Assembly: GCA_019359015.1 (NCBI GenBank)
Contig: JAHHID010000027.1
Location: 1 to 64,000 of the forward strand
Reading direction: 5' to 3'
From: Spirirestis rafaelensis WJT71-NPBG6
GTDB taxonomy: Bacteria > Cyanobacteriota > Cyanobacteriia > Cyanobacteriales > Nostocaceae
Length of the DNA stretch: 64,000 nucleotides
Shown here one piece after another: positions 1-64,000 of the stretch. Below the pieces are notes generated by a model. That model was not told the origin of the DNA, did no database searches, and was given only the letters and a program-made list of their open reading frames with translations. Made by a program: the position numbers and the translations under genes. The first letter of the stretch is position 1. Each line of letters begins with the position of its first letter.

Positions 1-31
1 AAACCTAGTCATTATTCAAATTACTACAAAA

Positions 32-70
32 GGGGGTGAAGGGGCTGCCGACGGCAGCCCCTTCACCCCC
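32..70. repeat. perfect 39-bp palindrome
   Basis: Two 19-base arms (32-50 and 52-70) are exact reverse complements around one central base, giving a very stable GC-rich hairpin. It lies 36 bases downstream of the stop of the truncated glycosyltransferase on the minus strand. It could act as a terminator for that operon, but there is no clear T-run right after the stem on the minus strand, so a dispersed palindromic repeat is equally likely. Confidence 0.75.
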
Positions 71-105
71 CCAAGAATGATTATCATTTTAAATAATGGC
101 ATAAT

Positions 106-558
106 TTATTTTTTGGAAGTCCCTAAGGAGAAGTGATTGCCGCGTGGACGTACTGGGGGGGGTAGACGCGTTACGGTGACTTGTCCTTGGGAGTTGACCA
201 CCTCCACGTCAGAAATTACTGCGATCGGTTCTGGTAAAGTGGCATTAGACAGTGCCTTTAGTGATGTAGCTACCATGTGAGGGAGAAGGCAATCGTCGTC
301 ATCAAGATATGTAACCCAGCGACCGCAAGCCGCGTTAGTACCTACGTTACGGGCTGCTGCGCCACCTTGAGACTTTGATAAGCGGATCAATCGCAGTCGG
401 GGGTGTTCGGGCAGGTTTAACGGCTGTGTTGAACCATCATCAACAACGATAACTTCTAAATCCTCTATAGTCTGTTCAAGGGCACTTTTTACAGCATGAC
501 TTACTAAATGAGGTCGGTTGTGGGTAGGGATGATAATGCTGAGTAGAGGATTGCTCAT
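106..558 (-). CDS. family 2 glycosyltransferase, C-terminally truncated
   Basis: This encodes the N-terminal nucleotide-sugar binding half of a GT-A fold, family 2 glycosyltransferase. Visible landmarks are the opening strand SIIIPTHNRP (residues 7-16), the acidic VIVVDDGST segment (about 37-45) and an acidic YLDDDDC metal-binding site (about 84-90). Family members are usually near 300 residues; this one stops at 150 with the unrelated-looking tail GTSKK, so the acceptor-binding half is missing and activity is doubtful. It is the last gene of the minus-strand polysaccharide cluster, 72 bases after the ABC ATPase. Truncation by indel or by the palindromic repeat just downstream are both possible; the other frames show no clear continuation. 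Confidence 0.7.
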   Translation of the reverse strand: MSNPLLSIIIPTHNRPHLVSHAVKSALEQTIEDLEVIVVDDGSTQPLNLPEHPRLRLIRLSKSQGGAAARNVGTNAACGRWVTYLDDDDCLLPHMVATSLKALSNATLPEPIAVISDVEVVNSQGQVTVTRLPPPVRPRGNHFSLGTSKK

Positions 559-630
559 TTTTAATACACCCTGTTGTTAAATTTTGCATTAACACAATTT
601 CAGCTTTTCTTATTTGACTTTTACCGACAA

Positions 631-1908
631 CTATTTACTGATAACTTCCCATTTACGTGGTTGATAAAATAAACATCGACTAATAGTTTTATTTGTTTTT
701 ACAGTAAATCTAAAAGAATCAACAATATCAAATGAGTAAACATCCCTTCTAATATAGATTCTGGCGCTGTATACACCAGGAATTAACGAACAATAAGGCA
801 TATACATTTGGATCTCTGATTTGCCAGGAGGTATTGTTAGTTCCTCATTGTCACTACTAGAAGTCAAATACAAAACTAGACCATTTTCTCCAGATAACGC
901 TGTTACTAAAATACCTAGATTCGCCTTATCAACTTTTTTATAAGCTTTGCATTCTACGCATAAATAAGCAGACTCACCAGAAAGCAGGGTTTCTATTGGA
1001 TTTCCTTCTTTATCTTTAAAACCAAGAGAAACAATATCTAAGCCGGAACTTTCTTTTTCTGGTTTTTCGGGCAAAACCATCTTACCTAAAGCATTTTCAG
1101 CCCCAACTAGACATAAGTCTTCTTCGTATTTACGAATTACTGATTCAGTATCTCCAGATGCGATTAACTGACCTTTAGAAAGATACACTGAAGTCTCACA
1201 TATATTTAATACGCTATGTGAATTATGAGAAACTAATATAAAAGCTGTACCTTTTTCTCGCATCTTAGATAACTGGCGGTGGCATTTCATTTTAAACTTA
1301 ATATCACCGACAGCTAGCACTTCATCGATTAATAAAATCTCTGGTTCTATATGAACTGCACAAGCAAATCCCAGTCTTGCAGCCATACCAGAACTATAAG
1401 TTTGTACAGGTGAATCAATCGCATCCGCAATTTCTGCAAAATCTATCACATCCTGAAATCTATCTTCGATTTCTTGGGTTGATAAACCGAGAATTGACAT
1501 ATTTGCATATATATTTTCTCGCCCTGTGAGAATAGGATTAAATCCGGCTCCTAATGCAATTAATGGAGCTACTCTACCCCTAACTTTTAGACAGCCACTA
1601 TCAGGTTTTATTAAACCGCTAATAATTCGGAGTAGTGTACTTTTACCGGCTCCATTTGAGCCTACTAACCCTAGTGCTTCTCCCCGACGTAGTTGAAAAC
1701 TAAGATTCTTCAGCGCCCAAAACTCTTTTGGGCGAAGAGTTTCGCTTTTTCTATTTGCCCCTACTAACTCTGTGGAAATATCTTGAACTGCATATAATAA
1801 AGATCGTTTTAAGTCTCTACAAAACTTTTTAGAAACGTTTTCTACCGAAATAACTACATCAGTATCTTTCGACTGAACAGCAATATTTTGCTCTATCAAA
1901 TTAGTCAT
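631..1908 (-). CDS. Wzt-type polysaccharide ABC exporter, ATP-binding subunit
   Basis: ATPase subunit of an ABC-2 exporter for lipid-linked surface polysaccharide (Wzt/KpsT/TagH family), acting on the cytoplasmic face of the inner membrane. The Walker A motif GSNGAGKS is at residues 83-90, the ABC signature SSGMAAR near 172, Walker B ILLIDE at 191-196 and the H-loop histidine near 228. Residues from about 285 to 425 form a C-terminal extension like the Wzt carbohydrate-binding domain, which in studied systems reads the end of the glycan before export. It starts 2 bases after the permease stop, so the two are surely co-transcribed and probably translationally coupled. Glycosyltransferases on both sides fit an exopolysaccharide or O-antigen-like pathway; the exported glycan cannot be told from sequence. 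Confidence 0.93.
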   Translation of the reverse strand: MTNLIEQNIAVQSKDTDVVISVENVSKKFCRDLKRSLLYAVQDISTELVGANRKSETLRPKEFWALKNLSFQLRRGEALGLVGSNGAGKSTLLRIISGLIKPDSGCLKVRGRVAPLIALGAGFNPILTGRENIYANMSILGLSTQEIEDRFQDVIDFAEIADAIDSPVQTYSSGMAARLGFACAVHIEPEILLIDEVLAVGDIKFKMKCHRQLSKMREKGTAFILVSHNSHSVLNICETSVYLSKGQLIASGDTESVIRKYEEDLCLVGAENALGKMVLPEKPEKESSGLDIVSLGFKDKEGNPIETLLSGESAYLCVECKAYKKVDKANLGILVTALSGENGLVLYLTSSSDNEELTIPPGKSEIQMYMPYCSLIPGVYSARIYIRRDVYSFDIVDSFRFTVKTNKTISRCLFYQPRKWEVISK

Positions 1909-1910
1909 TT

Positions 1911-2783
1911 TTAGGAACTCACTCTCTCAACCACAAAAGGCATAGCCAGACGAAAGCCAATCCAAGTTAATAATAAACCAAGCAGGGTAATTACACTTAC
2001 TATCCAAAACCTCCAAGGATCTGATACTACTCCTGTTGTGGCTAACTCTCGCGCTGTTACTAACAGAGGAGTAACGGGGTTTAGCTTTACTAAAAACCCA
2101 AAGGCTCCTTCATTGGGGATTGGATAAACTACGGGAGTCAAAAACAACCAAAAGCCTGTAAACAAAGTTAATCCCTTAGATATATCTTGATACAAAACCC
2201 CCAATGGAGCTAAGAAAATACCGATAAATGTTCCTAATAAAACTAAATGAATTAATGCTACTGGAGCTAAAATTACTGTCCAAGTCACCGAAACCTGAAA
2301 CCAAATAAACAACGCTATTATTAAGATCAGCTTGATAGCAAAGTTAAAAAATACTTCGCCTATCTTTGCCAAAATCAGTGCTTCTCTAGGAAAGTTGACT
2401 CGTGCTAACATTGGTTTTGCAACTGCCACTGCTTGCACTGGACCGTTTAAAGCTTCGACAAAAGTTTGCCACAGTGCAGTGCTGAACATGACATAAGCTG
2501 GATAAGGTAAATCTGTTTTGCCAACATTAATTACATTCGCATTACTAGCAAGCGTAAATCCAGTTGCCAGAACAATTGGCGGTATAAAAGCCCAAATTAT
2601 TCCTAAAAAAGATTGACGATATTGAGCGCTGATATCCCGCACCATTAGTCGTCGAGCAAGTTCGCGAGAAGCTAGTAAGTCTCGCCACATTTGTTTGAAC
2701 AATTCTAGAGGATGCCTGAGCTGACTTTCAGGTGTGTAAATAATCTCAGGTGGCTGAGATTTGGGACTTTTCTTTTGCTTCAA
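1911..2783 (-). CDS. Wzm-type polysaccharide ABC exporter, permease subunit
   Basis: Membrane subunit of the same ABC-2 exporter. The 290-residue protein has about six hydrophobic segments and a conserved pre-membrane stretch (RDLLASRELARRL then VRDISAQYRQSFLG, about residues 34-60) typical of Wzm/TagG permeases. The start codon is TTG: a good ribosome binding site (AAGGGTGAG on the minus strand) sits a few bases upstream, and the TTG keeps the N-terminal YTPESQLRHP segment that I recall as usual in cyanobacterial homologues. Transcription runs from the GT2 gene into this gene and then into the ATPase. Confidence 0.9.
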   Translation of the reverse strand: MKQKKSPKSQPPEIIYTPESQLRHPLELFKQMWRDLLASRELARRLMVRDISAQYRQSFLGIIWAFIPPIVLATGFTLASNANVINVGKTDLPYPAYVMFSTALWQTFVEALNGPVQAVAVAKPMLARVNFPREALILAKIGEVFFNFAIKLILIIALFIWFQVSVTWTVILAPVALIHLVLLGTFIGIFLAPLGVLYQDISKGLTLFTGFWLFLTPVVYPIPNEGAFGFLVKLNPVTPLLVTARELATTGVVSDPWRFWIVSVITLLGLLLTWIGFRLAMPFVVERVSS

Positions 2784-2873
2784 AATTTCTCACCCTTTGC
2801 TGCAAAGAATGCAGATATACGTTGTTGTAGAGCGGGTATTGCCCACTCTACTAATCAATATTTATTTATGAGC

Positions 2874-3935
2874 TTATCTTTGGGAAGCCGTCATTACGGA
2901 CTTCACAGGCTGTGATGAGGCTTGGTTTTGCATCCCCTGGAGGTGTTTGTGGGCATACTGATTGGTGAGATAACGATTTAGCGCGTGGTCTAACTTGATT
3001 AGCAAGCTCTCTGCGCGGTAAATTCTTCGCCTCAAAACACTTTTAACCAGAGGAGTGATGATTGTATGATGCCGTCTTCTTCCCAAACTGTCGTATTTTC
3101 TTTGAAAGTACTCGTCCTCGGTCAGGTTCCACTTGTCGCGTAAACGTTTGAGGCTAGCCAGTTCCCACGCATCACTCCAACGCAGCATGTAGAAATGTAA
3201 GTCTGACCACTCAAGAGGTGGTCCCGGCACATATGTTACGAGAGATTCGGGTTCTAGGTAGACTGAACCGCCTGCTTTGCTGACAAGCATACACAAATCT
3301 ACGTGTTCTTTGGTATTCATTAGACCTTCATCTAACAAGCCAATCTGCTCAAATATCTCTGTGCGTACAATCATGCAGTGAAACTCTGCAAGCCCAGTTT
3401 TTTGCCGTTGCAGTTGAGGAAGAATATCCTCAACCATTCGTCCTTGTTTATAAATTTTTTCTATTATCCGGTGTCTGGTTGTGTCACCTTTGGTTTCTAC
3501 TTTTACCCCGGATTCTCCACCCGCACAATGCACTTCTGAATGTAGTGGCAGGCTCTGACAAATTAGAGGACTAACTACGGTGGCTTTGGTTTCTTCGGCA
3601 CAATTTACTAACGTTTTCAACCAGCCAGGGGTGACTGCTACGTCGTTATCCATGAATACCACATACTTAGTATCGACTTGACGCAAGCCCAAGTTTCTGG
3701 CTCGGTTGGGAGAGAGATAGTAATCGGTACGAATCAGTTGAAATCCTTTCTCACGCGATTGCTCTTCGAGATAACGTCGGACATGAGATGGAGAATTACC
3801 ATCTACGTAAATTAACTTAAACGGATATTCCGTATGCTGGTAAATGCTTTCTAACGATTCACGCGTGTAGCTAAAACGCTCTCTTGGAGCGACAATAATT
3901 GTAACTTGTGGGTCTGCAATTGCTGGTGAATTCAT
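2874..3935 (-). CDS. family 2 glycosyltransferase
   Basis: Family 2 (GT-A) glycosyltransferase, about 353 residues. The N-terminus has the strand VTIIVAPRERF, followed by YVDGNSPS and the metal-binding triad DND in VFMDNDVAVTPGWL near residue 97, which coordinates the nucleotide-sugar diphosphate. A later EFHCMIVRTEIF segment and GLLDEGL match the acceptor-side half of GT2 enzymes, so this copy is complete, unlike the one at the start of the window. An in-frame TTG lies two codons upstream, but ATG at 3935 is the better start. It lies 90 bases upstream of the exporter genes and likely builds the exported glycan. Donor and acceptor are unknown. Confidence 0.85.
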   Translation of the reverse strand: MNSPAIADPQVTIIVAPRERFSYTRESLESIYQHTEYPFKLIYVDGNSPSHVRRYLEEQSREKGFQLIRTDYYLSPNRARNLGLRQVDTKYVVFMDNDVAVTPGWLKTLVNCAEETKATVVSPLICQSLPLHSEVHCAGGESGVKVETKGDTTRHRIIEKIYKQGRMVEDILPQLQRQKTGLAEFHCMIVRTEIFEQIGLLDEGLMNTKEHVDLCMLVSKAGGSVYLEPESLVTYVPGPPLEWSDLHFYMLRWSDAWELASLKRLRDKWNLTEDEYFQRKYDSLGRRRHHTIITPLVKSVLRRRIYRAESLLIKLDHALNRYLTNQYAHKHLQGMQNQASSQPVKSVMTASQR

Positions 3936-4037
3936 TTCCAAATCCTCTGTTGAACTAAAACAATTTCATAAGGTAGTTGCGAAGAAAACTAAGATAGAAA
4001 ACACCCACTTTGGTTATGGTAGCACTTAGGTGTATAA

Positions 4038-5327
4038 CTAATTGGCGTATTTGGGATTTACTAATGTATTTGAAAGTTGGTGATTATTTTGTAAGTTATT
4101 CGTCGCAACTTGGCGATAAATTTCCACTAGCTCATCGTTAAGCTTGTTGAGATTGTAGTGCGATTCTACATAAATACGACCTGCGCTACCCATTTGTTCC
4201 CAAACTTCTGGATGCTCAATGAAATAGCTTAACTTTTCGCTTATGGCATCAGCATCTCTCTCTGGGACAAGAAAACCAGAAATTCCATCTTTCACCAATT
4301 CGGGAATACCACCGTGGAGAGTACCTATAACTGGCAAACCCATTGCCATTGCTTCTTTTAAGGTGTTGACAGGAGCATCTTGATTGCCATCTTTAGCGGT
4401 GATACTTGGGGCGATAAAAATATGGGTCTTGTCGATAATTTCAATAATTTCTGGTTGGTTTTTCCAACCAGCTAATTTCACTTGTTCAGCAACATCTAGT
4501 TCTTGAATGATTTGCTGTAAGTGTTCTTTTAATTCTCCGTCGCCGATAATATTGAATTCAATGTTTGGGTAATTTTTTACTACCTTGGCAATTGCGCGAA
4601 TAGCGTATTCTATACCTTTTTTTTCGACAAGCCGACCTGTGGTGGCAATTCTGATTTTACCGTCTGGTTGGAGATGTCGTGGTTTAAAGGGAAACTGGCT
4701 GCAATCGATACCAGAACCGTGGACGACAATTTTATTTGCGTCACAACCTAGTTTAATTGCGCGTTGTCTAAAAAATTCGCAATTGGTTAAGAAAAAATCT
4801 CCTTCTGCAAATAGTGGATTATAAATATCTTCTCCATGTTCTTGAATATATCGACTGATATCAAATCCGCGAAAGGATGTAATCAACTTTCCTTTGATGA
4901 TACCGATATCACGCATAACTACACTATCCAGACCAAATACTCCAAATTGGCTGTGGATAATATCGTATGTTTTAGGCTTTAAAAATGGTATTGCTAAGTA
5001 GAGAAATTTTAAAGAATATGCTTTTTCTCCATATTTGAAAAAGTTAAGCGATCGCAACAACACTAAAGGAGCTTTATGAAAATTGAACAATAGCAATACT
5101 AATGCTTTAACTAAACGTAAAAAATAATTTCCCGGAATTGAAGGTATATAGTATGTGCGCTTCAATAATTGGTATTTTTCTACATCCGGATGAATTTTAG
5201 AGCAGTCATTTGGTTGACTGGCGTAAATATCAACTTCGTGCCCACGTGCAATCAAACCCGTTATTTGATTCAGGATGAATGTCTCTGATAAGACGGGAAA
5301 TTGTCCGGCGATGATTGCTATTTTCAT
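4038..5327 (-). CDS. GT4 glycosyltransferase (tandem copy 1)
   Basis: Retaining, GT-B fold, family 4 glycosyltransferase of 429 residues, predicted to add a sugar in the adjacent polysaccharide pathway. It opens with KIAIIAGQFPVLSETFI, contains the donor-side hallmark GRLVEKKGIEYAI and ends with the EX7E-type nucleotide-sugar site EAMAMGLPVIGTLHGGIPE. ATG at 5327 is preferred over an in-frame TTG eight codons upstream because it matches exactly the first residues of the neighbouring paralogue. The two genes are clearly a tandem duplication: they align end to end and most residues agree. This copy has a longer C-terminal tail (NNLQNNHQLSNTLVNPKYAN) that the other lacks. Confidence 0.9.
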   Translation of the reverse strand: MKIAIIAGQFPVLSETFILNQITGLIARGHEVDIYASQPNDCSKIHPDVEKYQLLKRTYYIPSIPGNYFLRLVKALVLLLFNFHKAPLVLLRSLNFFKYGEKAYSLKFLYLAIPFLKPKTYDIIHSQFGVFGLDSVVMRDIGIIKGKLITSFRGFDISRYIQEHGEDIYNPLFAEGDFFLTNCEFFRQRAIKLGCDANKIVVHGSGIDCSQFPFKPRHLQPDGKIRIATTGRLVEKKGIEYAIRAIAKVVKNYPNIEFNIIGDGELKEHLQQIIQELDVAEQVKLAGWKNQPEIIEIIDKTHIFIAPSITAKDGNQDAPVNTLKEAMAMGLPVIGTLHGGIPELVKDGISGFLVPERDADAISEKLSYFIEHPEVWEQMGSAGRIYVESHYNLNKLNDELVEIYRQVATNNLQNNHQLSNTLVNPKYAN

Positions 5328-5440
5328 ACCAATATTTTTTAGTTTTGACAAACTGTATTGTACGTCTAAGCTTTTTCTTTTTAATATAAATTAATAATTA
5401 TGCTAAATTACTGACTAAATCTAAATCCTCAAATAAATTG

Positions 5441-6667
5441 TTATCTGATTTTGCAATAAATTTCTACTAGTTCATCGTTAAGTTTGTTCATGTCGTAGTG
5501 TGCTTCTACATAAGCACGTCCTGCTCTACCCATTTGTTCCCAAACTTCTGGATGCTCAATGAAATAACTTAACTTTTCAGATATACCATCAGCATCTCGC
5601 TCTGAGACAAGAAAGCCGGAAATACCATCTTTCACCAATTCAGGAATACCACCGTGGAAAGTGCCTATAACTGGCAAACCCATCGCCATCGCTTCTTTTA
5701 AGGTATTGACAGGAGCATCTTGATTGCCATCTTCAGCCGTTACGCTTGGAGCTATAAATACATGAGTTTTGTCTAAAATTTCAATAATTTCTTTCTGGTT
5801 TTTCCAACCTAGTAATTTCACTTTGTCAGCAATACCCAATTCTTCAATGACTTGCTGTAAGTGTTCTTTTAATTCTCCGTCGCCGATAATATTGTATTCA
5901 ATTTTTGGATGACTTTTTGCAACCTTGGCAACTGCACGAATACCGTATTCTATGCCTTTTTTTTCCACAAGGCGACCAGTTGTAGCAATTTGAATTGTAC
6001 CGTTAGGATGGGGATACCGCGCTTTAAATGTAAACTTACTGCAATCTATACCTGAACCATGTACAACAATTTTTTGTTCATCACAACCTAGTTTAATAGC
6101 TCTTTTTCTAAAAAATTCGCAATTTGCTAGAAAAAAATCTCCTTGAGTAAATAATTGGTCGTAAACATGTTCACCGCGCTCTTTTACATACCAACTTATA
6201 TCGTAGCCCCGAAACGAAGTAATCAACTTACCTTTGATTGCACCGATATTACGCCACGTCAGTCCCTCAAGGGCAAATATCCCAAATTGACAGTGGATAA
6301 TATCGTATGGATCAGCGTCTAATAAGGGTATGGTTGCATAAAGCAACCTCATGGAAGCGGCTCGTTTGCCATATTTAAATATGTTAAGCGATCGCAGCAA
6401 TACTAAAGGAGCTTTATAAAAATGACTCAATAGTAATCCTAGACCTTTTAGAAAGCGCCAAAAGTAATTTTCGGGAATTTTGGGTTGATAGTAGGTATGT
6501 TCTAGTATCTGATATTTTTCTACATCTGGATGTACTTTAGAAATATCATTTGGTCGATAACCGTAAATATCAACCTCGTGTCCACGGGAAATCAAACCTG
6601 TAATTTGGTTCAGAATGAACGTCTCTGATAAAACTGGAAATTGCCCGACTATGAAAGCAATTTTCAT
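5441..6667 (-). CDS. GT4 glycosyltransferase (tandem copy 2)
   Basis: Second of two adjacent GT4 enzymes, 408 residues, with the same landmarks: KIAFIVGQFPVLSETFI at the N-terminus, GRLVEKKGIEYGI in the donor domain and EAMAMGLPVIGTFHGGIPE near the C-terminus. It is upstream of its twin, separated by about 113 bases of AT-rich sequence, and is the first gene of the minus-strand cluster, so the promoter for the group probably lies in the 400-base spacer to its right. Differences between the twins are scattered (for example FGIFALEGLTWRNIG here against FGVFGLDSVVMRDIG), which suggests that both have been kept under selection and may use different acceptors. Confidence 0.9.
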   Translation of the reverse strand: MKIAFIVGQFPVLSETFILNQITGLISRGHEVDIYGYRPNDISKVHPDVEKYQILEHTYYQPKIPENYFWRFLKGLGLLLSHFYKAPLVLLRSLNIFKYGKRAASMRLLYATIPLLDADPYDIIHCQFGIFALEGLTWRNIGAIKGKLITSFRGYDISWYVKERGEHVYDQLFTQGDFFLANCEFFRKRAIKLGCDEQKIVVHGSGIDCSKFTFKARYPHPNGTIQIATTGRLVEKKGIEYGIRAVAKVAKSHPKIEYNIIGDGELKEHLQQVIEELGIADKVKLLGWKNQKEIIEILDKTHVFIAPSVTAEDGNQDAPVNTLKEAMAMGLPVIGTFHGGIPELVKDGISGFLVSERDADGISEKLSYFIEHPEVWEQMGRAGRAYVEAHYDMNKLNDELVEIYCKIR

Positions 6668-7067
6668 ATATAAAATTCCCAGTTACTAGCTTTTTCAATC
6701 TTATTAAACAAGGATAATAAATTTATTTTATTGAGGAATGCTTTTTAATATATCTTTATGAATTTTTTAAATAACCTTAACCCAAAATTTATTTAAAGAG
6801 ACTCTTTAATTTCATTACTATTAGCTGTTTGCTTTCTAGGTGAGAATCAAGCTTAAAGGCTTATAGATAGTGTGATTTACGCCTCTCTAAAATCCGCTGT
6901 TATTTTATGCGACTAAAAGTTATTTATCTAAATTGAAATGCACTTTTTGTTAAAACCGTCAAGTATCACAATACAGCTAGTTAAATAATTATTAGGTGAA
7001 AAAATTTACAAGGTAAAGTCCTACAAAGATACGATCAAAACTAGTAACTTAGCAGAAATTAAATTTT
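6668..7067. other. divergent intergenic region
   Basis: About 400 AT-rich bases between the minus-strand glycosyltransferase cluster and the plus-strand cruP-like gene. It must hold promoters for both directions. I see no gene, strong hairpin or named operator, and I cannot place the promoters with confidence. Confidence 0.5.
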
Positions 7068-8615
7068 ATGTCTTTAACTGAAGAGATACTTTCACAATTA
7101 CCGAGCGATGTTTTGGGAGGATTGCGTCGCTGCGATCGCACTTTGGCATCACTGAGAGAAAACAACGCATCCATACCGATGGTAGTCAAAGAAAGTCAGC
7201 AGTCTTTGGGTGTTGTGGATTGGGATGTTGTCATTTGCGGTGGCACTTTAGGCATTTTAATTGGTTGTGCCTTAGCTTTGAAGGGATTGCGGGTAGCGTT
7301 GATTGAGCGCTCGATTTTGCGTGGTAGAGAGCAAGAGTGGAATATTTCCCGCAAAGAGTTAGAAGTATTTTTGGAATTAAATTTGCTGACACAGGAGGAA
7401 TTAGAAATTGCGATCGCTACACAATATAACCCAGCGCGAGTCAGCTTTCAAGGTGGTACAGAAGTATGGGTAGAAAATGTACTTAATATCGGTGTAGACC
7501 CAGTATATCTACTAGCAACCTTAAAAGAGCGATTTCTTGCCGCTGGCGGTAAATTGTTTGAAAACACGCCATTTACAGAAGCAGTAGTTCATCCAGATGG
7601 TGTGATGGTAGACGCTGGCAGCGGGTTCAAAAGCAAATTGTTAATTGACGCGATGGGACATCTTTCTCCCATTACGCAGCAAGCACGACAAGGACAAAAA
7701 CCAGATGCTTTGTGTTTAGTTGTGGGAAGTTGCGCTCAAGGATTTCCGGAAAATGATTCTGGCGACTTGTTGTTATCATTCACATCCTTGCAGAATCAAT
7801 GTCAGTACTTTTGGGAAGCTTTCCCGGCAAAAGATGGCAGAACCACCTACATGTTTACCTACATGGATGCACATCCACAACGCTTGGGTTTAGAAGCTCT
7901 TTTCGAGGATTATTTTCGCTTGATGCCAGAATATCAGGGTGTGGCATTGAGTCAGCTGAAGTTGCAAAGAGCGCTGTTTGGCTTCTTTCCCAGTTATCGT
8001 CAAAGTCCTCTAAAAACTCCTTGGAATCGCATTCTACCAGTAGGAGATAGCAGCGGTAATCAATCTCCCTTAAGTTTTGGTGGTTTTGGGGCAATGGTGC
8101 GTCACTTAAAGCGTTTAACATTTGGCATTTATGAAGCGCTGGAAACAAATCAATTATCTGCAAAGTCCCTTTCCATACTACAACCATATCAGCCGAGTTT
8201 GACTGTGACTTGGCTATTTCAAAAGGCGATGAGTGCAGGTGTAAATCAAAAAATTGCCCCTGATCAAATTAACCACTTACTCTCGGCGGTGTTTCAAGAA
8301 ATGCAACAGTTGGGCGAACCAGTACTTAAGCCATTTTTGCAAGATGTGGTGCAGTTTCCGGCACTTACACGAACACTTTTAAAAACTGGTTTGGCGCATC
8401 CAGGATTGATTGCCAAAGTCATACCGCAAGTGGGTTTAATAAGTTTGCTAGATTGGACCGTGCATTATGGTAATTTAGGTATTTATTCGGCTTTATTTTC
8501 GCTGAGTCCAATGCTAGAACCGTGGATAAAAAATCTGCCAAGCGAACAACAATATTATTGGCATCGTTTGGTTGATGCTTGGAAATATGGTTCTGGTGGT
8601 GACTATTCTGATTGA
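7068..8615 (+). CDS. cruP: CruP-like FAD-dependent lycopene-cyclase relative
   Basis: Flavoprotein of 515 residues with an N-terminal Rossmann dinucleotide site, WDVVICGGTLGILIGCALA (about residues 52-70) ending in the acidic VALIER, and a distal FAD segment ILPVGDSSGNQSPLSFGG (about 322-340). The overall pattern, including the C-terminal end HRLVDAWKYGSG, fits the CruA/CruP family of cyanobacteria and plants. CruA proteins cyclise lycopene; CruP is a paralogue linked in plants to lower carotenoid epoxide under oxygen stress, and its reaction is not settled. The shorter length favours CruP over CruA. Two membrane-protein genes follow 44 bases downstream on the same strand and may be co-transcribed. 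The family placement is from recognition, not alignment. Confidence 0.65.
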   Translation: MSLTEEILSQLPSDVLGGLRRCDRTLASLRENNASIPMVVKESQQSLGVVDWDVVICGGTLGILIGCALALKGLRVALIERSILRGREQEWNISRKELEVFLELNLLTQEELEIAIATQYNPARVSFQGGTEVWVENVLNIGVDPVYLLATLKERFLAAGGKLFENTPFTEAVVHPDGVMVDAGSGFKSKLLIDAMGHLSPITQQARQGQKPDALCLVVGSCAQGFPENDSGDLLLSFTSLQNQCQYFWEAFPAKDGRTTYMFTYMDAHPQRLGLEALFEDYFRLMPEYQGVALSQLKLQRALFGFFPSYRQSPLKTPWNRILPVGDSSGNQSPLSFGGFGAMVRHLKRLTFGIYEALETNQLSAKSLSILQPYQPSLTVTWLFQKAMSAGVNQKIAPDQINHLLSAVFQEMQQLGEPVLKPFLQDVVQFPALTRTLLKTGLAHPGLIAKVIPQVGLISLLDWTVHYGNLGIYSALFSLSPMLEPWIKNLPSEQQYYWHRLVDAWKYGSGGDYSD

Positions 8616-8659
8616 TGGTTTGAGATAAATTCAACTTCAACAAGGTTTGTGAGAATAAG

Positions 8660-9364
8660 ATGATAGAACGGCAATCTCAAGGAATAAAATACTTTGCGGT
8701 ACTAATTGGCTTATTACGCGATCGCCAAGTATTTCTAGAGGAAATTCGCGAAGGAACGAGATTACCAAGTAAAATCATTTCTCTACTAGTTTGCAGTTCG
8801 ATATTTATTGCGATTTATGGCGGAATCATTGGTGCGTATCATAGTTGGATGCAAGCTTTATCTTCCGCTATAAAACTGCCATCTCTCTATTTAATCACAC
8901 TGCTGATTTGTCTCCCGACATTGTATTTTTCTAATATTATTTTTGGTTCAAGGCGGAATTTTCCTCAACATCTTGCTTTGGTGCTGACTGCGGTTTCGGT
9001 AACTAGTGTATTGTTATTCAGTTTTGCGCCAATAACGCTGTTTTTCTTGATAACTACTAATAATTATCAGTTTTTAATTCTGTTAAATGTCTTTATCTTT
9101 GCTTTAACTGGATTTTTTGGTATTTCTTTTTTATATCAAGCAACAAGCTTGGTTTTAGAACAAGATAATCAGGGTAGCGATACCCGCAAGAAAATTTTAC
9201 AATTTTGGTTATTACTTTATGCTTTTGTAGGTAGTCAGTTAGGATGGACTCTCAGACCATTTTTCGGCACACCTGATTCTCCTTTTCAACTGTTTCGAGA
9301 AAGAGAAGGCAACTTTTATTTGAGCATTATTCAAGCTATTGGCTATCTTTTAGGATTTCGTTAG
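8660..9364 (+). CDS. polytopic membrane protein, tandem paralogue 1
   Basis: A 234-residue integral membrane protein of unknown function. A short cytoplasmic-looking N-terminus (KYFAVLIGLLRDRQVFLEEI) is followed by about five hydrophobic segments between residues 35 and 195, and a C-terminal stretch containing GWTLRPFFGTP. Layout and length recall Yip1-like small membrane proteins, but no catalytic motif is visible. The next gene is a paralogue sharing the same landmarks (LRDRQ, AIYGGIIGA, SVLLFSFAP, GSQLGW). Both lie just downstream of the cruP-like gene; a role in membrane or carotenoid physiology would be a guess from position only. Confidence 0.7.
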   Translation: MIERQSQGIKYFAVLIGLLRDRQVFLEEIREGTRLPSKIISLLVCSSIFIAIYGGIIGAYHSWMQALSSAIKLPSLYLITLLICLPTLYFSNIIFGSRRNFPQHLALVLTAVSVTSVLLFSFAPITLFFLITTNNYQFLILLNVFIFALTGFFGISFLYQATSLVLEQDNQGSDTRKKILQFWLLLYAFVGSQLGWTLRPFFGTPDSPFQLFREREGNFYLSIIQAIGYLLGFR

Positions 9365-9384
9365 AGACGCGATTAATCGCGTCT
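9365..9384. repeat. palindromic repeat agacgcgattaatcgcgtct
   Basis: A perfect 20-base palindrome directly after the stop codon of the first membrane-protein gene. The same core occurs right after the second paralogue (10195-10222) and, as variants, at both ends of the minisatellite near 22.5 kb. It can fold as a hairpin and may serve as a transcript end, but its spread marks it as a dispersed repeat. Confidence 0.8.
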
Positions 9385-9477
9385 GTACAATGTTAGTGGA
9401 TAGTGGTTAGTAGATACCAACGCTCGAACTAACAACCAACAAATAAAAAATAACAAATAACAACCAACAAAATTAAT

Positions 9478-10185
9478 ATGCTTCATAAGCAATCTCGTCA
9501 AATCAAGCACTTTGCTGTTCTGATTAGTTTATTACGCGATCGCCAAGGTTTTTTAGAAGAAATTCGTCAGGGAATGGGATTACAAAGTAAAACTACTTCT
9601 TTGTTTGTTTCGAGTTCCATTTTTTTTGCCATATATGGAGGAATTATTGGTGCATCTCATAGTTGGGCACAAGCGTTATCTGGTGCGATTAAACTACCTG
9701 CATTTTACTTATTAACGCTCATAATCTGTTTTCCAACTTTGTTCTTTTTTAATGTTTTGTTTGGTTCCCGTAGCAGTATTCAACAGCATTTTGTTGTGTT
9801 ACTCACAGCTGTGTCAGTAATTAGTGTTTTGTTATTCAGCTTGGCACCAGTGACGCTGTTTTTTATGATTACGGCTCCAAATTCTTATCAATTTTTCAAG
9901 CTGTTGAATGTGTTAGTTTTTGGCATCACTGGTGCATTTGGGGTTAAGTTTCTTTATGAAGGAATGCAGTTACTTTCTCAACAAGATGAGGTAGGAAAAC
10001 GAACGCGCACAACTATTTTAAGATCCTGGTTATTTCTCTATGCTTTTGTGGGGATGCAGTTAGGATGGTTTCTCAGACCATTTTTTGGCGCACCTGGAAG
10101 TAACTTTGAGTTATTTCGAGCAGTGCAAGGTAACTTTTATCTTGATATAGTTACGGCAATGTCAGAAATTTTGGGGTATCGTTAG
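9478..10185 (+). CDS. polytopic membrane protein, tandem paralogue 2
   Basis: A 235-residue paralogue of the preceding gene with the same order of features: IKHFAVLISLLRDRQGFLEEI at the N-terminus, about five hydrophobic segments, and QLGWFLRPFFGAPGSNF near the C-terminus. The spacer between the two (113 bases) holds the palindromic repeat and an A-rich stretch of repeated ACAACCAACAAAT-like words. The tandem arrangement indicates a local duplication followed by divergence. Function unknown. Confidence 0.7.
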   Translation: MLHKQSRQIKHFAVLISLLRDRQGFLEEIRQGMGLQSKTTSLFVSSSIFFAIYGGIIGASHSWAQALSGAIKLPAFYLLTLIICFPTLFFFNVLFGSRSSIQQHFVVLLTAVSVISVLLFSLAPVTLFFMITAPNSYQFFKLLNVLVFGITGAFGVKFLYEGMQLLSQQDEVGKRTRTTILRSWLFLYAFVGMQLGWFLRPFFGAPGSNFELFRAVQGNFYLDIVTAMSEILGYR

Positions 10186-10194
10186 TTAGGAGTT

Positions 10195-10222
10195 GTAGAG
10201 ACGCGATTAATCGCGTCTCTAC
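10195..10222. repeat. palindrome followed by a T-run, terminator-like
   Basis: A perfect 28-base palindrome with core agacgcgattaatcgcgtct, 9 bases after the stop of the second membrane-protein gene and followed on the plus strand by six T residues. It is the second copy of the repeat seen after the first paralogue and, with its T-run, could work as an intrinsic terminator for the cruP-like operon. Confidence 0.7.
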
Positions 10223-10232
10223 TTTTTTGAAA

Positions 10233-10775
10233 TTACCCCAACAATTCATTAACTGATACATTGAAACCTTTTAACATTTGAGTGCTGACAATTTCATTAT
10301 CAGTAAACACAAGTCGCTGATTTTTGGTAACAAGAATTATCCAACGATTTTCCGGAAACACTAACCAAACTTCTTCGCATCCAGACTGCAAATATTCTTG
10401 AGATTTAGCAATTACATCTTCAGCCAAATCTGTAGGAGAAACTATCTCAGCAATTAGTGGGAAACTTTGGGGTAAAACAGCAGGTTCACCAAACTGGGTA
10501 ATTAGTTCTGGTGTGAGATAAGCAACATCAGGGACACGTCCTTGTTTATTGGTGCGACAAGGTACTTCTGTATACACTTCTCCCCCTTGTCCGCTAGACT
10601 CTTTGTAATTTCTCCAGTAAACTGCTAAATTAGCTTGAATCCGACTGTGCTTGAGTGTCACTCCGTTTTTCTCCACTAATTGCCCATCCACCCATTCTGT
10701 ATTATCAGGGGGATTTTGCATCCAGTCTTCTAATGAAAATGTTGATGTATTTGCAATAATTGTAGAAATTACCAT
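10233..10775 (-). CDS. Uma2 family PD-(D/E)XK nuclease-like protein
   Basis: A 180-residue member of the Uma2 (DUF820) family, very common and multi-copy in filamentous cyanobacteria, with a restriction-endonuclease fold. The expected core is present: the metal-binding Asp in GRVPDVAYLTPE (about residues 84-95), the Glu in LIAEIVSPTDLAED (about 107-120) and the Lys/Glu pair in KSQEYLQSGCEEVWLV. The N-terminal half (MQNPPDNTEWVDGQLVE) is also typical. The true biological role of the family is not established; proposals include mobile-element or defence nucleases. It follows the STAND ATPase on the same strand, 35 bases after that gene's stop. Confidence 0.85.
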   Translation of the reverse strand: MVISTIIANTSTFSLEDWMQNPPDNTEWVDGQLVEKNGVTLKHSRIQANLAVYWRNYKESSGQGGEVYTEVPCRTNKQGRVPDVAYLTPELITQFGEPAVLPQSFPLIAEIVSPTDLAEDVIAKSQEYLQSGCEEVWLVFPENRWIILVTKNQRLVFTDNEIVSTQMLKGFNVSVNELLG

Positions 10776-10810
10776 TAATATCTATTCTCCTTGGACAGCG
10801 CTTACTAAAA

Positions 10811-13168
10811 TTATGGCTGATTATTTATCAAAGCATCCATAGCTGTTTGTACTTTCTCAATTTGTTTGGGTGCTTGCATTTCGTGAAAAAGAGCGATCGC
10901 ACTCTCAAAATTTTCTCTACTCTGGTTCAATTCACCCATTTTTTGATTAGTTAACGCTAATTGATAATAAGCTTCAGCTAAATCACATTTTGCGCCGATT
11001 TTGTCAAGTGTTTTTATTGATTCTAAATGATGCAAAACCGATTTCTCAAATTCTTGCTCTTCTCGATAAAGTTCCCCTAAACAACTTATCGCTTTCGCTT
11101 TAACCTGAGTAAAATGATTGTGTTCAGCATACAATATAGCTCTTTCACATAGCTCGAAAGATTTTTGGATGTTTCCTAAATTTTTATAAGTGAAACATAA
11201 AAATAATAAATTATATCCAGTTCCCCAAGCTGTCAATTTAGTTGTAGACATAGCTGTTTGCACCTTTTGAGCTAGGAAAAAAGCCTCTTCTCTTAGCTCT
11301 AAACATGAGTTAACGAAAGCCAGACAGCATTCCGAGTAAACAATATACTCATAAGAAGTTTCAGTTTGTTCTGCAAGTGAGCAAACCGAATTGAAAAAGA
11401 ATTTAGCTTCTTCGAGCTCCCATAACTCCATTTTACAAAGTCCTATATTAAACAATGGAGATATTTTTAGGATATTCAGTTCAAATTTATCTACAATCGT
11501 CCTTGACTCTTGATGGCATTCTAAAGCTGTAGAAAGTCTGCCAATTAGCCGATAACTATAACCGAGAATATTGTAAAGCCTACTACGTCGTTCATGGCAG
11601 CTAATATCGTTAATTATCTGTGTAATTACAGAAATTACTTTTTGAATTAAACCTAATTGGTAAAATGAACAACCTAAAGGCAAATTAATTTTTTGTTTAT
11701 TATCTCTTCTATAAAGAATCACACCACCCGCTTGTTCAAAATCATTAATTTCTACAAACTGATAATAAGCTTCTAAAGCACTTAAAGCATCAGCTGTATT
11801 TTCAACTTCTGTAATTATCTGCGTCCAAAAACCTGCGGCTTTACGATTGACTAATTCCCATTCTTCAGTTACTAATCTGAGTCTGCCAATCGCTTCATCT
11901 CTAATTACCGGGTGCAGCCAATATTGCCCTTTTTTAGCTTCTATCAACGATAAGTCTTGCAAGGCTTTAATAACACGTCTGCGTTGTTGTTCAGGTACAT
12001 CCCAAAGCAAGCATAAAACTCCCTCGATAGCTACTGAAGGGATATCTTGATAGCGATAGCATCCCAAACGACACAAAAGGCGATAAGCTTCTAAATCTAT
12101 TTGTTGCAATCGATTAAATTGGCTAGCAACTAAATCTTTTAACTCTCTTTCGATTAGCAAATCTGTACAGTTATCTTGCCAATATGCATCTATATCATCC
12201 TGAAAATCTGTTAATATTGCTCCTCTGAGAATTTGCATTGCTTTGGCATTACCTCCATAAGCTCTGCACATTTCCTTAAGAACGGTTGAGTTGCAATTTA
12301 TCTTACGGCTACTGAAAAATTGTTGCCATGCCTGCTCATCTAAACCTTCTAATGGGTAAAGATGAACCTCTATACTTGACTCACGCAGACGCTCACGACT
12401 TGTTACTAAAGTAACTGAATGCACATCCGAATCAGTTAATACTCTTAATAACTCCACATAAGGACGACGAGATTCTAAAAACTTGCCATTTTTATCAAGA
12501 GCAGTTTCCAAATTGTCAATAAACACCCCAATTTTTCGGGATTGATTTCGCAGCTTTCGCCGCAATCGCTCTAAGTTAATACCAAAGTCTCTTCCTGGTT
12601 CTTCGTTAAAATCTCGCCGCAACCATTCTTCAACTACACTCTCTACTGGGGTGAGGTTTTGGATTTCTGTTGCCATCCACAGTTCCAAAACAAAGTCGAA
12701 GTTTTGCGCTTTGAAATACTTACGAGCTAGAGTTGTTTTGCCTACACCTCCTTGTGCTTGGATGAGAATAACTTTCGCACCACTGTTGATGATGTTGTGG
12801 AGTTCAGTTATTTCGCGATCGCGTCCCAAAAAGTTAGAATCAATACCTGAGTGTCTAACCCCATTTGTCAAATCTTCAATACTTGCGCTGCCGTTGCCAT
12901 ACTGCTGTCTCCATCGTTCGACTGCACTTTGAAAGCTTCCCTTTGTGATTTTTTCTCCCAATACCTCTGAGAGTAGCTGCCAGAGTCCCGCTCCAACTTC
13001 TTTTAAATATACAGACGAGTACGCACAACTATCTGCAATGTCGTGATATGTTTTTCTTTGATCCTGCCATAAATCAGAAAATATAATCCTTTGGGGTTGT
13101 TCTAAGTGTTTCCCTGTCTTTACAAACACCAATCTGTCGGCAAATTCTAAGGCTTCTTCCGCACCCAT
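10811..13168 (-). CDS. HTH / NB-ARC / TPR STAND ATPase
   Basis: A 785-residue multidomain signal-transduction NTPase. Residues 1-90 match the N-terminal helix-turn-helix-like module found on many cyanobacterial NACHT/NB-ARC proteins (MGAEEALEFADRLVF ... LLSEVLGEKITKGSF). The NB-ARC ATPase follows: P-loop GGVGKTT at 140-146, Walker B KIGVFIDNLE about 212-221 and the sensor strand TLVTSRER about 253-260. A winged-helix region (about 350-430) leads to a long TPR array (about 480-780), the likely ligand-sensing part. In this class ligand binding relieves autoinhibition and drives oligomerisation; several relatives are antiphage or programmed-death proteins. No obvious effector enzyme is fused, so the output is unknown. 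It lies in an accessory stretch beside a Uma2 nuclease. Confidence 0.85.
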   Translation of the reverse strand: MGAEEALEFADRLVFVKTGKHLEQPQRIIFSDLWQDQRKTYHDIADSCAYSSVYLKEVGAGLWQLLSEVLGEKITKGSFQSAVERWRQQYGNGSASIEDLTNGVRHSGIDSNFLGRDREITELHNIINSGAKVILIQAQGGVGKTTLARKYFKAQNFDFVLELWMATEIQNLTPVESVVEEWLRRDFNEEPGRDFGINLERLRRKLRNQSRKIGVFIDNLETALDKNGKFLESRRPYVELLRVLTDSDVHSVTLVTSRERLRESSIEVHLYPLEGLDEQAWQQFFSSRKINCNSTVLKEMCRAYGGNAKAMQILRGAILTDFQDDIDAYWQDNCTDLLIERELKDLVASQFNRLQQIDLEAYRLLCRLGCYRYQDIPSVAIEGVLCLLWDVPEQQRRRVIKALQDLSLIEAKKGQYWLHPVIRDEAIGRLRLVTEEWELVNRKAAGFWTQIITEVENTADALSALEAYYQFVEINDFEQAGGVILYRRDNKQKINLPLGCSFYQLGLIQKVISVITQIINDISCHERRSRLYNILGYSYRLIGRLSTALECHQESRTIVDKFELNILKISPLFNIGLCKMELWELEEAKFFFNSVCSLAEQTETSYEYIVYSECCLAFVNSCLELREEAFFLAQKVQTAMSTTKLTAWGTGYNLLFLCFTYKNLGNIQKSFELCERAILYAEHNHFTQVKAKAISCLGELYREEQEFEKSVLHHLESIKTLDKIGAKCDLAEAYYQLALTNQKMGELNQSRENFESAIALFHEMQAPKQIEKVQTAMDALINNQP

Positions 13169-13586
13169 TGGTTATTGAAGTTGAAGTATCGTTTTTTCTT
13201 AAATGTAGCGTGATTCTTCCTACTTTTTCCAACTTCTTCTAATACAACCTACTTTTTCCCACAGATTTAGTCAGTAAAACTACCCACTTAATCCGCCTGA
13301 CAAGCTATAAATTATTCAATACACTTTATAGTATGAAAGATAAAGTTTACTACCCAGCTTTAAAGGGCACAATCTCCAGAAATGCTCAGAGTTAATTTGG
13401 TGAGGAGATATTTTTCATAACTCTGATATTGCGGTGAAAGAAGGAGTGTTAGTAATTGTGCCAATAGTACATATATAAATGACTAATTAAAGCTGTGTTA
13501 TCTAAAACTACCTGAGGTATTTACTGACTCAATCGAGGAGAACGTCCGAACATTTGCTATCTAACTCTTGATTACGGGGTTAAATT
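13169..13586. other. intergenic region, no gene seen
   Basis: About 420 AT-rich bases between the divergent STAND ATPase gene and the small Cys-rich protein gene. It presumably holds promoters for both. I see no RNA gene, strong hairpin or open frame with coding character. Confidence 0.5.
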
Positions 13587-13850
13587 ATGTTCCCAAAAGA
13601 CTGTCCTCACGATTGCGAAAGCAATCATTGTCCTTTTGCCCAAGACACGCATAATCTTAACAGATATGTCTGCCTGAAATGCGGTTTTGATAGACAAATA
13701 GATGGAAATCGTTTTGATTTCGGCTCATTTTTACTGCTTATTTTCACCATGCTGGTAATAGTATCACTGTTAGCCAATGATGGTAAGCAAGATAAAAAAT
13801 CAGTGCCAGAAAAGCCAAAACAATCTTCTTTCTCATCCATCATCTTGTAA
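13587..13850 (+). CDS. small Cys-rich single-pass membrane protein
   Basis: An 87-residue hypothetical protein. The N-terminus holds cysteines at residues 6, 10, 15, 29 and 32 with histidines at 8 and 14 (CPHDC, NHCPF, VCLKCGF), a pattern that could bind zinc or another metal. A hydrophobic segment at about 46-62 predicts one membrane span, followed by a short charged, Lys-rich tail. Another small membrane protein follows 54 bases later on the same strand. I do not recognise the family, and the sequence suggests neither partner nor reaction. Confidence 0.5.
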   Translation: MFPKDCPHDCESNHCPFAQDTHNLNRYVCLKCGFDRQIDGNRFDFGSFLLLIFTMLVIVSLLANDGKQDKKSVPEKPKQSSFSSIIL

Positions 13851-13904
13851 ACGCGATTCAGCATTTGCTTTTTTGAATCTGCAATATCATGTGAGTGCAA
13901 AATT

Positions 13905-14132
13905 ATGACTACGAATCAATATAGCCCTTTAATGAGATTGGTTTCCAAAATTCTCAAGTATTTCTTGTTGGTAATGTTAGGCTTTGCGATCGCCTACATT
14001 TTATCAACGGCTTTTAATGCCTTACCTATTGCCAAAACTCTACTACCTATCGTAGTATTTTGGTTTCAAAAGCTAGGAATTATTCTCTTGTGTTTGTTAG
14101 CAGCAGCAGTAATTCTTGAATCTTGGCGATAG
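13905..14132 (+). CDS. small two-span membrane protein
   Basis: A 75-residue hypothetical protein with two hydrophobic segments (about residues 14-37 and 43-68) and almost no soluble part. It begins with ATG shortly after the Cys-rich membrane protein and may share its transcript. A HIP1-like GCGATCGC lies within the coding sequence (TTTGCGATCGCC). Function unknown; a small membrane accessory or regulatory peptide is possible. Confidence 0.45.
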   Translation: MTTNQYSPLMRLVSKILKYFLLVMLGFAIAYILSTAFNALPIAKTLLPIVVFWFQKLGIILLCLLAAAVILESWR

Positions 14133-14213
14133 GAATCGACAAAATAGGAAATAGGGAGATTTTCCGTATACCCTATCTCCTTTTACCATCCAGAAACTTG
14201 AGTTGTTGATATC

Positions 14214-14250
14214 TCATATCCCTGACTTCTTTAAGAAATCGGGGATATGA
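14214..14250. repeat. palindromic repeat around ttctttaagaa
   Basis: An inverted repeat whose outer arms tcatatccc and ggggatatga enclose the near-perfect inner palindrome gacttctttaagaaatc. It matches the general form of a palindromic repeat that is frequent in Nostoc-like genomes. It could end transcription of the small membrane protein gene upstream. Confidence 0.6.
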
Positions 14251-14381
14251 ACAGCGTATTTTAATTTATGTTAAATTAGTAATTTATTCACTTTAGCTAT
14301 ATGCTAAGGTTAATTAGGTTATCTAAAAATATATTAAATATAAATAAATTCTTAAGATGTTGACATTATCCCAACAAATTA

Positions 14382-14711
14382 ATGCTCGATTTTAATACCA
14401 TAAGTGAGCTATCCCGCGCCAACTGCGTGACTATTTGTGCATTTCTCGTGCCAGCCAACTTACTGGCTACATCCTCGACAATCATCTTGACAGCACTACG
14501 GCGTCCAACACATCAAGTATGGCAAGCATGTGGAATTGCCACCTTTTTCGCTGTAGTGATGATATTGCATGTCTATACTTGGTTCATGATCGGTGTCGTC
14601 ATGGCTCCTACTTATATCCTCATGTGGCTAGCAATCACCTGCTTGCTATCTAATTTTGGAGCGATTCTGCTGCAAAGACACTTCCCTAAGATCCTCAGCT
14701 TCGGTAGATAA
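14382..14711 (+). CDS. small polytopic membrane protein
   Basis: A 109-residue hypothetical protein with about three hydrophobic segments (residues 16-36, 48-70 and 75-97) and a short polar C-terminus. The opening NTISELSRANCVTICAFLVPANLL resembles small cyanobacterial membrane proteins, but I cannot name a family. The ATG start is preceded by an A-rich stretch without a clear ribosome binding site. A large hairpin repeat begins 25 bases after its stop. Confidence 0.5.
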   Translation: MLDFNTISELSRANCVTICAFLVPANLLATSSTIILTALRRPTHQVWQACGIATFFAVVMILHVYTWFMIGVVMAPTYILMWLAITCLLSNFGAILLQRHFPKILSFGR

Positions 14712-14735
14712 GACGCCCTCACGCCCTCACGCCCT

Positions 14736-14842
14736 CAGGCTGAAGCCTGGGGCTACACTAACAAAGCCTGCCTCCGCAGGCTATACAGCTTTTAGCCTGC
14801 GGAGGCAGGCTTTGTTCGTATAGCCATACCCTTCTAGGGTAT
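14736..14842. repeat. multi-hairpin repeat, copy A
   Basis: Three nested or adjacent dyads in one 107-base block: caggct-gaa-gcctg, then a 22-base arm acaaagcctgcctccgcagg/ct pairing with agcctgcggaggcaggcttt/gt, then ataccc-ttct-agggtat. The same order of elements recurs at 17557-17673, in part at 21881-21930, and at 42510-42624, with changed stem bases that keep pairing. This is a dispersed structured repeat of the REPIN/MITE kind. Confidence 0.8.
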
Positions 14843-14933
14843 GAAGAGAATATGTGTGAAAATCAATTACTAACTGAGTGGCAATTGATGGCTTAGAATA
14901 AAAAGGTTGTCAAAAATTGCGATATCTGCTGTC

Positions 14934-15110
14934 ATGGCTGTTCCTAAGAAGAAAACATCAAAGTCCAAAAGAGATAAACGCCGAGCTACCTGGACGCACA
15001 AAGCTGTAATTGAAGCTCAGAAAGCTTTGTCTTTGGGCAAGTCCATTTTGTCTGGACGTTCTACATATGTCTATCCAACTGCTGAAGAAGAGGAAGAAGA
15101 GGAATCATAA
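14934..15110 (+). CDS. rpmF: 50S ribosomal protein L32
   Basis: Large-subunit ribosomal protein bL32, 58 residues from ATG at 14934. The start [20 protein letters not shown] is diagnostic. An in-frame TTG nine codons upstream would add residues not found in the family, so the ATG is chosen. The middle [15 protein letters not shown] is typical of cyanobacterial and plastid L32; the C-terminus ends in a run of glutamates ([10 protein letters not shown]). The zinc-binding cysteines of some bacterial L32 proteins are absent, as expected for this lineage. It is not in an operon here. Confidence 0.95.
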
Positions 15111-15116
15111 TTTCCT

Positions 15117-15403
15117 CTTGAATAGGTAGTCCGGAAACGCTAATCAGTAATTGGGAATTGGGCATTGGGTAATGGGGAGGCAGTGCGGTCTTGGGGAGCC
15201 ACTGCGTTGGACGGGTTTCCCGGCTTGAAGCATGTGGCTGTGGCGTGTCTCCCCAAGTGGAGCATCTGCCGTCATTGGGCTTTTCCCTCTTCAATTTTCC
15301 CTGCCCGATACCCTATTACCTCTTACCCATGACCGATGACTAAGGCGCAAATAATCATATAAAGATAACTAACTATCTTCAGAAAACTTATTTTTCTTCA
15401 ATT
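15117..15403. repeat. intergenic dispersed repeat block
   Basis: The spacer between rpmF and the molybdoenzyme gene is made of words repeated elsewhere in the window. The segment ggagccactgcgttgg ... cttgaagcatgtggc recurs near 46137-46190, and parts recur near 57470-57900. Runs such as gggaattgggcattgggtaatgggg match other spacers. No gene is seen in it. The promoter of the next gene must lie at its right end. Confidence 0.65.
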
Positions 15404-15997
15404 ATGCTAGGTAAATTTTTTCAGAAACCACAAAAGGAAGAAAGCGATCGCGTTCCTCAAGGACAATATTTAACTAAGGGCTTCCCTGTCTTAACTTACG
15501 GTGCAACGCCCAAAATTAACATAGATGAATGGGAATTTAAAGTTTGGGGTTTGGCAAAACCTGCGACTTTTACTTTGTCTGATTTCATGGCATTACCCCA
15601 ACACGAATTCACAGCAGACTTTCACTGTGTAACACGTTGGTCAAAACTCGATGTCAAGTGGACTGGGATTAAAGTTACAGACTTTATGAAGTCGATTGAA
15701 GTAGACCCGAAAGCGGCTTACATTATGGAACACTGCTACGGTGGCTACACTACTAATATTGCAATGGAAGACTTTGTCCGCGAAGAAAACTTCTTTGCTT
15801 TTAAAGTATTTGATGAAGATTTGCCAACAGAACACGGTGGTCCAATACGGTTAGTTGTTCCCCATCTTTACGCTTGGAAAAGTGCTAAATGGATTAATGG
15901 TTTAGAATTTTTAGAGCGCGAAGAACTTGGTTTTTGGGAACGTAATGGTTATCACCGTCGTGGTGAACCTTGGGCTGAAGAACGTTATAGCAATTAA
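15404..15997 (+). CDS. sulfite-oxidase-like molybdopterin oxidoreductase
   Basis: A 197-residue protein that is essentially one oxidoreductase molybdopterin-binding domain (sulfite oxidase/YedY fold). The probable molybdenum ligand is Cys75 in DFHCVTRWSKLDVKW; the following WTGI, HCYGGYTTNIAMED and GGPIRLVVPHLYAWKSAKW segments are family hallmarks. There is no signal peptide, Tat motif or heme/dimerisation domain, so it is a small cytoplasmic-type member rather than a classical sulfite oxidase or periplasmic MsrP. The substrate is unknown. It stands alone, with repeat-rich spacers on both sides. Confidence 0.88.
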   Translation: MLGKFFQKPQKEESDRVPQGQYLTKGFPVLTYGATPKINIDEWEFKVWGLAKPATFTLSDFMALPQHEFTADFHCVTRWSKLDVKWTGIKVTDFMKSIEVDPKAAYIMEHCYGGYTTNIAMEDFVREENFFAFKVFDEDLPTEHGGPIRLVVPHLYAWKSAKWINGLEFLEREELGFWERNGYHRRGEPWAEERYSN

Positions 15998-16120
15998 TAA
16001 TCGGCAATGGGGATGGGGCATGGGACATGGGGCATGGAAAGAATCGTATTAGAATGGCATCACTTACAGCCGCTTCTTTAATTCCCAATGCCCATTGCCC
16101 ATTGCCCATTGCCCATTGCC

Positions 16121-17497
16121 CTATCCTAGAATTCGCTTTAGTAAGGATAATTTATCTTTGTAGGGAGGGTACAGCCATTTAACGTCTAGTAGGAAAGGCT
16201 TGTATAACACGCTTTTGTAATGGGAGAACGTGTCAAAACTAGCTTTACCGTGATATTTACCAATACCGCTTTCACCTACACCGCCAAATGGTAAAGATGA
16301 GACACCAACTTGTATTACTGTGTGGTTGATACACACTCCTCCAGATGAAGTTTGCTGACATACTTGCTTTTGGAGGTTTTTGTTTTGCGAAAATAGATAT
16401 AAAGCCAGGGGTTTTGGTCGAGAATTAATTAAGCCGATCGCTTCACCAATATCTGTGTATTCAATAACAGGCAGAATGGGTCCAAAAATTTCCTCCTGCA
16501 TCACTGCATCTGTTGAGGAAACTTTATCAATCACCGTTGGGGCAATATAAGATTCTTCAGAATTACTTTCTCCACCAGCTATAATTTTACCATCTTTTAA
16601 TAAGTTAACCAACCTGTTAAAGTGTTTTTGATTAATAACTCTGGCATAATCAGGACTCGTTGCCGGGTTATCACCATAAAATTCTTTCAGGCATTTTTGT
16701 ATGCCAGCTAACAAATTATCTTTGATTTTTTTATCAACTAAAAGATAGTCAGGTGCAATACAAGTTTGTCCAGCATTGAGAAATTTGCCCCAAGTAATAC
16801 GTCTAACAGTTTGTTCCAGATTGATGTCAGAATCGACAATGCAAGGACTCTTACCGCCTAATTCTAAAGTAACTGGTGTGAGGTGTTTTGCAGCAGCTTC
16901 CATGACTATTTTCCCGACTGCTGTGCCACCAGTAAAAAAGATGTGATCGAACTTTTCTGCTAAGAGTTGTTGACTTGTTTCTACACCTCCTTCTAGGACT
17001 GTAATATAAGCCGGATCGAAATGTTTGGTAATAATATCCGCTAAAACACGAGAGGTATGAGGTGCAAGTTCTGAAGGTTTAATAATTGCACAGTTGCCGG
17101 CAGCGATCGCACCCACTAATGGTGAGATAATCAAGTGCAATGGATAGTTCCAAGGACCAATAATTAAAACTACTCCCAGCGGTTCGGGATAAATTCGTGC
17201 TGATGCAGGGAAAAAGTCAAGAGAAACTGGTGCTTTCTTAGGCTTAGTCCAATTTTTAATATCTTTTATTGCTGAATCAATCTCCTTATATACTAAAACT
17301 TCTGTAGCATAAGCCTCAAATTCTGGTTTCTTTAAATCTGCTTGCAGTGCTTCGAGAATAGCTTGTGTATGCTCAATAACAGCTTGCTTGAGAGTTTTTA
17401 ATTGGGCAACGCGAAAATCAATATTTTTGCTTTCCCCTGTTTGAAAAAAGTCACGTTGTTTGCTGATAATATCAGCGATGGATAAGTTAGCAAGCAT
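16121..17497 (-). CDS. aldehyde dehydrogenase family protein
   Basis: NAD(P)-dependent aldehyde dehydrogenase of 458 residues, oxidising an aldehyde to an acid. The general base Glu212 lies in TLELGGKSPC and the catalytic Cys246 in NAGQTCIAPDY; the cofactor-binding FFTGGTAVGK and GPWNYPL are intact. Short length and a C-terminal tail (WLYPPYKDKLSLLKRILG) place it with class 3 or fatty-aldehyde-type enzymes. The same group includes the Synechocystis enzyme described as acting on apocarotenals, so a carotenoid- or lipid-derived aldehyde is a reasonable inference, not shown here. It is transcribed away from the neighbouring molybdoenzyme and flanked by repeat blocks. Confidence 0.9.
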   Translation of the reverse strand: MLANLSIADIISKQRDFFQTGESKNIDFRVAQLKTLKQAVIEHTQAILEALQADLKKPEFEAYATEVLVYKEIDSAIKDIKNWTKPKKAPVSLDFFPASARIYPEPLGVVLIIGPWNYPLHLIISPLVGAIAAGNCAIIKPSELAPHTSRVLADIITKHFDPAYITVLEGGVETSQQLLAEKFDHIFFTGGTAVGKIVMEAAAKHLTPVTLELGGKSPCIVDSDINLEQTVRRITWGKFLNAGQTCIAPDYLLVDKKIKDNLLAGIQKCLKEFYGDNPATSPDYARVINQKHFNRLVNLLKDGKIIAGGESNSEESYIAPTVIDKVSSTDAVMQEEIFGPILPVIEYTDIGEAIGLINSRPKPLALYLFSQNKNLQKQVCQQTSSGGVCINHTVIQVGVSSLPFGGVGESGIGKYHGKASFDTFSHYKSVLYKPFLLDVKWLYPPYKDKLSLLKRILG

Positions 17498-17556
17498 GTT
17501 TTCGTCCTGATTAAATTAATATTTAACTCATTAAATAAGAGCATCCTATTTTGATG

Positions 17557-17673
17557 CCGACACCTTAAAAGGTGCGGCTACACAAACAAAGCCTGCCTTC
17601 GCAGGCTAGGATATTTTATAGCCTGCGAAGGCAGGCTTCGTTCTTATAGTCCCAGGCTTCTAGCCTGCGGGAC
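17557..17673. repeat. multi-hairpin repeat, copy B
   Basis: Second copy of the structured repeat: caccttaaaaggtg, then acaaagcctgccttcgcagg/ct pairing with agcctgcgaaggcaggct, then caggcttctagcctg. Compared with copy A the outer small stem and the loop-proximal bases differ, yet pairing is kept. It sits between the divergently placed ends of the aldehyde dehydrogenase promoter and the histidine kinase stop. Confidence 0.8.
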
Positions 17674-17688
17674 TTTTTGGATTACACT

Positions 17689-18768
17689 CTACTGTTCCAC
17701 GGGTAGATTTACAATAAACACACTACCTTTTCCGAATTCAGAATTGACTAGAATAGTTCCTTGATGTGCTTCGACGATTCGACGAGAAAGATAAAGTCCT
17801 AAACCACTACCAGAGCTTTTGTGAGTTCCTTGGCGAAATCGTTCAAATAAGGTGGCTTGTTCTTCACTGGGAATACCTGAACCTGTATCTGCTACTTCAA
17901 TGGTAACGATTTGGGCTTGAGAAGTCAGACGGATGGTAATTGAACCGGTGTCGGTAAATTTGATAGCATTGCCTACAAGGTTGGTGAATAAGCGATGTAG
18001 TTCTAAGCGATCGCCTATTATTTTACTGGTTAACTCCTCAGTCAAATCCAAATTTATAGCGATCGCTTTGGCTTCCGCTAAAGGTCTTAATTCTCCAGCT
18101 ACTTCTTCTAGCAACGATCGCAGATTAACAGGTTGAAACGCCAAGGTTTTGCGACCGGCTTCAAAGCGGTAAACTTCTAATAAGGTATTCACCATCGCTA
18201 GCAGGTTGGTATTGCTGCGAGCCATAATGGTGATAACTTCCTCCATTTGTGCTGAGAGATTTCCTAAAGCACCTTGCTGAAACAGCATTAGTATTCGATC
18301 TGCTGCTACTAAAGGGGTGCGTAAGTCGTGGGTGAGACGCGAAACAAAATCTTCTCGCTGTTTTGCTATTTCGTCACGTTCGTCTATGCTGTGTTTGAGT
18401 CGCAGAAGCGATCGCACTCGCGCTAACAATTCATCCACCGTTACAGGTTTGCGGATAAAATCATCAGCACCCAAATCTAAACCTTGGGCAACATTCGGTG
18501 CATCATGAGCGGTAATCAGCAAAATGGGGATATATGGCAATTGCGTATTACTACGCACACGTCTTGTAACCTCGTAACCATCCATTCCCGGCATCATCAA
18601 ATCTAGCAATACCAAGTCACAAGGAAATGTTTCAATTTGTGCTAACGCTGAAGCACCATTTTCGGCTGTGCTGACTGTGTATCCTTCTTCCTCCAAAATG
18701 CTTTTGATTAAAAAGACATTATCAGGAGAATCGTCTACAACCAGAATTTTGTCAGATTGGGAACTCAT
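17689..18768 (-). CDS. receiver-histidine kinase hybrid
   Basis: A 359-residue soluble two-component protein with a reversed order: receiver domain first, kinase second. The receiver (residues 6-122) has the phosphoacceptor Asp56 in LVLLDLMMPGMDGYE and Lys in IRKPVTVDEL. The kinase has the H-box histidine about 147 in RLTHDLRTPL, an N-box NAIKFTD and the ATP lid motifs DTGSGIP and GSGLGLYLSRRI. There is no membrane segment, so the receiver probably controls the kinase in response to an upstream kinase. No partner is encoded nearby. It is preceded by a C-rich spacer and transcribed divergently from the AAA-like gene. Confidence 0.92.
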   Translation of the reverse strand: MSSQSDKILVVDDSPDNVFLIKSILEEEGYTVSTAENGASALAQIETFPCDLVLLDLMMPGMDGYEVTRRVRSNTQLPYIPILLITAHDAPNVAQGLDLGADDFIRKPVTVDELLARVRSLLRLKHSIDERDEIAKQREDFVSRLTHDLRTPLVAADRILMLFQQGALGNLSAQMEEVITIMARSNTNLLAMVNTLLEVYRFEAGRKTLAFQPVNLRSLLEEVAGELRPLAEAKAIAINLDLTEELTSKIIGDRLELHRLFTNLVGNAIKFTDTGSITIRLTSQAQIVTIEVADTGSGIPSEEQATLFERFRQGTHKSSGSGLGLYLSRRIVEAHQGTILVNSEFGKGSVFIVNLPVEQ

Positions 18769-18973
18769 ATAAAAGCAATATATACGTAAATTTAAATTAC
18801 AACGTTAATTAGGTAGGCAGAAAGAGCGATCGCTATTTTACTTTTAATTATGGTTATATAAATGTTGCATCGGGCGATTTTAATCGTCCGGGCAGGTGCT
18901 GCTTTATTGATATCATTATTAAATTTAAACCTCCCCCCCTCCCCCTGCTCCCCCTGCCCCCCCTGCCCCTCCC

Positions 18974-20656
18974 ATGAAACCACCCCACCCAAAGTATGAA
19001 TATCAAGTTGGGGGAAGTCTACCGGCTGATGCTCCCACTTACGTGACGCGGCAGGCTGATGATGATTTATACAGAGGTTTAAAAGCTGCGGAGTTTTGCT
19101 ATGTGCTGAACTCGCGACAAATGGGCAAATCTAGCTTGCGGGTAAGAACTATGGAACGCTTGCAAGCAGAGGGAATTGCTTGTGCTGCGATTGATATTAC
19201 CGCGATTGGGACTTGGGATATCACACCTGAGCAATGGTATGCGGGGGTGATTGATAGTATAGTTGGCAGTTTGTATTTATACGATAAGTTTGATTTAGAT
19301 AGCTGGTGGGAGAGTCACCATTTACTTTCTCCGGTGCAGCGATTCGGCAAGTTTATCGAAGATGTTTTGTTGGTGGAGATTTCTGGACAAATTGTCATTT
19401 TTGTGGATGAGATTGATAGCATTCTCAGTTTGAGTTTTTCGATAGATGATTTTTTTGCTTTAATTAGAAGTTGCTATAACTTGCGGGCTGATAATCCAGA
19501 ATATAAGCGGATTACTTTCACCCTGTTTGGGGTCGCGACACCTTCAGATTTGATTGCGGATAAAAAGCGGACACCGTTTAATATTGGCAGAGCGATCGCA
19601 CTGACTGGTTTTCAATTCGATGAAGCTCAACCATTAGCTGATGGCTTTGTGGGTCAGGTGAGTAATCCGCAAGCTGTGCTGCGAGAGATTTTGGCTTGGA
19701 CTGGTGGACAACCGTTTCTCACCCAGAAGGTTTGTAAGTTACTGCTTCAAGCAGATAGACCTAACCCCCCAACCCCCTTCCCTGCGAGGGAAGGGGGAGA
19801 ATTTCTCCCCTCCCCTAGTAGGGGGGTAGGGGGAGAGGTCAGCGTGGTGGAAGAGTTAGTCCGATCGCGCATTATCACAAGTTGGGAATCGCAGGATGAA
19901 CCGGAGCATTTAAGGACGATACGCGATCGCTTGTTGCAAAATCAGCAGCGTGCTGGCAGATTGTTGGGATTATATCAGCAAATATTGCAATCTTCCCAAC
20001 CCCCCTTTGAAAAGGGGGGAGAAGGGGGGATCGCAAGTGATGACAGTTCCGAGCAAATGGAATTGCGGCTTTCCGGGTTGGTTGTGAAGCAGGAGAAATT
20101 AAAGGTTTCTAACCGCATTTACGCAGCGGTTTTTAATCAAACTTGGGTTGATCAAGCATTTGCCAAACTGCGCCCCTATGCACAAGCGTTAACAGCGTGG
20201 TTAGATTCCGGTTGTCAAGATGAATCGCGTTTGTTGCGGGGGCAAACATTGCGAGATGCTCAGACATGGACAGTGGGCAAAAGTTTAAGCGATCAAGATT
20301 ATCAATTTTTAGCAGCTAGTCAGCAGTTAGACCGGCAAGAAGTGCAAATTGCCTTGGATGCGGAAAGACAAGCGAAGCAAATATTAGCTGATGCACAACA
20401 GAAAGCAGAAATCGCTTTAGAAGAAGAGAGACAAGCGAATCAGCGGTTAGCGCAAGCGCAACAAAAAACACGACGACAAACTTATGTTGGTGCTGCGATT
20501 TTGGGAGTGACACTGCTGGCAGCTGTCGGAGTAGCAGCACTGGCAGAACAAGCCAGACAAAACGCTTTTACTGCTACTCAAGTGGAACAGGATGGCAACT
20601 ATGCCTTAGAACAGTTTAAATCGAATAAATATGAATGCCAAGTTCAAAACAGCTAA
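18974..20656 (+). CDS. AAA-like domain protein with C-terminal membrane anchor
   Basis: A 560-residue protein with the cyanobacterial AAA-like ATPase domain: the opening [21 protein letters not shown]-loop region NSRQMGKSS (residues 46-54) and Walker [11 protein letters not shown] (140-149). Residues 430-500 are a charged coiled coil ([23 protein letters not shown]), followed by one membrane span (about 504-524). Two in-frame insertions look like intergenic repeats (encoded at 19760-19840 and 19995-20031). The ATG follows a C-rich tract with no ribosome binding site, but the N-terminus fits the family. The next gene overlaps by 26 bases in another frame. In relatives this domain is joined to repeats or effector domains; its role is unknown. 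Confidence 0.82.
19760..19840. repeat. in-frame repeat insertion inside the AAA-like gene
   Basis: An 81-base C-rich/G-rich palindromic block (cctaacccccc ... gggagaggtc) encoding a low-complexity stretch beginning [14 protein letters not shown]. It looks like the 'accccccaaccccctt' intergenic repeat of cyanobacteria, as also seen at 21930-21968. Being a multiple of three, it keeps the frame. A similar shorter unit lies at 19995-20031 and encodes [12 protein letters not shown]. Confidence 0.75.
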
Positions 20657-21776
20657 AAAATGGAACTCTAAATTAGACATTAATCCTAAAGTCAAAACTG
20701 ATTCTCTCCGCTTGGAGTTTCAAGGTAGAGAGTTAGCAGATAAAGGTGATGTTGACGGTGCAATAACCAAGTTTAAACAAGCACAGAAACTAGATGCCAA
20801 AATTGACTTTGACACAGATACCGATGGTGTGCAGAACGATCCCGAAAAAGTTGCCAAAGAACTTGTCAGTGAAGCTTTAGTTCAACAAGGCAGAGAAATA
20901 GTAGACAAAGGTGATGTTGACGGTGCAATAGCCAAGTTTAAACAAGCACAGCAACTAAACGCTAAAATTGACCTTGATAATTATACTCAAGGTATGCAAA
21001 CTAACCCCCAAGCTGTTGCCAAAAAACTTGTCACTGAAGCCTTAGTTCAACAAGGTAAAGACTTAGCCACACAAGGTAATTTGGATGGTGCAGTTGCCAA
21101 GTTTAAACAAGCACAGAAACTAGATGCCAAAATTGACCTCGACACAGAGACACCTGACGTGGAAACTAACATCCAAGCTGTTGCCAAAGACTTTACCACC
21201 AAAGGACTTGTTGCTCAAGGCAAAGAACTAGCAAGTCAAGGTGATGTTAATGATGCAGTTGCCAAGTTCAAAGAAGCACAAAAAGTCCAACCCAAGGTAG
21301 ATATCAATCCAGACATTGATGGTGTACAAAATAACCCAGAAAAAGTAGCCCAAGACTTTTACATAGCCGGTTTAATTGACCAAGCCGAAGAACAATTAAA
21401 GCAAGATGAATATAGCAAAGCGCTTGCAATTTATAAAAGAATTGAAAACTTAAAACCAACAAAAGAAAGCCTAGCTTACTCTTGGAATAGTTTGTGCTGG
21501 CAAGGTAGCCTACAAGGTTATGTCAAGAATGTAATTAACGATGCTTGTGAAAAAGCAGTGAAACTTGCACCTAATGAAGGCTATATCCGCGATAGTCGCG
21601 GTTTAGCAAGAGCGTTAACTGGTAATTTTCAAGGTGCAATTGAGGACTTTCAGGTATTTATCGAATCAACTGACGACGCTGATAAGAAGAAACAACGGGA
21701 AAGCTGGGTGAAAGATTTGCAAGCCGGCAATAATCCCTTTACACCAGAGGTGTTGGAGAAGTTGCAGGGGGTTTAG
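20631..21776 (+). CDS. tandem-repeat (TPR-like) helical protein
   Basis: A 381-residue protein built of four imperfect units of about 55-60 residues (about residues 28-245). Each holds a [25 protein letters not shown] helix pair, the classic TPR spacing, followed by AKIDLD...NPxxVAK. A fifth, different helical region ([19 protein letters not shown] and later [24 protein letters not shown]) is a further TPR. There is no signal peptide or catalytic motif. It starts inside the end of the AAA-like gene (26-base overlap, shifted frame) without a ribosome binding site, so it may be translated by coupling, or the two may be halves of one gene split by a frameshift. Its likely job is protein-protein contact with the AAA-like partner. 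Confidence 0.75.
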
Positions 21777-21810
21777 GGATGTGAAATCAAGATTTTGACC
21801 TCTCTCCAAA

Positions 21811-21833
21811 CCTCTCTCCTACAAGGAGAGAGG
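21811..21833 (+). terminator. hairpin after the repeat-protein gene
   Basis: cctctctcct-aca-aggagagagg forms a perfect 10-base-pair stem, followed by ctttgaatttt. It lies 35 bases after the stop of the TPR-like gene and could act as its terminator. The T content after the stem is moderate, and this motif is also common as a dispersed repeat. Confidence 0.5.
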
Positions 21834-21880
21834 CTTTGAATTTTATACCAATTCTTTGTGATGTTGCGTTTAATCTCCCT

Positions 21881-21930
21881 CAGGCTAGAAGCCTGGGGCT
21901 ATACGAACAAAGCCCACCTGCGTGGGCTAT
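21881..21930. repeat. multi-hairpin repeat, copy C (partial)
   Basis: The left half of the structured repeat: caggctagaagcctg, then ggggctatacgaacaaagcc and the stem cccac-ctgc-gtggg. The right half is replaced by the acccctt-type G/C repeat (21931-21968). The stem sequence GCCCAC/GTGGGC differs from copies A and B but still pairs. Confidence 0.65.
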
Positions 21931-22015
21931 TACTCCCCTTCCCTTGTAGGGAAGGGGTTGGGGGTTAGGTTTTGATCTGCAACGCACTATTTTATTCTTG
22001 TGTCGTAACGAAACC

Positions 22016-22204
22016 CTCGACGTTAGTAACCAAAGTCTCGACGTTAGTAACCAAAGTCTCGACGTTAGTAACCAAAGTCTCGACGTTAGTAACCAAAGTC
22101 TCGACGTTAGTAACGAAACTCTCGACTTTAGTAACGAAAACCTCGACTTTAGTAACGAAAACCTCGATATTATAAGCAAAACTTAAGCGTTAGTAACGAA
22201 AGCC
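22016..22204. repeat. 21-bp minisatellite, nine units
   Basis: Nine head-to-tail 21-base units begin at 22016, 22037 and so on. The first four share ctcgacgttagtaaccaaag, then they drift to ctcgactttagtaacgaaaa and ctcgatattataagcaaaac. Because 21 is a multiple of three, several frames on both strands stay open and translate as heptads (such as STLVTKV). No start signal or homologous ends support a real gene, so it is scored as repeat DNA. Confidence 0.85.
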
Positions 22205-22301
22205 TTGATTTTTGTCATAAAAGCTTATGTGTTAGCTAAAAATTATAAAGCGATAAATAGTGTTTGATGACAAGACGATGGAGCATCTACACATTATATC
22301 A

Positions 22302-22437
22302 AGTCCGGATAATTAGTTATGATTCCCACACACTGCACCCCACCCCGCCAAAGCTGTGCTTTGTCTCCCCGGACCGCAAGCGGGGAGGGGATTAAGGGGT
22401 GGGGTTCTCCGGGTTTAATAAGTAATCAAGCGGACAT
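22302..22437. repeat. MITE-like element with imperfect terminal inverted repeats
   Basis: A 136-base block whose ends, agtccggataatta and taatcaagcggaca, are imperfect inverted repeats. Between them is a long imperfect palindrome (caccccaccccgcc ... ggggtgggg with an inner ccccg-gaccgcaag-cgggg). It has the layout of small non-coding cyanobacterial mobile elements. No second copy is present in the window, so assignment is tentative. Confidence 0.45.
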
Positions 22438-22484
22438 GATATTAGACATCGACCGAATTTAAATATGGGTTATCCACAACCCTT

Positions 22485-22683
22485 GTAGAGACGCGATTTA
22501 TCGCGTCTCCACTCCACAAGCGATAAATCCTCATCCAACAGACGCGATAAATCCTCATCCAACAGACGCGATAAATCCTTATCCAACAGACGCGATAAAT
22601 CCTCATCCAACAGACGCGATAAATCCTTATCCAACAGACGCGATAAATCCTTATCCAACAGACGCGATAAATCGCGTCTCTAC
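22485..22683. repeat. 24-bp minisatellite bounded by palindromic repeats
   Basis: Six units of about 24 bases (22517-22660, consensus gacgcgataaatcctcatcc plus aaca) differ only by single C/T changes. The array is bracketed by gtagagacgcgatttatcgc at 22485 and gcgataaatcgcgtctctac ending at 22683, the same palindrome found after the membrane-protein paralogues. The array therefore looks like an expansion from within a palindromic repeat. Lack of unique spacers excludes a CRISPR array. Confidence 0.85.
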
Positions 22684-22760
22684 TTCGTCAAACTGCATGA
22701 AAAATTAGGCGATCGCTTTTTGAATGAAGATCAAGCGATCGCATAAACCACAATGAACTA

Positions 22761-22911
22761 TAGGACTTACGCAAGCGTCACAATATAAGGTCAACTGGCA
22801 CATATATTTCAATTTGCCGTAAATGCTTGTAAGCATTGATTTATAAACCTTAGAGCCATATTAATTCTATGTGACAGTTTTCAGATAAATGTGCCAGTTG
22901 CGTAAGTCCTG
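22761..22911 (+). mobile_element. 151-bp MITE, copy 1
   Basis: A non-coding element with 13-base perfect terminal inverted repeats (aggacttacgcaa at the left, ttgcgtaagtcct at the right), each preceded or followed by one more element base. It is flanked by a 5-base direct repeat AACTA (22756-22760 and 22912-22916), the expected target-site duplication. An identical copy in reverse orientation is at 34641-34791. No transposase is in the window, so it must be mobilised in trans. It ends just after the stop of the Uma2 gene that follows on the minus strand. Confidence 0.92.
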
Positions 22912-22922
22912 AACTAATTACA

Positions 22923-23651
22923 TCACACCTCTGGTTCAATTCCCGCAGCTCTGAGTTGTTGTGCTAATCTATCAGCACGTTGACGCTCCTCATCAGCGCG
23001 TTGACGTTCTCTAGTTGTCAACTCCGAACCCCACAGCAGCAGTTCTCCGCTTTCATCCCACCAGCGCAACCAATAGCCAGTTCGATTTTCGCGACTACCT
23101 GACCACACACCGAGAAAAAGGTTCATTTCTCCAATCCAGCAACGATTATTTTCATCCAAATCTTGGATTTTATATCGTCCGGAATCATCCAATTGATAAA
23201 CCTCCAGCACTCCAGTACTCGGTTCAAAAATTGCATAATTGGGAACTTGTAAAATCTGTTCGTAAAAAAACCACTTTCCCGGTGGATAAGTTGGTTTACT
23301 GGAATATTCCCCACCTTCAGTATCAGAAATAAATTCCATCACAATCAGTGGAATATCTCCTTGCAATCGCGGGGTATAACTGCGCGTCACTTCTTCTCGC
23401 GAAACCCGAATAGCTGGTACATATCCCCAATCAGGTGCTTTCACCACAAACTTATTATTCAAAGTGGCACAAATACCGTAGTTAGTGGTAGTCAAAGCAT
23501 TCGCGGGTAACTTCCCAGCAATATCTAGAGTTTGCGTTAAAACAGCAGCCATAATAGGTTGATTTATATCATCAACTGGCTCGTCATCTAAAACAAAATC
23601 GTCTGGTAACTTTTCCCAGGTAACTTCAAATGTGGCTGAATTAGCTAACAT
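22923..23651 (-). CDS. Uma2 family PD-(D/E)XK nuclease-like protein, long form
   Basis: A 242-residue Uma2 (DUF820) protein. The N-terminus MLANSATFEVTWEKLPDDFV and the middle LTTTNYGICATLNNKFVVKAPDW lead to the catalytic-like Asp in KAPDWGYVPAIR and the Glu in LIVMEFISDTEGGEYS. The C-terminus is a charged helix (RERQRADEERQRADRLAQQL) typical of the longer cyanobacterial subfamily. The usual Lys of the motif may be in KPTYPPGKWFFYEQI. The biological role of the family is unknown. The MITE copy 1 sits 11 bases beyond the stop. Confidence 0.85.
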   Translation of the reverse strand: MLANSATFEVTWEKLPDDFVLDDEPVDDINQPIMAAVLTQTLDIAGKLPANALTTTNYGICATLNNKFVVKAPDWGYVPAIRVSREEVTRSYTPRLQGDIPLIVMEFISDTEGGEYSSKPTYPPGKWFFYEQILQVPNYAIFEPSTGVLEVYQLDDSGRYKIQDLDENNRCWIGEMNLFLGVWSGSRENRTGYWLRWWDESGELLLWGSELTTRERQRADEERQRADRLAQQLRAAGIEPEV

Positions 23652-23690
23652 AATGCTACTACCTCATTCACGCCGTTTAATTCTCAGTGG

Positions 23691-24392
23691 TTATTCTTGA
23701 GATGCAATGCTTGACAAAAGTTGTTCAAATTCTGCAACCGAAGGAATAGCGATCGCTCTTTTATGAAGCATTTTTAACACAGCCGATTCATCAAGTTGAT
23801 TAACAACTTCCACAATCGAACCTGGCACTTCTCCAAACCGCGTCTCTAAAACTTCAATTACACTATCTCTGGCATTTTGCAGAATACCTTGTTCAATTCC
23901 TTCTTGAATTCCTTCTTGAATTCCTTCTGCTTTTGCTAGCCTTTCAATACTTGTTACGTACCGCATTCTATTTACCTCTTCGTAACTTCTCAATTCTGTT
24001 TTAAAATTATTTGCCAGTTCTTCTGGAAGTACCATCACCCAGTCAATAAACCGAAATAATCCCAAAATGTATTCTCGGTCATATCCCCTTTCAAACAAGC
24101 TTCTGACTAAGCTCAATTTCCACTGTAGCCTGCTTTCGGGATTTCGGTTTGTCGCCTTAGTTCTTAGATGCGCCATCACAACTATACTAAAGGGATTGGT
24201 GCTTTGTTCCAAGCTTTCCCAGTCAGCTTCATAGTCTAAAAGCTTCGCTACAGGAAACTCTAAGCTGACGCGACATCCCCCAAGTTGATAGTTATAACTT
24301 GAAGGTCGCCAATTAGTATCTTCATCCGCTAAAACCGCCAAGCTAATAACTTGCTTTTTATGACGATCAACCTCCCTCCGGTCGGAATTCAA
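23691..24392 (-). pseudogene. Rpn/transposase-associated nuclease family, 5'-truncated
   Basis: The reading frame matches the middle and C-terminal parts of the large cyanobacterial Rpn-type (PD-(D/E)XK, recombination-promoting nuclease or DUF4351-like) family: KKQVISLAVLADEDTNWRP, YNYQLGGCRVSLEFPVAKLL, LGLFRFIDWVMVLPEEL and the glutamine/glutamate-rich repeat EGIQEGIQEGIEQGI. The N-terminal nuclease domain that normally begins with a phage-like KTDFAFKKIF segment is missing: at the 5' end the frame runs into heptanucleotide repeats (aaaattc), and no ATG exists before residue about 150. It is best read as a remnant whose front was lost at the repeat. Confidence 0.7.
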
Positions 24393-24452
24393 AATTCAAA
24401 ATTCAAAATTCAAAATTCAGACGTATGAATTATGAATTATGAATTATTTGGT
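24386..24452. repeat. short tandem heptanucleotide repeats
   Basis: Five or so copies of aaaattc (24388-24418) and then several of tatgaat/gaattatg (24424-24448). These are STRR-type short tandem repeats known from heterocystous cyanobacteria. They mark the broken 5' end of the Rpn-type remnant and separate it from the ureC stop. Confidence 0.8.
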
Positions 24453-24458
24453 CATAAA

Positions 24459-26165
24459 TTAAAATAAAAAGTACCTTTGTGCCATTGGTAAAATCGTCGC
24501 CGGTTCGCAAGTCAGCAACTCACCATCAGCGCGTACTTCATAAGTCTCCGAATCAACTTCAATGTGAGGTAGCGCATCATTCAGCTTCATATCCCGCTTA
24601 CTCAATTGACGTGTCCCCGAAACTGCAACTACTTGCTTTTGCAAACTCAACTGACTGGGAATTTCTCTTTCTAACGCTGCTTGCGAAACAAAAGTAAATG
24701 AAGTAGCGTGACGCGCACCTGCAAAACTACCAAACATTGGACGCATATGCACAGGTTGCGGTGTAGGAATACTAGCATTGGCATCGCCCATTTGCGACCA
24801 GGCAATCATTCCCCCTTTAACTACTATCTCTGGCTTCACGCCAAAAAATGCAGGACGCCACAAACACAAATCTGCTATTTTCCCCTCTTCCACCGAACCT
24901 ACATACTCAGCAATTCCGTGGGTAATTGCGGGATTAATCGTATACTTCGCAACATATCTTTTAGCGCGATTATTATCAGCTAGCCCATCTCCTGTAAGGC
25001 TTCCGCGCTGCACCTTCATTTTATGTCCTGTCTGCCAAGTTCTAATTATCACTTCCCCTACCCGTCCCATCGCCTGAGAATCGGAGGAAATCATACTAAA
25101 CGCGCCCAAGTCGTGTAAAATATCTTCGGCGGCGATCGTCTCGCGGCGAATGCGCGACTCAGCAAAAGCGACATCCTCAGCGATCGCTGGATCGAGATGA
25201 TGACACACCATCAACATATCCAGGTGTTCGTCCAAAGTATTGACGGTGTAAGGGCGTGTAGGATTGGTAGAAGATGGTAGTACATTCGCTTCACCGCAAA
25301 CCTTGATAATATCTGGTGCGTGTCCCCCGCCAGCGCCTTCGGTGTGGTATGTGTGGATAACGCGATTCTTGAAAGCAGCGATCGTATCTTCCACAAAGCC
25401 GGCTTCATTCAAAGTATCGGTATGAATTGCCACTTGCACATCATATTCATCAGCAACACTCAAACAAGTATCAATTGCTGCTGGCGTAGTTCCCCAATCT
25501 TCATGCAATTTTAAACCGATCGCACCCGCGTTAACTTGTTCTACCAGTCCTTGAGGTTTACTGGTGTTGCCTTTACCCAAAAATCCTAAATTAACTGGGA
25601 AGGCATCAGCAGCTTGCAGCATTCGGTAAATATTCCAGGGTCCTGGCGTGCAAGTTGTCGCATTTGTACCTGTAGCCGGACCAGTACCACCGCCAATCAT
25701 CGTCGTAATTCCGGAAGCGATCGCCACTTCAATTTGCTGCGGACAAATAAAATGAATGTGGCTATCAATACCCCCAGCAGTGAGAATCATCCCCTCCCCC
25801 GCTAGCGCTTCGGTTCCCGGACCAATAATAATATTTATATTGTCTTGAATATAAGGATTTCCCGCTTTCCCAATCTTGAAAATCTTGCCATCTTTAATGC
25901 CAATATCTGCTTTGACAACACCCCACCAATCGAGAATCAAAGCATTTGTAATCACTAAATCAACCGCACCATCGGCATTAGAAATGGGAGATTGTCCCAT
26001 CCCGTCACGGATAACTTTACCACCACCGAACTTGACTTCATCGCCGTAAGTTGTGAAATCTTGTTCAACTTCGATAAATAATTCTGTATCAGCAAGTCTG
26101 ACTCTATCTCCGACAGTGGGACCGAAAGTTTCTGCATAAGCACGACGAGACATTCTGTAAGGCAT
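24459..26165 (-). CDS. ureC: urease subunit alpha
   Basis: Catalytic subunit of urease, which hydrolyses urea to ammonia and carbamate, 568 residues and full length. The nickel site is intact: HIHF (His pair) in [14 protein letters not shown], the lysine to be carbamylated in GLKLHEDWG, and the flap/active-site [20 protein letters not shown]. The start [20 protein letters not shown] is usual. Unlike the compact ureABC of many bacteria, ureC is separated from ureB by about 1.9 kb carrying two sense genes and an antisense cassette, so it may need its own promoter. Nickel chaperones ureE, ureF and ureG are not in the window. Confidence 0.97.
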
Positions 26166-26245
26166 AATGCACTTTTAGTAATGGAGGTTAGAATTGAGTT
26201 TAAACGCAAAGGAGCGCAAAGGTAAGCGCACTCGTTTCGCAGAGG

Positions 26246-26623
26246 ATGGATGAGAATGATTTAAGTGGGGTGATAATTGGCTGTGGGATGCGAGTGCATA
26301 CAGCGTTGGGACCGGGTTTGTTAGAGTCAGCTTATGAGGAGTGTTTGTATTACGAATTAAGAAAGAAGGGATTGAATGTTGGTAAGCAAGTTCCATTACC
26401 CCTTGTTTACGAAGAGGTGCAATTAGATTGTGTTTATCGATTAGATTTAATAGTTGAAAATAAGGTAATTATTGAAGTGAAATCTGTAGAATCTATCAAA
26501 CCAATTCACTCAGTACAACTTTTAACTTATCTCAAACTCACCGATTGCAAACTTGGTCTTATTCTCAACTTTAACGTTCTCCACCTCAAAGAAGGCATTA
26601 AACGTGTGGCAAACAAACTCTAA
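26246..26623 (+). CDS. GxxExxY family protein (antisense within the urease operon)
   Basis: A 125-residue member of the GxxExxY family, small PD-(D/E)XK-like proteins of unknown function found widely as mobile cassettes. The name motif is present as GLLESAYEECL, with an upstream VHTALGPG and a downstream LDLIVENKVIIEVKSVESI that carries the D...E-V-K nuclease-like triad. It runs opposite to the urease genes. Both sides carry words typical of these cassettes: aacgcaaaggagcgcaaagg on the left and an inverted-sense gcgtccctctgcgtt on the right. This suggests insertion as a unit. The ATG directly follows agagg, leaving almost no spacing for a ribosome binding site. Confidence 0.88.
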   Translation: MDENDLSGVIIGCGMRVHTALGPGLLESAYEECLYYELRKKGLNVGKQVPLPLVYEEVQLDCVYRLDLIVENKVIIEVKSVESIKPIHSVQLLTYLKLTDCKLGLILNFNVLHLKEGIKRVANKL

Positions 26624-26684
26624 CTCAGCGTACCTCCGCGTTTACCTCAGCGTCCCTCTGCGTTAAAAAATCAACTACTTATTC

Positions 26685-27233
26685 CTATAGGTAAGGAGAC
26701 AAACTGCGAATTTTGAATTTTTCAAACTTCATCGGGAACCCGTTTCCCTCAGGTGAGGCACACATCACACCTACATTCACCGTTTCAACCGAAGTCAGAT
26801 ACGCCAGCCTCAGCATAGTATATTCAGTGCCATCCAAAGAGTATTGCACCTCTACAGCAGTTCCTCGTCGATTTACACGCATCCAAATCATAGATGGATT
26901 ATGTGGCATTGGCACAACAGACCAATCGGAGTAATTGCGTGTCACCACAGCGCTAATTTGTTGCACACCATCAACAAATTCAACCCCACATTTTAACCAA
27001 TTAAACTCATCTAAACGCACCATTAATCCAGCTTGATCATATAAATCTCGATACTCACCGCTGACTTTCACCTCAACAATAAAGTCTCCCTGAATTTGTT
27101 GATAAAAAAAGTGACCATTATCTCTGATAAAGCCGTAATGAGTTTGCCGCCAGAAATCTGTTTTTGCTCCCGAACTAATAGCGATCGCATCATCTTGTAC
27201 ATTCCAAACAGGCGGTTCGTTGTACCATTTCAT
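26685..27233 (-). CDS. DUF1349 (concanavalin-like) protein
   Basis: A 182-residue protein of the DUF1349 family, with a jelly-roll/concanavalin-type fold. It begins MKWYNEPPVWNVQDDAIAI and contains TDFWRQTHYGFIRDNGHFF, the DQAGLMVRLDEFNWLKCGVEF core and VGVMCASPEGNGFPMKFEKF, all usual for the family. Members are often described as carbohydrate-binding-like or as regulation-of-enolase-like; no enzyme activity is established. It is read in the urease direction, between the coq4-like gene and ureC. No signal peptide is seen, so it is probably cytoplasmic. Confidence 0.85.
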   Translation of the reverse strand: MKWYNEPPVWNVQDDAIAISSGAKTDFWRQTHYGFIRDNGHFFYQQIQGDFIVEVKVSGEYRDLYDQAGLMVRLDEFNWLKCGVEFVDGVQQISAVVTRNYSDWSVVPMPHNPSMIWMRVNRRGTAVEVQYSLDGTEYTMLRLAYLTSVETVNVGVMCASPEGNGFPMKFEKFKIRSLSPYL

Positions 27234-27323
27234 CGCTGTTGAATCCTTATACCCAAAAACATCTGACGAGCCATTTTATAAGTCATTACCTAATTTCTCT
27301 TATCTGTTGAATTTCAGATGCGC

Positions 27324-28028
27324 TTAAGGAGTATAAACCGGCATTGGTTCAACTCCTAATTCACTCCTCCATTCTGATAAAGGCTTATCCCAATGTTCTT
27401 CCCACTTTTGCGCCAATAAGGGTTTAGCTTTCGACCCCATTTTATATCCCGCAGCAACACGGTCTAATAAATTGTCCAGATTTTCTGGTTCTTTCAGCGT
27501 TTTTAATAATCCTCCAGCTAACAGGATAACTGGCAAAGGTAGACGAGTTTGAGCGAGACTAAATGCTTGCAATCCCAGTTCGCCAATTGAATCAGTACCA
27601 AAACCTGTAACTATATGCCAAATATCATGAGCTTGTCTCATGCGTAAAAGAATATAGCTGATATCGTCTTCCACTTTGATTTTGCGGTAGAAATCTGGAG
27701 TGAAATTTGATTCTTTGATGTAAGATGCGTAGGTATGTCCTAAGCTACCTTCGGGATACTTTAATAAATTTTCTATATCTGGGGTTGGAGCAATATAACG
27801 TTCGTTGACAATCTGCTCAACTTCCGGCGCAGATTTTACGTATTTGACTGCCATTTTAGTGGCATCTGTGTTACGCATTCCCTCAACAATGTCAAAAACA
27901 GATTCTGTTTGACTAGGATCTCTCAATAAAGAAATAAATCCTTTTAGTACAGTTAAATATTCAAGATTCAACCGGGGTAAAGCTACTAATAACATAGGTC
28001 TAAGTTGTTTTTTTGCTAAATTTTCCAA
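27324..28028 (-). CDS. COQ4-like protein
   Basis: A 234-residue COQ4 family protein. The diagnostic metal motif HDxxH-x11-E is complete: HDIWHIVTGFGTDSIGE (about residues 134-150). LGHTYASYIKESNF and the C-terminal GYKMGSKAKPLLAQKWEEHWD also fit. In eukaryotes COQ4 acts in ubiquinone synthesis; cyanobacteria make plastoquinone and phylloquinone instead, so the substrate here is unclear. It begins with TTG 5 bases after the ureB stop (an in-frame ATG lies at 27995), so it is probably translated from the urease transcript. Whether it aids urease or merely shares the operon is unknown. Confidence 0.88.
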   Translation of the reverse strand: MENLAKKQLRPMLLVALPRLNLEYLTVLKGFISLLRDPSQTESVFDIVEGMRNTDATKMAVKYVKSAPEVEQIVNERYIAPTPDIENLLKYPEGSLGHTYASYIKESNFTPDFYRKIKVEDDISYILLRMRQAHDIWHIVTGFGTDSIGELGLQAFSLAQTRLPLPVILLAGGLLKTLKEPENLDNLLDRVAAGYKMGSKAKPLLAQKWEEHWDKPLSEWRSELGVEPMPVYTP

Positions 28029-28033
28029 CTTGC

Positions 28034-28339
28034 TTACAGCTGATCATTGATTTTAGCATTGAAGCCGTATACTTGACGGCTACCAACTAACGGGACTAAA
28101 GTCACTTCTTTTTCATCCCCAGGTTCAAACCTCACAGCAGTCCCCGCAGGAATATCAAGACGCATTCCTCGCGCTTGTTCTCTGTCAAAATTTAAAGCCG
28201 CGTTAACTTCAAAAAAGTGAAAATGCGAACCAACTTGAATTGGTCTATCTCCTGTATTTGCCACCAGCAATCTTACAGTATGACGACCTGCATTAAGTTC
28301 TATTTCCCCTTCTGGTGTAATAATTTCCCCTGGAATCAT
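28034..28339 (-). CDS. ureB: urease subunit beta
   Basis: Non-catalytic structural subunit of urease, 101 residues. The start [19 protein letters not shown] and the conserved [19 protein letters not shown] and [20 protein letters not shown] are diagnostic. It lies 31 bases after ureA on the same strand and 5 bases before the coq4-like start. It assembles with UreA and UreC into the (ABC)3 enzyme. Confidence 0.97.
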
Positions 28340-28370
28340 AGTTTGCGCCTCTGCTACGACTGCGTGAGCT

Positions 28371-28673
28371 TTATCTAATAGGATTATGCACCGTTACCAA
28401 CTTTGTCCCATCAGGAAAAGTTGCTTCCACCTGCACTTCATGCACCATTTCTGGCACACCTTCCATCACATCATCTTGCCTCAAGAGAGTTGCACCATAA
28501 CTCATTAATTCAGCAACAGTTTGTCCATCTCGCGCACCTTCTAAAATAGCAGCAGAAATATAAGCCACAGCTTCCGGATAATTCAACTTCAAACCTCTTT
28601 CTTTGCGTCTTTCAGCTAACAACGCAGCTGTAAAAATCAATAACTTATCTTTTTCCTGCGGCGTAAGTTGCAT
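28371..28673 (-). CDS. ureA: urease subunit gamma
   Basis: Small structural subunit of urease, 100 residues, full length. It begins [20 protein letters not shown] and contains [20 protein letters not shown] and [20 protein letters not shown], all canonical. It follows ureD by about 57 bases (a CT-rich spacer with ttttctc repeats) and precedes ureB. Confidence 0.97.
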
Positions 28674-28730
28674 TTCTACCTCTTTTCTCTTTTCTCTTTT
28701 CTCTCTGTCCTCTGCGTCTCTGCGGTTCGT

Positions 28731-29576
28731 TTAAATTTGCCAAACTCTGGGTATACAATTTCCACGACTTGAAAAAGACATCCGCAGCAGTTGCCAAACA
28801 TCAATAAACCAGTTTCTCACCTCAGATGTGGAACAACCACGATATCGACACAAAAATCCATTTTCTAAACGAGTAACCCCAGCTTCACCTTTTCCACACC
28901 ACAAATTGCGTGCTTTCTCAACTATTTCCGCGCTCACGACACCTCCCACCCAAACTAGATTACCTGTAATTGGTTGCCCAGCCAAGCCGTGGGGACTGTG
29001 GAAAACTTCTTCACTACCCGGTAGCCATTGTCTATCAATCCACAACGGTTTGCCTTGCTGCCAAATTTCAGTATGATTGCGCCATTCTCCTTGCACAAAT
29101 TTCTCACCTCTAGCACTGCGACCAAATCGAGTAATTTCCCAGCTTAAATAACTAGCTCCGGTAGCTAATTCTAGCCGTAAATCTTGCCGATAAATTGCGC
29201 CGTTAAAAACAATAGTTTCTTGGGGCAACCATTCCAAAGAAGCGCCAGCATCAACTTCTATTTTGATGCTTTGTTTTGCTTGAGTGTTGTTACTGCGATA
29301 AATTTTACTAGCAGCGGCTGTAGTAATTAATGCTTGGGTGTTGGGTTGGAGGTGAAAATCAAGAGAAAGGCGATCGCCTCCCACAACGCCCCCAGCCGTA
29401 TGTAAAATGACGCTATGACAAACTTGCTGCCCTTCTGGATAAAATGGGCGCTGTACCTTCAGTGGGGCTTGATGGGAGTTATGAATTAGGGCAGTTGTCC
29501 CCAAGCGATCGGCATACACTAAATTCAGTTTGCCATGCCAGCCAGCATCAACTTCTTTTTCTATAATATTGCTCAT
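28731..29576 (-). CDS. ureD: urease accessory protein UreD
   Basis: Accessory protein for nickel insertion and lysine carbamylation, acting as a scaffold that binds apo-urease together with UreF and UreG. The 281-residue sequence has the family landmarks: PEGQQVCHSVILHTAGGVVG with GDRLSLDF, ALITTAAASKIYRSN, LEWLPQETIVFNGA and LSWEITRFGRSARGE. The C-terminus is somewhat divergent (SSRGNCIPRVWQI). It is the first gene of the minus-strand urease operon, and the promoter should lie in the roughly 230 AT-rich bases upstream. Confidence 0.95.
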   Translation of the reverse strand: MSNIIEKEVDAGWHGKLNLVYADRLGTTALIHNSHQAPLKVQRPFYPEGQQVCHSVILHTAGGVVGGDRLSLDFHLQPNTQALITTAAASKIYRSNNTQAKQSIKIEVDAGASLEWLPQETIVFNGAIYRQDLRLELATGASYLSWEITRFGRSARGEKFVQGEWRNHTEIWQQGKPLWIDRQWLPGSEEVFHSPHGLAGQPITGNLVWVGGVVSAEIVEKARNLWCGKGEAGVTRLENGFLCRYRGCSTSEVRNWFIDVWQLLRMSFSSRGNCIPRVWQI

Positions 29577-29804
29577 TTTTGAGCCAAAATCACGTAATCA
29601 TCTAAAATATAATTTATATTATGATTAATAATCTTATATTTTTTCGCCAGTTCAGTATTTATATCTCTCGTCTTGATTAGCAAAAATACGAAGTACCTTC
29701 AGAATATCCTTCATCAGGTGGTTTTGCAATTTTGAAGCTTGATATTATGTTGAATAATTATCAAAGATTAGCGCTTATACGCTAAATAATTTGCATTATT
29801 GCTG
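29577..29804. promoter_or_regulatory. probable urease operon promoter region
   Basis: AT-rich spacer upstream of ureD with no gene. In many cyanobacteria urease and urea-uptake genes respond to nitrogen through NtcA, but I could not find a clean GTA-N8-TAC site here by eye. The region is marked only because transcription of the operon must begin in it. Confidence 0.35.
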
Positions 29805-29845
29805 AAAATATGGGGCATTAGCTTTAGCGTAACGCCCCATATTTT
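29805..29845 (-). terminator. hairpin after the methyltransferase gene
   Basis: aaaatatggggc (29805-29816) and gccccatatttt (29834-29845) are perfect 12-base arms around a 17-base loop. On the minus strand the right arm comes first, and the hairpin ends in TTTT. It lies 29 bases beyond the methyltransferase stop and is a plausible intrinsic terminator separating it from ureD. Confidence 0.65.
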
Positions 29846-29873
29846 CTAACTGATCAACTTACCGTTTTGAACT

Positions 29874-30653
29874 TTAAATTGCTTCCAAAATATGCACACT
29901 AGTGCTATCAACCATATAAACAAAACCATGCTCATTAACAAAGCGTTCATATAATTCTTGTAAACTAACAACGAGTTGCTGCTGCATTATTCCATTACGA
30001 GGAACGTAAGAATAACTCATAGTACGACCAATTAGCCCAGTTAAGTCTAATTCTTGCCGATGAACAAAAGTATGTTCGGTTATGTTAATAAAATGGAGAC
30101 TTGCTAATATTGGTTTTATAGACTTAATCCGCTCCTGTACTGGACCACTATTCGATGCTGCACGTATTAAGTGGTTATATTCACCAGTAAAAGGATCTTC
30201 TTGAGCGCGGTGATTCCACACTACAGCTAACCGTCCTGATGGTTTCAAAATGCGATGGAACTCTGATAAAGTTAGTTCTGGGTTAAACCAATGAAAAGCT
30301 TGAAAACTAGTTACTAAATCTACCGATGCATCAGCTAAGTTAGTAACTTCTGCTGTTCCATCTCGAAATTCAACTAATGGATGTGGTTCAGCCACTTCTC
30401 TCATCGCTGCATTTGGTTCAACAGCAATGACGCTAACTCCGCGTTCACCTAACAACCGCGAGGAAATACCAGTACCCGCACCAATATCAGCTGCTAAAAG
30501 TTGCGTCGGTGGTGCTAACCCTTCCAAGATAATATCAATTGCTGCGGCTGGGTAGCTTGGTCGATAGTTTACATAATCCGCTGCTCTGTCAGAGAATCGG
30601 GTTAGTGGATTGAGGGTATATAGGGGTGTTGTTTCCGGGTTCGTTTGGCTCAT
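29874..30653 (-). CDS. class I SAM-dependent methyltransferase
   Basis: A 259-residue methyltransferase with the Rossmann-type SAM domain in the first 160 residues: motif I AADIGAGTGISSRLL, the acidic VIAVEPNAAM, the adenine-contacting FRDGTAEVTNLAD and motif IV-like VDLVTSFQAFHWFN. The C-terminal part (LTGLIGRTMSYSYVP) resembles the small-molecule or trans-aconitate-type enzymes rather than RNA or protein methylases. The substrate is unknown. It is read away from the histidine kinase, with a 240-base divergent region that holds an inverted-repeat element. Confidence 0.88.
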   Translation of the reverse strand: MSQTNPETTPLYTLNPLTRFSDRAADYVNYRPSYPAAAIDIILEGLAPPTQLLAADIGAGTGISSRLLGERGVSVIAVEPNAAMREVAEPHPLVEFRDGTAEVTNLADASVDLVTSFQAFHWFNPELTLSEFHRILKPSGRLAVVWNHRAQEDPFTGEYNHLIRAASNSGPVQERIKSIKPILASLHFINITEHTFVHRQELDLTGLIGRTMSYSYVPRNGIMQQQLVVSLQELYERFVNEHGFVYMVDSTSVHILEAI

Positions 30654-30742
30654 TGGTGTGGGATGGAAAAAAATCTAAGTAATCTTATTAAGGTAAGTTA
30701 ATTACCCATACTAATAAATATTTTCCAGAGTTTTACGGGAAC

Positions 30743-30878
30743 TATAAAGTTACTTCTCCTGAAAAATACCTGCCACGGATAAATCGAGAACGCAAAAACG
30801 CATAAAAAACAGGAGAGGTTGAAAGAAGCTGGTTCTGTGGCATTTACACAACTGAATTGGTTGTGAAGTAACTTTATA
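30743..30878. mobile_element. 136-bp MITE-like element with TA-type ends
   Basis: A 14-base perfect inverted repeat, tataaagttacttc at the left (30743-30756) and gaagtaactttata at the right (30865-30878), bounds a non-coding stretch. If the outermost TA on each side is the duplicated target, the ends are TAAAGTTACTTC, the pattern of IS630/Tc1-type MITEs. It fills most of the divergent promoter space between the methyltransferase and the histidine kinase. No second copy is in the window. Confidence 0.55.
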
Positions 30879-30892
30879 CATTCCTCTTGACA

Positions 30893-33193
30893 ATGCAGTT
30901 GAACCCCAGAAACACCCATCCTGCTAAGAAAACTAAATCGATACCTCTGCGCTTGATTCTTGTCGTTCCTTTTGTGCTGCAAATATTTGCGGCTGTAGGG
31001 TTGGTGGGATATCTTTCGTTTAAAAATGGGCAACAAGCAGTTAATGACCTTGCCAATCAGCTAATAGACAAAGCAAGTCAACAAGTTGATGGACATTTGG
31101 ATACTTATTTGGCGTTACCACAGCAACTCAACCAAATGAATATGGATGCAATTTCCGCCGGACAATTGGACTTCAACAATCCCAAGGCGAGCGAGCAGTA
31201 TTTTTGGCGACAAGCTAAAGCTTTCAAGAATCTCAGCTACATTGGCTACGCTTTACCTGATGGCAGAGAATCAGGGGCTGGGCGTTGGCTCAATAATGTG
31301 GATCTGCTAATCTACGATAACCTTTCTGGAGATGGTAAAAGTTCAGACTACATATCCGATGAGAAGGGAAACCGCGTCAGACTTGTGCAAACCTATGACT
31401 ATGACCCGATAGCAGATTACTGGAAAGAAATGAGTCAAGCGGGTAAACCCATTTGGAGTAGCATCAAATCCGCAGGGATCACTAATGTGAAGAGCGCCAA
31501 TACGGCAGCAGCTATTTCTACCAAATATACTACTGCAATTGAGAATTATATCACTGTCTCTGCCAGATCCCCGTTATATGACAAAAACCAAAAGCTATTT
31601 TGTGTTGTCAATGTTGATCTGCTGCTAACTAATATTAGTGAGTTTCTTCGTAGTTTAAAGATCAGCCCCTCCGGGCAAGTCTTCATTATCGAGCGCGATG
31701 GAATGCTAGTAGGTAGTTCAAGTTCGGATTCTATCCTTTATCGAGTAAATGATAAAACAGAACGGTTTAGCGCCCTTAATAGTCCCGACCCATTGATTGG
31801 CAGCATTGCTGGTGAGTTGAAAAAAAGGTTTAGTAATTTCCAATCCATCCAAGACAATCAAGAGCTTAAGATTACCTTCAACGGGCAACGTCAATTTATC
31901 CAAGTGAAACCGTGGCAAGATGAGTATGGTTTAGACTGGCTTGTGGTTGTGACAGTGCCGGAATCCGACTTTATGGCACAAATTAACGCCAATACTCGCA
32001 CAACTATTTTTTTATGTGTAGGAGCATTGGTAGTTGCAATTTTATTAGGAATGTATACAGCTGGCTGGATTACTCAGCCTATTTTGCTTTTGAGTCAAGC
32101 CTCCGAAGCATTAGCCAAGCGAGCTGCGCTAGCGGATTTCGCTACTGGAAAACTAGATCAAACTATAGAAGAAACTAGTGTCAAAGAAGTGAATATTCTT
32201 GCTCACTCTTTTAACCGGATGGCACAGCAATTGCAAGATTATTTTATAGCTTTAGAGAAAACTAATCAACAATTGGAACAGACAAACGAAGTTTTAGAAG
32301 TTCGTGTTAGTCAAAGGACAGAAGAACTTTCTCAAACACTCCACGAACTACAACAAGCGCAAGCTCAGTTAGTGCAAAACGAAAAAATGTCAGCACTGGG
32401 ACAAATGATTGCCGGTATAGCACATGAAATTAATAACCCAGTCAATTTTATCCACGGCAACCTAACCTATATAAATGAGTATACACAAGACCTTCTGCAA
32501 GTGCTTGAAGCGTATAAACAACATTACGCAAATCCACCTCAATCACTTCAAGAATTACTTGATGAAACTGATATCAACTTTATCACCGAAGATTTAACTA
32601 AAATTCTTCAGTCGATGAAAGTTGGTACAACTCGCATTCGGGAAATTGTCTTATCACTGCGAAGCTTTTCGCGTTTAGATGAAGCCGAATTTAAAGAAGC
32701 GGATATTCACGAAGGCATCGACAATACATTAATGATTTTACAGCATCGCTTCAAGGCACAAAATTACCAAAAAGAAATTAAAATTATTAAAGAATACGGA
32801 AAATTGCCTCTTATTGAATGCTATGCAGGACAGTTAAATCAGGTATTTATGAACTTAATTACAAATGCGATTGATGCACTAGAAGAAGAAATAGAAAATT
32901 GTAAAGCAGCTAGCGATTCTAAATTACCCACAATTTGGATTCATACCGAAATAACACATGCAAATAAGGTATTAATTTCAATTCGTGACAATGGCGTAGG
33001 TATTCCAGAGAACATTCGCCCCAAATTATTTAATCCTTTCTTTACTACTAAAGCCGTAGGTAAAGGAACTGGCTTAGGATTATCTATCAGCTATCAAATT
33101 GTAGTTGAAAAGCATCGCGGTCAACTGTGGTGTGATTCAATACTAGGGCAAGGTACAAAGTTTGCGATTGAGATACCGCTAAAGCCAAGTTGA
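30893..33193 (+). CDS. membrane sensor histidine kinase (Cache-HAMP-HisKA-HATPase)
   Basis: A sensor kinase of 766 residues from ATG at 30893. A first membrane span (about residues 17-42) leads to a large extracytoplasmic double-Cache-like sensor (about 45-355, with [23 protein letters not shown] and [17 protein letters not shown]), then a second span near 362-385. A HAMP domain follows, with an odd extra RAALADFAT just before GKLDQTI, then a coiled coil and the kinase: H-box [13 protein letters not shown]-box [17 protein letters not shown] and [13 protein letters not shown]. In this long-linker group the receiver is on another protein; none is adjacent. It should sense a small molecule outside the cytoplasm. 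Confidence 0.92.
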
Positions 33194-33310
33194 TAGGCAA
33201 AATTATGAGACTGCGTAGACGCATAGCGCCTTGTCGCAAGATATCTGTCTAATTACAAAAATTAATATAATAGCAATTAACGTGCCTATTAAAAATAGTA
33301 ATTCCATACA

Positions 33311-33505
33311 ATCCTAGAAAGATTACTTAATATCGACATTGACAAATTACTATAAGGCGTTTATTTAGCAACATCAGATAAGCTTCAAGGTTTAATTACT
33401 CAACAACTGACAGATGCTGAGACTTTATAAATTGCTCGTAATGTAGCGTTTAAGCTACTATAAGCACAATATCAGGATAAAAAACAGATTGCTTGCAACG
33501 AATAA
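33311..33505 (+). pseudogene. small decayed gene with three in-frame TAA codons
   Basis: In one frame the translation reads ILERLLNIDIDKLL*GVYLA, TSDKLQGLITQQLTDAETL*, IARNVAFKLL*AQYQDKK and QIACNE*. Coding character is clear, but TAA codons occur at 33353-33355, 33428-33430 and 33461-33463, each after a leucine codon and each one base change away from CAA or GAA. No family is recognised. It lies in the 470-base spacer between the kinase and the next gene and appears to be a recent pseudogene of at least 60 codons. Confidence 0.5.
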
Positions 33506-33664
33506 TAAATGGATTAATTGGGAGATTTAGAGGATAGTTGAATCTAAAAACGATCAATTATATTAATAATTATTATGAACAAATATCCGTATCTACCCTG
33601 AGCCTCATTGTTTGCTATAGATGATAACCTATATCAGTTTACAGAAACTGCTATTGAGGGCAAT

Positions 33665-34702
33665 ATGGTGAGTGTAATAGACAGCGAAAAATTATCTGAA
33701 CAAGTTTCTAATAGTTTCCAGAATGCAAAATACTTTTTGCATGAAAAGACTGGCAAGACATTTTACTCTATAACTGAATTAACTAATAAATCTCTCAGCA
33801 CTGCGTCAGAAACAGCTGAAAAGGCGAACAATTATTTAAACGAAAATGCTGGTAGATCAGTTAGTACCGCCACTGCGGCAACTGGTAGAACTGTTAATAA
33901 AGTTGCTGAAGTTACGGACAAGGCAAAAGGCTCTTTAAGTGAAGCAGCAGCCAAAGTAAGCGACATAGTAGCTGAAAAGACTAGCAAAGCTATTTATACT
34001 GTTACAGAAACCGCTGAACAGACTAAAGATTCATTGACTCAAACCGCAGTAAAAGCAGTTGATAATGTTAGCCTAGCAAGTAGTAAAGCGGTCAATAGCA
34101 TAAGTGAAAGTGCCAAGCAGGCGGAAAATTCAATAGTAGGAACGTTTGAAACAAGTAAGAATTCTCTAGAAGATACTATTCAAAAAGCAGAAAAAGTCAG
34201 TGCCGTAGCTTCCACAGCAATTGAAAATGCTGTTAATGATTTCATAAATCATCGATTGGATACACTAAAAATTTGGATTGATGATCATCCAACAATCTCC
34301 TGGACAATTAAATCACTAATATGGGGAGTTAATCACCCGATCTATAGCATAGTCATAATACTGTTAATTATTTTTCTTGTGTGGCAATTTTTTAAAGCCT
34401 TCAGTCGTTTGATTGAGAAAGGTTTATTAGTCACACTAATTGCCCCTTTCAAATTGGTTCAATCCTTATTCAAATTCAGCTTTAAACCCTTAAACATTTT
34501 TACAGGCAATTCCACTTCTGCCTTAACCTCGCAGCCAAACAACGAGCGACTAGCAAAACTTTTAACCAGGCTCGAAACAATTAAACAGGAGCAAAACGAG
34601 ATTCTACAGCAGATTACAGCTTTAGTCTCATCAAATAAATCAGGACTTACGCAACTGGCACATTTATCTGAAAACTGTCACATAGAATTAATATGGCTCT
34701 AA
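33665..34702 (+). CDS. long helical single-pass membrane protein with MITE-encoded C-terminus
   Basis: A 345-residue hypothetical protein from ATG at 33665 (an in-frame TTG is 57 bases upstream). Residues 15-190 are Ala/Ser/Thr/Lys-rich amphipathic 11-residue-like repeats (TAEKANNYL, VTDKAKGSLSEAA, TAEQTKDSL), like apolipoprotein or LEA-type helices. Then comes a membrane segment near 226-246 (HPIYSIVIILLIIFLVW) and a short coiled coil (LAKLLTRLETIKQEQNEIL). The final SGLTQLAHLSENCHIELIWL and the stop lie inside MITE copy 2; without it the gene would end at TAA right after VSSNK. Function unknown; a membrane-linked stress or scaffolding protein is possible. Confidence 0.65.
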   Translation: MVSVIDSEKLSEQVSNSFQNAKYFLHEKTGKTFYSITELTNKSLSTASETAEKANNYLNENAGRSVSTATAATGRTVNKVAEVTDKAKGSLSEAAAKVSDIVAEKTSKAIYTVTETAEQTKDSLTQTAVKAVDNVSLASSKAVNSISESAKQAENSIVGTFETSKNSLEDTIQKAEKVSAVASTAIENAVNDFINHRLDTLKIWIDDHPTISWTIKSLIWGVNHPIYSIVIILLIIFLVWQFFKAFSRLIEKGLLVTLIAPFKLVQSLFKFSFKPLNIFTGNSTSALTSQPNNERLAKLLTRLETIKQEQNEILQQITALVSSNKSGLTQLAHLSENCHIELIWL

Positions 34703-34791
34703 GGTTTATAAATCAATGCTTACAAGCATTTACGGCAAATTGAAATATATGTGCCAGTTGACCTTATATTGTGACGCTTGCGTAAGTCCTA
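34641..34791 (-). mobile_element. 151-bp MITE, copy 2
   Basis: Reverse-oriented copy of the element at 22761-22911, identical base for base as far as I can read. It is flanked by the 5-base direct repeat TAAAT (34636-34640 and 34792-34796). It is inserted exactly within the stop codon of the helical membrane protein: removing the element and one TAAAT restores AAT AAA TAA. The insertion adds 20 codons and a new TAA to that gene. Confidence 0.93.
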
Positions 34792-34908
34792 TAAATAACT
34801 TCTTCCTCCTCCACACTCAATACGGTTCGGATAAGCCTTCTTTCTCTCCCCCTGCTTGCCTCAACAGATAACTTTCCTAAGCGAACCGTATGCCTCCACA
34901 CTTGCAAC

Positions 34909-34941
34909 AAAAAAACAGCCGCCTCCACCAGGAGACGACTG
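34909..34941 (-). terminator. intrinsic terminator of groES-groEL
   Basis: On the minus strand, cagtcgtctcc-tggt-ggaggcggctg forms an 11-base-pair stem with two G-U pairs, followed at once by seven T residues. It starts 28 bases after the groEL stop and is a textbook Rho-independent terminator. Confidence 0.9.
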
Positions 34942-34968
34942 CTTTCAAAAATAGGGGACTATGAAATC

Positions 34969-36612
<1,644 letters not shown>

Positions 36613-36727
36613 CTACGTTCAACCTGCTATTTGTAAATTCGTTAATTGTTTAGTTGGAGCGTTGGAGCGTTGTTGGTTCGAGCGTTGTTGGTTATTCTAC
36701 TAACCACGAACCACGAACCATGAACTA

Positions 36728-37039
36728 CTAACTAACCACCGCTAAAATATCTTTTTCTGAAAGCAGGACATACTCGTCAGTGCCGAGTTTGATGTCGGTA
36801 CCAGCGTACTTAGAGTACAGCACCTTGTCACCGACCTTTACATCCAACGCCTGACGGCCACCGTCATCTTTGAGCTTGCCATCACCGATAGCAACCACTT
36901 CGCCTACTTGAGGCTTTTCTTTGGCTGTGTCGGGCAAATACAGACCACCTGCGGTCTTTTCTTCAGAGGCGCTCACTTTTACAAAAACGCGATCGCCCAA
37001 AGGTTTTACAGTAGAAACGCTTAGAGATACAGCTGCCAT
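36728..37039 (-). CDS. groES: co-chaperonin GroES
   Basis: 10-kDa lid of the chaperonin, 103 residues. It has [11 protein letters not shown], the mobile loop [20 protein letters not shown] and the C-terminal [16 protein letters not shown]. It is the first gene of the groESL operon, with a CIRCE operator 20 bases upstream of its start. Confidence 0.98.
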
Positions 37040-37058
37040 ACGATTTTCTCGCCTCCTA

Positions 37059-37085
37059 TTAGCACTCTCGACTCCTGAGTGCTAA
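37059..37085 (-). promoter_or_regulatory. CIRCE operator (HrcA site)
   Basis: TTAGCACTC (37059-37067), nine spacer bases, GAGTGCTAA (37077-37085): an exact match to the CIRCE consensus. The repressor HrcA binds it and releases on heat shock, so groESL here is under HrcA control. The site is 20 bases before the groES ATG, overlapping the expected transcript start. Confidence 0.96.
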
Positions 37086-37388
37086 TGTACCCAACTGCGG
37101 TATGCAATGGCAAGAAATTGACTTGTACGGGTTCCCGAACTAAACAACCAAAGTTATACTTAAGTACAAATACTCAATTATTTTTCTTTACCGGGTTTTG
37201 TTTTGTAAGTTACGAATATTTTTATATGGTCAAATTTATTTGCAAAGTTGAAAAATTGATATAGAACAGTAATCAGGGAGCCGCTTAATGAGTAACAATA
37301 CAGTGATCCAGTCTTGGTGTGAAAATCCCAAAAACCACTCATGTTCAAGGGCAATAAACCTTAAGAAATTGTGTAAAAACTTTAGGAC

Positions 37389-37726
37389 TTGCAAAAATTG
37401 AGCCACATCTTTTTATATGGTGCTGACGAGATAGTTCCTAAAAGCAACACAAAACAAGCTAATCTGGAATCTTGGGAACATTTGCTTGTTCGACTGCAAA
37501 GGCTCAAACTTGACCAGCCGCAAGACAAATATCCCACTTGCATTTCTCAGACCAAAACCAAGTGCTTGCGAGTTTGTTGTTCTAGACCGATAATGGTGGT
37601 TTACCCGGATGGTGTCTGGTATCGCCAAGTTACCCCGGAAGTCCCGGAAAGCGGCTTAATCAAGAACACTTGATAGGCAATATGGTGGTGGAAGAATATG
37701 CATTTTTGACCCAACATGTGCTTTGA
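37389..37726 (+). pseudogene. thioredoxin-like [2Fe-2S] ferredoxin family, frameshifted
   Basis: The frame from a TTG at 37389 encodes the tail half of a thioredoxin-like 2Fe-2S ferredoxin (SHIFLYGADEIV, TKCLRVCCSRPIMVVYPDGV, WYRQVTPEV) and then stops at 37673. The missing end is found one frame over, from about 37646 to the stop at 37726: GKRLNQEHLIGNMVVEEYAF, as in intact relatives (QEHLIG...VEEYAFL). A one-base deletion near 37641-37648 explains this. The N-terminal cysteines expected as cluster ligands are replaced (FLYGAD, PKSN), and no ATG start is seen. The gene is probably dead. Upstream is the groES promoter region. Confidence 0.75.
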
Positions 37727-38097
37727 AACTTCCTTTGGTTATGAGCGAACATCCAATTGAGGCTTAACATCCACTGAATATGAAACAGCAGTTAGCATAA
37801 TTAAAGCGCTTCGTTGGTTTTTAGCTAAAGTGATCGTCAGCCAATACGACGTGTGAACCCAAAAGATTATTATTTAATCAGTGTTTTTCACTAGCCACGT
37901 ACAAACCAATCTATAATAGCGCATTATTATAGTAACTACTGCTCTACGTATCCTTACTGGAGTTTTGCCATTGAATGACTAATATCACAAAAGTGAAAAT
38001 AGCTTTTGTGACATCGCTTAAGCAAAGGCAAGTTAAGTGGGAAAAAAAGGACAACATCTCAATAATCCACCATAGAGGATAACTAATCAAGACCTTG
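37727..38097. other. intergenic region upstream of the NarL-type regulator
   Basis: About 370 bases with no open frame of coding quality. It should hold the regulator's promoter. A purine-rich agaggat about 20 bases before the ATG at 38098 is the nearest ribosome-binding-like sequence. Confidence 0.45.
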
Positions 38098-38775
38098 ATG
38101 GACCGAAGCGCGACAAGTGCCACTGCTATGAAAGAGCCCAGCATGAAAGATCACAAAAGACTTCTACTGATTGATGATGACCCTAACCTCATCTTGCTGG
38201 TGAAGGACTACTTGGAATTCCGGGGATATGAAGTCATCACTGGGGAAAATGGTCGGGAAGCTCTGGAAATTTTAGAGCAGGATATCCCTGACATGATCAT
38301 CTGCGACGTGATGATGCCGGAAATGGACGGATATACTTTTGTTGAACAAGTCCGGCAAAACGAACGCACCAGCTGGATTCCCGTTCTTTTCCTTTCCGCG
38401 AAGGGTCAAAGTGCCGACAGAGTTAAGGGATTAAATAAAGGTGCTGACGTCTACATGGTCAAGCCTTTTGAACCCGAAGAACTCGTAGCCCAAGTTGAAT
38501 CTTCACTAAAACAAACCATCCGCTGGAAAGAACACCAAGCAAAAGGAGGAGAAAACGGTTCCCGCATCCAGGTTCCCTTCGATGTCCAGCTAACTCCAAC
38601 CGAACTGAAAGTAGTTCAGTTTGTTGCTAGGGGTTTAGCCAACCGGGAAATTGCTGAAGAACTAAACGTCAGTCAGCGCACCGTTGAAAGCCACGTTTCC
38701 AATATGTTGGGCAAAACCAATTTGCACAACCGTACTGAATTAGCGCGGTGGGCAATTGAAAATCAAATGGCGTAA
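38098..38775 (+). CDS. NarL/LuxR-type response regulator
   Basis: A two-component transcription factor of about 225 residues. The receiver has acidic residues in LLLIDDDPNL, the phosphoacceptor Asp in MIICDVMMPEMDGYTF and Lys in YMVKPFEPEEL. The C-terminal LuxR-type helix-turn-helix is LTPTELKVVQFVARGLANRE followed by IAEELNVSQRTVESHVSNML. In-frame ATGs at 38098, 38128 and 38143 are all possible starts; the last gives MKDHKRLLLIDDD. The architecture is that of the Ycf29/Rre1 class, which in model strains controls heat-shock genes, so its place 1 kb from groESL is suggestive. The exact orthology is not proven. Confidence 0.88.
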   Translation: MDRSATSATAMKEPSMKDHKRLLLIDDDPNLILLVKDYLEFRGYEVITGENGREALEILEQDIPDMIICDVMMPEMDGYTFVEQVRQNERTSWIPVLFLSAKGQSADRVKGLNKGADVYMVKPFEPEELVAQVESSLKQTIRWKEHQAKGGENGSRIQVPFDVQLTPTELKVVQFVARGLANREIAEELNVSQRTVESHVSNMLGKTNLHNRTELARWAIENQMA

Positions 38776-38883
38776 CACCCATTTGAGATTTAACAGAAGA
38801 ATCTGAGGGGAGGAAATCTCCGCTCAGAACTTCGGAGATTTGGGATCACCAATCTCAAATTTCAATTCTAAATCGAGATTATC

Positions 38884-38911
38884 AGCCATTTTCTTTGGAA
38901 ATGGCTTTTTG
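38884..38911 (+). terminator. intrinsic terminator after the response regulator
   Basis: agccatttt and aaatggct form a stem of about eight pairs around ctttgg, followed by a T-run (cttttt). It is about 110 bases after the response regulator stop and immediately before the AraC-type gene. Confidence 0.75.
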
Positions 38912-38919
38912 CATAATTT

Positions 38920-39819
38920 TTGAGACTTACTCCCCACAACTTCAATATTTTGATTAGCGACGCTAATAATGCGCTGCTGTCTGTTCTTCCTGAAGTGCCA
39001 ATTGCTTCAAGTCAGGCAACAGGCTGGGATAAAATTCAGCTTGCACACTACCGTCAGCCTCCTCACATACTTCCGGAAATTAGTTCCCCACACCATACTA
39101 TTTGCATTAATATTGGCGGTCCAGTCTTATTTGAGCATGTGGTGGATGGGCATATAAAGACAATCCATTCAGAAACGGGTGATATTGGTTTATATCCAGC
39201 TAACTTCAAGCAAAGCGTTCAGTGGGATAGAGAAACCGAATTTTTGCAACTTTATCTGGAACCAACACTGCTGATCGGTGCTAGCTACGAATCGTTTAGA
39301 TGCGATCGCATCGAGATACCACCACGACTGACATTTTCCGACCCATTGATTTATAATATGGGGTTGGCGCTCTTGACGGCACTGGAAACAGATGGTGTAC
39401 AAAGCCGTCTTTATGCTGAGTCTATGGCAAATGCATTGGCGGTTCATTTACTATCTCGCTACTCGACACAAGAACGCGCTATTCAGCATTTTGTCCCCAA
39501 ACTATCTCGGCAAAATTTACAGCAGGTTATTGACTATATTAACGAGCATCTAGAGCATAATTTGAGCTTGGCTGAATTGGCTGCTGTGGTTCAACTGAGT
39601 TCTTATCATTTTGCTCATTTGTTCAAACAAACTACCGGAGTTTCGCCACATCAATATCATATTCGTTGCCGAGTTCAGCGTGCCAAGCAGTTGCTTCTAA
39701 CAAAAGATGTGACTATTGCACAAGTTGCTCATGCTGTGTGTTTTGCTAGTCAGGGACATCTCAACTATCATTTTAAGCGCGTAGTTGGGATGACCCCAAA
39801 AGCATTTTTGCAGCAATAG
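38920..39819 (+). CDS. AraC family transcriptional regulator
   Basis: A 299-residue regulator. The N-terminal 200 residues form an effector-binding or dimerisation part (ISSPHHTICINIGGPVLFEH, LFEHVVDGHIKT, YPANFKQSVQWD). The C-terminus has the two AraC helix-turn-helix units: VIDYINEHLEHNLSLAELAA with LSSYHFAHLFKQTTGVSPHQ, and ITIAQ-like VTIAQVAHAVCFASQGHLNY with FKRVVGMTPKAFLQ. The start is uncertain: TTG at 38920 is the first in-frame start, with no strong ribosome binding site. The SnoaL-like gene 98 bases downstream is a likely target or operon partner. Confidence 0.88.
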   Translation: MRLTPHNFNILISDANNALLSVLPEVPIASSQATGWDKIQLAHYRQPPHILPEISSPHHTICINIGGPVLFEHVVDGHIKTIHSETGDIGLYPANFKQSVQWDRETEFLQLYLEPTLLIGASYESFRCDRIEIPPRLTFSDPLIYNMGLALLTALETDGVQSRLYAESMANALAVHLLSRYSTQERAIQHFVPKLSRQNLQQVIDYINEHLEHNLSLAELAAVVQLSSYHFAHLFKQTTGVSPHQYHIRCRVQRAKQLLLTKDVTIAQVAHAVCFASQGHLNYHFKRVVGMTPKAFLQQ

Positions 39820-39917
39820 CAAGAACTTGGAAAAAAACGCAAGAACTTTGAAGACAGGAGTTTGTTTTACTCCCGATACTGGATTGAGAATTCTGATTCA
39901 GCTAAAAGGAGATTTTC

Positions 39918-40355
39918 ATGTCTACATTAAGCGAACAAAACAAAGCGATCGCTCTGCGCTTTGCCAAGGAAGCGTGGGGAAATGTTGCTCTGTGGGATCA
40001 AGTTTGGGATGAATTGGTGGCAGAAGATATGATGTGGTACTTTTGCGGTTGGTCTGAACCGATTCGTGGAACCAAAGCTAAGGAATTTTACGCCGATTTG
40101 TACCAAGGTTTCCCTGACATCAAACTTTTGAGTATTGAGAATGCGATCGCTGAAAATGATAAAGTTGCCTTTCGCTCTACCATAAAAGGCACACATAAAG
40201 GTCAATTTATGGGAATTTCCCCAACAGGAAAATCGATAAATGCAAGCGATCTCAATCTCTTGCGTATATCTGAAGGTAAAATTGTCGAATGGTGGTATGA
40301 ATTGAATTTGCTAGAAGTGATGAAGCAAATCGGCCTAATATCTGACGAACCATAA
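39918..40355 (+). CDS. SnoaL-like (ester cyclase/NTF2-fold) protein
   Basis: A 145-residue protein of the SnoaL-like polyketide-cyclase group (NTF2-like barrel). Typical segments are FAKEAWGNVALWDQVWDELV, YQGFPDIKLLSIENAIAEND, FRSTIKGTHKGQFMGISPTG and GKIVEWWYELNLLEVMKQIG. An AGGAG ribosome binding site stands eight bases before the ATG. Many members are small cyclases, isomerases or proteins of unknown role; no polyketide genes are nearby. Its position next to the AraC regulator suggests inducible expression. Confidence 0.85.
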   Translation: MSTLSEQNKAIALRFAKEAWGNVALWDQVWDELVAEDMMWYFCGWSEPIRGTKAKEFYADLYQGFPDIKLLSIENAIAENDKVAFRSTIKGTHKGQFMGISPTGKSINASDLNLLRISEGKIVEWWYELNLLEVMKQIGLISDEP

Positions 40356-40646
40356 TTAGATATACAGCAGAATTCAGAATTCAGGAGTCAGAATTCAGAA
40401 GGGAAACAGGCTTTATACTTGGCTTTGAGATAATCGGTGTGTACTTCATCAACTTGAAATCCGCTGTCTGAGCAAAAATCTGATGGAAGCATAAAACGAA
40501 TCACAGATAAACACCGATATAAATCTCGTGTTCATCTGTGTTTATCTGTGGTTCGATATAGAAAATATCGACTTCTGCAAGAAATTTATTATAAAAGTGC
40601 TAGCAATTCATAGACAGCGTTCCCAGCGTCAGACTGGGAAAAGTGA
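40356..40646. other. repeat-bearing spacer with a possible asnS terminator
   Basis: Contains gaattcag short tandem repeats (40370-40400) and an aacacagataaacacc-type inverted stretch (40500-40555: cacagataaacaccg ... gtgtttatctgtg). Near 40620-40640, tcccag-cgtcaga-ctggga is a hairpin just past the asnS stop. No gene is seen. Confidence 0.5.
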
Positions 40647-42038
40647 CTAAAAATCGGCACTTTGCGGGGTTCTGGGAAACGGGATCACATCGCGAATATT
40701 TCCCATCCCCGTCATGAATTGCACCAAGCGCTCAAAACCCAGCCCAAAACCAGCATGGGGAACGGTACCATAACGACGCAAGTCAAGATACCACCACAAA
40801 TCTTCTGGCTTCATTCCTTGCGCCAAAATACGCTTTTCTAACACGTCTAAACGTTCTTCACGTTGAGAACCGCCAATAATTTCGCCTATTTTGGGTGCAA
40901 GAATATCCATTGCTCGCACTGTTTTTTCATCATCGCTCAAGCGCATATAAAACGCTTTAATTTTCGCTGGATAATCAGACACTATAACAGGCTTTTTAAA
41001 TAACTGTTCGGCTAGATAACGTTCGTGTTCTGATTGTAAATCTAAGCCCCAACTTACAGGATATTCAAACTTGACATCGGCTTTTTCTAATAGGGAAATT
41101 GCTTCTGTATAAGTTAGGCGCTGAAATTCATTATTTATAATGTTATCCGCCGTTGACAAAACGGTATCATCTATGCGCTGATTAAAAAATTCCATATCTT
41201 CCGGGCAAGTTTCTAACACATATTTGAAAACGTGTTTGAGAAACGCTTCGGCTAAATCCATATCGCCATCTAAATCGCAAAAAGCCATTTCTGGCTCAAC
41301 CATCCAAAATTCGGCTAAATGGCGCGATGTGTTGGAATTTTCGGCACGGAAGGTCGGACCGAATGTATAAACGTTACTAAACGCCATCGCCATAACTTCG
41401 GCTTCTAATTGACCGCTAACTGTTAGATATGTCGGTTTCCCAAAAAAGTCTTGAGCGTAGTCTACGGCGTTATTGTCGGCGCGGGGAATGTCTTTTAGGT
41501 TCAAACCGGTGACATTGAAAAGTTCCCCAGCTCCTTCGCAATCGTTAGCGGTGATGATGGGAGTGTGTACCCACAAAAAGCCGCGTTCTTGAAAAAATTG
41601 GTGAATTGCTGTCGCACAAGCGTTTCTGACGCGGAAAACTGCACCAAAGGAATTGGTACGCGATCGCAAATGTCCAATGGTTCGCAAAAACTCATAAGAA
41701 TGCCGTTTCTTTTGTAGCGGGTAAGTTTCGGGATCAGCTTCACCGTAGACTTTCACCATTTCGGCTTTCAACTCAATTCGCTGTCCTTTACCTTGAGAAG
41801 GAACTAGTACCCCTGCCACCTCAACCGAAGCGCCTGTATTTAACTTTTTGATGATAGCTTCGTAATCTGGCAAATCTTGATTCATCACGACTTGCAAACT
41901 AGCCAGAGATGAACCGTCATTAACTTCGATAAAAGCAAATCCTTTCAACTCGCGTTTTGTCCGCACCCAGCCTTGAATTAAAAGAGACTCATCAGGTTGA
42001 CCACTTCGTAATATTTCTGCTATCCGTCGCTTGACCAT
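40647..42038 (-). CDS. asnS: asparagine-tRNA ligase
   Basis: Class II aminoacyl-tRNA synthetase charging tRNA-Asn, 463 residues from ATG at 42038. An N-terminal OB-fold anticodon-binding domain ([20 protein letters not shown]) is followed by the catalytic core with motif 2 ([20 protein letters not shown]) and motif 3 ([20 protein letters not shown]). The frame is open 32 codons further upstream, but that segment overlaps the C-terminal coding of the next gene and does not match the family, so the downstream ATG is chosen. The short coiled-coil gene ends 2 bases before this start. Confidence 0.97.
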
Positions 42039-42040
42039 AG

Positions 42041-42400
42041 TTAACCAACATAGGACTTTAATATCCAGCCTATGATAACGCCCAATCCACCAAAGCGGAT
42101 AATTTGCCAAAAAGGTTTTTTGACGCTTTTCCAAGAAAATAACTGGCTTTCTAAGCTAACTTCTAGCACTTCCAACTGCTGTTTGATGTGCTTTAACTCA
42201 GCTTTCATTTCTGGAGTGTGATGTTTATTTTGATTAAGTTCTTGGTGGCGTTTTTCATATTCTGCCTTAGAGATGCGATCGCGTTGCACTTGCGTGTAGC
42301 GTTCTTTTAAGTCAAAAAGCGATCGCTCTAAGAACAAAAGTTCTTCTTCAAATTCTGGTTCCTGATTTGACTCTGGTGGCGGTTCTTTAGGCGGCTTCAT
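42041..42400 (-). CDS. small coiled-coil protein with C-terminal membrane anchor
   Basis: A 119-residue hypothetical protein: a Pro/Glu-rich N-terminus ([20 protein letters not shown]), a long coiled coil (about residues 20-85, with [12 protein letters not shown] and [15 protein letters not shown]) and a final hydrophobic segment ([12 protein letters not shown], about 103-114) that could anchor the tail in a membrane. Its stop is 2 bases from the asnS start, so they are co-transcribed. I do not recognise the family, and a functional link to asparaginyl-tRNA synthesis is not implied by the sequence. Confidence 0.7.
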
Positions 42401-42492
42401 TTACAGGTAGTACACTAATAGTCAATAGTCGCTTGTTCAATGGTTAATAGTCAATAGTCAATATTTCAAGGATCTTTGACTATTCACTCATA

Positions 42493-42641
42493 TTGCACCT
42501 GGTCACCGACAGGTTAAAACCTGCGGTTACACGTACAAAGTCCGCTGCCCGGACTACGATAAATCGAGGGTTTGGAAGCCCACGGAGGTGGGCTTCGTTC
42601 GTTTAGCCACACCCTTATCGGGTGATGGCGACCAGGTGCAA
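42493..42641. mobile_element. 149-bp inverted-repeat element holding hairpin repeat copy D
   Basis: Perfect 12-base ends ttgcacctggtc (42493-42504) and gaccaggtgcaa (42630-42641) bound a non-coding block. Inside is the fourth copy of the structured repeat (caggttaaaacctg; agtccg-ctgccc-ggact; agcccac-ggag-gtgggct; cacccttatcgggtg). No clear target duplication is visible. Flanking DNA holds caatagt and ggactat tandem repeats. Confidence 0.6.
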
Positions 42642-42701
42642 AATATTTGACTATGGACTATGGACTATGGACTATCAACTCAGCACTCACCACTTAATAT
42701 C

Positions 42702-42998
42702 ATGTCTCAATCGACCCAGTTGCCTAAAACCGCTCAATTAGATGAATTAAGCACCTTAGAATTAGCCCAGGCTCTCATGGAGAGGTTGAGCATTTCGCCT
42801 AACGATTGGCATCGCCTTAAGTCTAACCGCAATTCTCGCGCCAGTGAACAAGCCGCCGCCGCTCTTGTGTTTCTCCTCAAAAATCAGCCTCAAGAAGCTC
42901 TTGCTAGATTAGAACAAGCATCTGGTTGGTTAGATCGCTCTATTTCCGCGCCACCCTGTCCAACGCACGGGGATAAGAAAGTAGGGGGTAGGGAGTAG
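42702..42998 (+). CDS. small conserved cyanobacterial protein (DUF6439-like)
   Basis: A 98-residue soluble protein from ATG at 42702; the frame extends 14 codons upstream only through tandem ggactat repeats. The pattern LSTLELAQALMERLSISPND, WHRLKSNRNSRASEQAAAAL and the end GWLDRSISAPPCPTHG is one I associate with a small, conserved cyanobacterial/plastid family (possibly DUF6439), all-helical and of unknown function. The last residues (KKVGGRE) are read from a G-rich spacer and probably are not ancestral. Confidence 0.65.
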   Translation: MSQSTQLPKTAQLDELSTLELAQALMERLSISPNDWHRLKSNRNSRASEQAAAALVFLLKNQPQEALARLEQASGWLDRSISAPPCPTHGDKKVGGRE

Positions 42999-43081
42999 GG
43001 ACTAGAGGCTAGGGAGTGGGGGAGTGGAGGAAATTTCTTCTACTTCCCCCCTCTTCCTCTCTCCCCCTCCCCGTCTCCTCT

Positions 43082-43531
43082 TCACCGTCGCAGAGATAGT
43101 CTTGGTCGATTATCTAGCTGCTTACAAAGTCTTAATTCTGTGCCTTTGCGGTTCCACTCTACCTGATCAAAAATTTGATGCAGGAGAGTCATACCACGAC
43201 CGTTTTCTGACTCATCTGGCGGTAGATAATCTGTGGGATCGCGATCGCATCTACAACATGGACTAAATCCGCTGCCTTGATCTGATATAATCCACCAATA
43301 CTGATTATCTATTAAGGAAAAACGGACTACAACTGTTTTACCGGGATCAAGATGATTGCCATGTTTAGCTGCATTGACTAGGGCTTCTTGAAGTCCCAGT
43401 CGCAGTTCAGCTTGCAACTTCACGGGAATTTCTGCCAATAGTAAATCTAATATTGGACAGAGATATAGAGTTGAGGCGAAACTAATTGTGCCCCAATTAC
43501 GTCCAACTGGACGGAGCGAAATGGTTATCAC
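43082..43531 (-). CDS. RsbW-like anti-sigma/serine kinase
   Basis: A 149-residue GHKL ATPase of the RsbW/SpoIIAB type, which binds a sigma factor or phosphorylates an anti-sigma antagonist. ATP-site motifs are complete: N-box EALVNAAKHGN, G1 DQGSGF and G2 NGRGMTLLHQI. An unusual CCRCDRDP segment (about residues 93-100) lies in the ATP lid. GTG is the start. No sigma factor or STAS antagonist gene is adjacent, so the partner must be elsewhere. The opening RPVGRNWGTISFASTLYL fits the cyanobacterial subgroup. Confidence 0.85.
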   Translation of the reverse strand: MITISLRPVGRNWGTISFASTLYLCPILDLLLAEIPVKLQAELRLGLQEALVNAAKHGNHLDPGKTVVVRFSLIDNQYWWIISDQGSGFSPCCRCDRDPTDYLPPDESENGRGMTLLHQIFDQVEWNRKGTELRLCKQLDNRPRLSLRR

Positions 43532-43950
43532 AAGAGAAACCCCATAGCCTTCAGTTAGCTAGACATCAGTTTGCTGTCACAGGCACCCTGATATAAGTTG
43601 AGGTGGTCGTGCTGCCTTCAAACTAGCGTCTTCAAAACTAAATTGTGAAAATACTGTGGAGCATCGGTTATCTTCATGAATTACAGTTGAAAATGTAAAA
43701 CGGCAAGCATAAACTTCAATAATGCAGTTAGCAACTAAAGATGCTTTCAATAATCTAGAAGAGTATAGCAATACTCTTTTCCTGCCGATTCGGGATTTAA
43801 ACAACTAAATTCAACTTTACGAGTAACCCATACAACTTCAATTTCTTTGTAGAAATGGAATTCAATGAATTCTATGTTTAGCTTAATTCAATTTTAGCAT
43901 TTTTCCTATGCACTAGACTAAAAATTAAAAATTTGACTTTTGTCAAGGGA
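43532..43950. other. intergenic region, no supported gene
   Basis: About 420 bases between the GHKL kinase start and the rlmD stop. One minus-strand frame of 75 codons (43577-43804) starts with TTG and lacks protein-like composition, so it is not called. An aattgaat/ttcaattt-rich area near 43840-43900 is AT-rich without a clear element. Confidence 0.45.
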
Positions 43951-45366
43951 TTAAATACCCTTCCCCAGTGGTGATAAAACTAGAATTGCCGCTGCTTCCA
44001 CATGAGCCGTTTGAGGAAAAAAGTCAGCGGGCTGTATTCGTGTAATGGTATACATTCCATCTGCACAAAGTAGTTTTAAATCACGAGCGAGGGTGGCTAC
44101 TTTACAGCTGACGTAAACGATGCGAGGGGGTTGCGATCGCCTTAAAGATTCTATGACATCGCGATCGCATCCTTTACGTGGCGGATCTAATAGCACAATA
44201 TCGGGCAAAATGTCACGATGCGGTAACAATTTTTCAACTGCGCCGACTTCAAATGTCACATTATTAATGTTGTTATTTCGTGCATTTAAAATAGCCTGTT
44301 CTACCGCTTCGGCTTGTACTTCCAACCCCGTAGCAACACGTACTTTTTTAGCCAAAGGCAAAGTTAAAGTTCCTATACCACAATATGCATCAAGTAACAC
44401 TTCCTGACCTTGCAAATTCAGTTCTTTTTCAATTTCTTGTAAAAGCGCCTCGGCTGTTTCGGTGTAAACTTGAAAAAAAGTATCTGGACGCACTTGAAAT
44501 TCTAATCCGGCAAATTCTTCGCGCAGATAGGAAATTCCCGCAACGCAACGGGTTTTGTCACCAAAAATAGCATTAGTGCGATCGCCATTTCGATTTAAGC
44601 AGACTCCCACTAATCCGGGAAAGTTTTTTAACCACGCTGCGGAAAGCTTTTCAATTCCTGGTAAATTCCAGTCCTTGACAACCAAAGTGAGCAACATTTC
44701 CCCAGTGCGTCGCCCAATACGTAAACTAAGATGGCGTATTTGTCCAGTGTGACGGCGTTCGTCGTAAACTTGCCAATGTTGCCTTTGGATATCTTGTTTA
44801 ACTTGTGCAAGTAATGGATTTAATCGTGCATCTTGCACAGGGCATTGATTTAAGTTAATTAATTGATGGCTACCTTTTTGGTAATAACCAGCTTGTACTT
44901 GCCCAGTTGCCGAGCTACCCAGAGGATATGTAGATTTATTACGATAACCTAAAGGTGAAGGCGCAGCCAAAACAGGATCTACTGGTGGTTGCACAAAACC
45001 GCCAATTCTTTCCAAAGCTTGAATAACTTGATTGCGTTTGGCTTCAAGTTGGTACTCATAGCTGATATGCTGCCACTGGCAACCACCACACTTATCAGCC
45101 ACAATGCAACTAGGGCGAATGCGTCTTGAAGATGGTTGTGATACGGAATGCAGCTTGGCGTGCGCGTATTTGGGTTTGACGTGTAGTAAGCGAATAATAG
45201 CGCGATCGCCCGGTACAGTATCCGGAACAAATACTACGCGATCGTGGAAACGTCCGACACCATCACCCGTATCACTCAAGTCTGTAATTTCAACTTCAAT
45301 TAACTCTCCCTGTTGCCATTTGGGTGAATCATGTTCATCAGTGTGAAGCAATTCTGTAATCGACAC
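43951..45366 (-). CDS. rlmD: 23S rRNA (uracil-5-)-methyltransferase, RlmD family
   Basis: SAM-dependent RNA m5U methyltransferase of 471 residues. A TRAM RNA-binding domain (GELIEVEITDLSDTGDGVGR) leads to a 4Fe-4S cluster site (C-x5-C-x2-C: CIVADKCGGCQWQHISY, plus the Cys in NQCPVQD) and the catalytic domain with SAM motif LLDAYCGIGTLTLPLA, VLLDPPRKGCDRDV and the nucleophile loop IVYVSCKVATLARDL. Within the RlmCD/TrmA family the exact target base (U1939 or U747) cannot be fixed from sequence alone. GTG at 45366 follows a gggag-containing leader. It is divergent from apcD, with only about 80 bases between the genes. Confidence 0.9.
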   Translation of the reverse strand: MSITELLHTDEHDSPKWQQGELIEVEITDLSDTGDGVGRFHDRVVFVPDTVPGDRAIIRLLHVKPKYAHAKLHSVSQPSSRRIRPSCIVADKCGGCQWQHISYEYQLEAKRNQVIQALERIGGFVQPPVDPVLAAPSPLGYRNKSTYPLGSSATGQVQAGYYQKGSHQLINLNQCPVQDARLNPLLAQVKQDIQRQHWQVYDERRHTGQIRHLSLRIGRRTGEMLLTLVVKDWNLPGIEKLSAAWLKNFPGLVGVCLNRNGDRTNAIFGDKTRCVAGISYLREEFAGLEFQVRPDTFFQVYTETAEALLQEIEKELNLQGQEVLLDAYCGIGTLTLPLAKKVRVATGLEVQAEAVEQAILNARNNNINNVTFEVGAVEKLLPHRDILPDIVLLDPPRKGCDRDVIESLRRSQPPRIVYVSCKVATLARDLKLLCADGMYTITRIQPADFFPQTAHVEAAAILVLSPLGKGI

Positions 45367-45445
45367 CTTCGGGATCTCCCTTTATTTGTGTACCTAAGAC
45401 TAGTTAAACTAGCAAATAATAATATGTCGCGTGATTTTACTAATC

Positions 45446-45931
45446 ATGACTGTAATTAGCCAAGTTATTCTCAAAGCCGACGACGAACTGCGTTATCCCA
45501 GCAGCGGTGAACTCAAAAACATCAAAGACTTCTTGCAAACCGGCTCACAGCGGATGCGGATTGTCACAACTCTCGCCGAAAACGAGAAAAAGATAGTTCA
45601 GGAAGCAACCAAACAGCTTTGGCAAAAGCGTCCTGACTTTATCGCTCCTGGAGGCAATGCTTTCGGAGAGCGCCAACGTGCTTTATGTATCCGTGATTAC
45701 GGGTGGTACTTGCGCCTAATTACTTATGGTGTGCTTGCCGGCGACAAAGAACCAATTGAAAAAATTGGTTTAATTGGCGTGCGGGAAATGTACAACTCCT
45801 TAGGTGTTCCCGTACCAGGAATGGTAGAAGCGATCGGCTGTCTCAAAAAAGCCTCCCTTGACTTACTGAATGCCGAAGACGCAGCCCAAGCTTCCCCTTA
45901 CTTTGATTACGTCATTCAATCGATGTCATAA
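45446..45931 (+). CDS. apcD: allophycocyanin alpha-B subunit
   Basis: Phycobilisome core protein, 161 residues from ATG at 45446 (five extra upstream codons from a GTG do not fit the family). The sequence [20 protein letters not shown] and the rest follows ApcD rather than ApcA (for example [29 protein letters not shown]). The bilin-attachment Cys is in [14 protein letters not shown]. ApcD is a terminal emitter that passes energy mainly to photosystem I. As usual for apcD, it stands apart from the apcABC operon. Confidence 0.95.
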
Positions 45932-46619
45932 TCCAAGTGGTAGCTAATTTTGGCCTACGCTTCCGGTCTACTAGAGAGAGTGCAACATCTAAACACTCAA
46001 CATTAATAAAATCTCTAATTTGATCATACCCTCCCCACACTTGGTAGTGGCTCTGGCAGAATTACTGTCAAGTTACCAGCAGGTTGTGGGGAAATTTTAT
46101 TTAATGGGCACCCTCGCATTGGGCAAGAGGGAGGGGGAAAGGGGAGCCACTGCGTTGGGCGGCTGTGCCGACTTGAAGCATGTGGCGTTAAAGGGTAAAG
46201 GGAAGAAAAGAAAGTTTTTTTATTCCTTTCCCCCTCTTCAAATCCCCTTGTCTCCTTGTCTCCCCACTCCCCTTATCCCCCCATCTCCCTCATCTCCCTC
46301 ATTTCGCCACTCGCCCGACAGACTGTCAATAAAAAACCGGCAGACTTCTTCAGAAGGCTGTCGGCAATTAGTGTGTTCCCTATTAATGACTCGGCTAGAG
46401 TTCAGTTATATGTAATTATGCTGGTTTTCCCGTATTTAGAAGACGATCTTAATCAAGAACATCAGTGATTCTCATCACATGATTGTTCCAGGCAAACTGT
46501 ATTTACCTAAAAAAGAAACTTTTCACCTCGGATATTGAGTATACACATTATAAAAATAAAAACTGTAATGCTCGTTACAATATCAAAAATTATGTTAGCA
46601 TCAACGCATCTAAGGGAAA
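45932..46619. other. repeat-rich spacer without a gene
   Basis: About 690 bases. The block 46126-46200 repeats words of the rpmF spacer (ggagccactgcgttggg, cttgaagcatgtggcg). A CT-rich tract (46220-46310: ccccttgtctccttgtctcc) follows, then a hairpin-like accggcagacttcttcagaaggctgtcgg near 46335-46365. Frames that cross it are not protein-like. The promoter of the lipoprotein gene lies at the right end. Confidence 0.55.
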
Positions 46620-47261
46620 ATGCATAAACTTACGTACCTGATAACAGGGACACTTCTACTCAGCGCTTTTTTCGGTTGCACTATGCCCAACCAAATTTCG
46701 CTACCCGACAAGATTACAGCCACACCCAATACTGTTGATGTCAGTTATAACTCAAAAATTAGCAGGCTGCCCACTAAAACTGCCACAATTTTTCTTGAAG
46801 GCGAAAAAATCCCTATTACCCTGAGACTTTACGACCAATATAGTGATTTCTTCACTACGTACTTTCCCGAAAAAGATTTTCTTGCCGAAGGAAGCAGTTC
46901 CGGTGAAGGGACAGGAGTTCGGTTTATTGCCAATTTTGGCGGTACCAAAAATGAGAACGCATATGTTCACGTTGCCTTTTTGAATAATTTAACAACTCTC
47001 GGACAGCTAAGAAGCTTTATTAATGGAAAGCGTGGTTTAATTGCATCTAATAAATGGCGGGTTGTTAGTAAAACTCAAAATGTTTCTCATCCTTGGGCAA
47101 AAGAAAAGATTGTTTTTAGTCAAGGAAAAGACATCACAGGTACTTTGTATTTAGGTCAACAAAACGGCAAAGCTTTTTATATAATTACTCATTACCCAGT
47201 AGAATACGGAGACGGATTTTCACCAAGAGCAGATTTAATTTTAAGGAATCTGCTTTTTTAA
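46620..47261 (+). CDS. putative lipoprotein
   Basis: A 213-residue exported protein. The N-terminus MHKLTYLITGTLLLSAFFGC is a short lipoprotein-type signal peptide with a near-lipobox (AFFG-C20). The mature part has TATIFLEGEKIPITLRLYDQ, PFFTTYFPEKDFLAEGSSSG and a C-terminal KAFYIITHYPVEYGDGF. No enzyme motif is seen and I do not recognise the family. An aaggga ribosome binding site lies just before the ATG. It is probably anchored at the periplasmic face of a membrane. Confidence 0.65.
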   Translation: MHKLTYLITGTLLLSAFFGCTMPNQISLPDKITATPNTVDVSYNSKISRLPTKTATIFLEGEKIPITLRLYDQYSDFFTTYFPEKDFLAEGSSSGEGTGVRFIANFGGTKNENAYVHVAFLNNLTTLGQLRSFINGKRGLIASNKWRVVSKTQNVSHPWAKEKIVFSQGKDITGTLYLGQQNGKAFYIITHYPVEYGDGFSPRADLILRNLLF

Positions 47262-47352
47262 TGGTTAATGAGTAATTTGAGAGGTGATCGCACTTTTTTT
47301 AGTTTTAAATTTGATTAGCGATCGCCTAAACACAAACCTAATTTCACATAAC

Positions 47353-47493
47353 TTATAGAAAATCTGGCTTCGGTGCAATATGACTGCGAAGCCATTCTGT
47401 AAATTCGTCTCGTCCTAACTTACCAGACGCAACTTGTAAAATTACCTCCTCTTGTTCATTCACCGCTGCGTTAATCTCAAAACCATTTAATAC
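47353..47493 (-). pseudogene. Doc/Fic toxin C-terminal remnant
   Basis: Translation of the minus strand gives 46 codons, VLNGFEINAAVNEQEEVILQ, VASGKLGRDEFTEWLRSHIA and PKPDFL, and a stop. This matches the last third of death-on-curing (Doc) toxins. The catalytic HPFxDGNKR part is missing; upstream the frame meets a stop within two codons. It is one of two doc remnants around the intact gene at 48.9 kb. Confidence 0.7.
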
Positions 47494-47661
47494 ATGATAT
47501 TATTAGAGGTTTGAAGATACCATTACTTTAGCACTGTAACTTATGTCAGAAAAGAGTGATCGCTTTTTTATTAGTTTACTTGTGAGAAAGCGATCGCGCT
47601 TTCAGTTTGCTGGCAAATTGAAGTGCGATCTATGTGAAAATTTGCTGCAATATTACTGCAA

Positions 47662-48105
47662 CTAATAACCTCTTAATGCTTTGGCGACTATTTGCTCCAG
47701 AGTATCGCATTCATCAACCAACCTCAAAACAACTTTGGTAAAATATTCTGCATTGATCAGGCTAATTTCAGCATTATGCATAATCGAGAATATTTGCATA
47801 TTCTCGATTTCCTCCAAGCACCAAAATCCTAATTTAAACTCAGAGTTTTTAGACAAAAGCAAGCTAGATAACCATCCTGGCACGTCATCTATACTGTTAA
47901 ACTTCAAAGCGCTTGGAACAGAAAACTCCAATGTATTTTCATATTTAATAATAAAAAGTGTCTGAGTATTTCCGGAATCAGCATTAAACCTTAAAATTGC
48001 TTTGCGTTCGTTGATATCGTAAATGTTCCATCCTAATTTATTACAATAACTTTGAATTGTAGAGCGGAAATTGGTTGTTGATAATAAATCGAGGTCAATA
48101 GCCAT
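47662..48105 (-). CDS. hypothetical protein, YbjN-like fold possible
   Basis: A 147-residue soluble protein. It contains FRSTIQSYCNKLGWNIYDIN, KAILRFNADSGNTQTLFIIK, FSVPSALKFNSIDDVPGWLS, FKLGFWCLEEIENMQIFSIM and an acidic helical end DECDTLEQIVAKALRGY. The pattern of a beta sheet with a conserved EFSVPS/LP and a helical end resembles the YbjN/type-III-chaperone-like fold, but this is impression rather than proof. Nearby DNA is full of toxin-gene remnants, so it could be accessory. Confidence 0.55.
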   Translation of the reverse strand: MAIDLDLLSTTNFRSTIQSYCNKLGWNIYDINERKAILRFNADSGNTQTLFIIKYENTLEFSVPSALKFNSIDDVPGWLSSLLLSKNSEFKLGFWCLEEIENMQIFSIMHNAEISLINAEYFTKVVLRLVDECDTLEQIVAKALRGY

Positions 48106-48252
48106 ATAATCTCCAATAGTTAAATGTAACCAGCAAAACTTACTTTCAAGTTTTTAAAGTAGTTTATTAAGTTTAGATAACTATTAAGTAAATGTTATTT
48201 TTTTTTATGATAATTATAAAGCGCGAGTAAAATTTACTTGATTTTTTGATAA

Positions 48253-48608
48253 GGCGTTTTCATACAGGGCAAGCGATTCCGTGCTATCCGTGAGTCAGTC
48301 GGCTTAACTCAAGAGCAAGTGATAGAAAATCTGGAAAACGCTACGGTATAACACTTAGTCAACAAGCTATATCGACTATTGAAAACGGAAAACGCAAGGT
48401 AGAAGCAGAAAAAGAATTATCTGCGCTAGCGGGATTTACGGAAAATCAATAGATTACTTTTACGAAACCCTAGAATTACCCACTGCACCCTCACCTGCCC
48501 CAAGCGGCGTTAAGTCTATAATTACCGTTGACCTAGAAGCCCTCACAAGAGCGCGATAAGCTAGAGTTAGCAGCAAAACTGATTCACAACGTCTTGCAAC
48601 AAATTTAG
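48253..48608 (+). pseudogene. XRE-type HTH regulator, multiply frameshifted
   Basis: Three or four fragments in successive frames read GKRFRAIRESVGLTQEQVIE, then LSQQAISTIENGKRKVEAEK, then IDYFYETLELPTAPSPAPSG, then QERDKLELAAKLIHNVLQQI with a stop. The first two form a Cro/C1-type helix-turn-helix. Single-base indels near 48349, 48451 and 48547 break the frame. It lies 12 bases before the antitoxin-like gene, so it probably once headed the same operon as its regulator. Confidence 0.65.
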
Positions 48609-48620
48609 CTTGGGGTAACG

Positions 48621-48935
48621 ATGGCAACAGAAGAAAAGCACAGCACTTATTTATCAGAAGCAGAAAGTCGTTTGCGTCAACTTTCTCTTGAGAAGTTGCG
48701 AGTAGCAGTTGCAATTATTGCTTATCTACAAAAAACAGAAGAAAGCGAAGCAACTGAGAAACTATTATTAAATATTCCTGATTTTGCCGAAATTATCCGC
48801 GAAATGGAACAAAGCGGAGATAAATTAGAAAATACTACCTTAAATCAGATTGCCTCAGATGAGGAAGTATGGCAGGCTTATTTAGCAGTTGAAAAAAAAT
48901 GGGAAGAGGTATTCCGTCGCCTTGCAGACTCCTAA
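48621..48935 (+). CDS. putative antitoxin partner of Doc
   Basis: A 104-residue acidic, all-helical protein (SEAESRLRQLSLEKLRVAVA, IIREMEQSGDKLENTTLNQI, DEEVWQAYLAVEKKWEEVFR). It lies directly before, and overlaps by 14 bases, the doc toxin gene, the usual place for the antitoxin. It lacks the Phd fold signature, so it would be an unusual antitoxin family. I infer the role from position and size only. An upstream ttggggtaac could serve as ribosome binding site. Confidence 0.6.
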   Translation: MATEEKHSTYLSEAESRLRQLSLEKLRVAVAIIAYLQKTEESEATEKLLLNIPDFAEIIREMEQSGDKLENTTLNQIASDEEVWQAYLAVEKKWEEVFRRLADS

Positions 48936-49314
48936 ATTTCTCACTATTTCCCAAGTCTTAGATATTCACCAACGCCAAATTCAAAGATTTGGTGGAACAA
49001 ATGGTGTCAGAGATGAAGGTTTACTAGATTCAGCACTGGCACAACCTCAAGCCACTTTTGGTGGCGAACTTCTCCATCCGACAATTGGTGAGCAAGCAGC
49101 AGCATACCTGTACCATTTAGCGATGAACCATCCATTTATTGATGGCAACAAGCGCACTGCATTTGCTGTCATGTTGACCTTCATAACCTTAAACGGCTAC
49201 ACTCTCAACCTATCTCAAGAGCAAGCTTACAACTTGGTGATTCAAGTAGTTCAGAGGGAAATATCCAAAGAACAATTATCTGCATTTCTGGAACTGCATT
49301 TACAGGGCAAGTAA
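48922..49314 (+). CDS. Doc family toxin (Fic/DOC fold)
   Basis: A death-on-curing type toxin of 131 residues. Fic/DOC proteins transfer AMP, or in Doc a phosphate, onto targets such as EF-Tu. The catalytic motif is HPFIDGNKRTA; upstream are TISQVLDIHQRQIQRFGGTN, GLLDSALAQPQATFGGELLH and EQAAAYLYHLAMN, as in Doc proteins. The chosen start is TTG at 48922, inside the antitoxin end, with agaggt about 10 bases upstream; an earlier TTG exists at 48889. The ending LELHLQGK is complete. This is the only intact copy among three doc-like sequences in 4 kb. Confidence 0.88.
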   Translation: MQTPKFLTISQVLDIHQRQIQRFGGTNGVRDEGLLDSALAQPQATFGGELLHPTIGEQAAAYLYHLAMNHPFIDGNKRTAFAVMLTFITLNGYTLNLSQEQAYNLVIQVVQREISKEQLSAFLELHLQGK

Positions 49315-49346
49315 ATCGATTTCTCAGTTTAGAAAAACTACTGAAT

Positions 49347-49631
49347 GTGTTACGTAGCGAAGTTTGCCTATTTTGCCGGGGAAAAGCAAATTACATGAAG
49401 GCAGTTATTCAAGCAAATGAACAGTTTGCACGCTTGCTTGGCTATTACCTTTCAGAGGGATGTGTTTCTCAAAACGCGAAGACCTATAAAATTATCTTCA
49501 CCTTTGCCCTGCATGAAACCGTATATGTCAATGATGTTGTGCATGGGCTAAAACATCTGGGACTGCACCCTTGCGTTGAAATTTGTTTTTTGTATACATA
49601 TAGTCTTAACTTCAAGCCCTCCTTTAGATAG
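49347..49631 (+). pseudogene. LAGLIDADG homing-endonuclease/intein-like fragment
   Basis: A 94-codon frame whose centre, FARLLGYYLSEGCVSQNAKT followed by YKIIFTFALHE and VNDVVHGLKHLGLHPCVEI, has the form of the first LAGLIDADG helix and sheet (LGYYLSEG) found in intein-type endonucleases and related proteins. A full unit would need a second LAGLIDADG motif and a longer body, so this is likely a fragment. GTG at 49347 and ATG at 49395 are possible starts. No host gene split by an intein is adjacent. Confidence 0.5.
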
Positions 49632-50696
49632 GCAAACTGAGTTAGACAATAAACATCAATTACAGAAACAATATCAACATCAAGTTTCTATTCTGTAAAA
49701 AGACTAGAGTTTTTTTGATTGATAAACATATTCTATTACTACATTAGTACAAAATTTATTTGAGGTATCACACCCTTTTTCCAAAAGATAGATAAGTCCA
49801 ACAAAAAAATCGGCAAGCTTTTATGTAAACCGACTTTGGGTGTCCAGAATATGAAAAAATCAAGTGCTTTAGCTGCAATTATCATACAAGTATTTATTAA
49901 TGATGTGTACTCAACTATAGGCTTAGTTTACATTAAAACTAATTGTATTGGTTACAACAAATAAAAATAAATATTTATAGTTTTTTAGTACAAAATTGCA
50001 CAAATTAATAACCAATTAAATTCATAAAAACTTTGCGTCACTTTGTGTTTACTTTCGGTCACGATGCGTTGAAAGCTGATTTTAGATAGTATCTTTATTT
50101 CCGCCAGCCTGTACTAGTTCGAGCAGCAAAAATATTCTGTTAGACGAAGACAACCCCAATAATAAATTTTTTACCCTAAATTTGTTTGATTGCATAAAAA
50201 AACTTTTGTATTGACAATTACAGAATAAATTAGCGCTAACCCTGCCTTTAGGTTATCAAAATAGCTGAGTAATAAACTCCTTGGATAGAGTTAGACGAGA
50301 TTTTTATTAGCTAAAAGTAAAGCTATAACGAGAAAAGATTAGTAACTAAGTGATAATTTTCCGCTTAATTGCTAATTACAACATTTTTTCGACAAATCTT
50401 TTGGCTTTGCCAATTTGGAGCAAAAGAGTAAAAAGCTGACTTAAATAAAGTAATTTGACAAATCAGGAATAATAATAAAACATCGCAAGATTATACATTT
50501 CTGGTCACCTGGAAAAACGGTATTTAGGTTGTTGGTATTACAGCCTAGTTGTTTGGACTTACCGATAGAAGTATTGCTGCCTTTTCTGATGGATATCTTT
50601 CTGCACTTGATATTGTGCAGTTATTGACTACCTCCTTTTTTCTAATAAGTTGGCTGTCTTTCAAACCAACACAAAGCATCAACAATTAACGTATCT
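49632..50696. other. gene-poor AT-rich region
   Basis: About 1,065 bases without a supported gene. It is AT-rich, with stops in all frames, and I saw no recognisable RNA gene, terminal repeat pair or protein fragment. A weak dyad is seen near 49808-49845 (atcggcaag ... accgactttgg). It separates the doc/homing-endonuclease debris from the purL region. Confidence 0.5.
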
Positions 50697-50927
50697 ATGA
50701 TTAGCACACAGAATAAAATTCCGGCTTGCACTCAACCCAGGTTTAGAACAAATCAAATGGTTCATTTTGTTGGAGGTATGGGTAAGATTAAAAACTACCG
50801 ACCCAATTCAGCGACATGGACTTATGCCGTTGAGATGGAGATGGGAAGAGAGCCAGAGATGGGTAGGGTGGGTTTTGAAACAACTATTCTCCTTGACGAA
50901 GCAGACATTGAGGAAGTAATAAATTAA
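50697..50927 (+). CDS. small conserved hypothetical protein
   Basis: A 76-residue protein, MISTQNKIPACTQPRFRTNQ onward, with a compact basic/aromatic centre (MVHFVGGMGKIKNYRPNSAT, WTYAVEMEMGREPEMGRVGF) and an acidic end (LLDEADIEEVIN). The composition and the VGGxGxIxxYRP segment suggest a small SH3-like beta-barrel. I recall similar small proteins in cyanobacteria but cannot name the family. No partner is encoded nearby. Confidence 0.55.
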   Translation: MISTQNKIPACTQPRFRTNQMVHFVGGMGKIKNYRPNSATWTYAVEMEMGREPEMGRVGFETTILLDEADIEEVIN

Positions 50928-51014
50928 AGGTGAGTTGCACTGCTTGACATCTGGTCAACCGACCAACCTTGCCTATGCTGCTAACGCTTACAGTTTGCGT
51001 GAGAGATGGTTGTA

Positions 51015-51114
51015 GAAAAACCATACAACCTAGTAATTCGAGTAGTTCAGCGGGAAATTTCACGCATAAGAATTATCTACATTATTTATGGAACTGCATT
51101 TACAGCGCCTGTAA
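51015..51114 (+). pseudogene. second doc toxin 3' remnant
   Basis: The stretch tacaacctagtaattcgagt ... agttcagcgggaaatttc ... atggaactgcatttacag is a clearly degraded copy of the 3' end of the intact doc gene (49237-49318: tacaacttggtgattcaagt ... ttcagagggaaatatcc ... ctggaactgcatttacag), including the following taaatcgat. The frame gives YNLVIRVVQREIS before it degrades. It lies just before purL and must be partly within its promoter region. Confidence 0.75.
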
Positions 51115-51157
51115 ATCGATAGAATAATTCTCTGTCCCCCAGAGTGCATTACTTCCC

Positions 51158-53545
51158 ATGACTGCAAGCTCAAAACCAGCCTTTTCCGCTGAAGAAATCG
51201 CCGCAGAAGGTTTAAAGCCAGAAGAATACGCAGAAATTGTCCGCAGGTTAGGGCGTCATCCCAACAAAGCCGAACTGGGAATGTTTGGGGTGATGTGGTC
51301 AGAGCATTGTTGTTACAAAAATTCACGACCGCTATTAAAACAATTTCCCACAACAGGATCGCGCATTCTTGTTGGTCCCGGTGAAAATGCGGGCGTTGTC
51401 GATTTAGGCGACGGGCTGCAACTTGCCTTTAAAATTGAATCTCATAATCACCCCTCTGCTGTCGAACCGTTTCAAGGAGCCGCCACTGGCGTAGGAGGTA
51501 TCCTCAGAGATATCTTTACAATGGGTGCGCGTCCCATTGCTCTTTTAAACTCCCTGCGGTTCGGTTCCCTGGAAGATACCAAAACTCAACGACTTTTCAG
51601 CGGTGTGGTGGCTGGTATAAGTCACTACGGTAATTGCGTCGGGGTTCCCACTGTCGGTGGGGAAGTTTATTTTGACTCTGCATACTCCGGGAATCCCCTA
51701 GTAAACGTCATGGCGCTAGGATTGATGGAAACGCCAGAAATTGTCAAATCTGGGGCATCTGGTTTAGGGAACCCCGTGCTGTATGTTGGTTCTACCACCG
51801 GACGCGATGGTATGGGTGGTGCAAGTTTTGCCAGTGCAGAACTCAGTGATCAATCACTAGATAACCGTCCAGCGGTGCAAGTTGGCGACCCGTTTTTAGA
51901 AAAGTCTTTAATTGAAGCTTGTCTGGAAGCCTTTAAAACAGGTGCAGTCGTCGCAGCCCAGGATATGGGTGCAGCTGGCATTACCTGTTCTACATCGGAA
52001 ATGGCTGCAAAAGGTGGTGTGGGTATTGAACTGGATTTAGATAAGATTCCGGTGCGCGAATTGGGGATGGTTCCCTATGAATACCTGCTTTCAGAATCTC
52101 AAGAAAGAATGTTGTTTGTGGCACACAAGGGACGCGAACAAGAGTTAATTGATATTTTCCACCGTTGGGGACTTCAGGCGGTTGTTGCCGGAGAAGTTAT
52201 TGCTGAACCCATTGTTAGAATATTATTCCAAGGTGGAATTGCCGCAGAAATTCCAGCTGATGCTTTGGCAGAAAATACCCCACTGTATGAACGCGAATTG
52301 TTGACAGAAGCACCAGAATATGCACGCCAAGCTTGGGAATGGACACCTGATTCTCTACCTGCCTGCACAACTGCTGGCATTGAAATTCAAGGAAGCCTGC
52401 AAAGTTGGAATGATATCCTTTTGACTTTACTCGATACGCCCACGATCGCATCAAAACGTTGGGTTTATCGCCAATACGATCATCAAGTCCAAAATAACAC
52501 CGTCATATTACCCGGTGGCGCTGATGCTGCTGTCGTCCGGTTGCGTCCCCTTGAAGAGGAGCGGGGGAGTGGGGGAAGGGGAGAGGGGGGGAAAATTCCC
52601 AATCCAAAATCGGGTGTTGCTGCGACAGTTGATTGCAATCCTCGTTACGTCTATCTTGACCCTTACGAAGGTGCTAAGGCAGTTGTAGCTGAAGCTGCAC
52701 GCAATCTCAGTTGCGTGGGTGCTGAACCCTTAGCTGTAACTGATAACTTAAATTTTGGCAGTCCCGAAAAACCGATTGGTTACTGGCAATTAGCTTTATC
52801 TTGTCGCGGTTTGGCTGAAGGTTGCCGAGAATTAGCAACGCCTGTTACTGGCGGTAATGTCTCACTTTACAATGAAACTTTCGACTCAGAAGGCAACCCG
52901 CAACCAATTTATCCTACCCCGGTTGTGGGTATGGTCGGGTTGATTCCTGATTTGGACAAAATTTGCGGTCAAGCTTGGCTTGGCGAAGGCGATATTATTT
53001 ATCTTTTAGGATTGCCATTAGAATCTAAAGTTGAATTGGGAGCATCCGAATATTTAGCCACTATCCACAATACTGTAGCTGGAAAACCGCCACGGGTAGA
53101 TTTTGAATTGGAAAGGTGTGTACAAAAGCTTTGCCGTGAAGGAATTCGCAATGGTTGGATTCGTTCAGCTCATGATTGTGCTGAAGGTGGTTTAGCTGTT
53201 GCTTTGGCAGAATGTTGCATTGCTGGCAAACTTGGTGCCAAAATTAATTTAGGACTAGCATCAAGCAATTCACAGCGATGGGATGAAGTGCTATTTGGCG
53301 AAGGTGGGGCGCGAATTATAGTTTCTGTAGCGCCAGAACAGCAAGAAATTTGGGAATCTTTATTAAATCAACAATTGGCTAATTATTGGCAAAAACTGGG
53401 CAACGTTAGTAATTCCCACACTGATTTAGGGGTGTTAACCTCTGATAACCAAACTTTAATTAAGGCTAGGATCGAAGATATGAGCGATCGCTATTCCCAT
53501 GCGATTGAAAGACGTTTAGCTATCCACACTACTACACCCACTTAG
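51158..53545 (+). CDS. purL: phosphoribosylformylglycinamidine synthase II
   Basis: ATP-dependent FGAM synthase of 795 residues, the fourth step of purine synthesis, working with PurS and PurQ encoded elsewhere. Conserved parts are [56 protein letters not shown] and [14 protein letters not shown] with the Mg-binding [11 protein letters not shown]. An odd Gly/Glu-rich insertion ([20 protein letters not shown], encoded about 52552-52613) interrupts the conserved VRLRP and [11 protein letters not shown]; it resembles intergenic G-rich repeats. purF follows by 240 bases with a hairpin between. Confidence 0.97.
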
Positions 53546-53600
53546 AAAAGTTAGGAGTTGTGGGTTGAACAAGCTTGTGAACTCAAAACTCCTAACTTTT
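53546..53600 (+). terminator. long hairpin between purL and purF
   Basis: aaaagttaggagtt (53546-53559) pairs perfectly with aactcctaactttt (53587-53600), with a partly paired loop (gttgaac ... gtgaac). It starts directly after the purL stop and ends in TTTT, so it may stop or reduce transcription before purF. Confidence 0.7.
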
Positions 53601-53784
53601 GATTGTTGACTTTTGACTCCTGATTATTTATACGAATACTTGCTAACCCCAAGCATGATTAAGGTACTGTTATATATATACATGGATTGTTAACAATTTG
53701 TTAAGGTCAGTTAATATTTCTGAAAACATTCATTTATATATCCATCCCACTGACTCAAAACCTCATCTGGAGCAAAGCTGTAGC

Positions 53785-55257
53785 ATGATTCCTAATTATT
53801 CCGTCTCCTTGGATGACCACGCCATTGAAACCCGTGCTGACAAGCCAGAAGAAGCTTGCGGTGTTTTTGGCATCTACGCACCAGGGGAAGACGTTGCCAA
53901 ACTGACCTACTTTGGACTTTATGCCCTTCAACACCGAGGTCAAGAGTCAGCGGGGATTGCCACATTCGCAGGGGAACAAGTACACCTGCACAAAGAAATG
54001 GGTTTGGTATCCCATGTGTTTAACGAATCCATCTTGAGTCAGCTACCGGGTAACTTAGCCGTTGGTCACACTCGTTACTCAACTACAGGTTCGAGCCGAA
54101 AAGTTAACGCCCAGCCTGCTGTTGTCGAAACTAGTCTGGGTTCAATAGCCCTTGCACATAATGGCAATTTAGTCAATACTGGGCACTTAAGAGAAGAGTT
54201 GCTAAAGAGCAAATGCAACTTAGTGACGACAACCGATTCAGAAATGATTGCTTTTGCGATCGCTGAAGAAATCAATGCTGGTGCAGACTGGTTAGAAGGC
54301 TGCATTCGCGCATTTAACCGTTGCCAAGGTGCTTTTAGTTTAGTAATTGGCACTCCGACTGGCGTCATGGGTGTTCGCGATCCTAATGGCATTCGTCCCC
54401 TAGTAATTGGCACATTGGGTGAAAATCCAGTTCGTTACGTACTCGCATCCGAAACTTGTGGACTAGATATCATTGGTGCCGATTATCTGCGCGACGTAGA
54501 ACCGGGCGAATTAGTTTGGATTACCGAAGATGGTTTGGCTTCGTTTCCTTGGAGTCAACAACCCCAGCGCAAGCTGTGTATCTTTGAGATGATATACTTC
54601 GCGCGTCCTGACAGTATGATGCACAACGAAACATTGTACAGCTACCGACAGCGGTTAGGGCGGCGACTAGCTGAAGAATCTCCGATTGAGGCAGATATTG
54701 TTTTTGGTGTTCCTGATTCTGGTATACCAGCTGCGATCGGCTTTTCTCAAGCTTCTGGTATTCCCTACGCCGAAGGATTGATTAAGAATCGTTATGTTGG
54801 GCGCACCTTCATTCAACCAACACAAATGATGCGCGAGTCTGGAATCAAAATGAAACTCAATCCCCTCAAAGATGTCCTATACGGCAAAAGAGTGGTGATT
54901 GTCGATGATTCCATAGTCCGGGGTACAACCAGCCGAAAACTCGTCAAAACCTTGCGGGATGCGGGTGTTGTAGAAGTGCATATGCGAATTTCCTCACCCC
55001 CAGTAACTCATCCTTGTTTTTACGGTATCGACACAGACACCCAAGATCAGCTTATTGCTGCCACCAAATCAGTAGAAGAAATTGCTAAACAACTAGAAGT
55101 TGACACCTTAGCCTACCTCAGTTGGCAGGGAATGCTAGAAGCAACGCGAGAAGATACCAATAGTTTTTGTTCTGCCTGCTTTACCGGCGATTACCCCACC
55201 TCAATTCCGGAAGCGCTCAAAGGTTCTAAGTTGATATTAGAAAAAGCAGCAGTATAG
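53785..55257 (+). CDS. purF: amidophosphoribosyltransferase
   Basis: Catalyses the first committed step of purine synthesis, making phosphoribosylamine from PRPP and glutamine; 490 residues from ATG at 53785. The nucleophile is the Cys in EEACGVFGIYAPGED, uncovered by removal of the N-terminal propeptide. The PRPP site is VVIVDDSIVRGTTSRKLV. Cysteines in HPCFYGIDT and NSFCSACF are in the places that hold the 4Fe-4S cluster in the Bacillus-type enzyme. The frame runs 29 codons further upstream with no match to the family, and ggagcaaag precedes the chosen ATG. Confidence 0.97.
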   Translation: MIPNYSVSLDDHAIETRADKPEEACGVFGIYAPGEDVAKLTYFGLYALQHRGQESAGIATFAGEQVHLHKEMGLVSHVFNESILSQLPGNLAVGHTRYSTTGSSRKVNAQPAVVETSLGSIALAHNGNLVNTGHLREELLKSKCNLVTTTDSEMIAFAIAEEINAGADWLEGCIRAFNRCQGAFSLVIGTPTGVMGVRDPNGIRPLVIGTLGENPVRYVLASETCGLDIIGADYLRDVEPGELVWITEDGLASFPWSQQPQRKLCIFEMIYFARPDSMMHNETLYSYRQRLGRRLAEESPIEADIVFGVPDSGIPAAIGFSQASGIPYAEGLIKNRYVGRTFIQPTQMMRESGIKMKLNPLKDVLYGKRVVIVDDSIVRGTTSRKLVKTLRDAGVVEVHMRISSPPVTHPCFYGIDTDTQDQLIAATKSVEEIAKQLEVDTLAYLSWQGMLEATREDTNSFCSACFTGDYPTSIPEALKGSKLILEKAAV

Positions 55258-55368
55258 GCATTAGGGAATGGGGCAATGGGCATGGGGCAATGGGTTATAG
55301 GGTCAAGATTTGGCTTTATTCCCAATTGCCAATTCTTAATTTTCAATGCCCAATGCCCATTCCCCAAT

Positions 55369-55650
55369 TCAGCTTTGCTGCAAAAATTCTACATTCGGTA
55401 ACAACGGATCTGTAACAATACCCACGCCACTGAAACCCCAGCGTTTCAGCAAACTTTTTACCTGCGTCCCTGGAATAGATTCTACAGAAAAGCGGCTTGC
55501 CAGTTCTGCGGCGTGGGTGTTGAGGTAGCTGAGGGCATCAAAATTTTCGCCAAACAGCAACAAATACCCCGAACCTTGCGAGTTCGGACGAGCAGTAAGA
55601 TAACTACCGTCAGATTTTGAGCGTATCAGATAATAAACTTCGGACAGCAT
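55369..55650 (-). CDS. small conserved cyanobacterial hypothetical protein
   Basis: A 93-residue protein from ATG at 55650: MLSEVYYLIRSKSDGSYLTA, then LLLFGENFDALSYLNTHAAE and SVESIPGTQVKSLLKRWGFS, ending GIVTDPLLPNVEFLQQS. The upstream open frame (33 codons of Pro/Ala/Ser) is only a G-rich tandem repeat (55655-55740) and is excluded. The composition is of a small soluble alpha/beta protein. It resembles uncharacterised proteins conserved in cyanobacteria; no function can be given. It is read convergently with purF. Confidence 0.7.
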   Translation of the reverse strand: MLSEVYYLIRSKSDGSYLTARPNSQGSGYLLLFGENFDALSYLNTHAAELASRFSVESIPGTQVKSLLKRWGFSGVGIVTDPLLPNVEFLQQS

Positions 55651-55745
55651 GGAGGGGAAGGGGAGAGGGGGAGCAGGGGGAGCAGAGGAAGCAGGGGGAA
55701 CAGGGGGAGCAGAGGAAGCAGGGGGAGAGGAATTTTGCCCGATGC
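55651..55745. repeat. G-rich tandem repeat gggggagcagaggaagcag
   Basis: A purine-rich stretch of repeated gggagcag, gaggaagcag and gggaacag words upstream of the small gene on the minus strand. It shares wording with the C-rich tract before the AAA-like gene (18935-18973) and with the in-frame insertion in purL. It may carry the leader of the small gene. Confidence 0.7.
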
Positions 55746-55777
55746 CCAATGCCCGATGCCCAATGCTCTATAACCAA

Positions 55778-56824
55778 CTAATTCAAATTTTCTAGGCGAA
55801 TTCGCGGATCGGCAGCTTTCAGCATTAAGTCCGCGACTAAATTGCCGACTATTAGAAGTACTGCACCCATTACCAAACTTGCCATTGCTAGAGGCACATC
55901 TAGATTAAATAAAGCTTGTAAAGTCAACTTTCCCAAACCGGGCCAGTTAAAAAACTGCTCAGTAATGAAAGCACCGCTTAATAAACTAGCTAATTCAAAG
56001 CCCAATAAGGTAATTAAGGGGTTAACGGCATTACGAAGGGCATGAACGTAAATAACGCGGTTTTCGGGCAATCCTTTAGCGCGAGCCGTTTGGATGTAAT
56101 CTTGACGCAGTACATCTAACATTTCGCCGCGAGTGATTCGCTGTAAACCAGCAAAACCAGTGATGCTTAAAGCTATGGTGGGTAAAATTAAGTGCCAGCC
56201 TATATCTATAATTTTACCAATTGGGGAAAGGTCGCTGTGATAAATGCTGGTCATGCCACCTACGGGAAATAGGGGGGTGGTGATTTGGGCAAAGAACAGT
56301 AAAAACAAAGCGGCAATGAAACTGGGAAATCCTTGCCCGAGGTAGCTTAAGACTTGCAAAATCCGGTCGTAAGCGCGATTTTGCTTGACGGCGGCGGTGA
56401 TACCTAAAGGGATAGCGATCGCCCAAGTTACAATCAAAGAAGCGATCGCCATCAACAATGTTGCTGGCACACGTTCCCACAACAAAGATGCGACAGAACG
56501 ATTATAAGAAAAACTTGTCCCAAAATCGCCCCGCGTCAAAATATTCCACAACCAAAGTCCAAATTGTTCCAGCCAAGACCTATCCAAACCAAACTGTCGT
56601 CGCAGTTCATCAATTCGTTCTTTAGAAATTTTCGGATTTGCCTCCAAGGAACTGACATAATCCCCTGGTGCGAGCTGCATAATAAAAAATGATAATGCTG
56701 ATGCTAAAAACAAAGTCAAAAGCGCCTGTAATAGCCGCTTGATAACATAAATAAAGGTTTCGCTAGTGACGAGCCTATAAAGCCAATCTCGACCCGCTTC
56801 CAAGGAAATTCTGGTAGAAGTCAT
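55778..56824 (-). CDS. DppB/OppB-type ABC transporter permease
   Basis: A 348-residue permease of the dipeptide/oligopeptide/nickel family. Six spans are predicted, with the N-terminal part YVIKRLLQALLTLFLASALS and FFIMQLAPGDYV, the periplasmic domain near RIDELRRQFGLDRSWLEQF and the coupling EAA-type loop LRQDYIQTARAKGLPENRVI followed by HALRNAVNPLITLLGFE. The partner permease, ATPases and binding protein are not adjacent, so the substrate (peptide, nickel or other) cannot be judged. An orphan permease gene is usual in cyanobacteria. Confidence 0.92.
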   Translation of the reverse strand: MTSTRISLEAGRDWLYRLVTSETFIYVIKRLLQALLTLFLASALSFFIMQLAPGDYVSSLEANPKISKERIDELRRQFGLDRSWLEQFGLWLWNILTRGDFGTSFSYNRSVASLLWERVPATLLMAIASLIVTWAIAIPLGITAAVKQNRAYDRILQVLSYLGQGFPSFIAALFLLFFAQITTPLFPVGGMTSIYHSDLSPIGKIIDIGWHLILPTIALSITGFAGLQRITRGEMLDVLRQDYIQTARAKGLPENRVIYVHALRNAVNPLITLLGFELASLLSGAFITEQFFNWPGLGKLTLQALFNLDVPLAMASLVMGAVLLIVGNLVADLMLKAADPRIRLENLN

Positions 56825-56918
56825 ATGTTCAGTGTCCTTTGTTCTTCGTCAAATGTCTTTTGTCATTAGTCATTAGTCAATTACTAACGACTAATGACCA
56901 GTGACTTATGACCAATGA

Positions 56919-57437
56919 CTAATATTCCACAAGGCTAATAATCGGCACATCCGGCAGATTTTTTCGCCCTTGCAAATCCCGTAGCTCGATGATAAACCCA
57001 AATCCCACAAGTTCGCAGCCAATCTTCTGTACTAACTTTGCCGTCGCACTCGCGGTTCCACCTGTAGCAATCAAATCATCTACAATTAAAACCCGGCTAT
57101 TGGGGTGCAAAGCGTCCTGATGCATTTCTAAACAGTCCGTACCATACTCTAGTTCGTATTCAACCGAATGAACTGCTGCTGGTAGCTTACCTGGTTTGCG
57201 AACTGGAATAAAACCAACTCCTAATTTATAAGCTAGAGGTGTACCAAAAATGAAGCCCCGCGACTCCATTCCCACAATGTAATCAGCTTTTAGTCCGGCA
57301 TCAATGCATTTTTCGGCTAAAAAGTCAATTGTATAACGCAGTCCTTCTGGATCGCGTAGCAGTGTGGTGATATCCCGAAAGACTATTCCGGGTTTAGGAA
57401 AATCTGGAATGTCACGAATCAGAGACTTTAAATCCAT
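56919..57437 (-). CDS. apt: adenine phosphoribosyltransferase
   Basis: Purine salvage enzyme converting adenine and PRPP to AMP, 172 residues from ATG at 57437. It opens [20 protein letters not shown] and holds the adenine-contacting [13 protein letters not shown] and the PRPP motif [16 protein letters not shown]. The open frame extends 56 codons upstream through repeat DNA ([16 protein letters not shown] and others) that is not part of the protein. Confidence 0.96.
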
Positions 57438-58241
57438 AAGAATAGGGAATAGGGAATGGGGAATTGGGCAATGGTGAGCCAGCGCGGTCTTGGAGGTCTC
57501 CCCCATGAGCGACTGGCGAACCCCGAAGGGGGCACGCTCGCATTGGGCATGGGGGAGCCAGTGCCTCAAGTCGGGTTTACCGACAGTCGCGCATAGCCGC
57601 GTCATTCCGGAGCCAGTGCAGTGCGGTGAGACCAGCGCAATTCTCCTGGTTTCCCTCTCAATCGCGCTCCTACGCTTCTGGTGCGTCGGCTCTGGCTCTC
57701 CCGTTGGGAGGTGACGAACGCCATCGGCATAGCCGCATCATGGGGCATCGGGGAGTCATGGAAAGAATCGTATTAGAACGCGCATTACAAGAAGCGTCTT
57801 TAATAACGTTTTACTTAATTCCCATTACCCAATACCCAATGCCCTATGACGGCAGATGCTCCACTTGGTCCGACACCTTGGCGCTAGCCTCTCACTTTGG
57901 GAGAAGACCGCACTACCTGCCCCATGTCCAATCCTAGATACCTGAAAAATCGTACACTATAATGTCATACGCTTGGGATCATTGCTAGAGAACGCACAAT
58001 CCATTGACGATTATCAGAATCTACACCAAGCTAAAGATGGAATTATACTACCCCTTGTTGCTATTGAACTTATGTTTTAAAAACTTCCGATTTCAATATA
58101 CGGAAACCTTTGAGTAGAACGAGTAAGTAATCTATATATCAGGCAGTCCTACTACTGCCACAAGTAAAAATGTTCAAATTTTAGACTAGCTATCTTAAAT
58201 TAGTTTTACCTAGTCTGTTGCGACCGCACAAGGTATTTATA
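57438..58241. other. repeat-rich spacer, no gene
   Basis: About 800 bases. The left 480 are dispersed repeats: agccagcgcggtcttgg, gaaccccgaagggggcac, and catggaaagaatcgtattag (57757-57776), the last also found at 16034-16053. The block 57840-57930 shares gacggcagatgctccacttg with the rpmF spacer in reverse (15250-15275). The right 300 are AT-rich and should hold the DUF3038 promoter. Frames crossing this stretch have no protein character. Confidence 0.6.
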
Positions 58242-58871
58242 ATGAATGTCTCCGCAAGTTTAACACCGTTCAGCAGTAGTCCCACCCAAAAATCAGCGCC
58301 GATGATTCTGGACACTCTCCCCGATCCTGCAATTGACGGACAAGGATGTCCCCGTACAACCCGCGTGCAAATTGACCTTATTTTACTGGCAATTGAAGCT
58401 TTAGAACTGGGTGGCTCTGAAGCAATTTTGGGATTTGCTGAAGAATTGGAGCTCAAAGGTATTGTTAAAGATCGAGTGAATTTATGGCGAATGCGTAGCA
58501 CTAACCCTTTACGTAGAGCAAATATTCGCCGTCCTTTGACAATTATCGAGGCAAAAGCCTTGGTAGTAATCGCTTGCTATTTGGCGCGACGGTTAACAGT
58601 TGTCATTCGCCAAATGCTAATGATTTATCAACAAATGAATGACAAAGAAATTCCTTTAGAACAGAATTTGCGGCTTTCTAATTATCTAGAGCGATTTAGA
58701 GCACATTTTAAAAGCCGAATGAATCCCCGTCGTTCTGGTTTTTTGGCATTAACTTCTGATGAAAAATTAGATGAACTGGCGATGAATTTGTTAGGTAAAT
58801 TATTATTTTGTACAGGTACAGCGGGAATGCAACGCTTCTGGATTAGTCTTTTTGACGGTGAAGTAGAATGA
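58242..58871 (+). CDS. DUF3038 domain protein
   Basis: A 209-residue soluble, all-helical protein of the cyanobacterial DUF3038 family. Its body has GCPRTTRVQIDLILLAIEAL, ILGFAEELELKGIVKDRVNL, RPLTIIEAKALVVIACYLAR and RLSNYLERFRAHFKSRMNPR. The ATG at 58242 is used; a TTG eight codons earlier is less likely. Its stop overlaps the start of the DUF4335 gene (ATGA), so the two are translationally coupled and probably work together. The function is not known. Confidence 0.85.
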   Translation: MNVSASLTPFSSSPTQKSAPMILDTLPDPAIDGQGCPRTTRVQIDLILLAIEALELGGSEAILGFAEELELKGIVKDRVNLWRMRSTNPLRRANIRRPLTIIEAKALVVIACYLARRLTVVIRQMLMIYQQMNDKEIPLEQNLRLSNYLERFRAHFKSRMNPRRSGFLALTSDEKLDELAMNLLGKLLFCTGTAGMQRFWISLFDGEVE

Positions 58872-60331
58872 ATATTCAACGTAAGTATAGTTTACCTAAT
58901 TGCACACTGCTTTTAGAAGGTTTAAGTGATGCTACAAAAGCCGCACACTTCCAAGAAATGCGCCCAGAACTATCTATTTTGGTAAATGCAGAATGTTATT
59001 TATCTGGCTATAATCAGCCGTTAGTGGGAGGGCGGGAATTTTTTGAAAGTTTGGTGAGGGCTGTTAGTGGTTATGCTCAAGAATTTTTGAGTAGTGTACC
59101 AAACCCACTCGCACACAACACAGAATCGGAGTTAGTGCAGTTTCAGAAAATTCACAGCAATCGACATAGATTGATTGTGCATTCAGATGTACAAAAAAGT
59201 GCAGAAGCTAAATCTAATAATGGTAAAGCACCAATTCAAATCGATTTGAATAGTGTGCAGTTGTTTGATTTAGTCGAAGCGGTGGATCAGTTTTTTGCTG
59301 ATAGCCAAACTTTACCAGAGCTGTCACTAGAATTACAACCTGTTGGCAAAGGTTCTGGTCTTGCTAGTCAAGCATTTATCAAGCAAGCAGTACCCGCTGG
59401 TGTGGGCGTATCGAGTTTAGCTGCATGTGCGATCGCATTTGGTTTGATTCCAGCTCCACAAGTGCGTCAACCAGAACCGAAACCTCAAGAGCAAACTAAC
59501 TCTACAACACAAGGCGCTACTGCAACAGCCAAAGATGCTACAAATCCCGCACCATCTGCTATCCCCACAACCAGTGCTTCTCCCATAGCAAATGCTACTC
59601 CCACACCAGATAACACAACGGCTGCATCAGCTACAGTTACAGATTTAGAAGCCCTTTTAAAAACAGTTCCGGAAATTACTGATGCCTCTCAATTGCGGGC
59701 GTTAAATCGCCAAGTCTATAACCAAATTAATCCTGCCTGGGCTACTCGCTCAGGATTAAATGAGGATTTAGTCTATCGTATCGGTGTAGCGGCAGATGGT
59801 GCGATCGTCGGTTATAAAGCAACGAATAAAGAAGCAAATCAGGCAATAGAAAAAACTCCTTTGCCGAAACTACTTTATAATCCTGCCAAGCGTGGTGGCA
59901 TTAACAATGAACCGATCGCTCAATTTCGAGTAGTCTTTACACCGCAAGGTGTACTACAAGTTAGCCCTTGGCGGGGATATGCTAACACACCACAAGTTAT
60001 TGGTGCCAAAATTACAGATGCCAATGCCGTCAAAGATTTAAATAAGAAGCTTTATGATACAATTCGTCAAAATTGGGGCGGTACTCCCACTTTTTCGCAA
60101 AATTTGAAGTATCGAGTCGCCGTAAACAAAGATGGGACTATCGCCGATTATGAACCACTTAACCAAGTAGCCTTTGATTATTTCCGGGAAACACCGCTTC
60201 CCAAGATATTCAACGAACTTTATGGTTCAAATGTAGCCCCTCCCAACACCAAACAACCCCTTGCTCACTACCAAGTATTATTCCAACCCAACGGCAATCT
60301 AGAAGTCACTCCTTGGCAGGGATATCGATAA
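58868..60331 (+). CDS. DUF4335 domain protein
   Basis: A 487-residue protein of the cyanobacterial DUF4335 family. The N-terminus (RKYSLPNCTLLLEGLSDATK, LSILVNAECYLSGYNQPLVG) is the conserved domain; a hydrophobic segment near residue 182-197 (GVGVSSLAACAIAFGLIP) is followed by a Pro/Thr/Ala linker (about 198-255) and two related alpha/beta repeats, each ending with a QFRVVFTPQGVLQVSPWRGY or HYQVLFQPNGNLEVTPWQGY motif. It overlaps the DUF3038 gene by four bases. It is likely anchored in a membrane with the repeats on one side. Function unknown. Confidence 0.85.
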   Translation: MNIQRKYSLPNCTLLLEGLSDATKAAHFQEMRPELSILVNAECYLSGYNQPLVGGREFFESLVRAVSGYAQEFLSSVPNPLAHNTESELVQFQKIHSNRHRLIVHSDVQKSAEAKSNNGKAPIQIDLNSVQLFDLVEAVDQFFADSQTLPELSLELQPVGKGSGLASQAFIKQAVPAGVGVSSLAACAIAFGLIPAPQVRQPEPKPQEQTNSTTQGATATAKDATNPAPSAIPTTSASPIANATPTPDNTTAASATVTDLEALLKTVPEITDASQLRALNRQVYNQINPAWATRSGLNEDLVYRIGVAADGAIVGYKATNKEANQAIEKTPLPKLLYNPAKRGGINNEPIAQFRVVFTPQGVLQVSPWRGYANTPQVIGAKITDANAVKDLNKKLYDTIRQNWGGTPTFSQNLKYRVAVNKDGTIADYEPLNQVAFDYFRETPLPKIFNELYGSNVAPPNTKQPLAHYQVLFQPNGNLEVTPWQGYR

Positions 60332-60419
60332 TTGTTGGTGGATAGTGGTTAGTTGTTGGTTGTTAGTTGTTGGTTAACAGTCAACAGTTATCCACTATCC
60401 ACTATCCACTAACGATGCC

Positions 60420-62690
60420 CTATTTTGTAATTTTCCCCATATAATTTCCCCACAGTTGAGCTGCTTGAGCGCTACTGCCAAATGTGGGAGAATTGTTATC
60501 ATTTCCTAGCCAAATACCAGTCACGAGTCGCCGACTGGGAATAAAGCCAATAAACCACAAATCAACGTTGTCATTTGTTGTACCTGTTTTACCAGCTTCG
60601 CCTAATCCAATAGCCGCACTGCGTCCAGTACCTCTAGTGACGACACCGCGTAGCAAATTGGTCATGGTATCGGCTATTTCCGGTTTGAGTACGCGCTTGT
60701 TTGCTTCAGGAACTTGGTCAAAAGAGTAGATGACGCGACAAGTTTTTAAATCATTGCGATCGCGACAATCACTGCTATCTAAAATCCGGCTAATTGCGTG
60801 GGGACGATTCCAGATGCCCCGATTACCGATGGCTCCAAAAGCACCTGTCATTTCCGTGACATTAACTACACTTTGACCCAGAATTAGACCAGGAACTGGA
60901 TCAAGGGTAGATTTCACTCCCAAACGCTGCGCCATTGCTACAACTTTATTCAATCCGATTTCTTTGGCGACTCGCAAAGCGATCGGGTTTTCTGAAAGCG
61001 CAAGACCGGTAGCAATATCTAAACTGCCACCAGCACCACTCCGACAAGGTTTGTAGGTAAAGCCTTGCCAACGCAAAGAATCACACGAATAACCTCTTCC
61101 TGGGGAAATTCCTTGCTCAATGGCGGCAGCGTAAGCAAAAATTTTAAAAGTGGAACCTGGTTGTCTTTTTGCCTGGATAGCACGATTAAACTGACTTTTT
61201 TTGTAATCGGTTCCCCCTACCATCGCCAGTATCGCACCAGTACTGGAATCAAGAGTTACCACTGCTCCTTGGGAATAACGAAAACTTGAGCCACCGTTGT
61301 TGACTGAATTCCGCAACGCTGCTTCGGCTTGCGTTTGAATTGCTGGGTCTAGCTGAGTTTCAATAATAAAGTTGCCTTCTGTGGCTAACTCTTCACCCAA
61401 AATCGATTTGAGTTCTTGAAAGACGTAACTGTAGAAATAGGGTGCAATTGTTTTCGCTTGCTGTTCGCAAACTTTGGGGCTAACTTCGATAGGCGATCGC
61501 CTAGCGCGGTTATACTCGTCTTGTTTGATTTTCCCCTTCTCCAGCAACCGCTTCAGCACGCGATTGCGATATTCGATGGCTTCTAATTTATTTCCACTTT
61601 CTCCACAAAAATCGAAGCCATTGGGAGCGGGTAAAATTCCTACTAATGTTGCCGCTTCTGCCAAAGTTAATTCTTTTGCCGACTTATCAAAGTAAAATCG
61701 AGCTGCATCCTCAAACCCGGAGGTATCCACCCCCAAAAACACCCGATTTAGATAAGTTAATAAAATTTCATCTTTACTGTAAAACGTTTCTAACTTCAGA
61801 GCAACTATAGCCTCTCGCAATTTTCGCCCAAGAGAGTCTTGGCTGCCGACATAATCGCGGAACAAACTTCTGGCGACTTGCTGAGTTACAGTGCTAGCAC
61901 CTTGCTGCACATCTCCACTGCGGCTATTAATTAGGAATGCTCGTAAAATACCGTATGGGTCAACCCCAAAGTGCCAATTATAACGGCTATCTTCTGAGGC
62001 TACTACAGCAGCGGGTAAATAAGGACCAAAGTCTTCTAACCGCTTTTTATCGATGTGAGAAGTAGAGCGAGGTTCGCGGAGTGGCTTTTGTCCATCACGA
62101 GCGTAAACGATTACCGGGGCACGGGTGGCTGTGGGTAAAGGTCTAACCGAGAATTTTAGCCATTCTACGCCAATTACCAAGGCGAATAATGCTGTCGCTC
62201 CACCAACACCGCAAGCGCCCCATGTGGCAGCTTTTACATACCAAGGTGGTGGATCGACGTATTGCAGCCGCACGGAAGCGGCGAGTTCTGGCGGTCCGAG
62301 GGTAAAGGTGTCACCGTGTCGCAGTTCTAGGGAAGTGACGCGACGTTTGCCGCGATAAATGCCATTAGTCGAGTTTTCATCTTTGATGATAAAAACGGGA
62401 GTTCGTTGAGTGGAATCGCGGGACAGTGACAAATGAATTTGGCTGACAACTGGGTTGCGGATGACGATGTCGCTGGATTTGGAACTGCGACCTAATACGT
62501 AGCGATCGCCTAATAACGGATATACCTCCGCCTTATCCGCCCCCGAATCCTGCACCAATAATTCTGGTACTCTGGCATTAGGTCGCAGCGCCAGCTTAGA
62601 AAAATCAACTCTAGCTTGAATTGTTTGTACTGCTTGAGTCACCTGACCAAGCAAAGTTTTTGGCTTTTGAGGAGGGTGGGGGGAACTCAT
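60420..62690 (-). CDS. class A penicillin-binding protein with N-terminal FHA domain
   Basis: Bifunctional peptidoglycan synthase of 756 residues. An FHA phosphopeptide-binding domain comes first (about residues 45-125: RYVLGRSSKSSDIVIRNPVV and DENSTNGIYRGKRR), then one membrane span (about 155-178), a GT51 glycosyltransferase (ASEDSRYNWHFGVDPYG, GASTVTQQVARSLF) and a transpeptidase with PGSTFK, SEN and KTGTTND active-site motifs. The cytoplasmic FHA would let Ser/Thr kinases recruit or control the enzyme. It is a full-length, stand-alone gene convergent with the DUF4335 gene. Confidence 0.95.
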   Translation of the reverse strand: MSSPHPPQKPKTLLGQVTQAVQTIQARVDFSKLALRPNARVPELLVQDSGADKAEVYPLLGDRYVLGRSSKSSDIVIRNPVVSQIHLSLSRDSTQRTPVFIIKDENSTNGIYRGKRRVTSLELRHGDTFTLGPPELAASVRLQYVDPPPWYVKAATWGACGVGGATALFALVIGVEWLKFSVRPLPTATRAPVIVYARDGQKPLREPRSTSHIDKKRLEDFGPYLPAAVVASEDSRYNWHFGVDPYGILRAFLINSRSGDVQQGASTVTQQVARSLFRDYVGSQDSLGRKLREAIVALKLETFYSKDEILLTYLNRVFLGVDTSGFEDAARFYFDKSAKELTLAEAATLVGILPAPNGFDFCGESGNKLEAIEYRNRVLKRLLEKGKIKQDEYNRARRSPIEVSPKVCEQQAKTIAPYFYSYVFQELKSILGEELATEGNFIIETQLDPAIQTQAEAALRNSVNNGGSSFRYSQGAVVTLDSSTGAILAMVGGTDYKKSQFNRAIQAKRQPGSTFKIFAYAAAIEQGISPGRGYSCDSLRWQGFTYKPCRSGAGGSLDIATGLALSENPIALRVAKEIGLNKVVAMAQRLGVKSTLDPVPGLILGQSVVNVTEMTGAFGAIGNRGIWNRPHAISRILDSSDCRDRNDLKTCRVIYSFDQVPEANKRVLKPEIADTMTNLLRGVVTRGTGRSAAIGLGEAGKTGTTNDNVDLWFIGFIPSRRLVTGIWLGNDNNSPTFGSSAQAAQLWGNYMGKITK

Positions 62691-63122
62691 CGGCTATATC
62701 ACACCACGGTTATTAGTCAAGAAATCTAGCGACTTGCGCTCTTGATGCTGGTATTTCACCATTTTACTCATAAGCCAAAGTAGAATTTGGCTGTACGGTA
62801 TTCTTGGAATTTCATCTGACACCAAGACCATATCAGGCGATCGTACTGAACTTGTTAAGTTTATGACATTTTTGCCTAAGCAATAATTCTTTTCCAAATT
62901 CTCTAATCCTTATTTCGTAGACTATATTTGATTTCCGAACAAAATATAGTTATTTGAACTTGTATTGATAATAACTACGAATACTGCTATAATTACTGGA
63001 AAATTTATCATTTTAATTGCTAAATAGAGTTTGAATTAAAAATATACATCTTCATTTAGGAAGATTTTATAAATTATATTGTTTGATTTAATGAGCGGAG
63101 TGTTCCGTTGAGGTTAAATAAC
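62691..63122. other. divergent intergenic region
   Basis: About 430 AT-rich bases between the FHA-PBP gene and the secreted repeat protein. It should hold promoters in both directions. A minus-strand frame (62694-62897) has no coding character and is not called. No strong hairpin is seen. Confidence 0.5.
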
Positions 63123-64000
63123 ATGAAGGGAAAATATCTGACCCTTATAGGTACAGCCTTTACCCTAGCAGTTACCAGCAATGTTGCTGTTGCCCAATCG
63201 TCCAAATTTCCAGAATCAAAGGAACTAGTAAGCCAATCGACAACCACCGCCCCAACGGAGATCAAGCTGAATGCTGATGCTATGGAAATTTTGTGTAAAA
63301 ATTTCCCACTGAATTCGCGTTGTCAAGGAGGCACCGCTGGAGCCACTCCAAACACTCCAGCTAACACAACTACCCCAGGTACCACTACAACTCCCGACGC
63401 ATCTACCCCAGGTACCACTACAACTCCCGACGCATCTACCCCAGGTACCACCACAACTCCTGACGCAACTACCCCAAGTAACGCGCCAATTCCGGAAAAC
63501 AGCACTCCCAGCAACCCGACAACTCCTGATACCATCAATCCAGGTACCACGACTCCTGACACCAATAGCCCGAGCCAAATCACTCCACCAGGTGGCACCA
63601 CGGGTCCTGACAGCGGTACTCCCGGCAGCACCACGGGTCCTGACAGCGGTACTCCCGGCACCACTACTCCTGAAAACAGCATTCCAGGTAGCACGACAAG
63701 TCCTGATTCGAGCAGCCCAACCAAAATCACTCCGGTTCCAGGCAGCACGATAACTCCTGATTCGAGCAGCCCAGGTAGTTTGACAACTCCTGATTCGAGC
63801 AGCCCAGGTAGTTTGACAACTCCTGATTCGAGCAGCCCAGGCAGTTTGACAACTCCTGATTCGAGCAGCCCAGGTAGTTTGACAACTCCTGATTCGAGCA
63901 GCCCAGGTAGTTTGACAACTCCTGATTCGAGCAGCCCAGGTAGTTTGACAACTCCTGATTCGAGCAGCCCAGGTAGTTTGACAACTCCTGATTCGAGCAG
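63123..64000 (+). CDS. secreted Ser/Thr/Pro-rich repeat protein (3' end outside window)
   Basis: An open plus-strand frame from ATG at 63123 with no stop before the window edge, 292 codons so far. The signal peptide MKGKYLTLIGTAFTLAVTSN ends at AVA-Q (about residues 23-25). A short conserved segment with two cysteines (EILCKNFPLNSRCQ) precedes a low-complexity region of PGTTTTPDAST and then PGSLTTPDSSS repeats (33-base units from 63738). Such Thr/Ser/Pro stalks occur in cell-surface or sheath proteins, and the residues are good O-glycosylation sites. Minus-strand frames over the same DNA are mirror artefacts of the repeat. The C-terminal domain is unseen. Confidence 0.85.
   Translation, partial: MKGKYLTLIGTAFTLAVTSNVAVAQSSKFPESKELVSQSTTTAPTEIKLNADAMEILCKNFPLNSRCQGGTAGATPNTPANTTTPGTTTTPDASTPGTTTTPDASTPGTTTTPDATTPSNAPIPENSTPSNPTTPDTINPGTTTPDTNSPSQITPPGGTTGPDSGTPGSTTGPDSGTPGTTTPENSIPGSTTSPDSSSPTKITPVPGSTITPDSSSPGSLTTPDSSSPGSLTTPDSSSPGSLTTPDSSSPGSLTTPDSSSPGSLTTPDSSSPGSLTTPDSSSPGSLTTPDSS
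63738..64000. repeat. 33-bp in-frame minisatellite
   Basis: Eight units start at 63738, 63771, 63804 and every 33 bases to 63969, cut by the edge. The consensus translates to PGSLTTPDSSS. From the second unit on, differences are one or two bases at most, so the array is young or kept uniform by gene conversion. Its true length is unknown because it crosses the window end. Confidence 0.92.

Follow-up and report, generated by a model that had tools for sequence, protein, structure and literature searches.

Does an open reading frame (ORF) that ends inside a repeat still end where its ancestor did, or has a mobile element displaced its stop codon? This question is raised by a gene of Spirirestis rafaelensis that lies in the stretch of 64,000 nucleotides analyzed here (the window). 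In the list of ORFs, the entry starting at 33665 finishes in VSSNKSGLTQLAHLSENCHIELIWL; the lengthened frame reads ...VSSNK, continues with a tail that lies almost entirely in a short repeated element, and stops within that element (Table 1). Judged by eye, the encoded protein is repetitive in its N-terminal part, is charged in its C-terminal part, and has a hydrophobic segment; no family of Pfam or NCBIfam matched it at the cut-off. A preliminary description had proposed that a MITE sits inside the stop codon, that the ancestral protein ended at ...NK, and that the insertion moved the stop to 34700-34702, adding 20 codons. Direct reading and the ORF list agreed on the displaced stop and the 20 codons, and the interval 34636-34796 turned out to be exactly the element plus both of its flanking duplications. 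The upstream TAAAT copy ends at the first base of the old TAA, and scripted deletion of the element together with one TAAAT restored ...SSNK followed by a stop.

Table 1. Coordinates of the ORF, the inserted element, and neighboring features, counted from the first nucleotide of the window.
Feature	Coordinates	Strand	Basis
ORF, 345 aa (325 aa before the insertion), start codon ATG at 33665	33665-34702	+	Direct reading and ORF list
New coding tail SGLTQLAHLSENCHIELIWL and new stop codon TAA (34700-34702)	34640-34702	+	Direct reading, ORF list, scripted removal
TAAAT, upstream copy of the target-site duplication; shares its final T with the start of the original TAA stop	34636-34640	+	
MITE, 151 bp, CAGGACTTACGCAA...TTGCGTAAGTCCTA; first base C34641, last base A34791	34641-34791	+	
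TAAAT, downstream copy of the target-site duplication; its final T plus AA (34797-34798) is what is left of the old stop	34792-34796	+	
Second MITE copy, identical, duplication TAGTT	22761-22911	-	DNA search and flank check
Hairpin of 16 pairs including part of a run of seven T, outside the MITE, likely groEL terminator	34911-34946	-	RNA fold
groEL, 545 aa, convergent with the ORF	34969-36606	-	Name read from sequence
groES	36728-37039		Name read from sequence

The ancestral state was read from relatives that lack the element. The nearest named relative found for the window was Hassallia byssoidea, whose orthologue is also the closest (83% amino acid identity); it lacks the element and ends in ...ILQQITALVSSNK*, with TAA followed by CTTCTC, its empty site being 5'-TCATCAAACAAATAACTTC and its protein ending in ...SSNK*, as had been proposed for the ancestor. 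The next closest orthologue (70% identity), from a metagenome-assembled genome of Nostoc desertorum, is likewise free of the element and ends in ...SSTR*, with TAA followed by CTGCTC (empty site 5'-TCATCAACTAGATAACTGC). Both thus stop at exactly the codon that was hit in the window. A search for homologues gave a match in 40 of 59 genomes (own genome included), and 31 C-terminal loci were compared: that of N. desertorum, two of H. byssoidea (L012 and L098), and 28 further ones. The two H. byssoidea sequences agree and were counted as one locus, and L021, which runs into masked sequence, was left out, leaving 29 different readable relatives. The preliminary description had named orthologues that lack the MITE and still carry a similar 20-residue tail as the observation that would speak against it; there was none among these 29. 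Most of them are distant (28 to 45% identity) and end 0 to 33 residues beyond the insertion point, in unrelated sequence. That the tail is ancestral and was lost by the relatives is therefore refuted by the empty sites, and we give this reading practically no credence: the two close orthologues have their stop at the homologous codon, that of Hassallia can be aligned with the window just past the stop (over ∼20 bp, the next few hundred bases being unalignable), and the tail consists of MITE sequence delimited by a target-site duplication.

The element itself has the properties of a MITE, as had been claimed. It is short, contains stops in all six frames, and carries no transposase gene. Its terminal inverted repeats of 14 bp (CAGGACTTACGCAA and TTGCGTAAGTCCTA) are complementary at 13 of 14 bp, with the outermost base mismatched. 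A DNA search of its own genome (7.07 Mb in 143 contigs) gave at least 40 matches, the fortieth being a copy without a left end; this number is a lower bound, as 40 of 94 first-look candidates were scored. A core pattern allowing up to 3 mismatches matched 36 times. We examined 39 dispersed full copies with both ends, every one of them 151 bp long. Their ends are CA...TA in 38 cases and CA...TG in one; 33 are identical to the consensus, one differs at a single base, one at 7 bases, and four at 17. Exact 5-bp duplications flank 37 of the 39 (two have none), and 36 different duplications occur among these 37, with A or T at 150 of 185 positions. The constant length and the near-identity of 39 copies and the exact duplications at 37 of them exclude chance, and by these sequence characters the element is to be classed as a MITE, i.e., a non-autonomous DDE element. 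Folded as RNA, it reaches -46.2 kcal/mol, compared to a mean of -27.8 kcal/mol for shuffled sequences (z = -5.5); covariance models of Rfam gave no match at E ≤ 1 between 34500 and 35000. The second copy in the window lies 11 bp past the stop of an open frame of 246 codons and leaves that frame intact.

Relatives of the MITE were present at E ≤ 1e-15 in at least 21 of 217 genomes of the family, its own included (at least 20 of the 216 others); since few candidates were scored per genome, this is a lower bound. The best relative outside its own genome was 94% identical among the candidates scored. The element appears to be old in the family and, given that 33 of 39 copies are identical, to have been amplified recently in this strain. 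Neither a plasmid collection nor a phage collection contained a match to the MITE; these searches gave no sign of spread on plasmids or phages.

In a draft genome, a junction with a sequence that is present about 40 times might also be a product of misassembly, and some of the 143 contigs do break off in a longer repeat whose ends match those of the MITE. We consider this very unlikely for the site described here. The ORF and the convergent groEL, which flank the element, keep their order and orientation in the two relatives: a groEL-like frame runs toward the orthologue in each empty-site locus. These frames begin 0.7 and 0.9 kb beyond the site and have 532 of 545 and 515 of 544 identical residues. 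Moreover, the flanking TAAAT copies match, and a chimera would not yield matching duplications at 37 of 39 copies. The gene upstream of the ORF in the window (a sensor kinase by its sequence) is also upstream in the Hassallia locus, and was not found beside the N. desertorum orthologue. Taken together, insertion into the stop codon with lengthening of the ORF is almost certainly a real event, as far as sequence comparison can establish it. A recently active, non-autonomous MITE entered after base 1 of the TAA stop with duplication of TAAAT. Ribosomes would then read the remaining T with CA of the element as serine, followed by 19 more MITE codons up to a TAA inside the element, so that the predicted product has 345 instead of 325 aa.

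The insertion presumably survived because an addition at the C terminus is tolerable in this protein, as suggested by the distant relatives, which vary by 0 to 33 residues beyond the same point; the ORF family as a whole seems to tolerate C-terminal change. It is improbable that the tail has been kept for a function, either because its hydrophobic end (IELIWL) acts as a degradation or membrane signal or because the hairpin of the MITE protects the mRNA or forms its end. The C terminus is indeed hydrophobic by eye and the RNA fold strong, and an adaptive role of changed C termini is discussed as possible for the QMITEs of Coxiella (PMC5896051). Against this, there is no sign of selection: 32 other copies, inserted at many kinds of sites, have exactly the same sequence, and the same tail ends a truncated ORF elsewhere in the genome (L059), where it looks like debris.

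What moved the MITE was approached through its ends. A complete insertion sequence (IS) of 1,302 bp on contig C82 of the same genome (L087) has CAGGACTTACGCAACTGTCACA at both ends and is flanked by the 5-bp duplication TTCAG; its transposase of 337 aa matches NF049921 (IS701 family) at 423 bits (cut-off, 250). The left 22 bp of the MITE are identical to the ends of this IS at 21 of 22 positions. On contig C74, an end beside a fragment of an IS701 transposase, which is 72% identical to the C82 transposase, reads CAGGACTTACGCAACTGGCACA, i.e., the first 22 bp of the MITE, and an IS of H. byssoidea (C219) carries the identical sequence. The MITE and the C82 IS have only their ends in common, and the right end of the MITE matches less well (TAGGACTTACGCAAGCGTCACA); the resemblance to an IS of the same genome is thus clear at the left end and weaker at the right. 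The 5-bp duplication of the IS was read from the one complete copy on C82, as the flanks of the C219 IS do not match (AGAAA versus TAATT) and its transposase frame looks broken. IS701 itself makes a 4-bp duplication. From these end sequences, the MITE was probably moved in trans by a transposase of the IS701 type that acts on these shared terminal repeats.

The genome also contains a multi-copy element whose first 20 bp, at both ends, are those of the MITE, and a more doubtful possibility is that this unassembled element, rather than an IS701-type IS, was the mover. Nine left and eight right ends, in the pieces fetched, have 20 to 22 bp of the MITE's left end, and 3 of the 72 left/right pairs share matching 5-bp flanks (ATGAA, AAGGA, and ATCAT). 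On the other hand, its interior is missing from the assembly, and an H. byssoidea relative of its right end belongs to a unit of 150 bp that has both ends; the multi-copy element may therefore carry no transposase. It was traced via a related IS4-family sequence and other genomes, and its interior was not recovered by this route; on the left side, a stretch of its interior is similar to the end of an IS4-family element. Its ends lie at contig ends, e.g., of C5, C11, C36, C48, C74, C80, C114, and C123 (L090 and L149-L162), and it seems to cause several of the contig breaks. An IS701-type transposase remains our preferred candidate for the mover.

An insertion adds 151 + 5 = 156 bp and thus preserves the frame, yet all six frames of the consensus are closed. 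In-frame internal insertion of the type known from Rickettsia palindromic elements was ruled out by these stops. Because all six frames are closed, any gene read into the MITE either stops at once or gains one of five fixed tails. From the left end, these are QDLRNWHIYLKTVT, RTYATGTFI, or GLTQLAHLSENCHIELIWL after a few junction residues; reading into the right end gives an immediate stop or, again after a few junction residues, RTYASVTI or GLTQASQYKVNWHIYFNLP. The tails apply to the consensus element and differ in diverged copies. Truncated ORFs of at least 100 codons that end in the MITE include those for a PAS/GAF/HisKA kinase (L069), an AAA ATPase (L056), an APH-type phosphotransferase (L052), a protein with pentapeptide repeats (L060), and a DUF3854 protein (L066). 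Among ten MITE-ended ORFs of this size compared with Pfam, three (L048, L059, and L062) had no match at E ≤ 1e-4. At L066 (contig C75), two MITE copies lie ∼1.2 kb apart: one breaks a long ORF with the DUF3854 domain, and the other, which has no target duplication, terminates the same reading frame further along.

A second stop codon in the same genome was hit in a CLC chloride-channel gene (L061; contig C67, MITE at 29851-30001). Here, the element lies inside a TGA stop and extends the frame, counted stop to stop, from 456 codons to 466, adding the 10 residues CRTYATGTFI. A search for the empty site of this gene in 12 genomes, its own included, yielded nothing closer than distant homologues, with identities of up to 34% outside its own genome. 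At a third site (L072; contig C137, copy in minus orientation), the duplication TCAAA holds the whole stop, so that the stop is kept and the protein unchanged; the neighboring gene there reads like a Y-family DNA polymerase from its sequence.

Cuts inside a stop codon therefore account for 2 of 37 duplication-bearing insertions (L050, the site in the window, and L061), and a third duplication (L072) contains a stop that stays intact. Two copies without duplication were left out of the 37, one at L066 in minus orientation, which seemed to end at a stop, and one at L064 in plus orientation. Expected numbers were derived from 464 kb of the genome (20 stretches of 20 kb and the window) with a simple ORF caller and were weighted by the base composition of the duplications. 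They amounted to 0.11 stop cuts (P = 0.005) and 0.38 stop overlaps (P = 0.007); with gene interiors left out (n = 37), expectations rose to 0.36 cuts (P = 0.05) and 1.29 overlaps (P = 0.14). Sixteen of the 37 insertions, the three stop-overlapping sites included, lie within ORFs of at least 100 aa, a count that does not include L048 and L056, where the ORFs extend beyond the 1.5-kb flanks; the share of gene interiors expected at the observed base composition is about 70%. AT-rich targets and the loss of gene-breaking insertions largely account for the excess at stop codons. We do not claim targeting of stop codons: the hypothesis was formed post hoc, the ORF caller is crude, and the excess is marginal without gene interiors. 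It is also quite improbable that the MITE hits AT-rich gene ends so often that C termini are systematically rewritten, with unrelated proteins of one strain sharing a few MITE-encoded tails, some of them translated and relevant to protein level.

Among the papers listed by literature searches, none dealt with this MITE. Nezha is another cyanobacterial MITE, and the insertion sequences of Anabaena PCC 7120 were reportedly studied by Wolk and colleagues in 2010. The following comparisons draw on excerpts of the articles cited. Closely similar events are already in print, and the case described here is a well-documented further instance. In the Erwinia carotovora amidase ECA3499, a MITE-like RU-1 repeat located at the 3' end seems to have eliminated the usual stop, giving 496 residues compared to about 461 in other species (Delihas 2007, PMC2759123); as in the window, the protein is lengthened, but RU-1 belongs to another element family and host, whereas the present case is resolved base by base through an exact duplication and an empty site. 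Insertions of QMITE1 and QMITE2 at gene 3' ends change C termini in Coxiella burnetii, where 33 C-terminal residues of EnhC of strain Dugway are presumably MITE encoded and all affected functional annotated genes were struck at their 3' ends (PMC5896051); these are other element families, and many copies of the MITE studied here, in contrast, are located within ORFs. MITEAba12 of Acinetobacter (113 bp, 9-bp duplication, proposed parent ISAba12) is similar in being short, having stops in six frames, being able to fuse to a neighboring coding sequence, and most likely being moved by a co-resident IS with matching ends, but its example is a truncation rather than an extension (PMC6382973). The MITEs of Anabaena sp. 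90, a member of the Nostocales, are likewise small multi-copy cyanobacterial elements, 132 of 147 being intergenic and 15 breaking ORFs; their authors found no IS with matching inverted repeats, and stop-codon insertion is not among the cases described in the excerpt (PMC3542288). Rickettsia palindromic elements, finally, are about 150 bp long, lie in coding sequences, and add an element-encoded peptide; they are described as in-frame translational fusions, called not unusual in a 2024 review, whereas the MITE in the window is closed in six frames (PMC10969869).

Existing knowledge of MITEs is unchanged by the event in the window. It is an unusually clean case: the insertion point is known to the base, two named relatives preserve the empty site, and a single genome holds a burst of identical copies. 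As several ORFs in this strain have such tails in common, they could serve as a natural test set for the effects of sudden C-terminal tails on proteins. For annotators, it is a warning that the end of an ORF may be mobile-element sequence.

Downstream of the insertion, the hairpin between the MITE and groEL folds with -25.1 kcal/mol on the groEL strand (short flanks included) and is likely the groEL terminator. The preliminary description had also suggested that the MITE may alter the end of the transcript; a consensus scan of 34400-35100 listed no promoter and no terminator, this hairpin included. A perfect 10-bp inverted repeat (ATACGGTTCG/CGAACCGTAT; 34820-34829 and 34882-34891) also lies between the ORF and groEL, outside the MITE.
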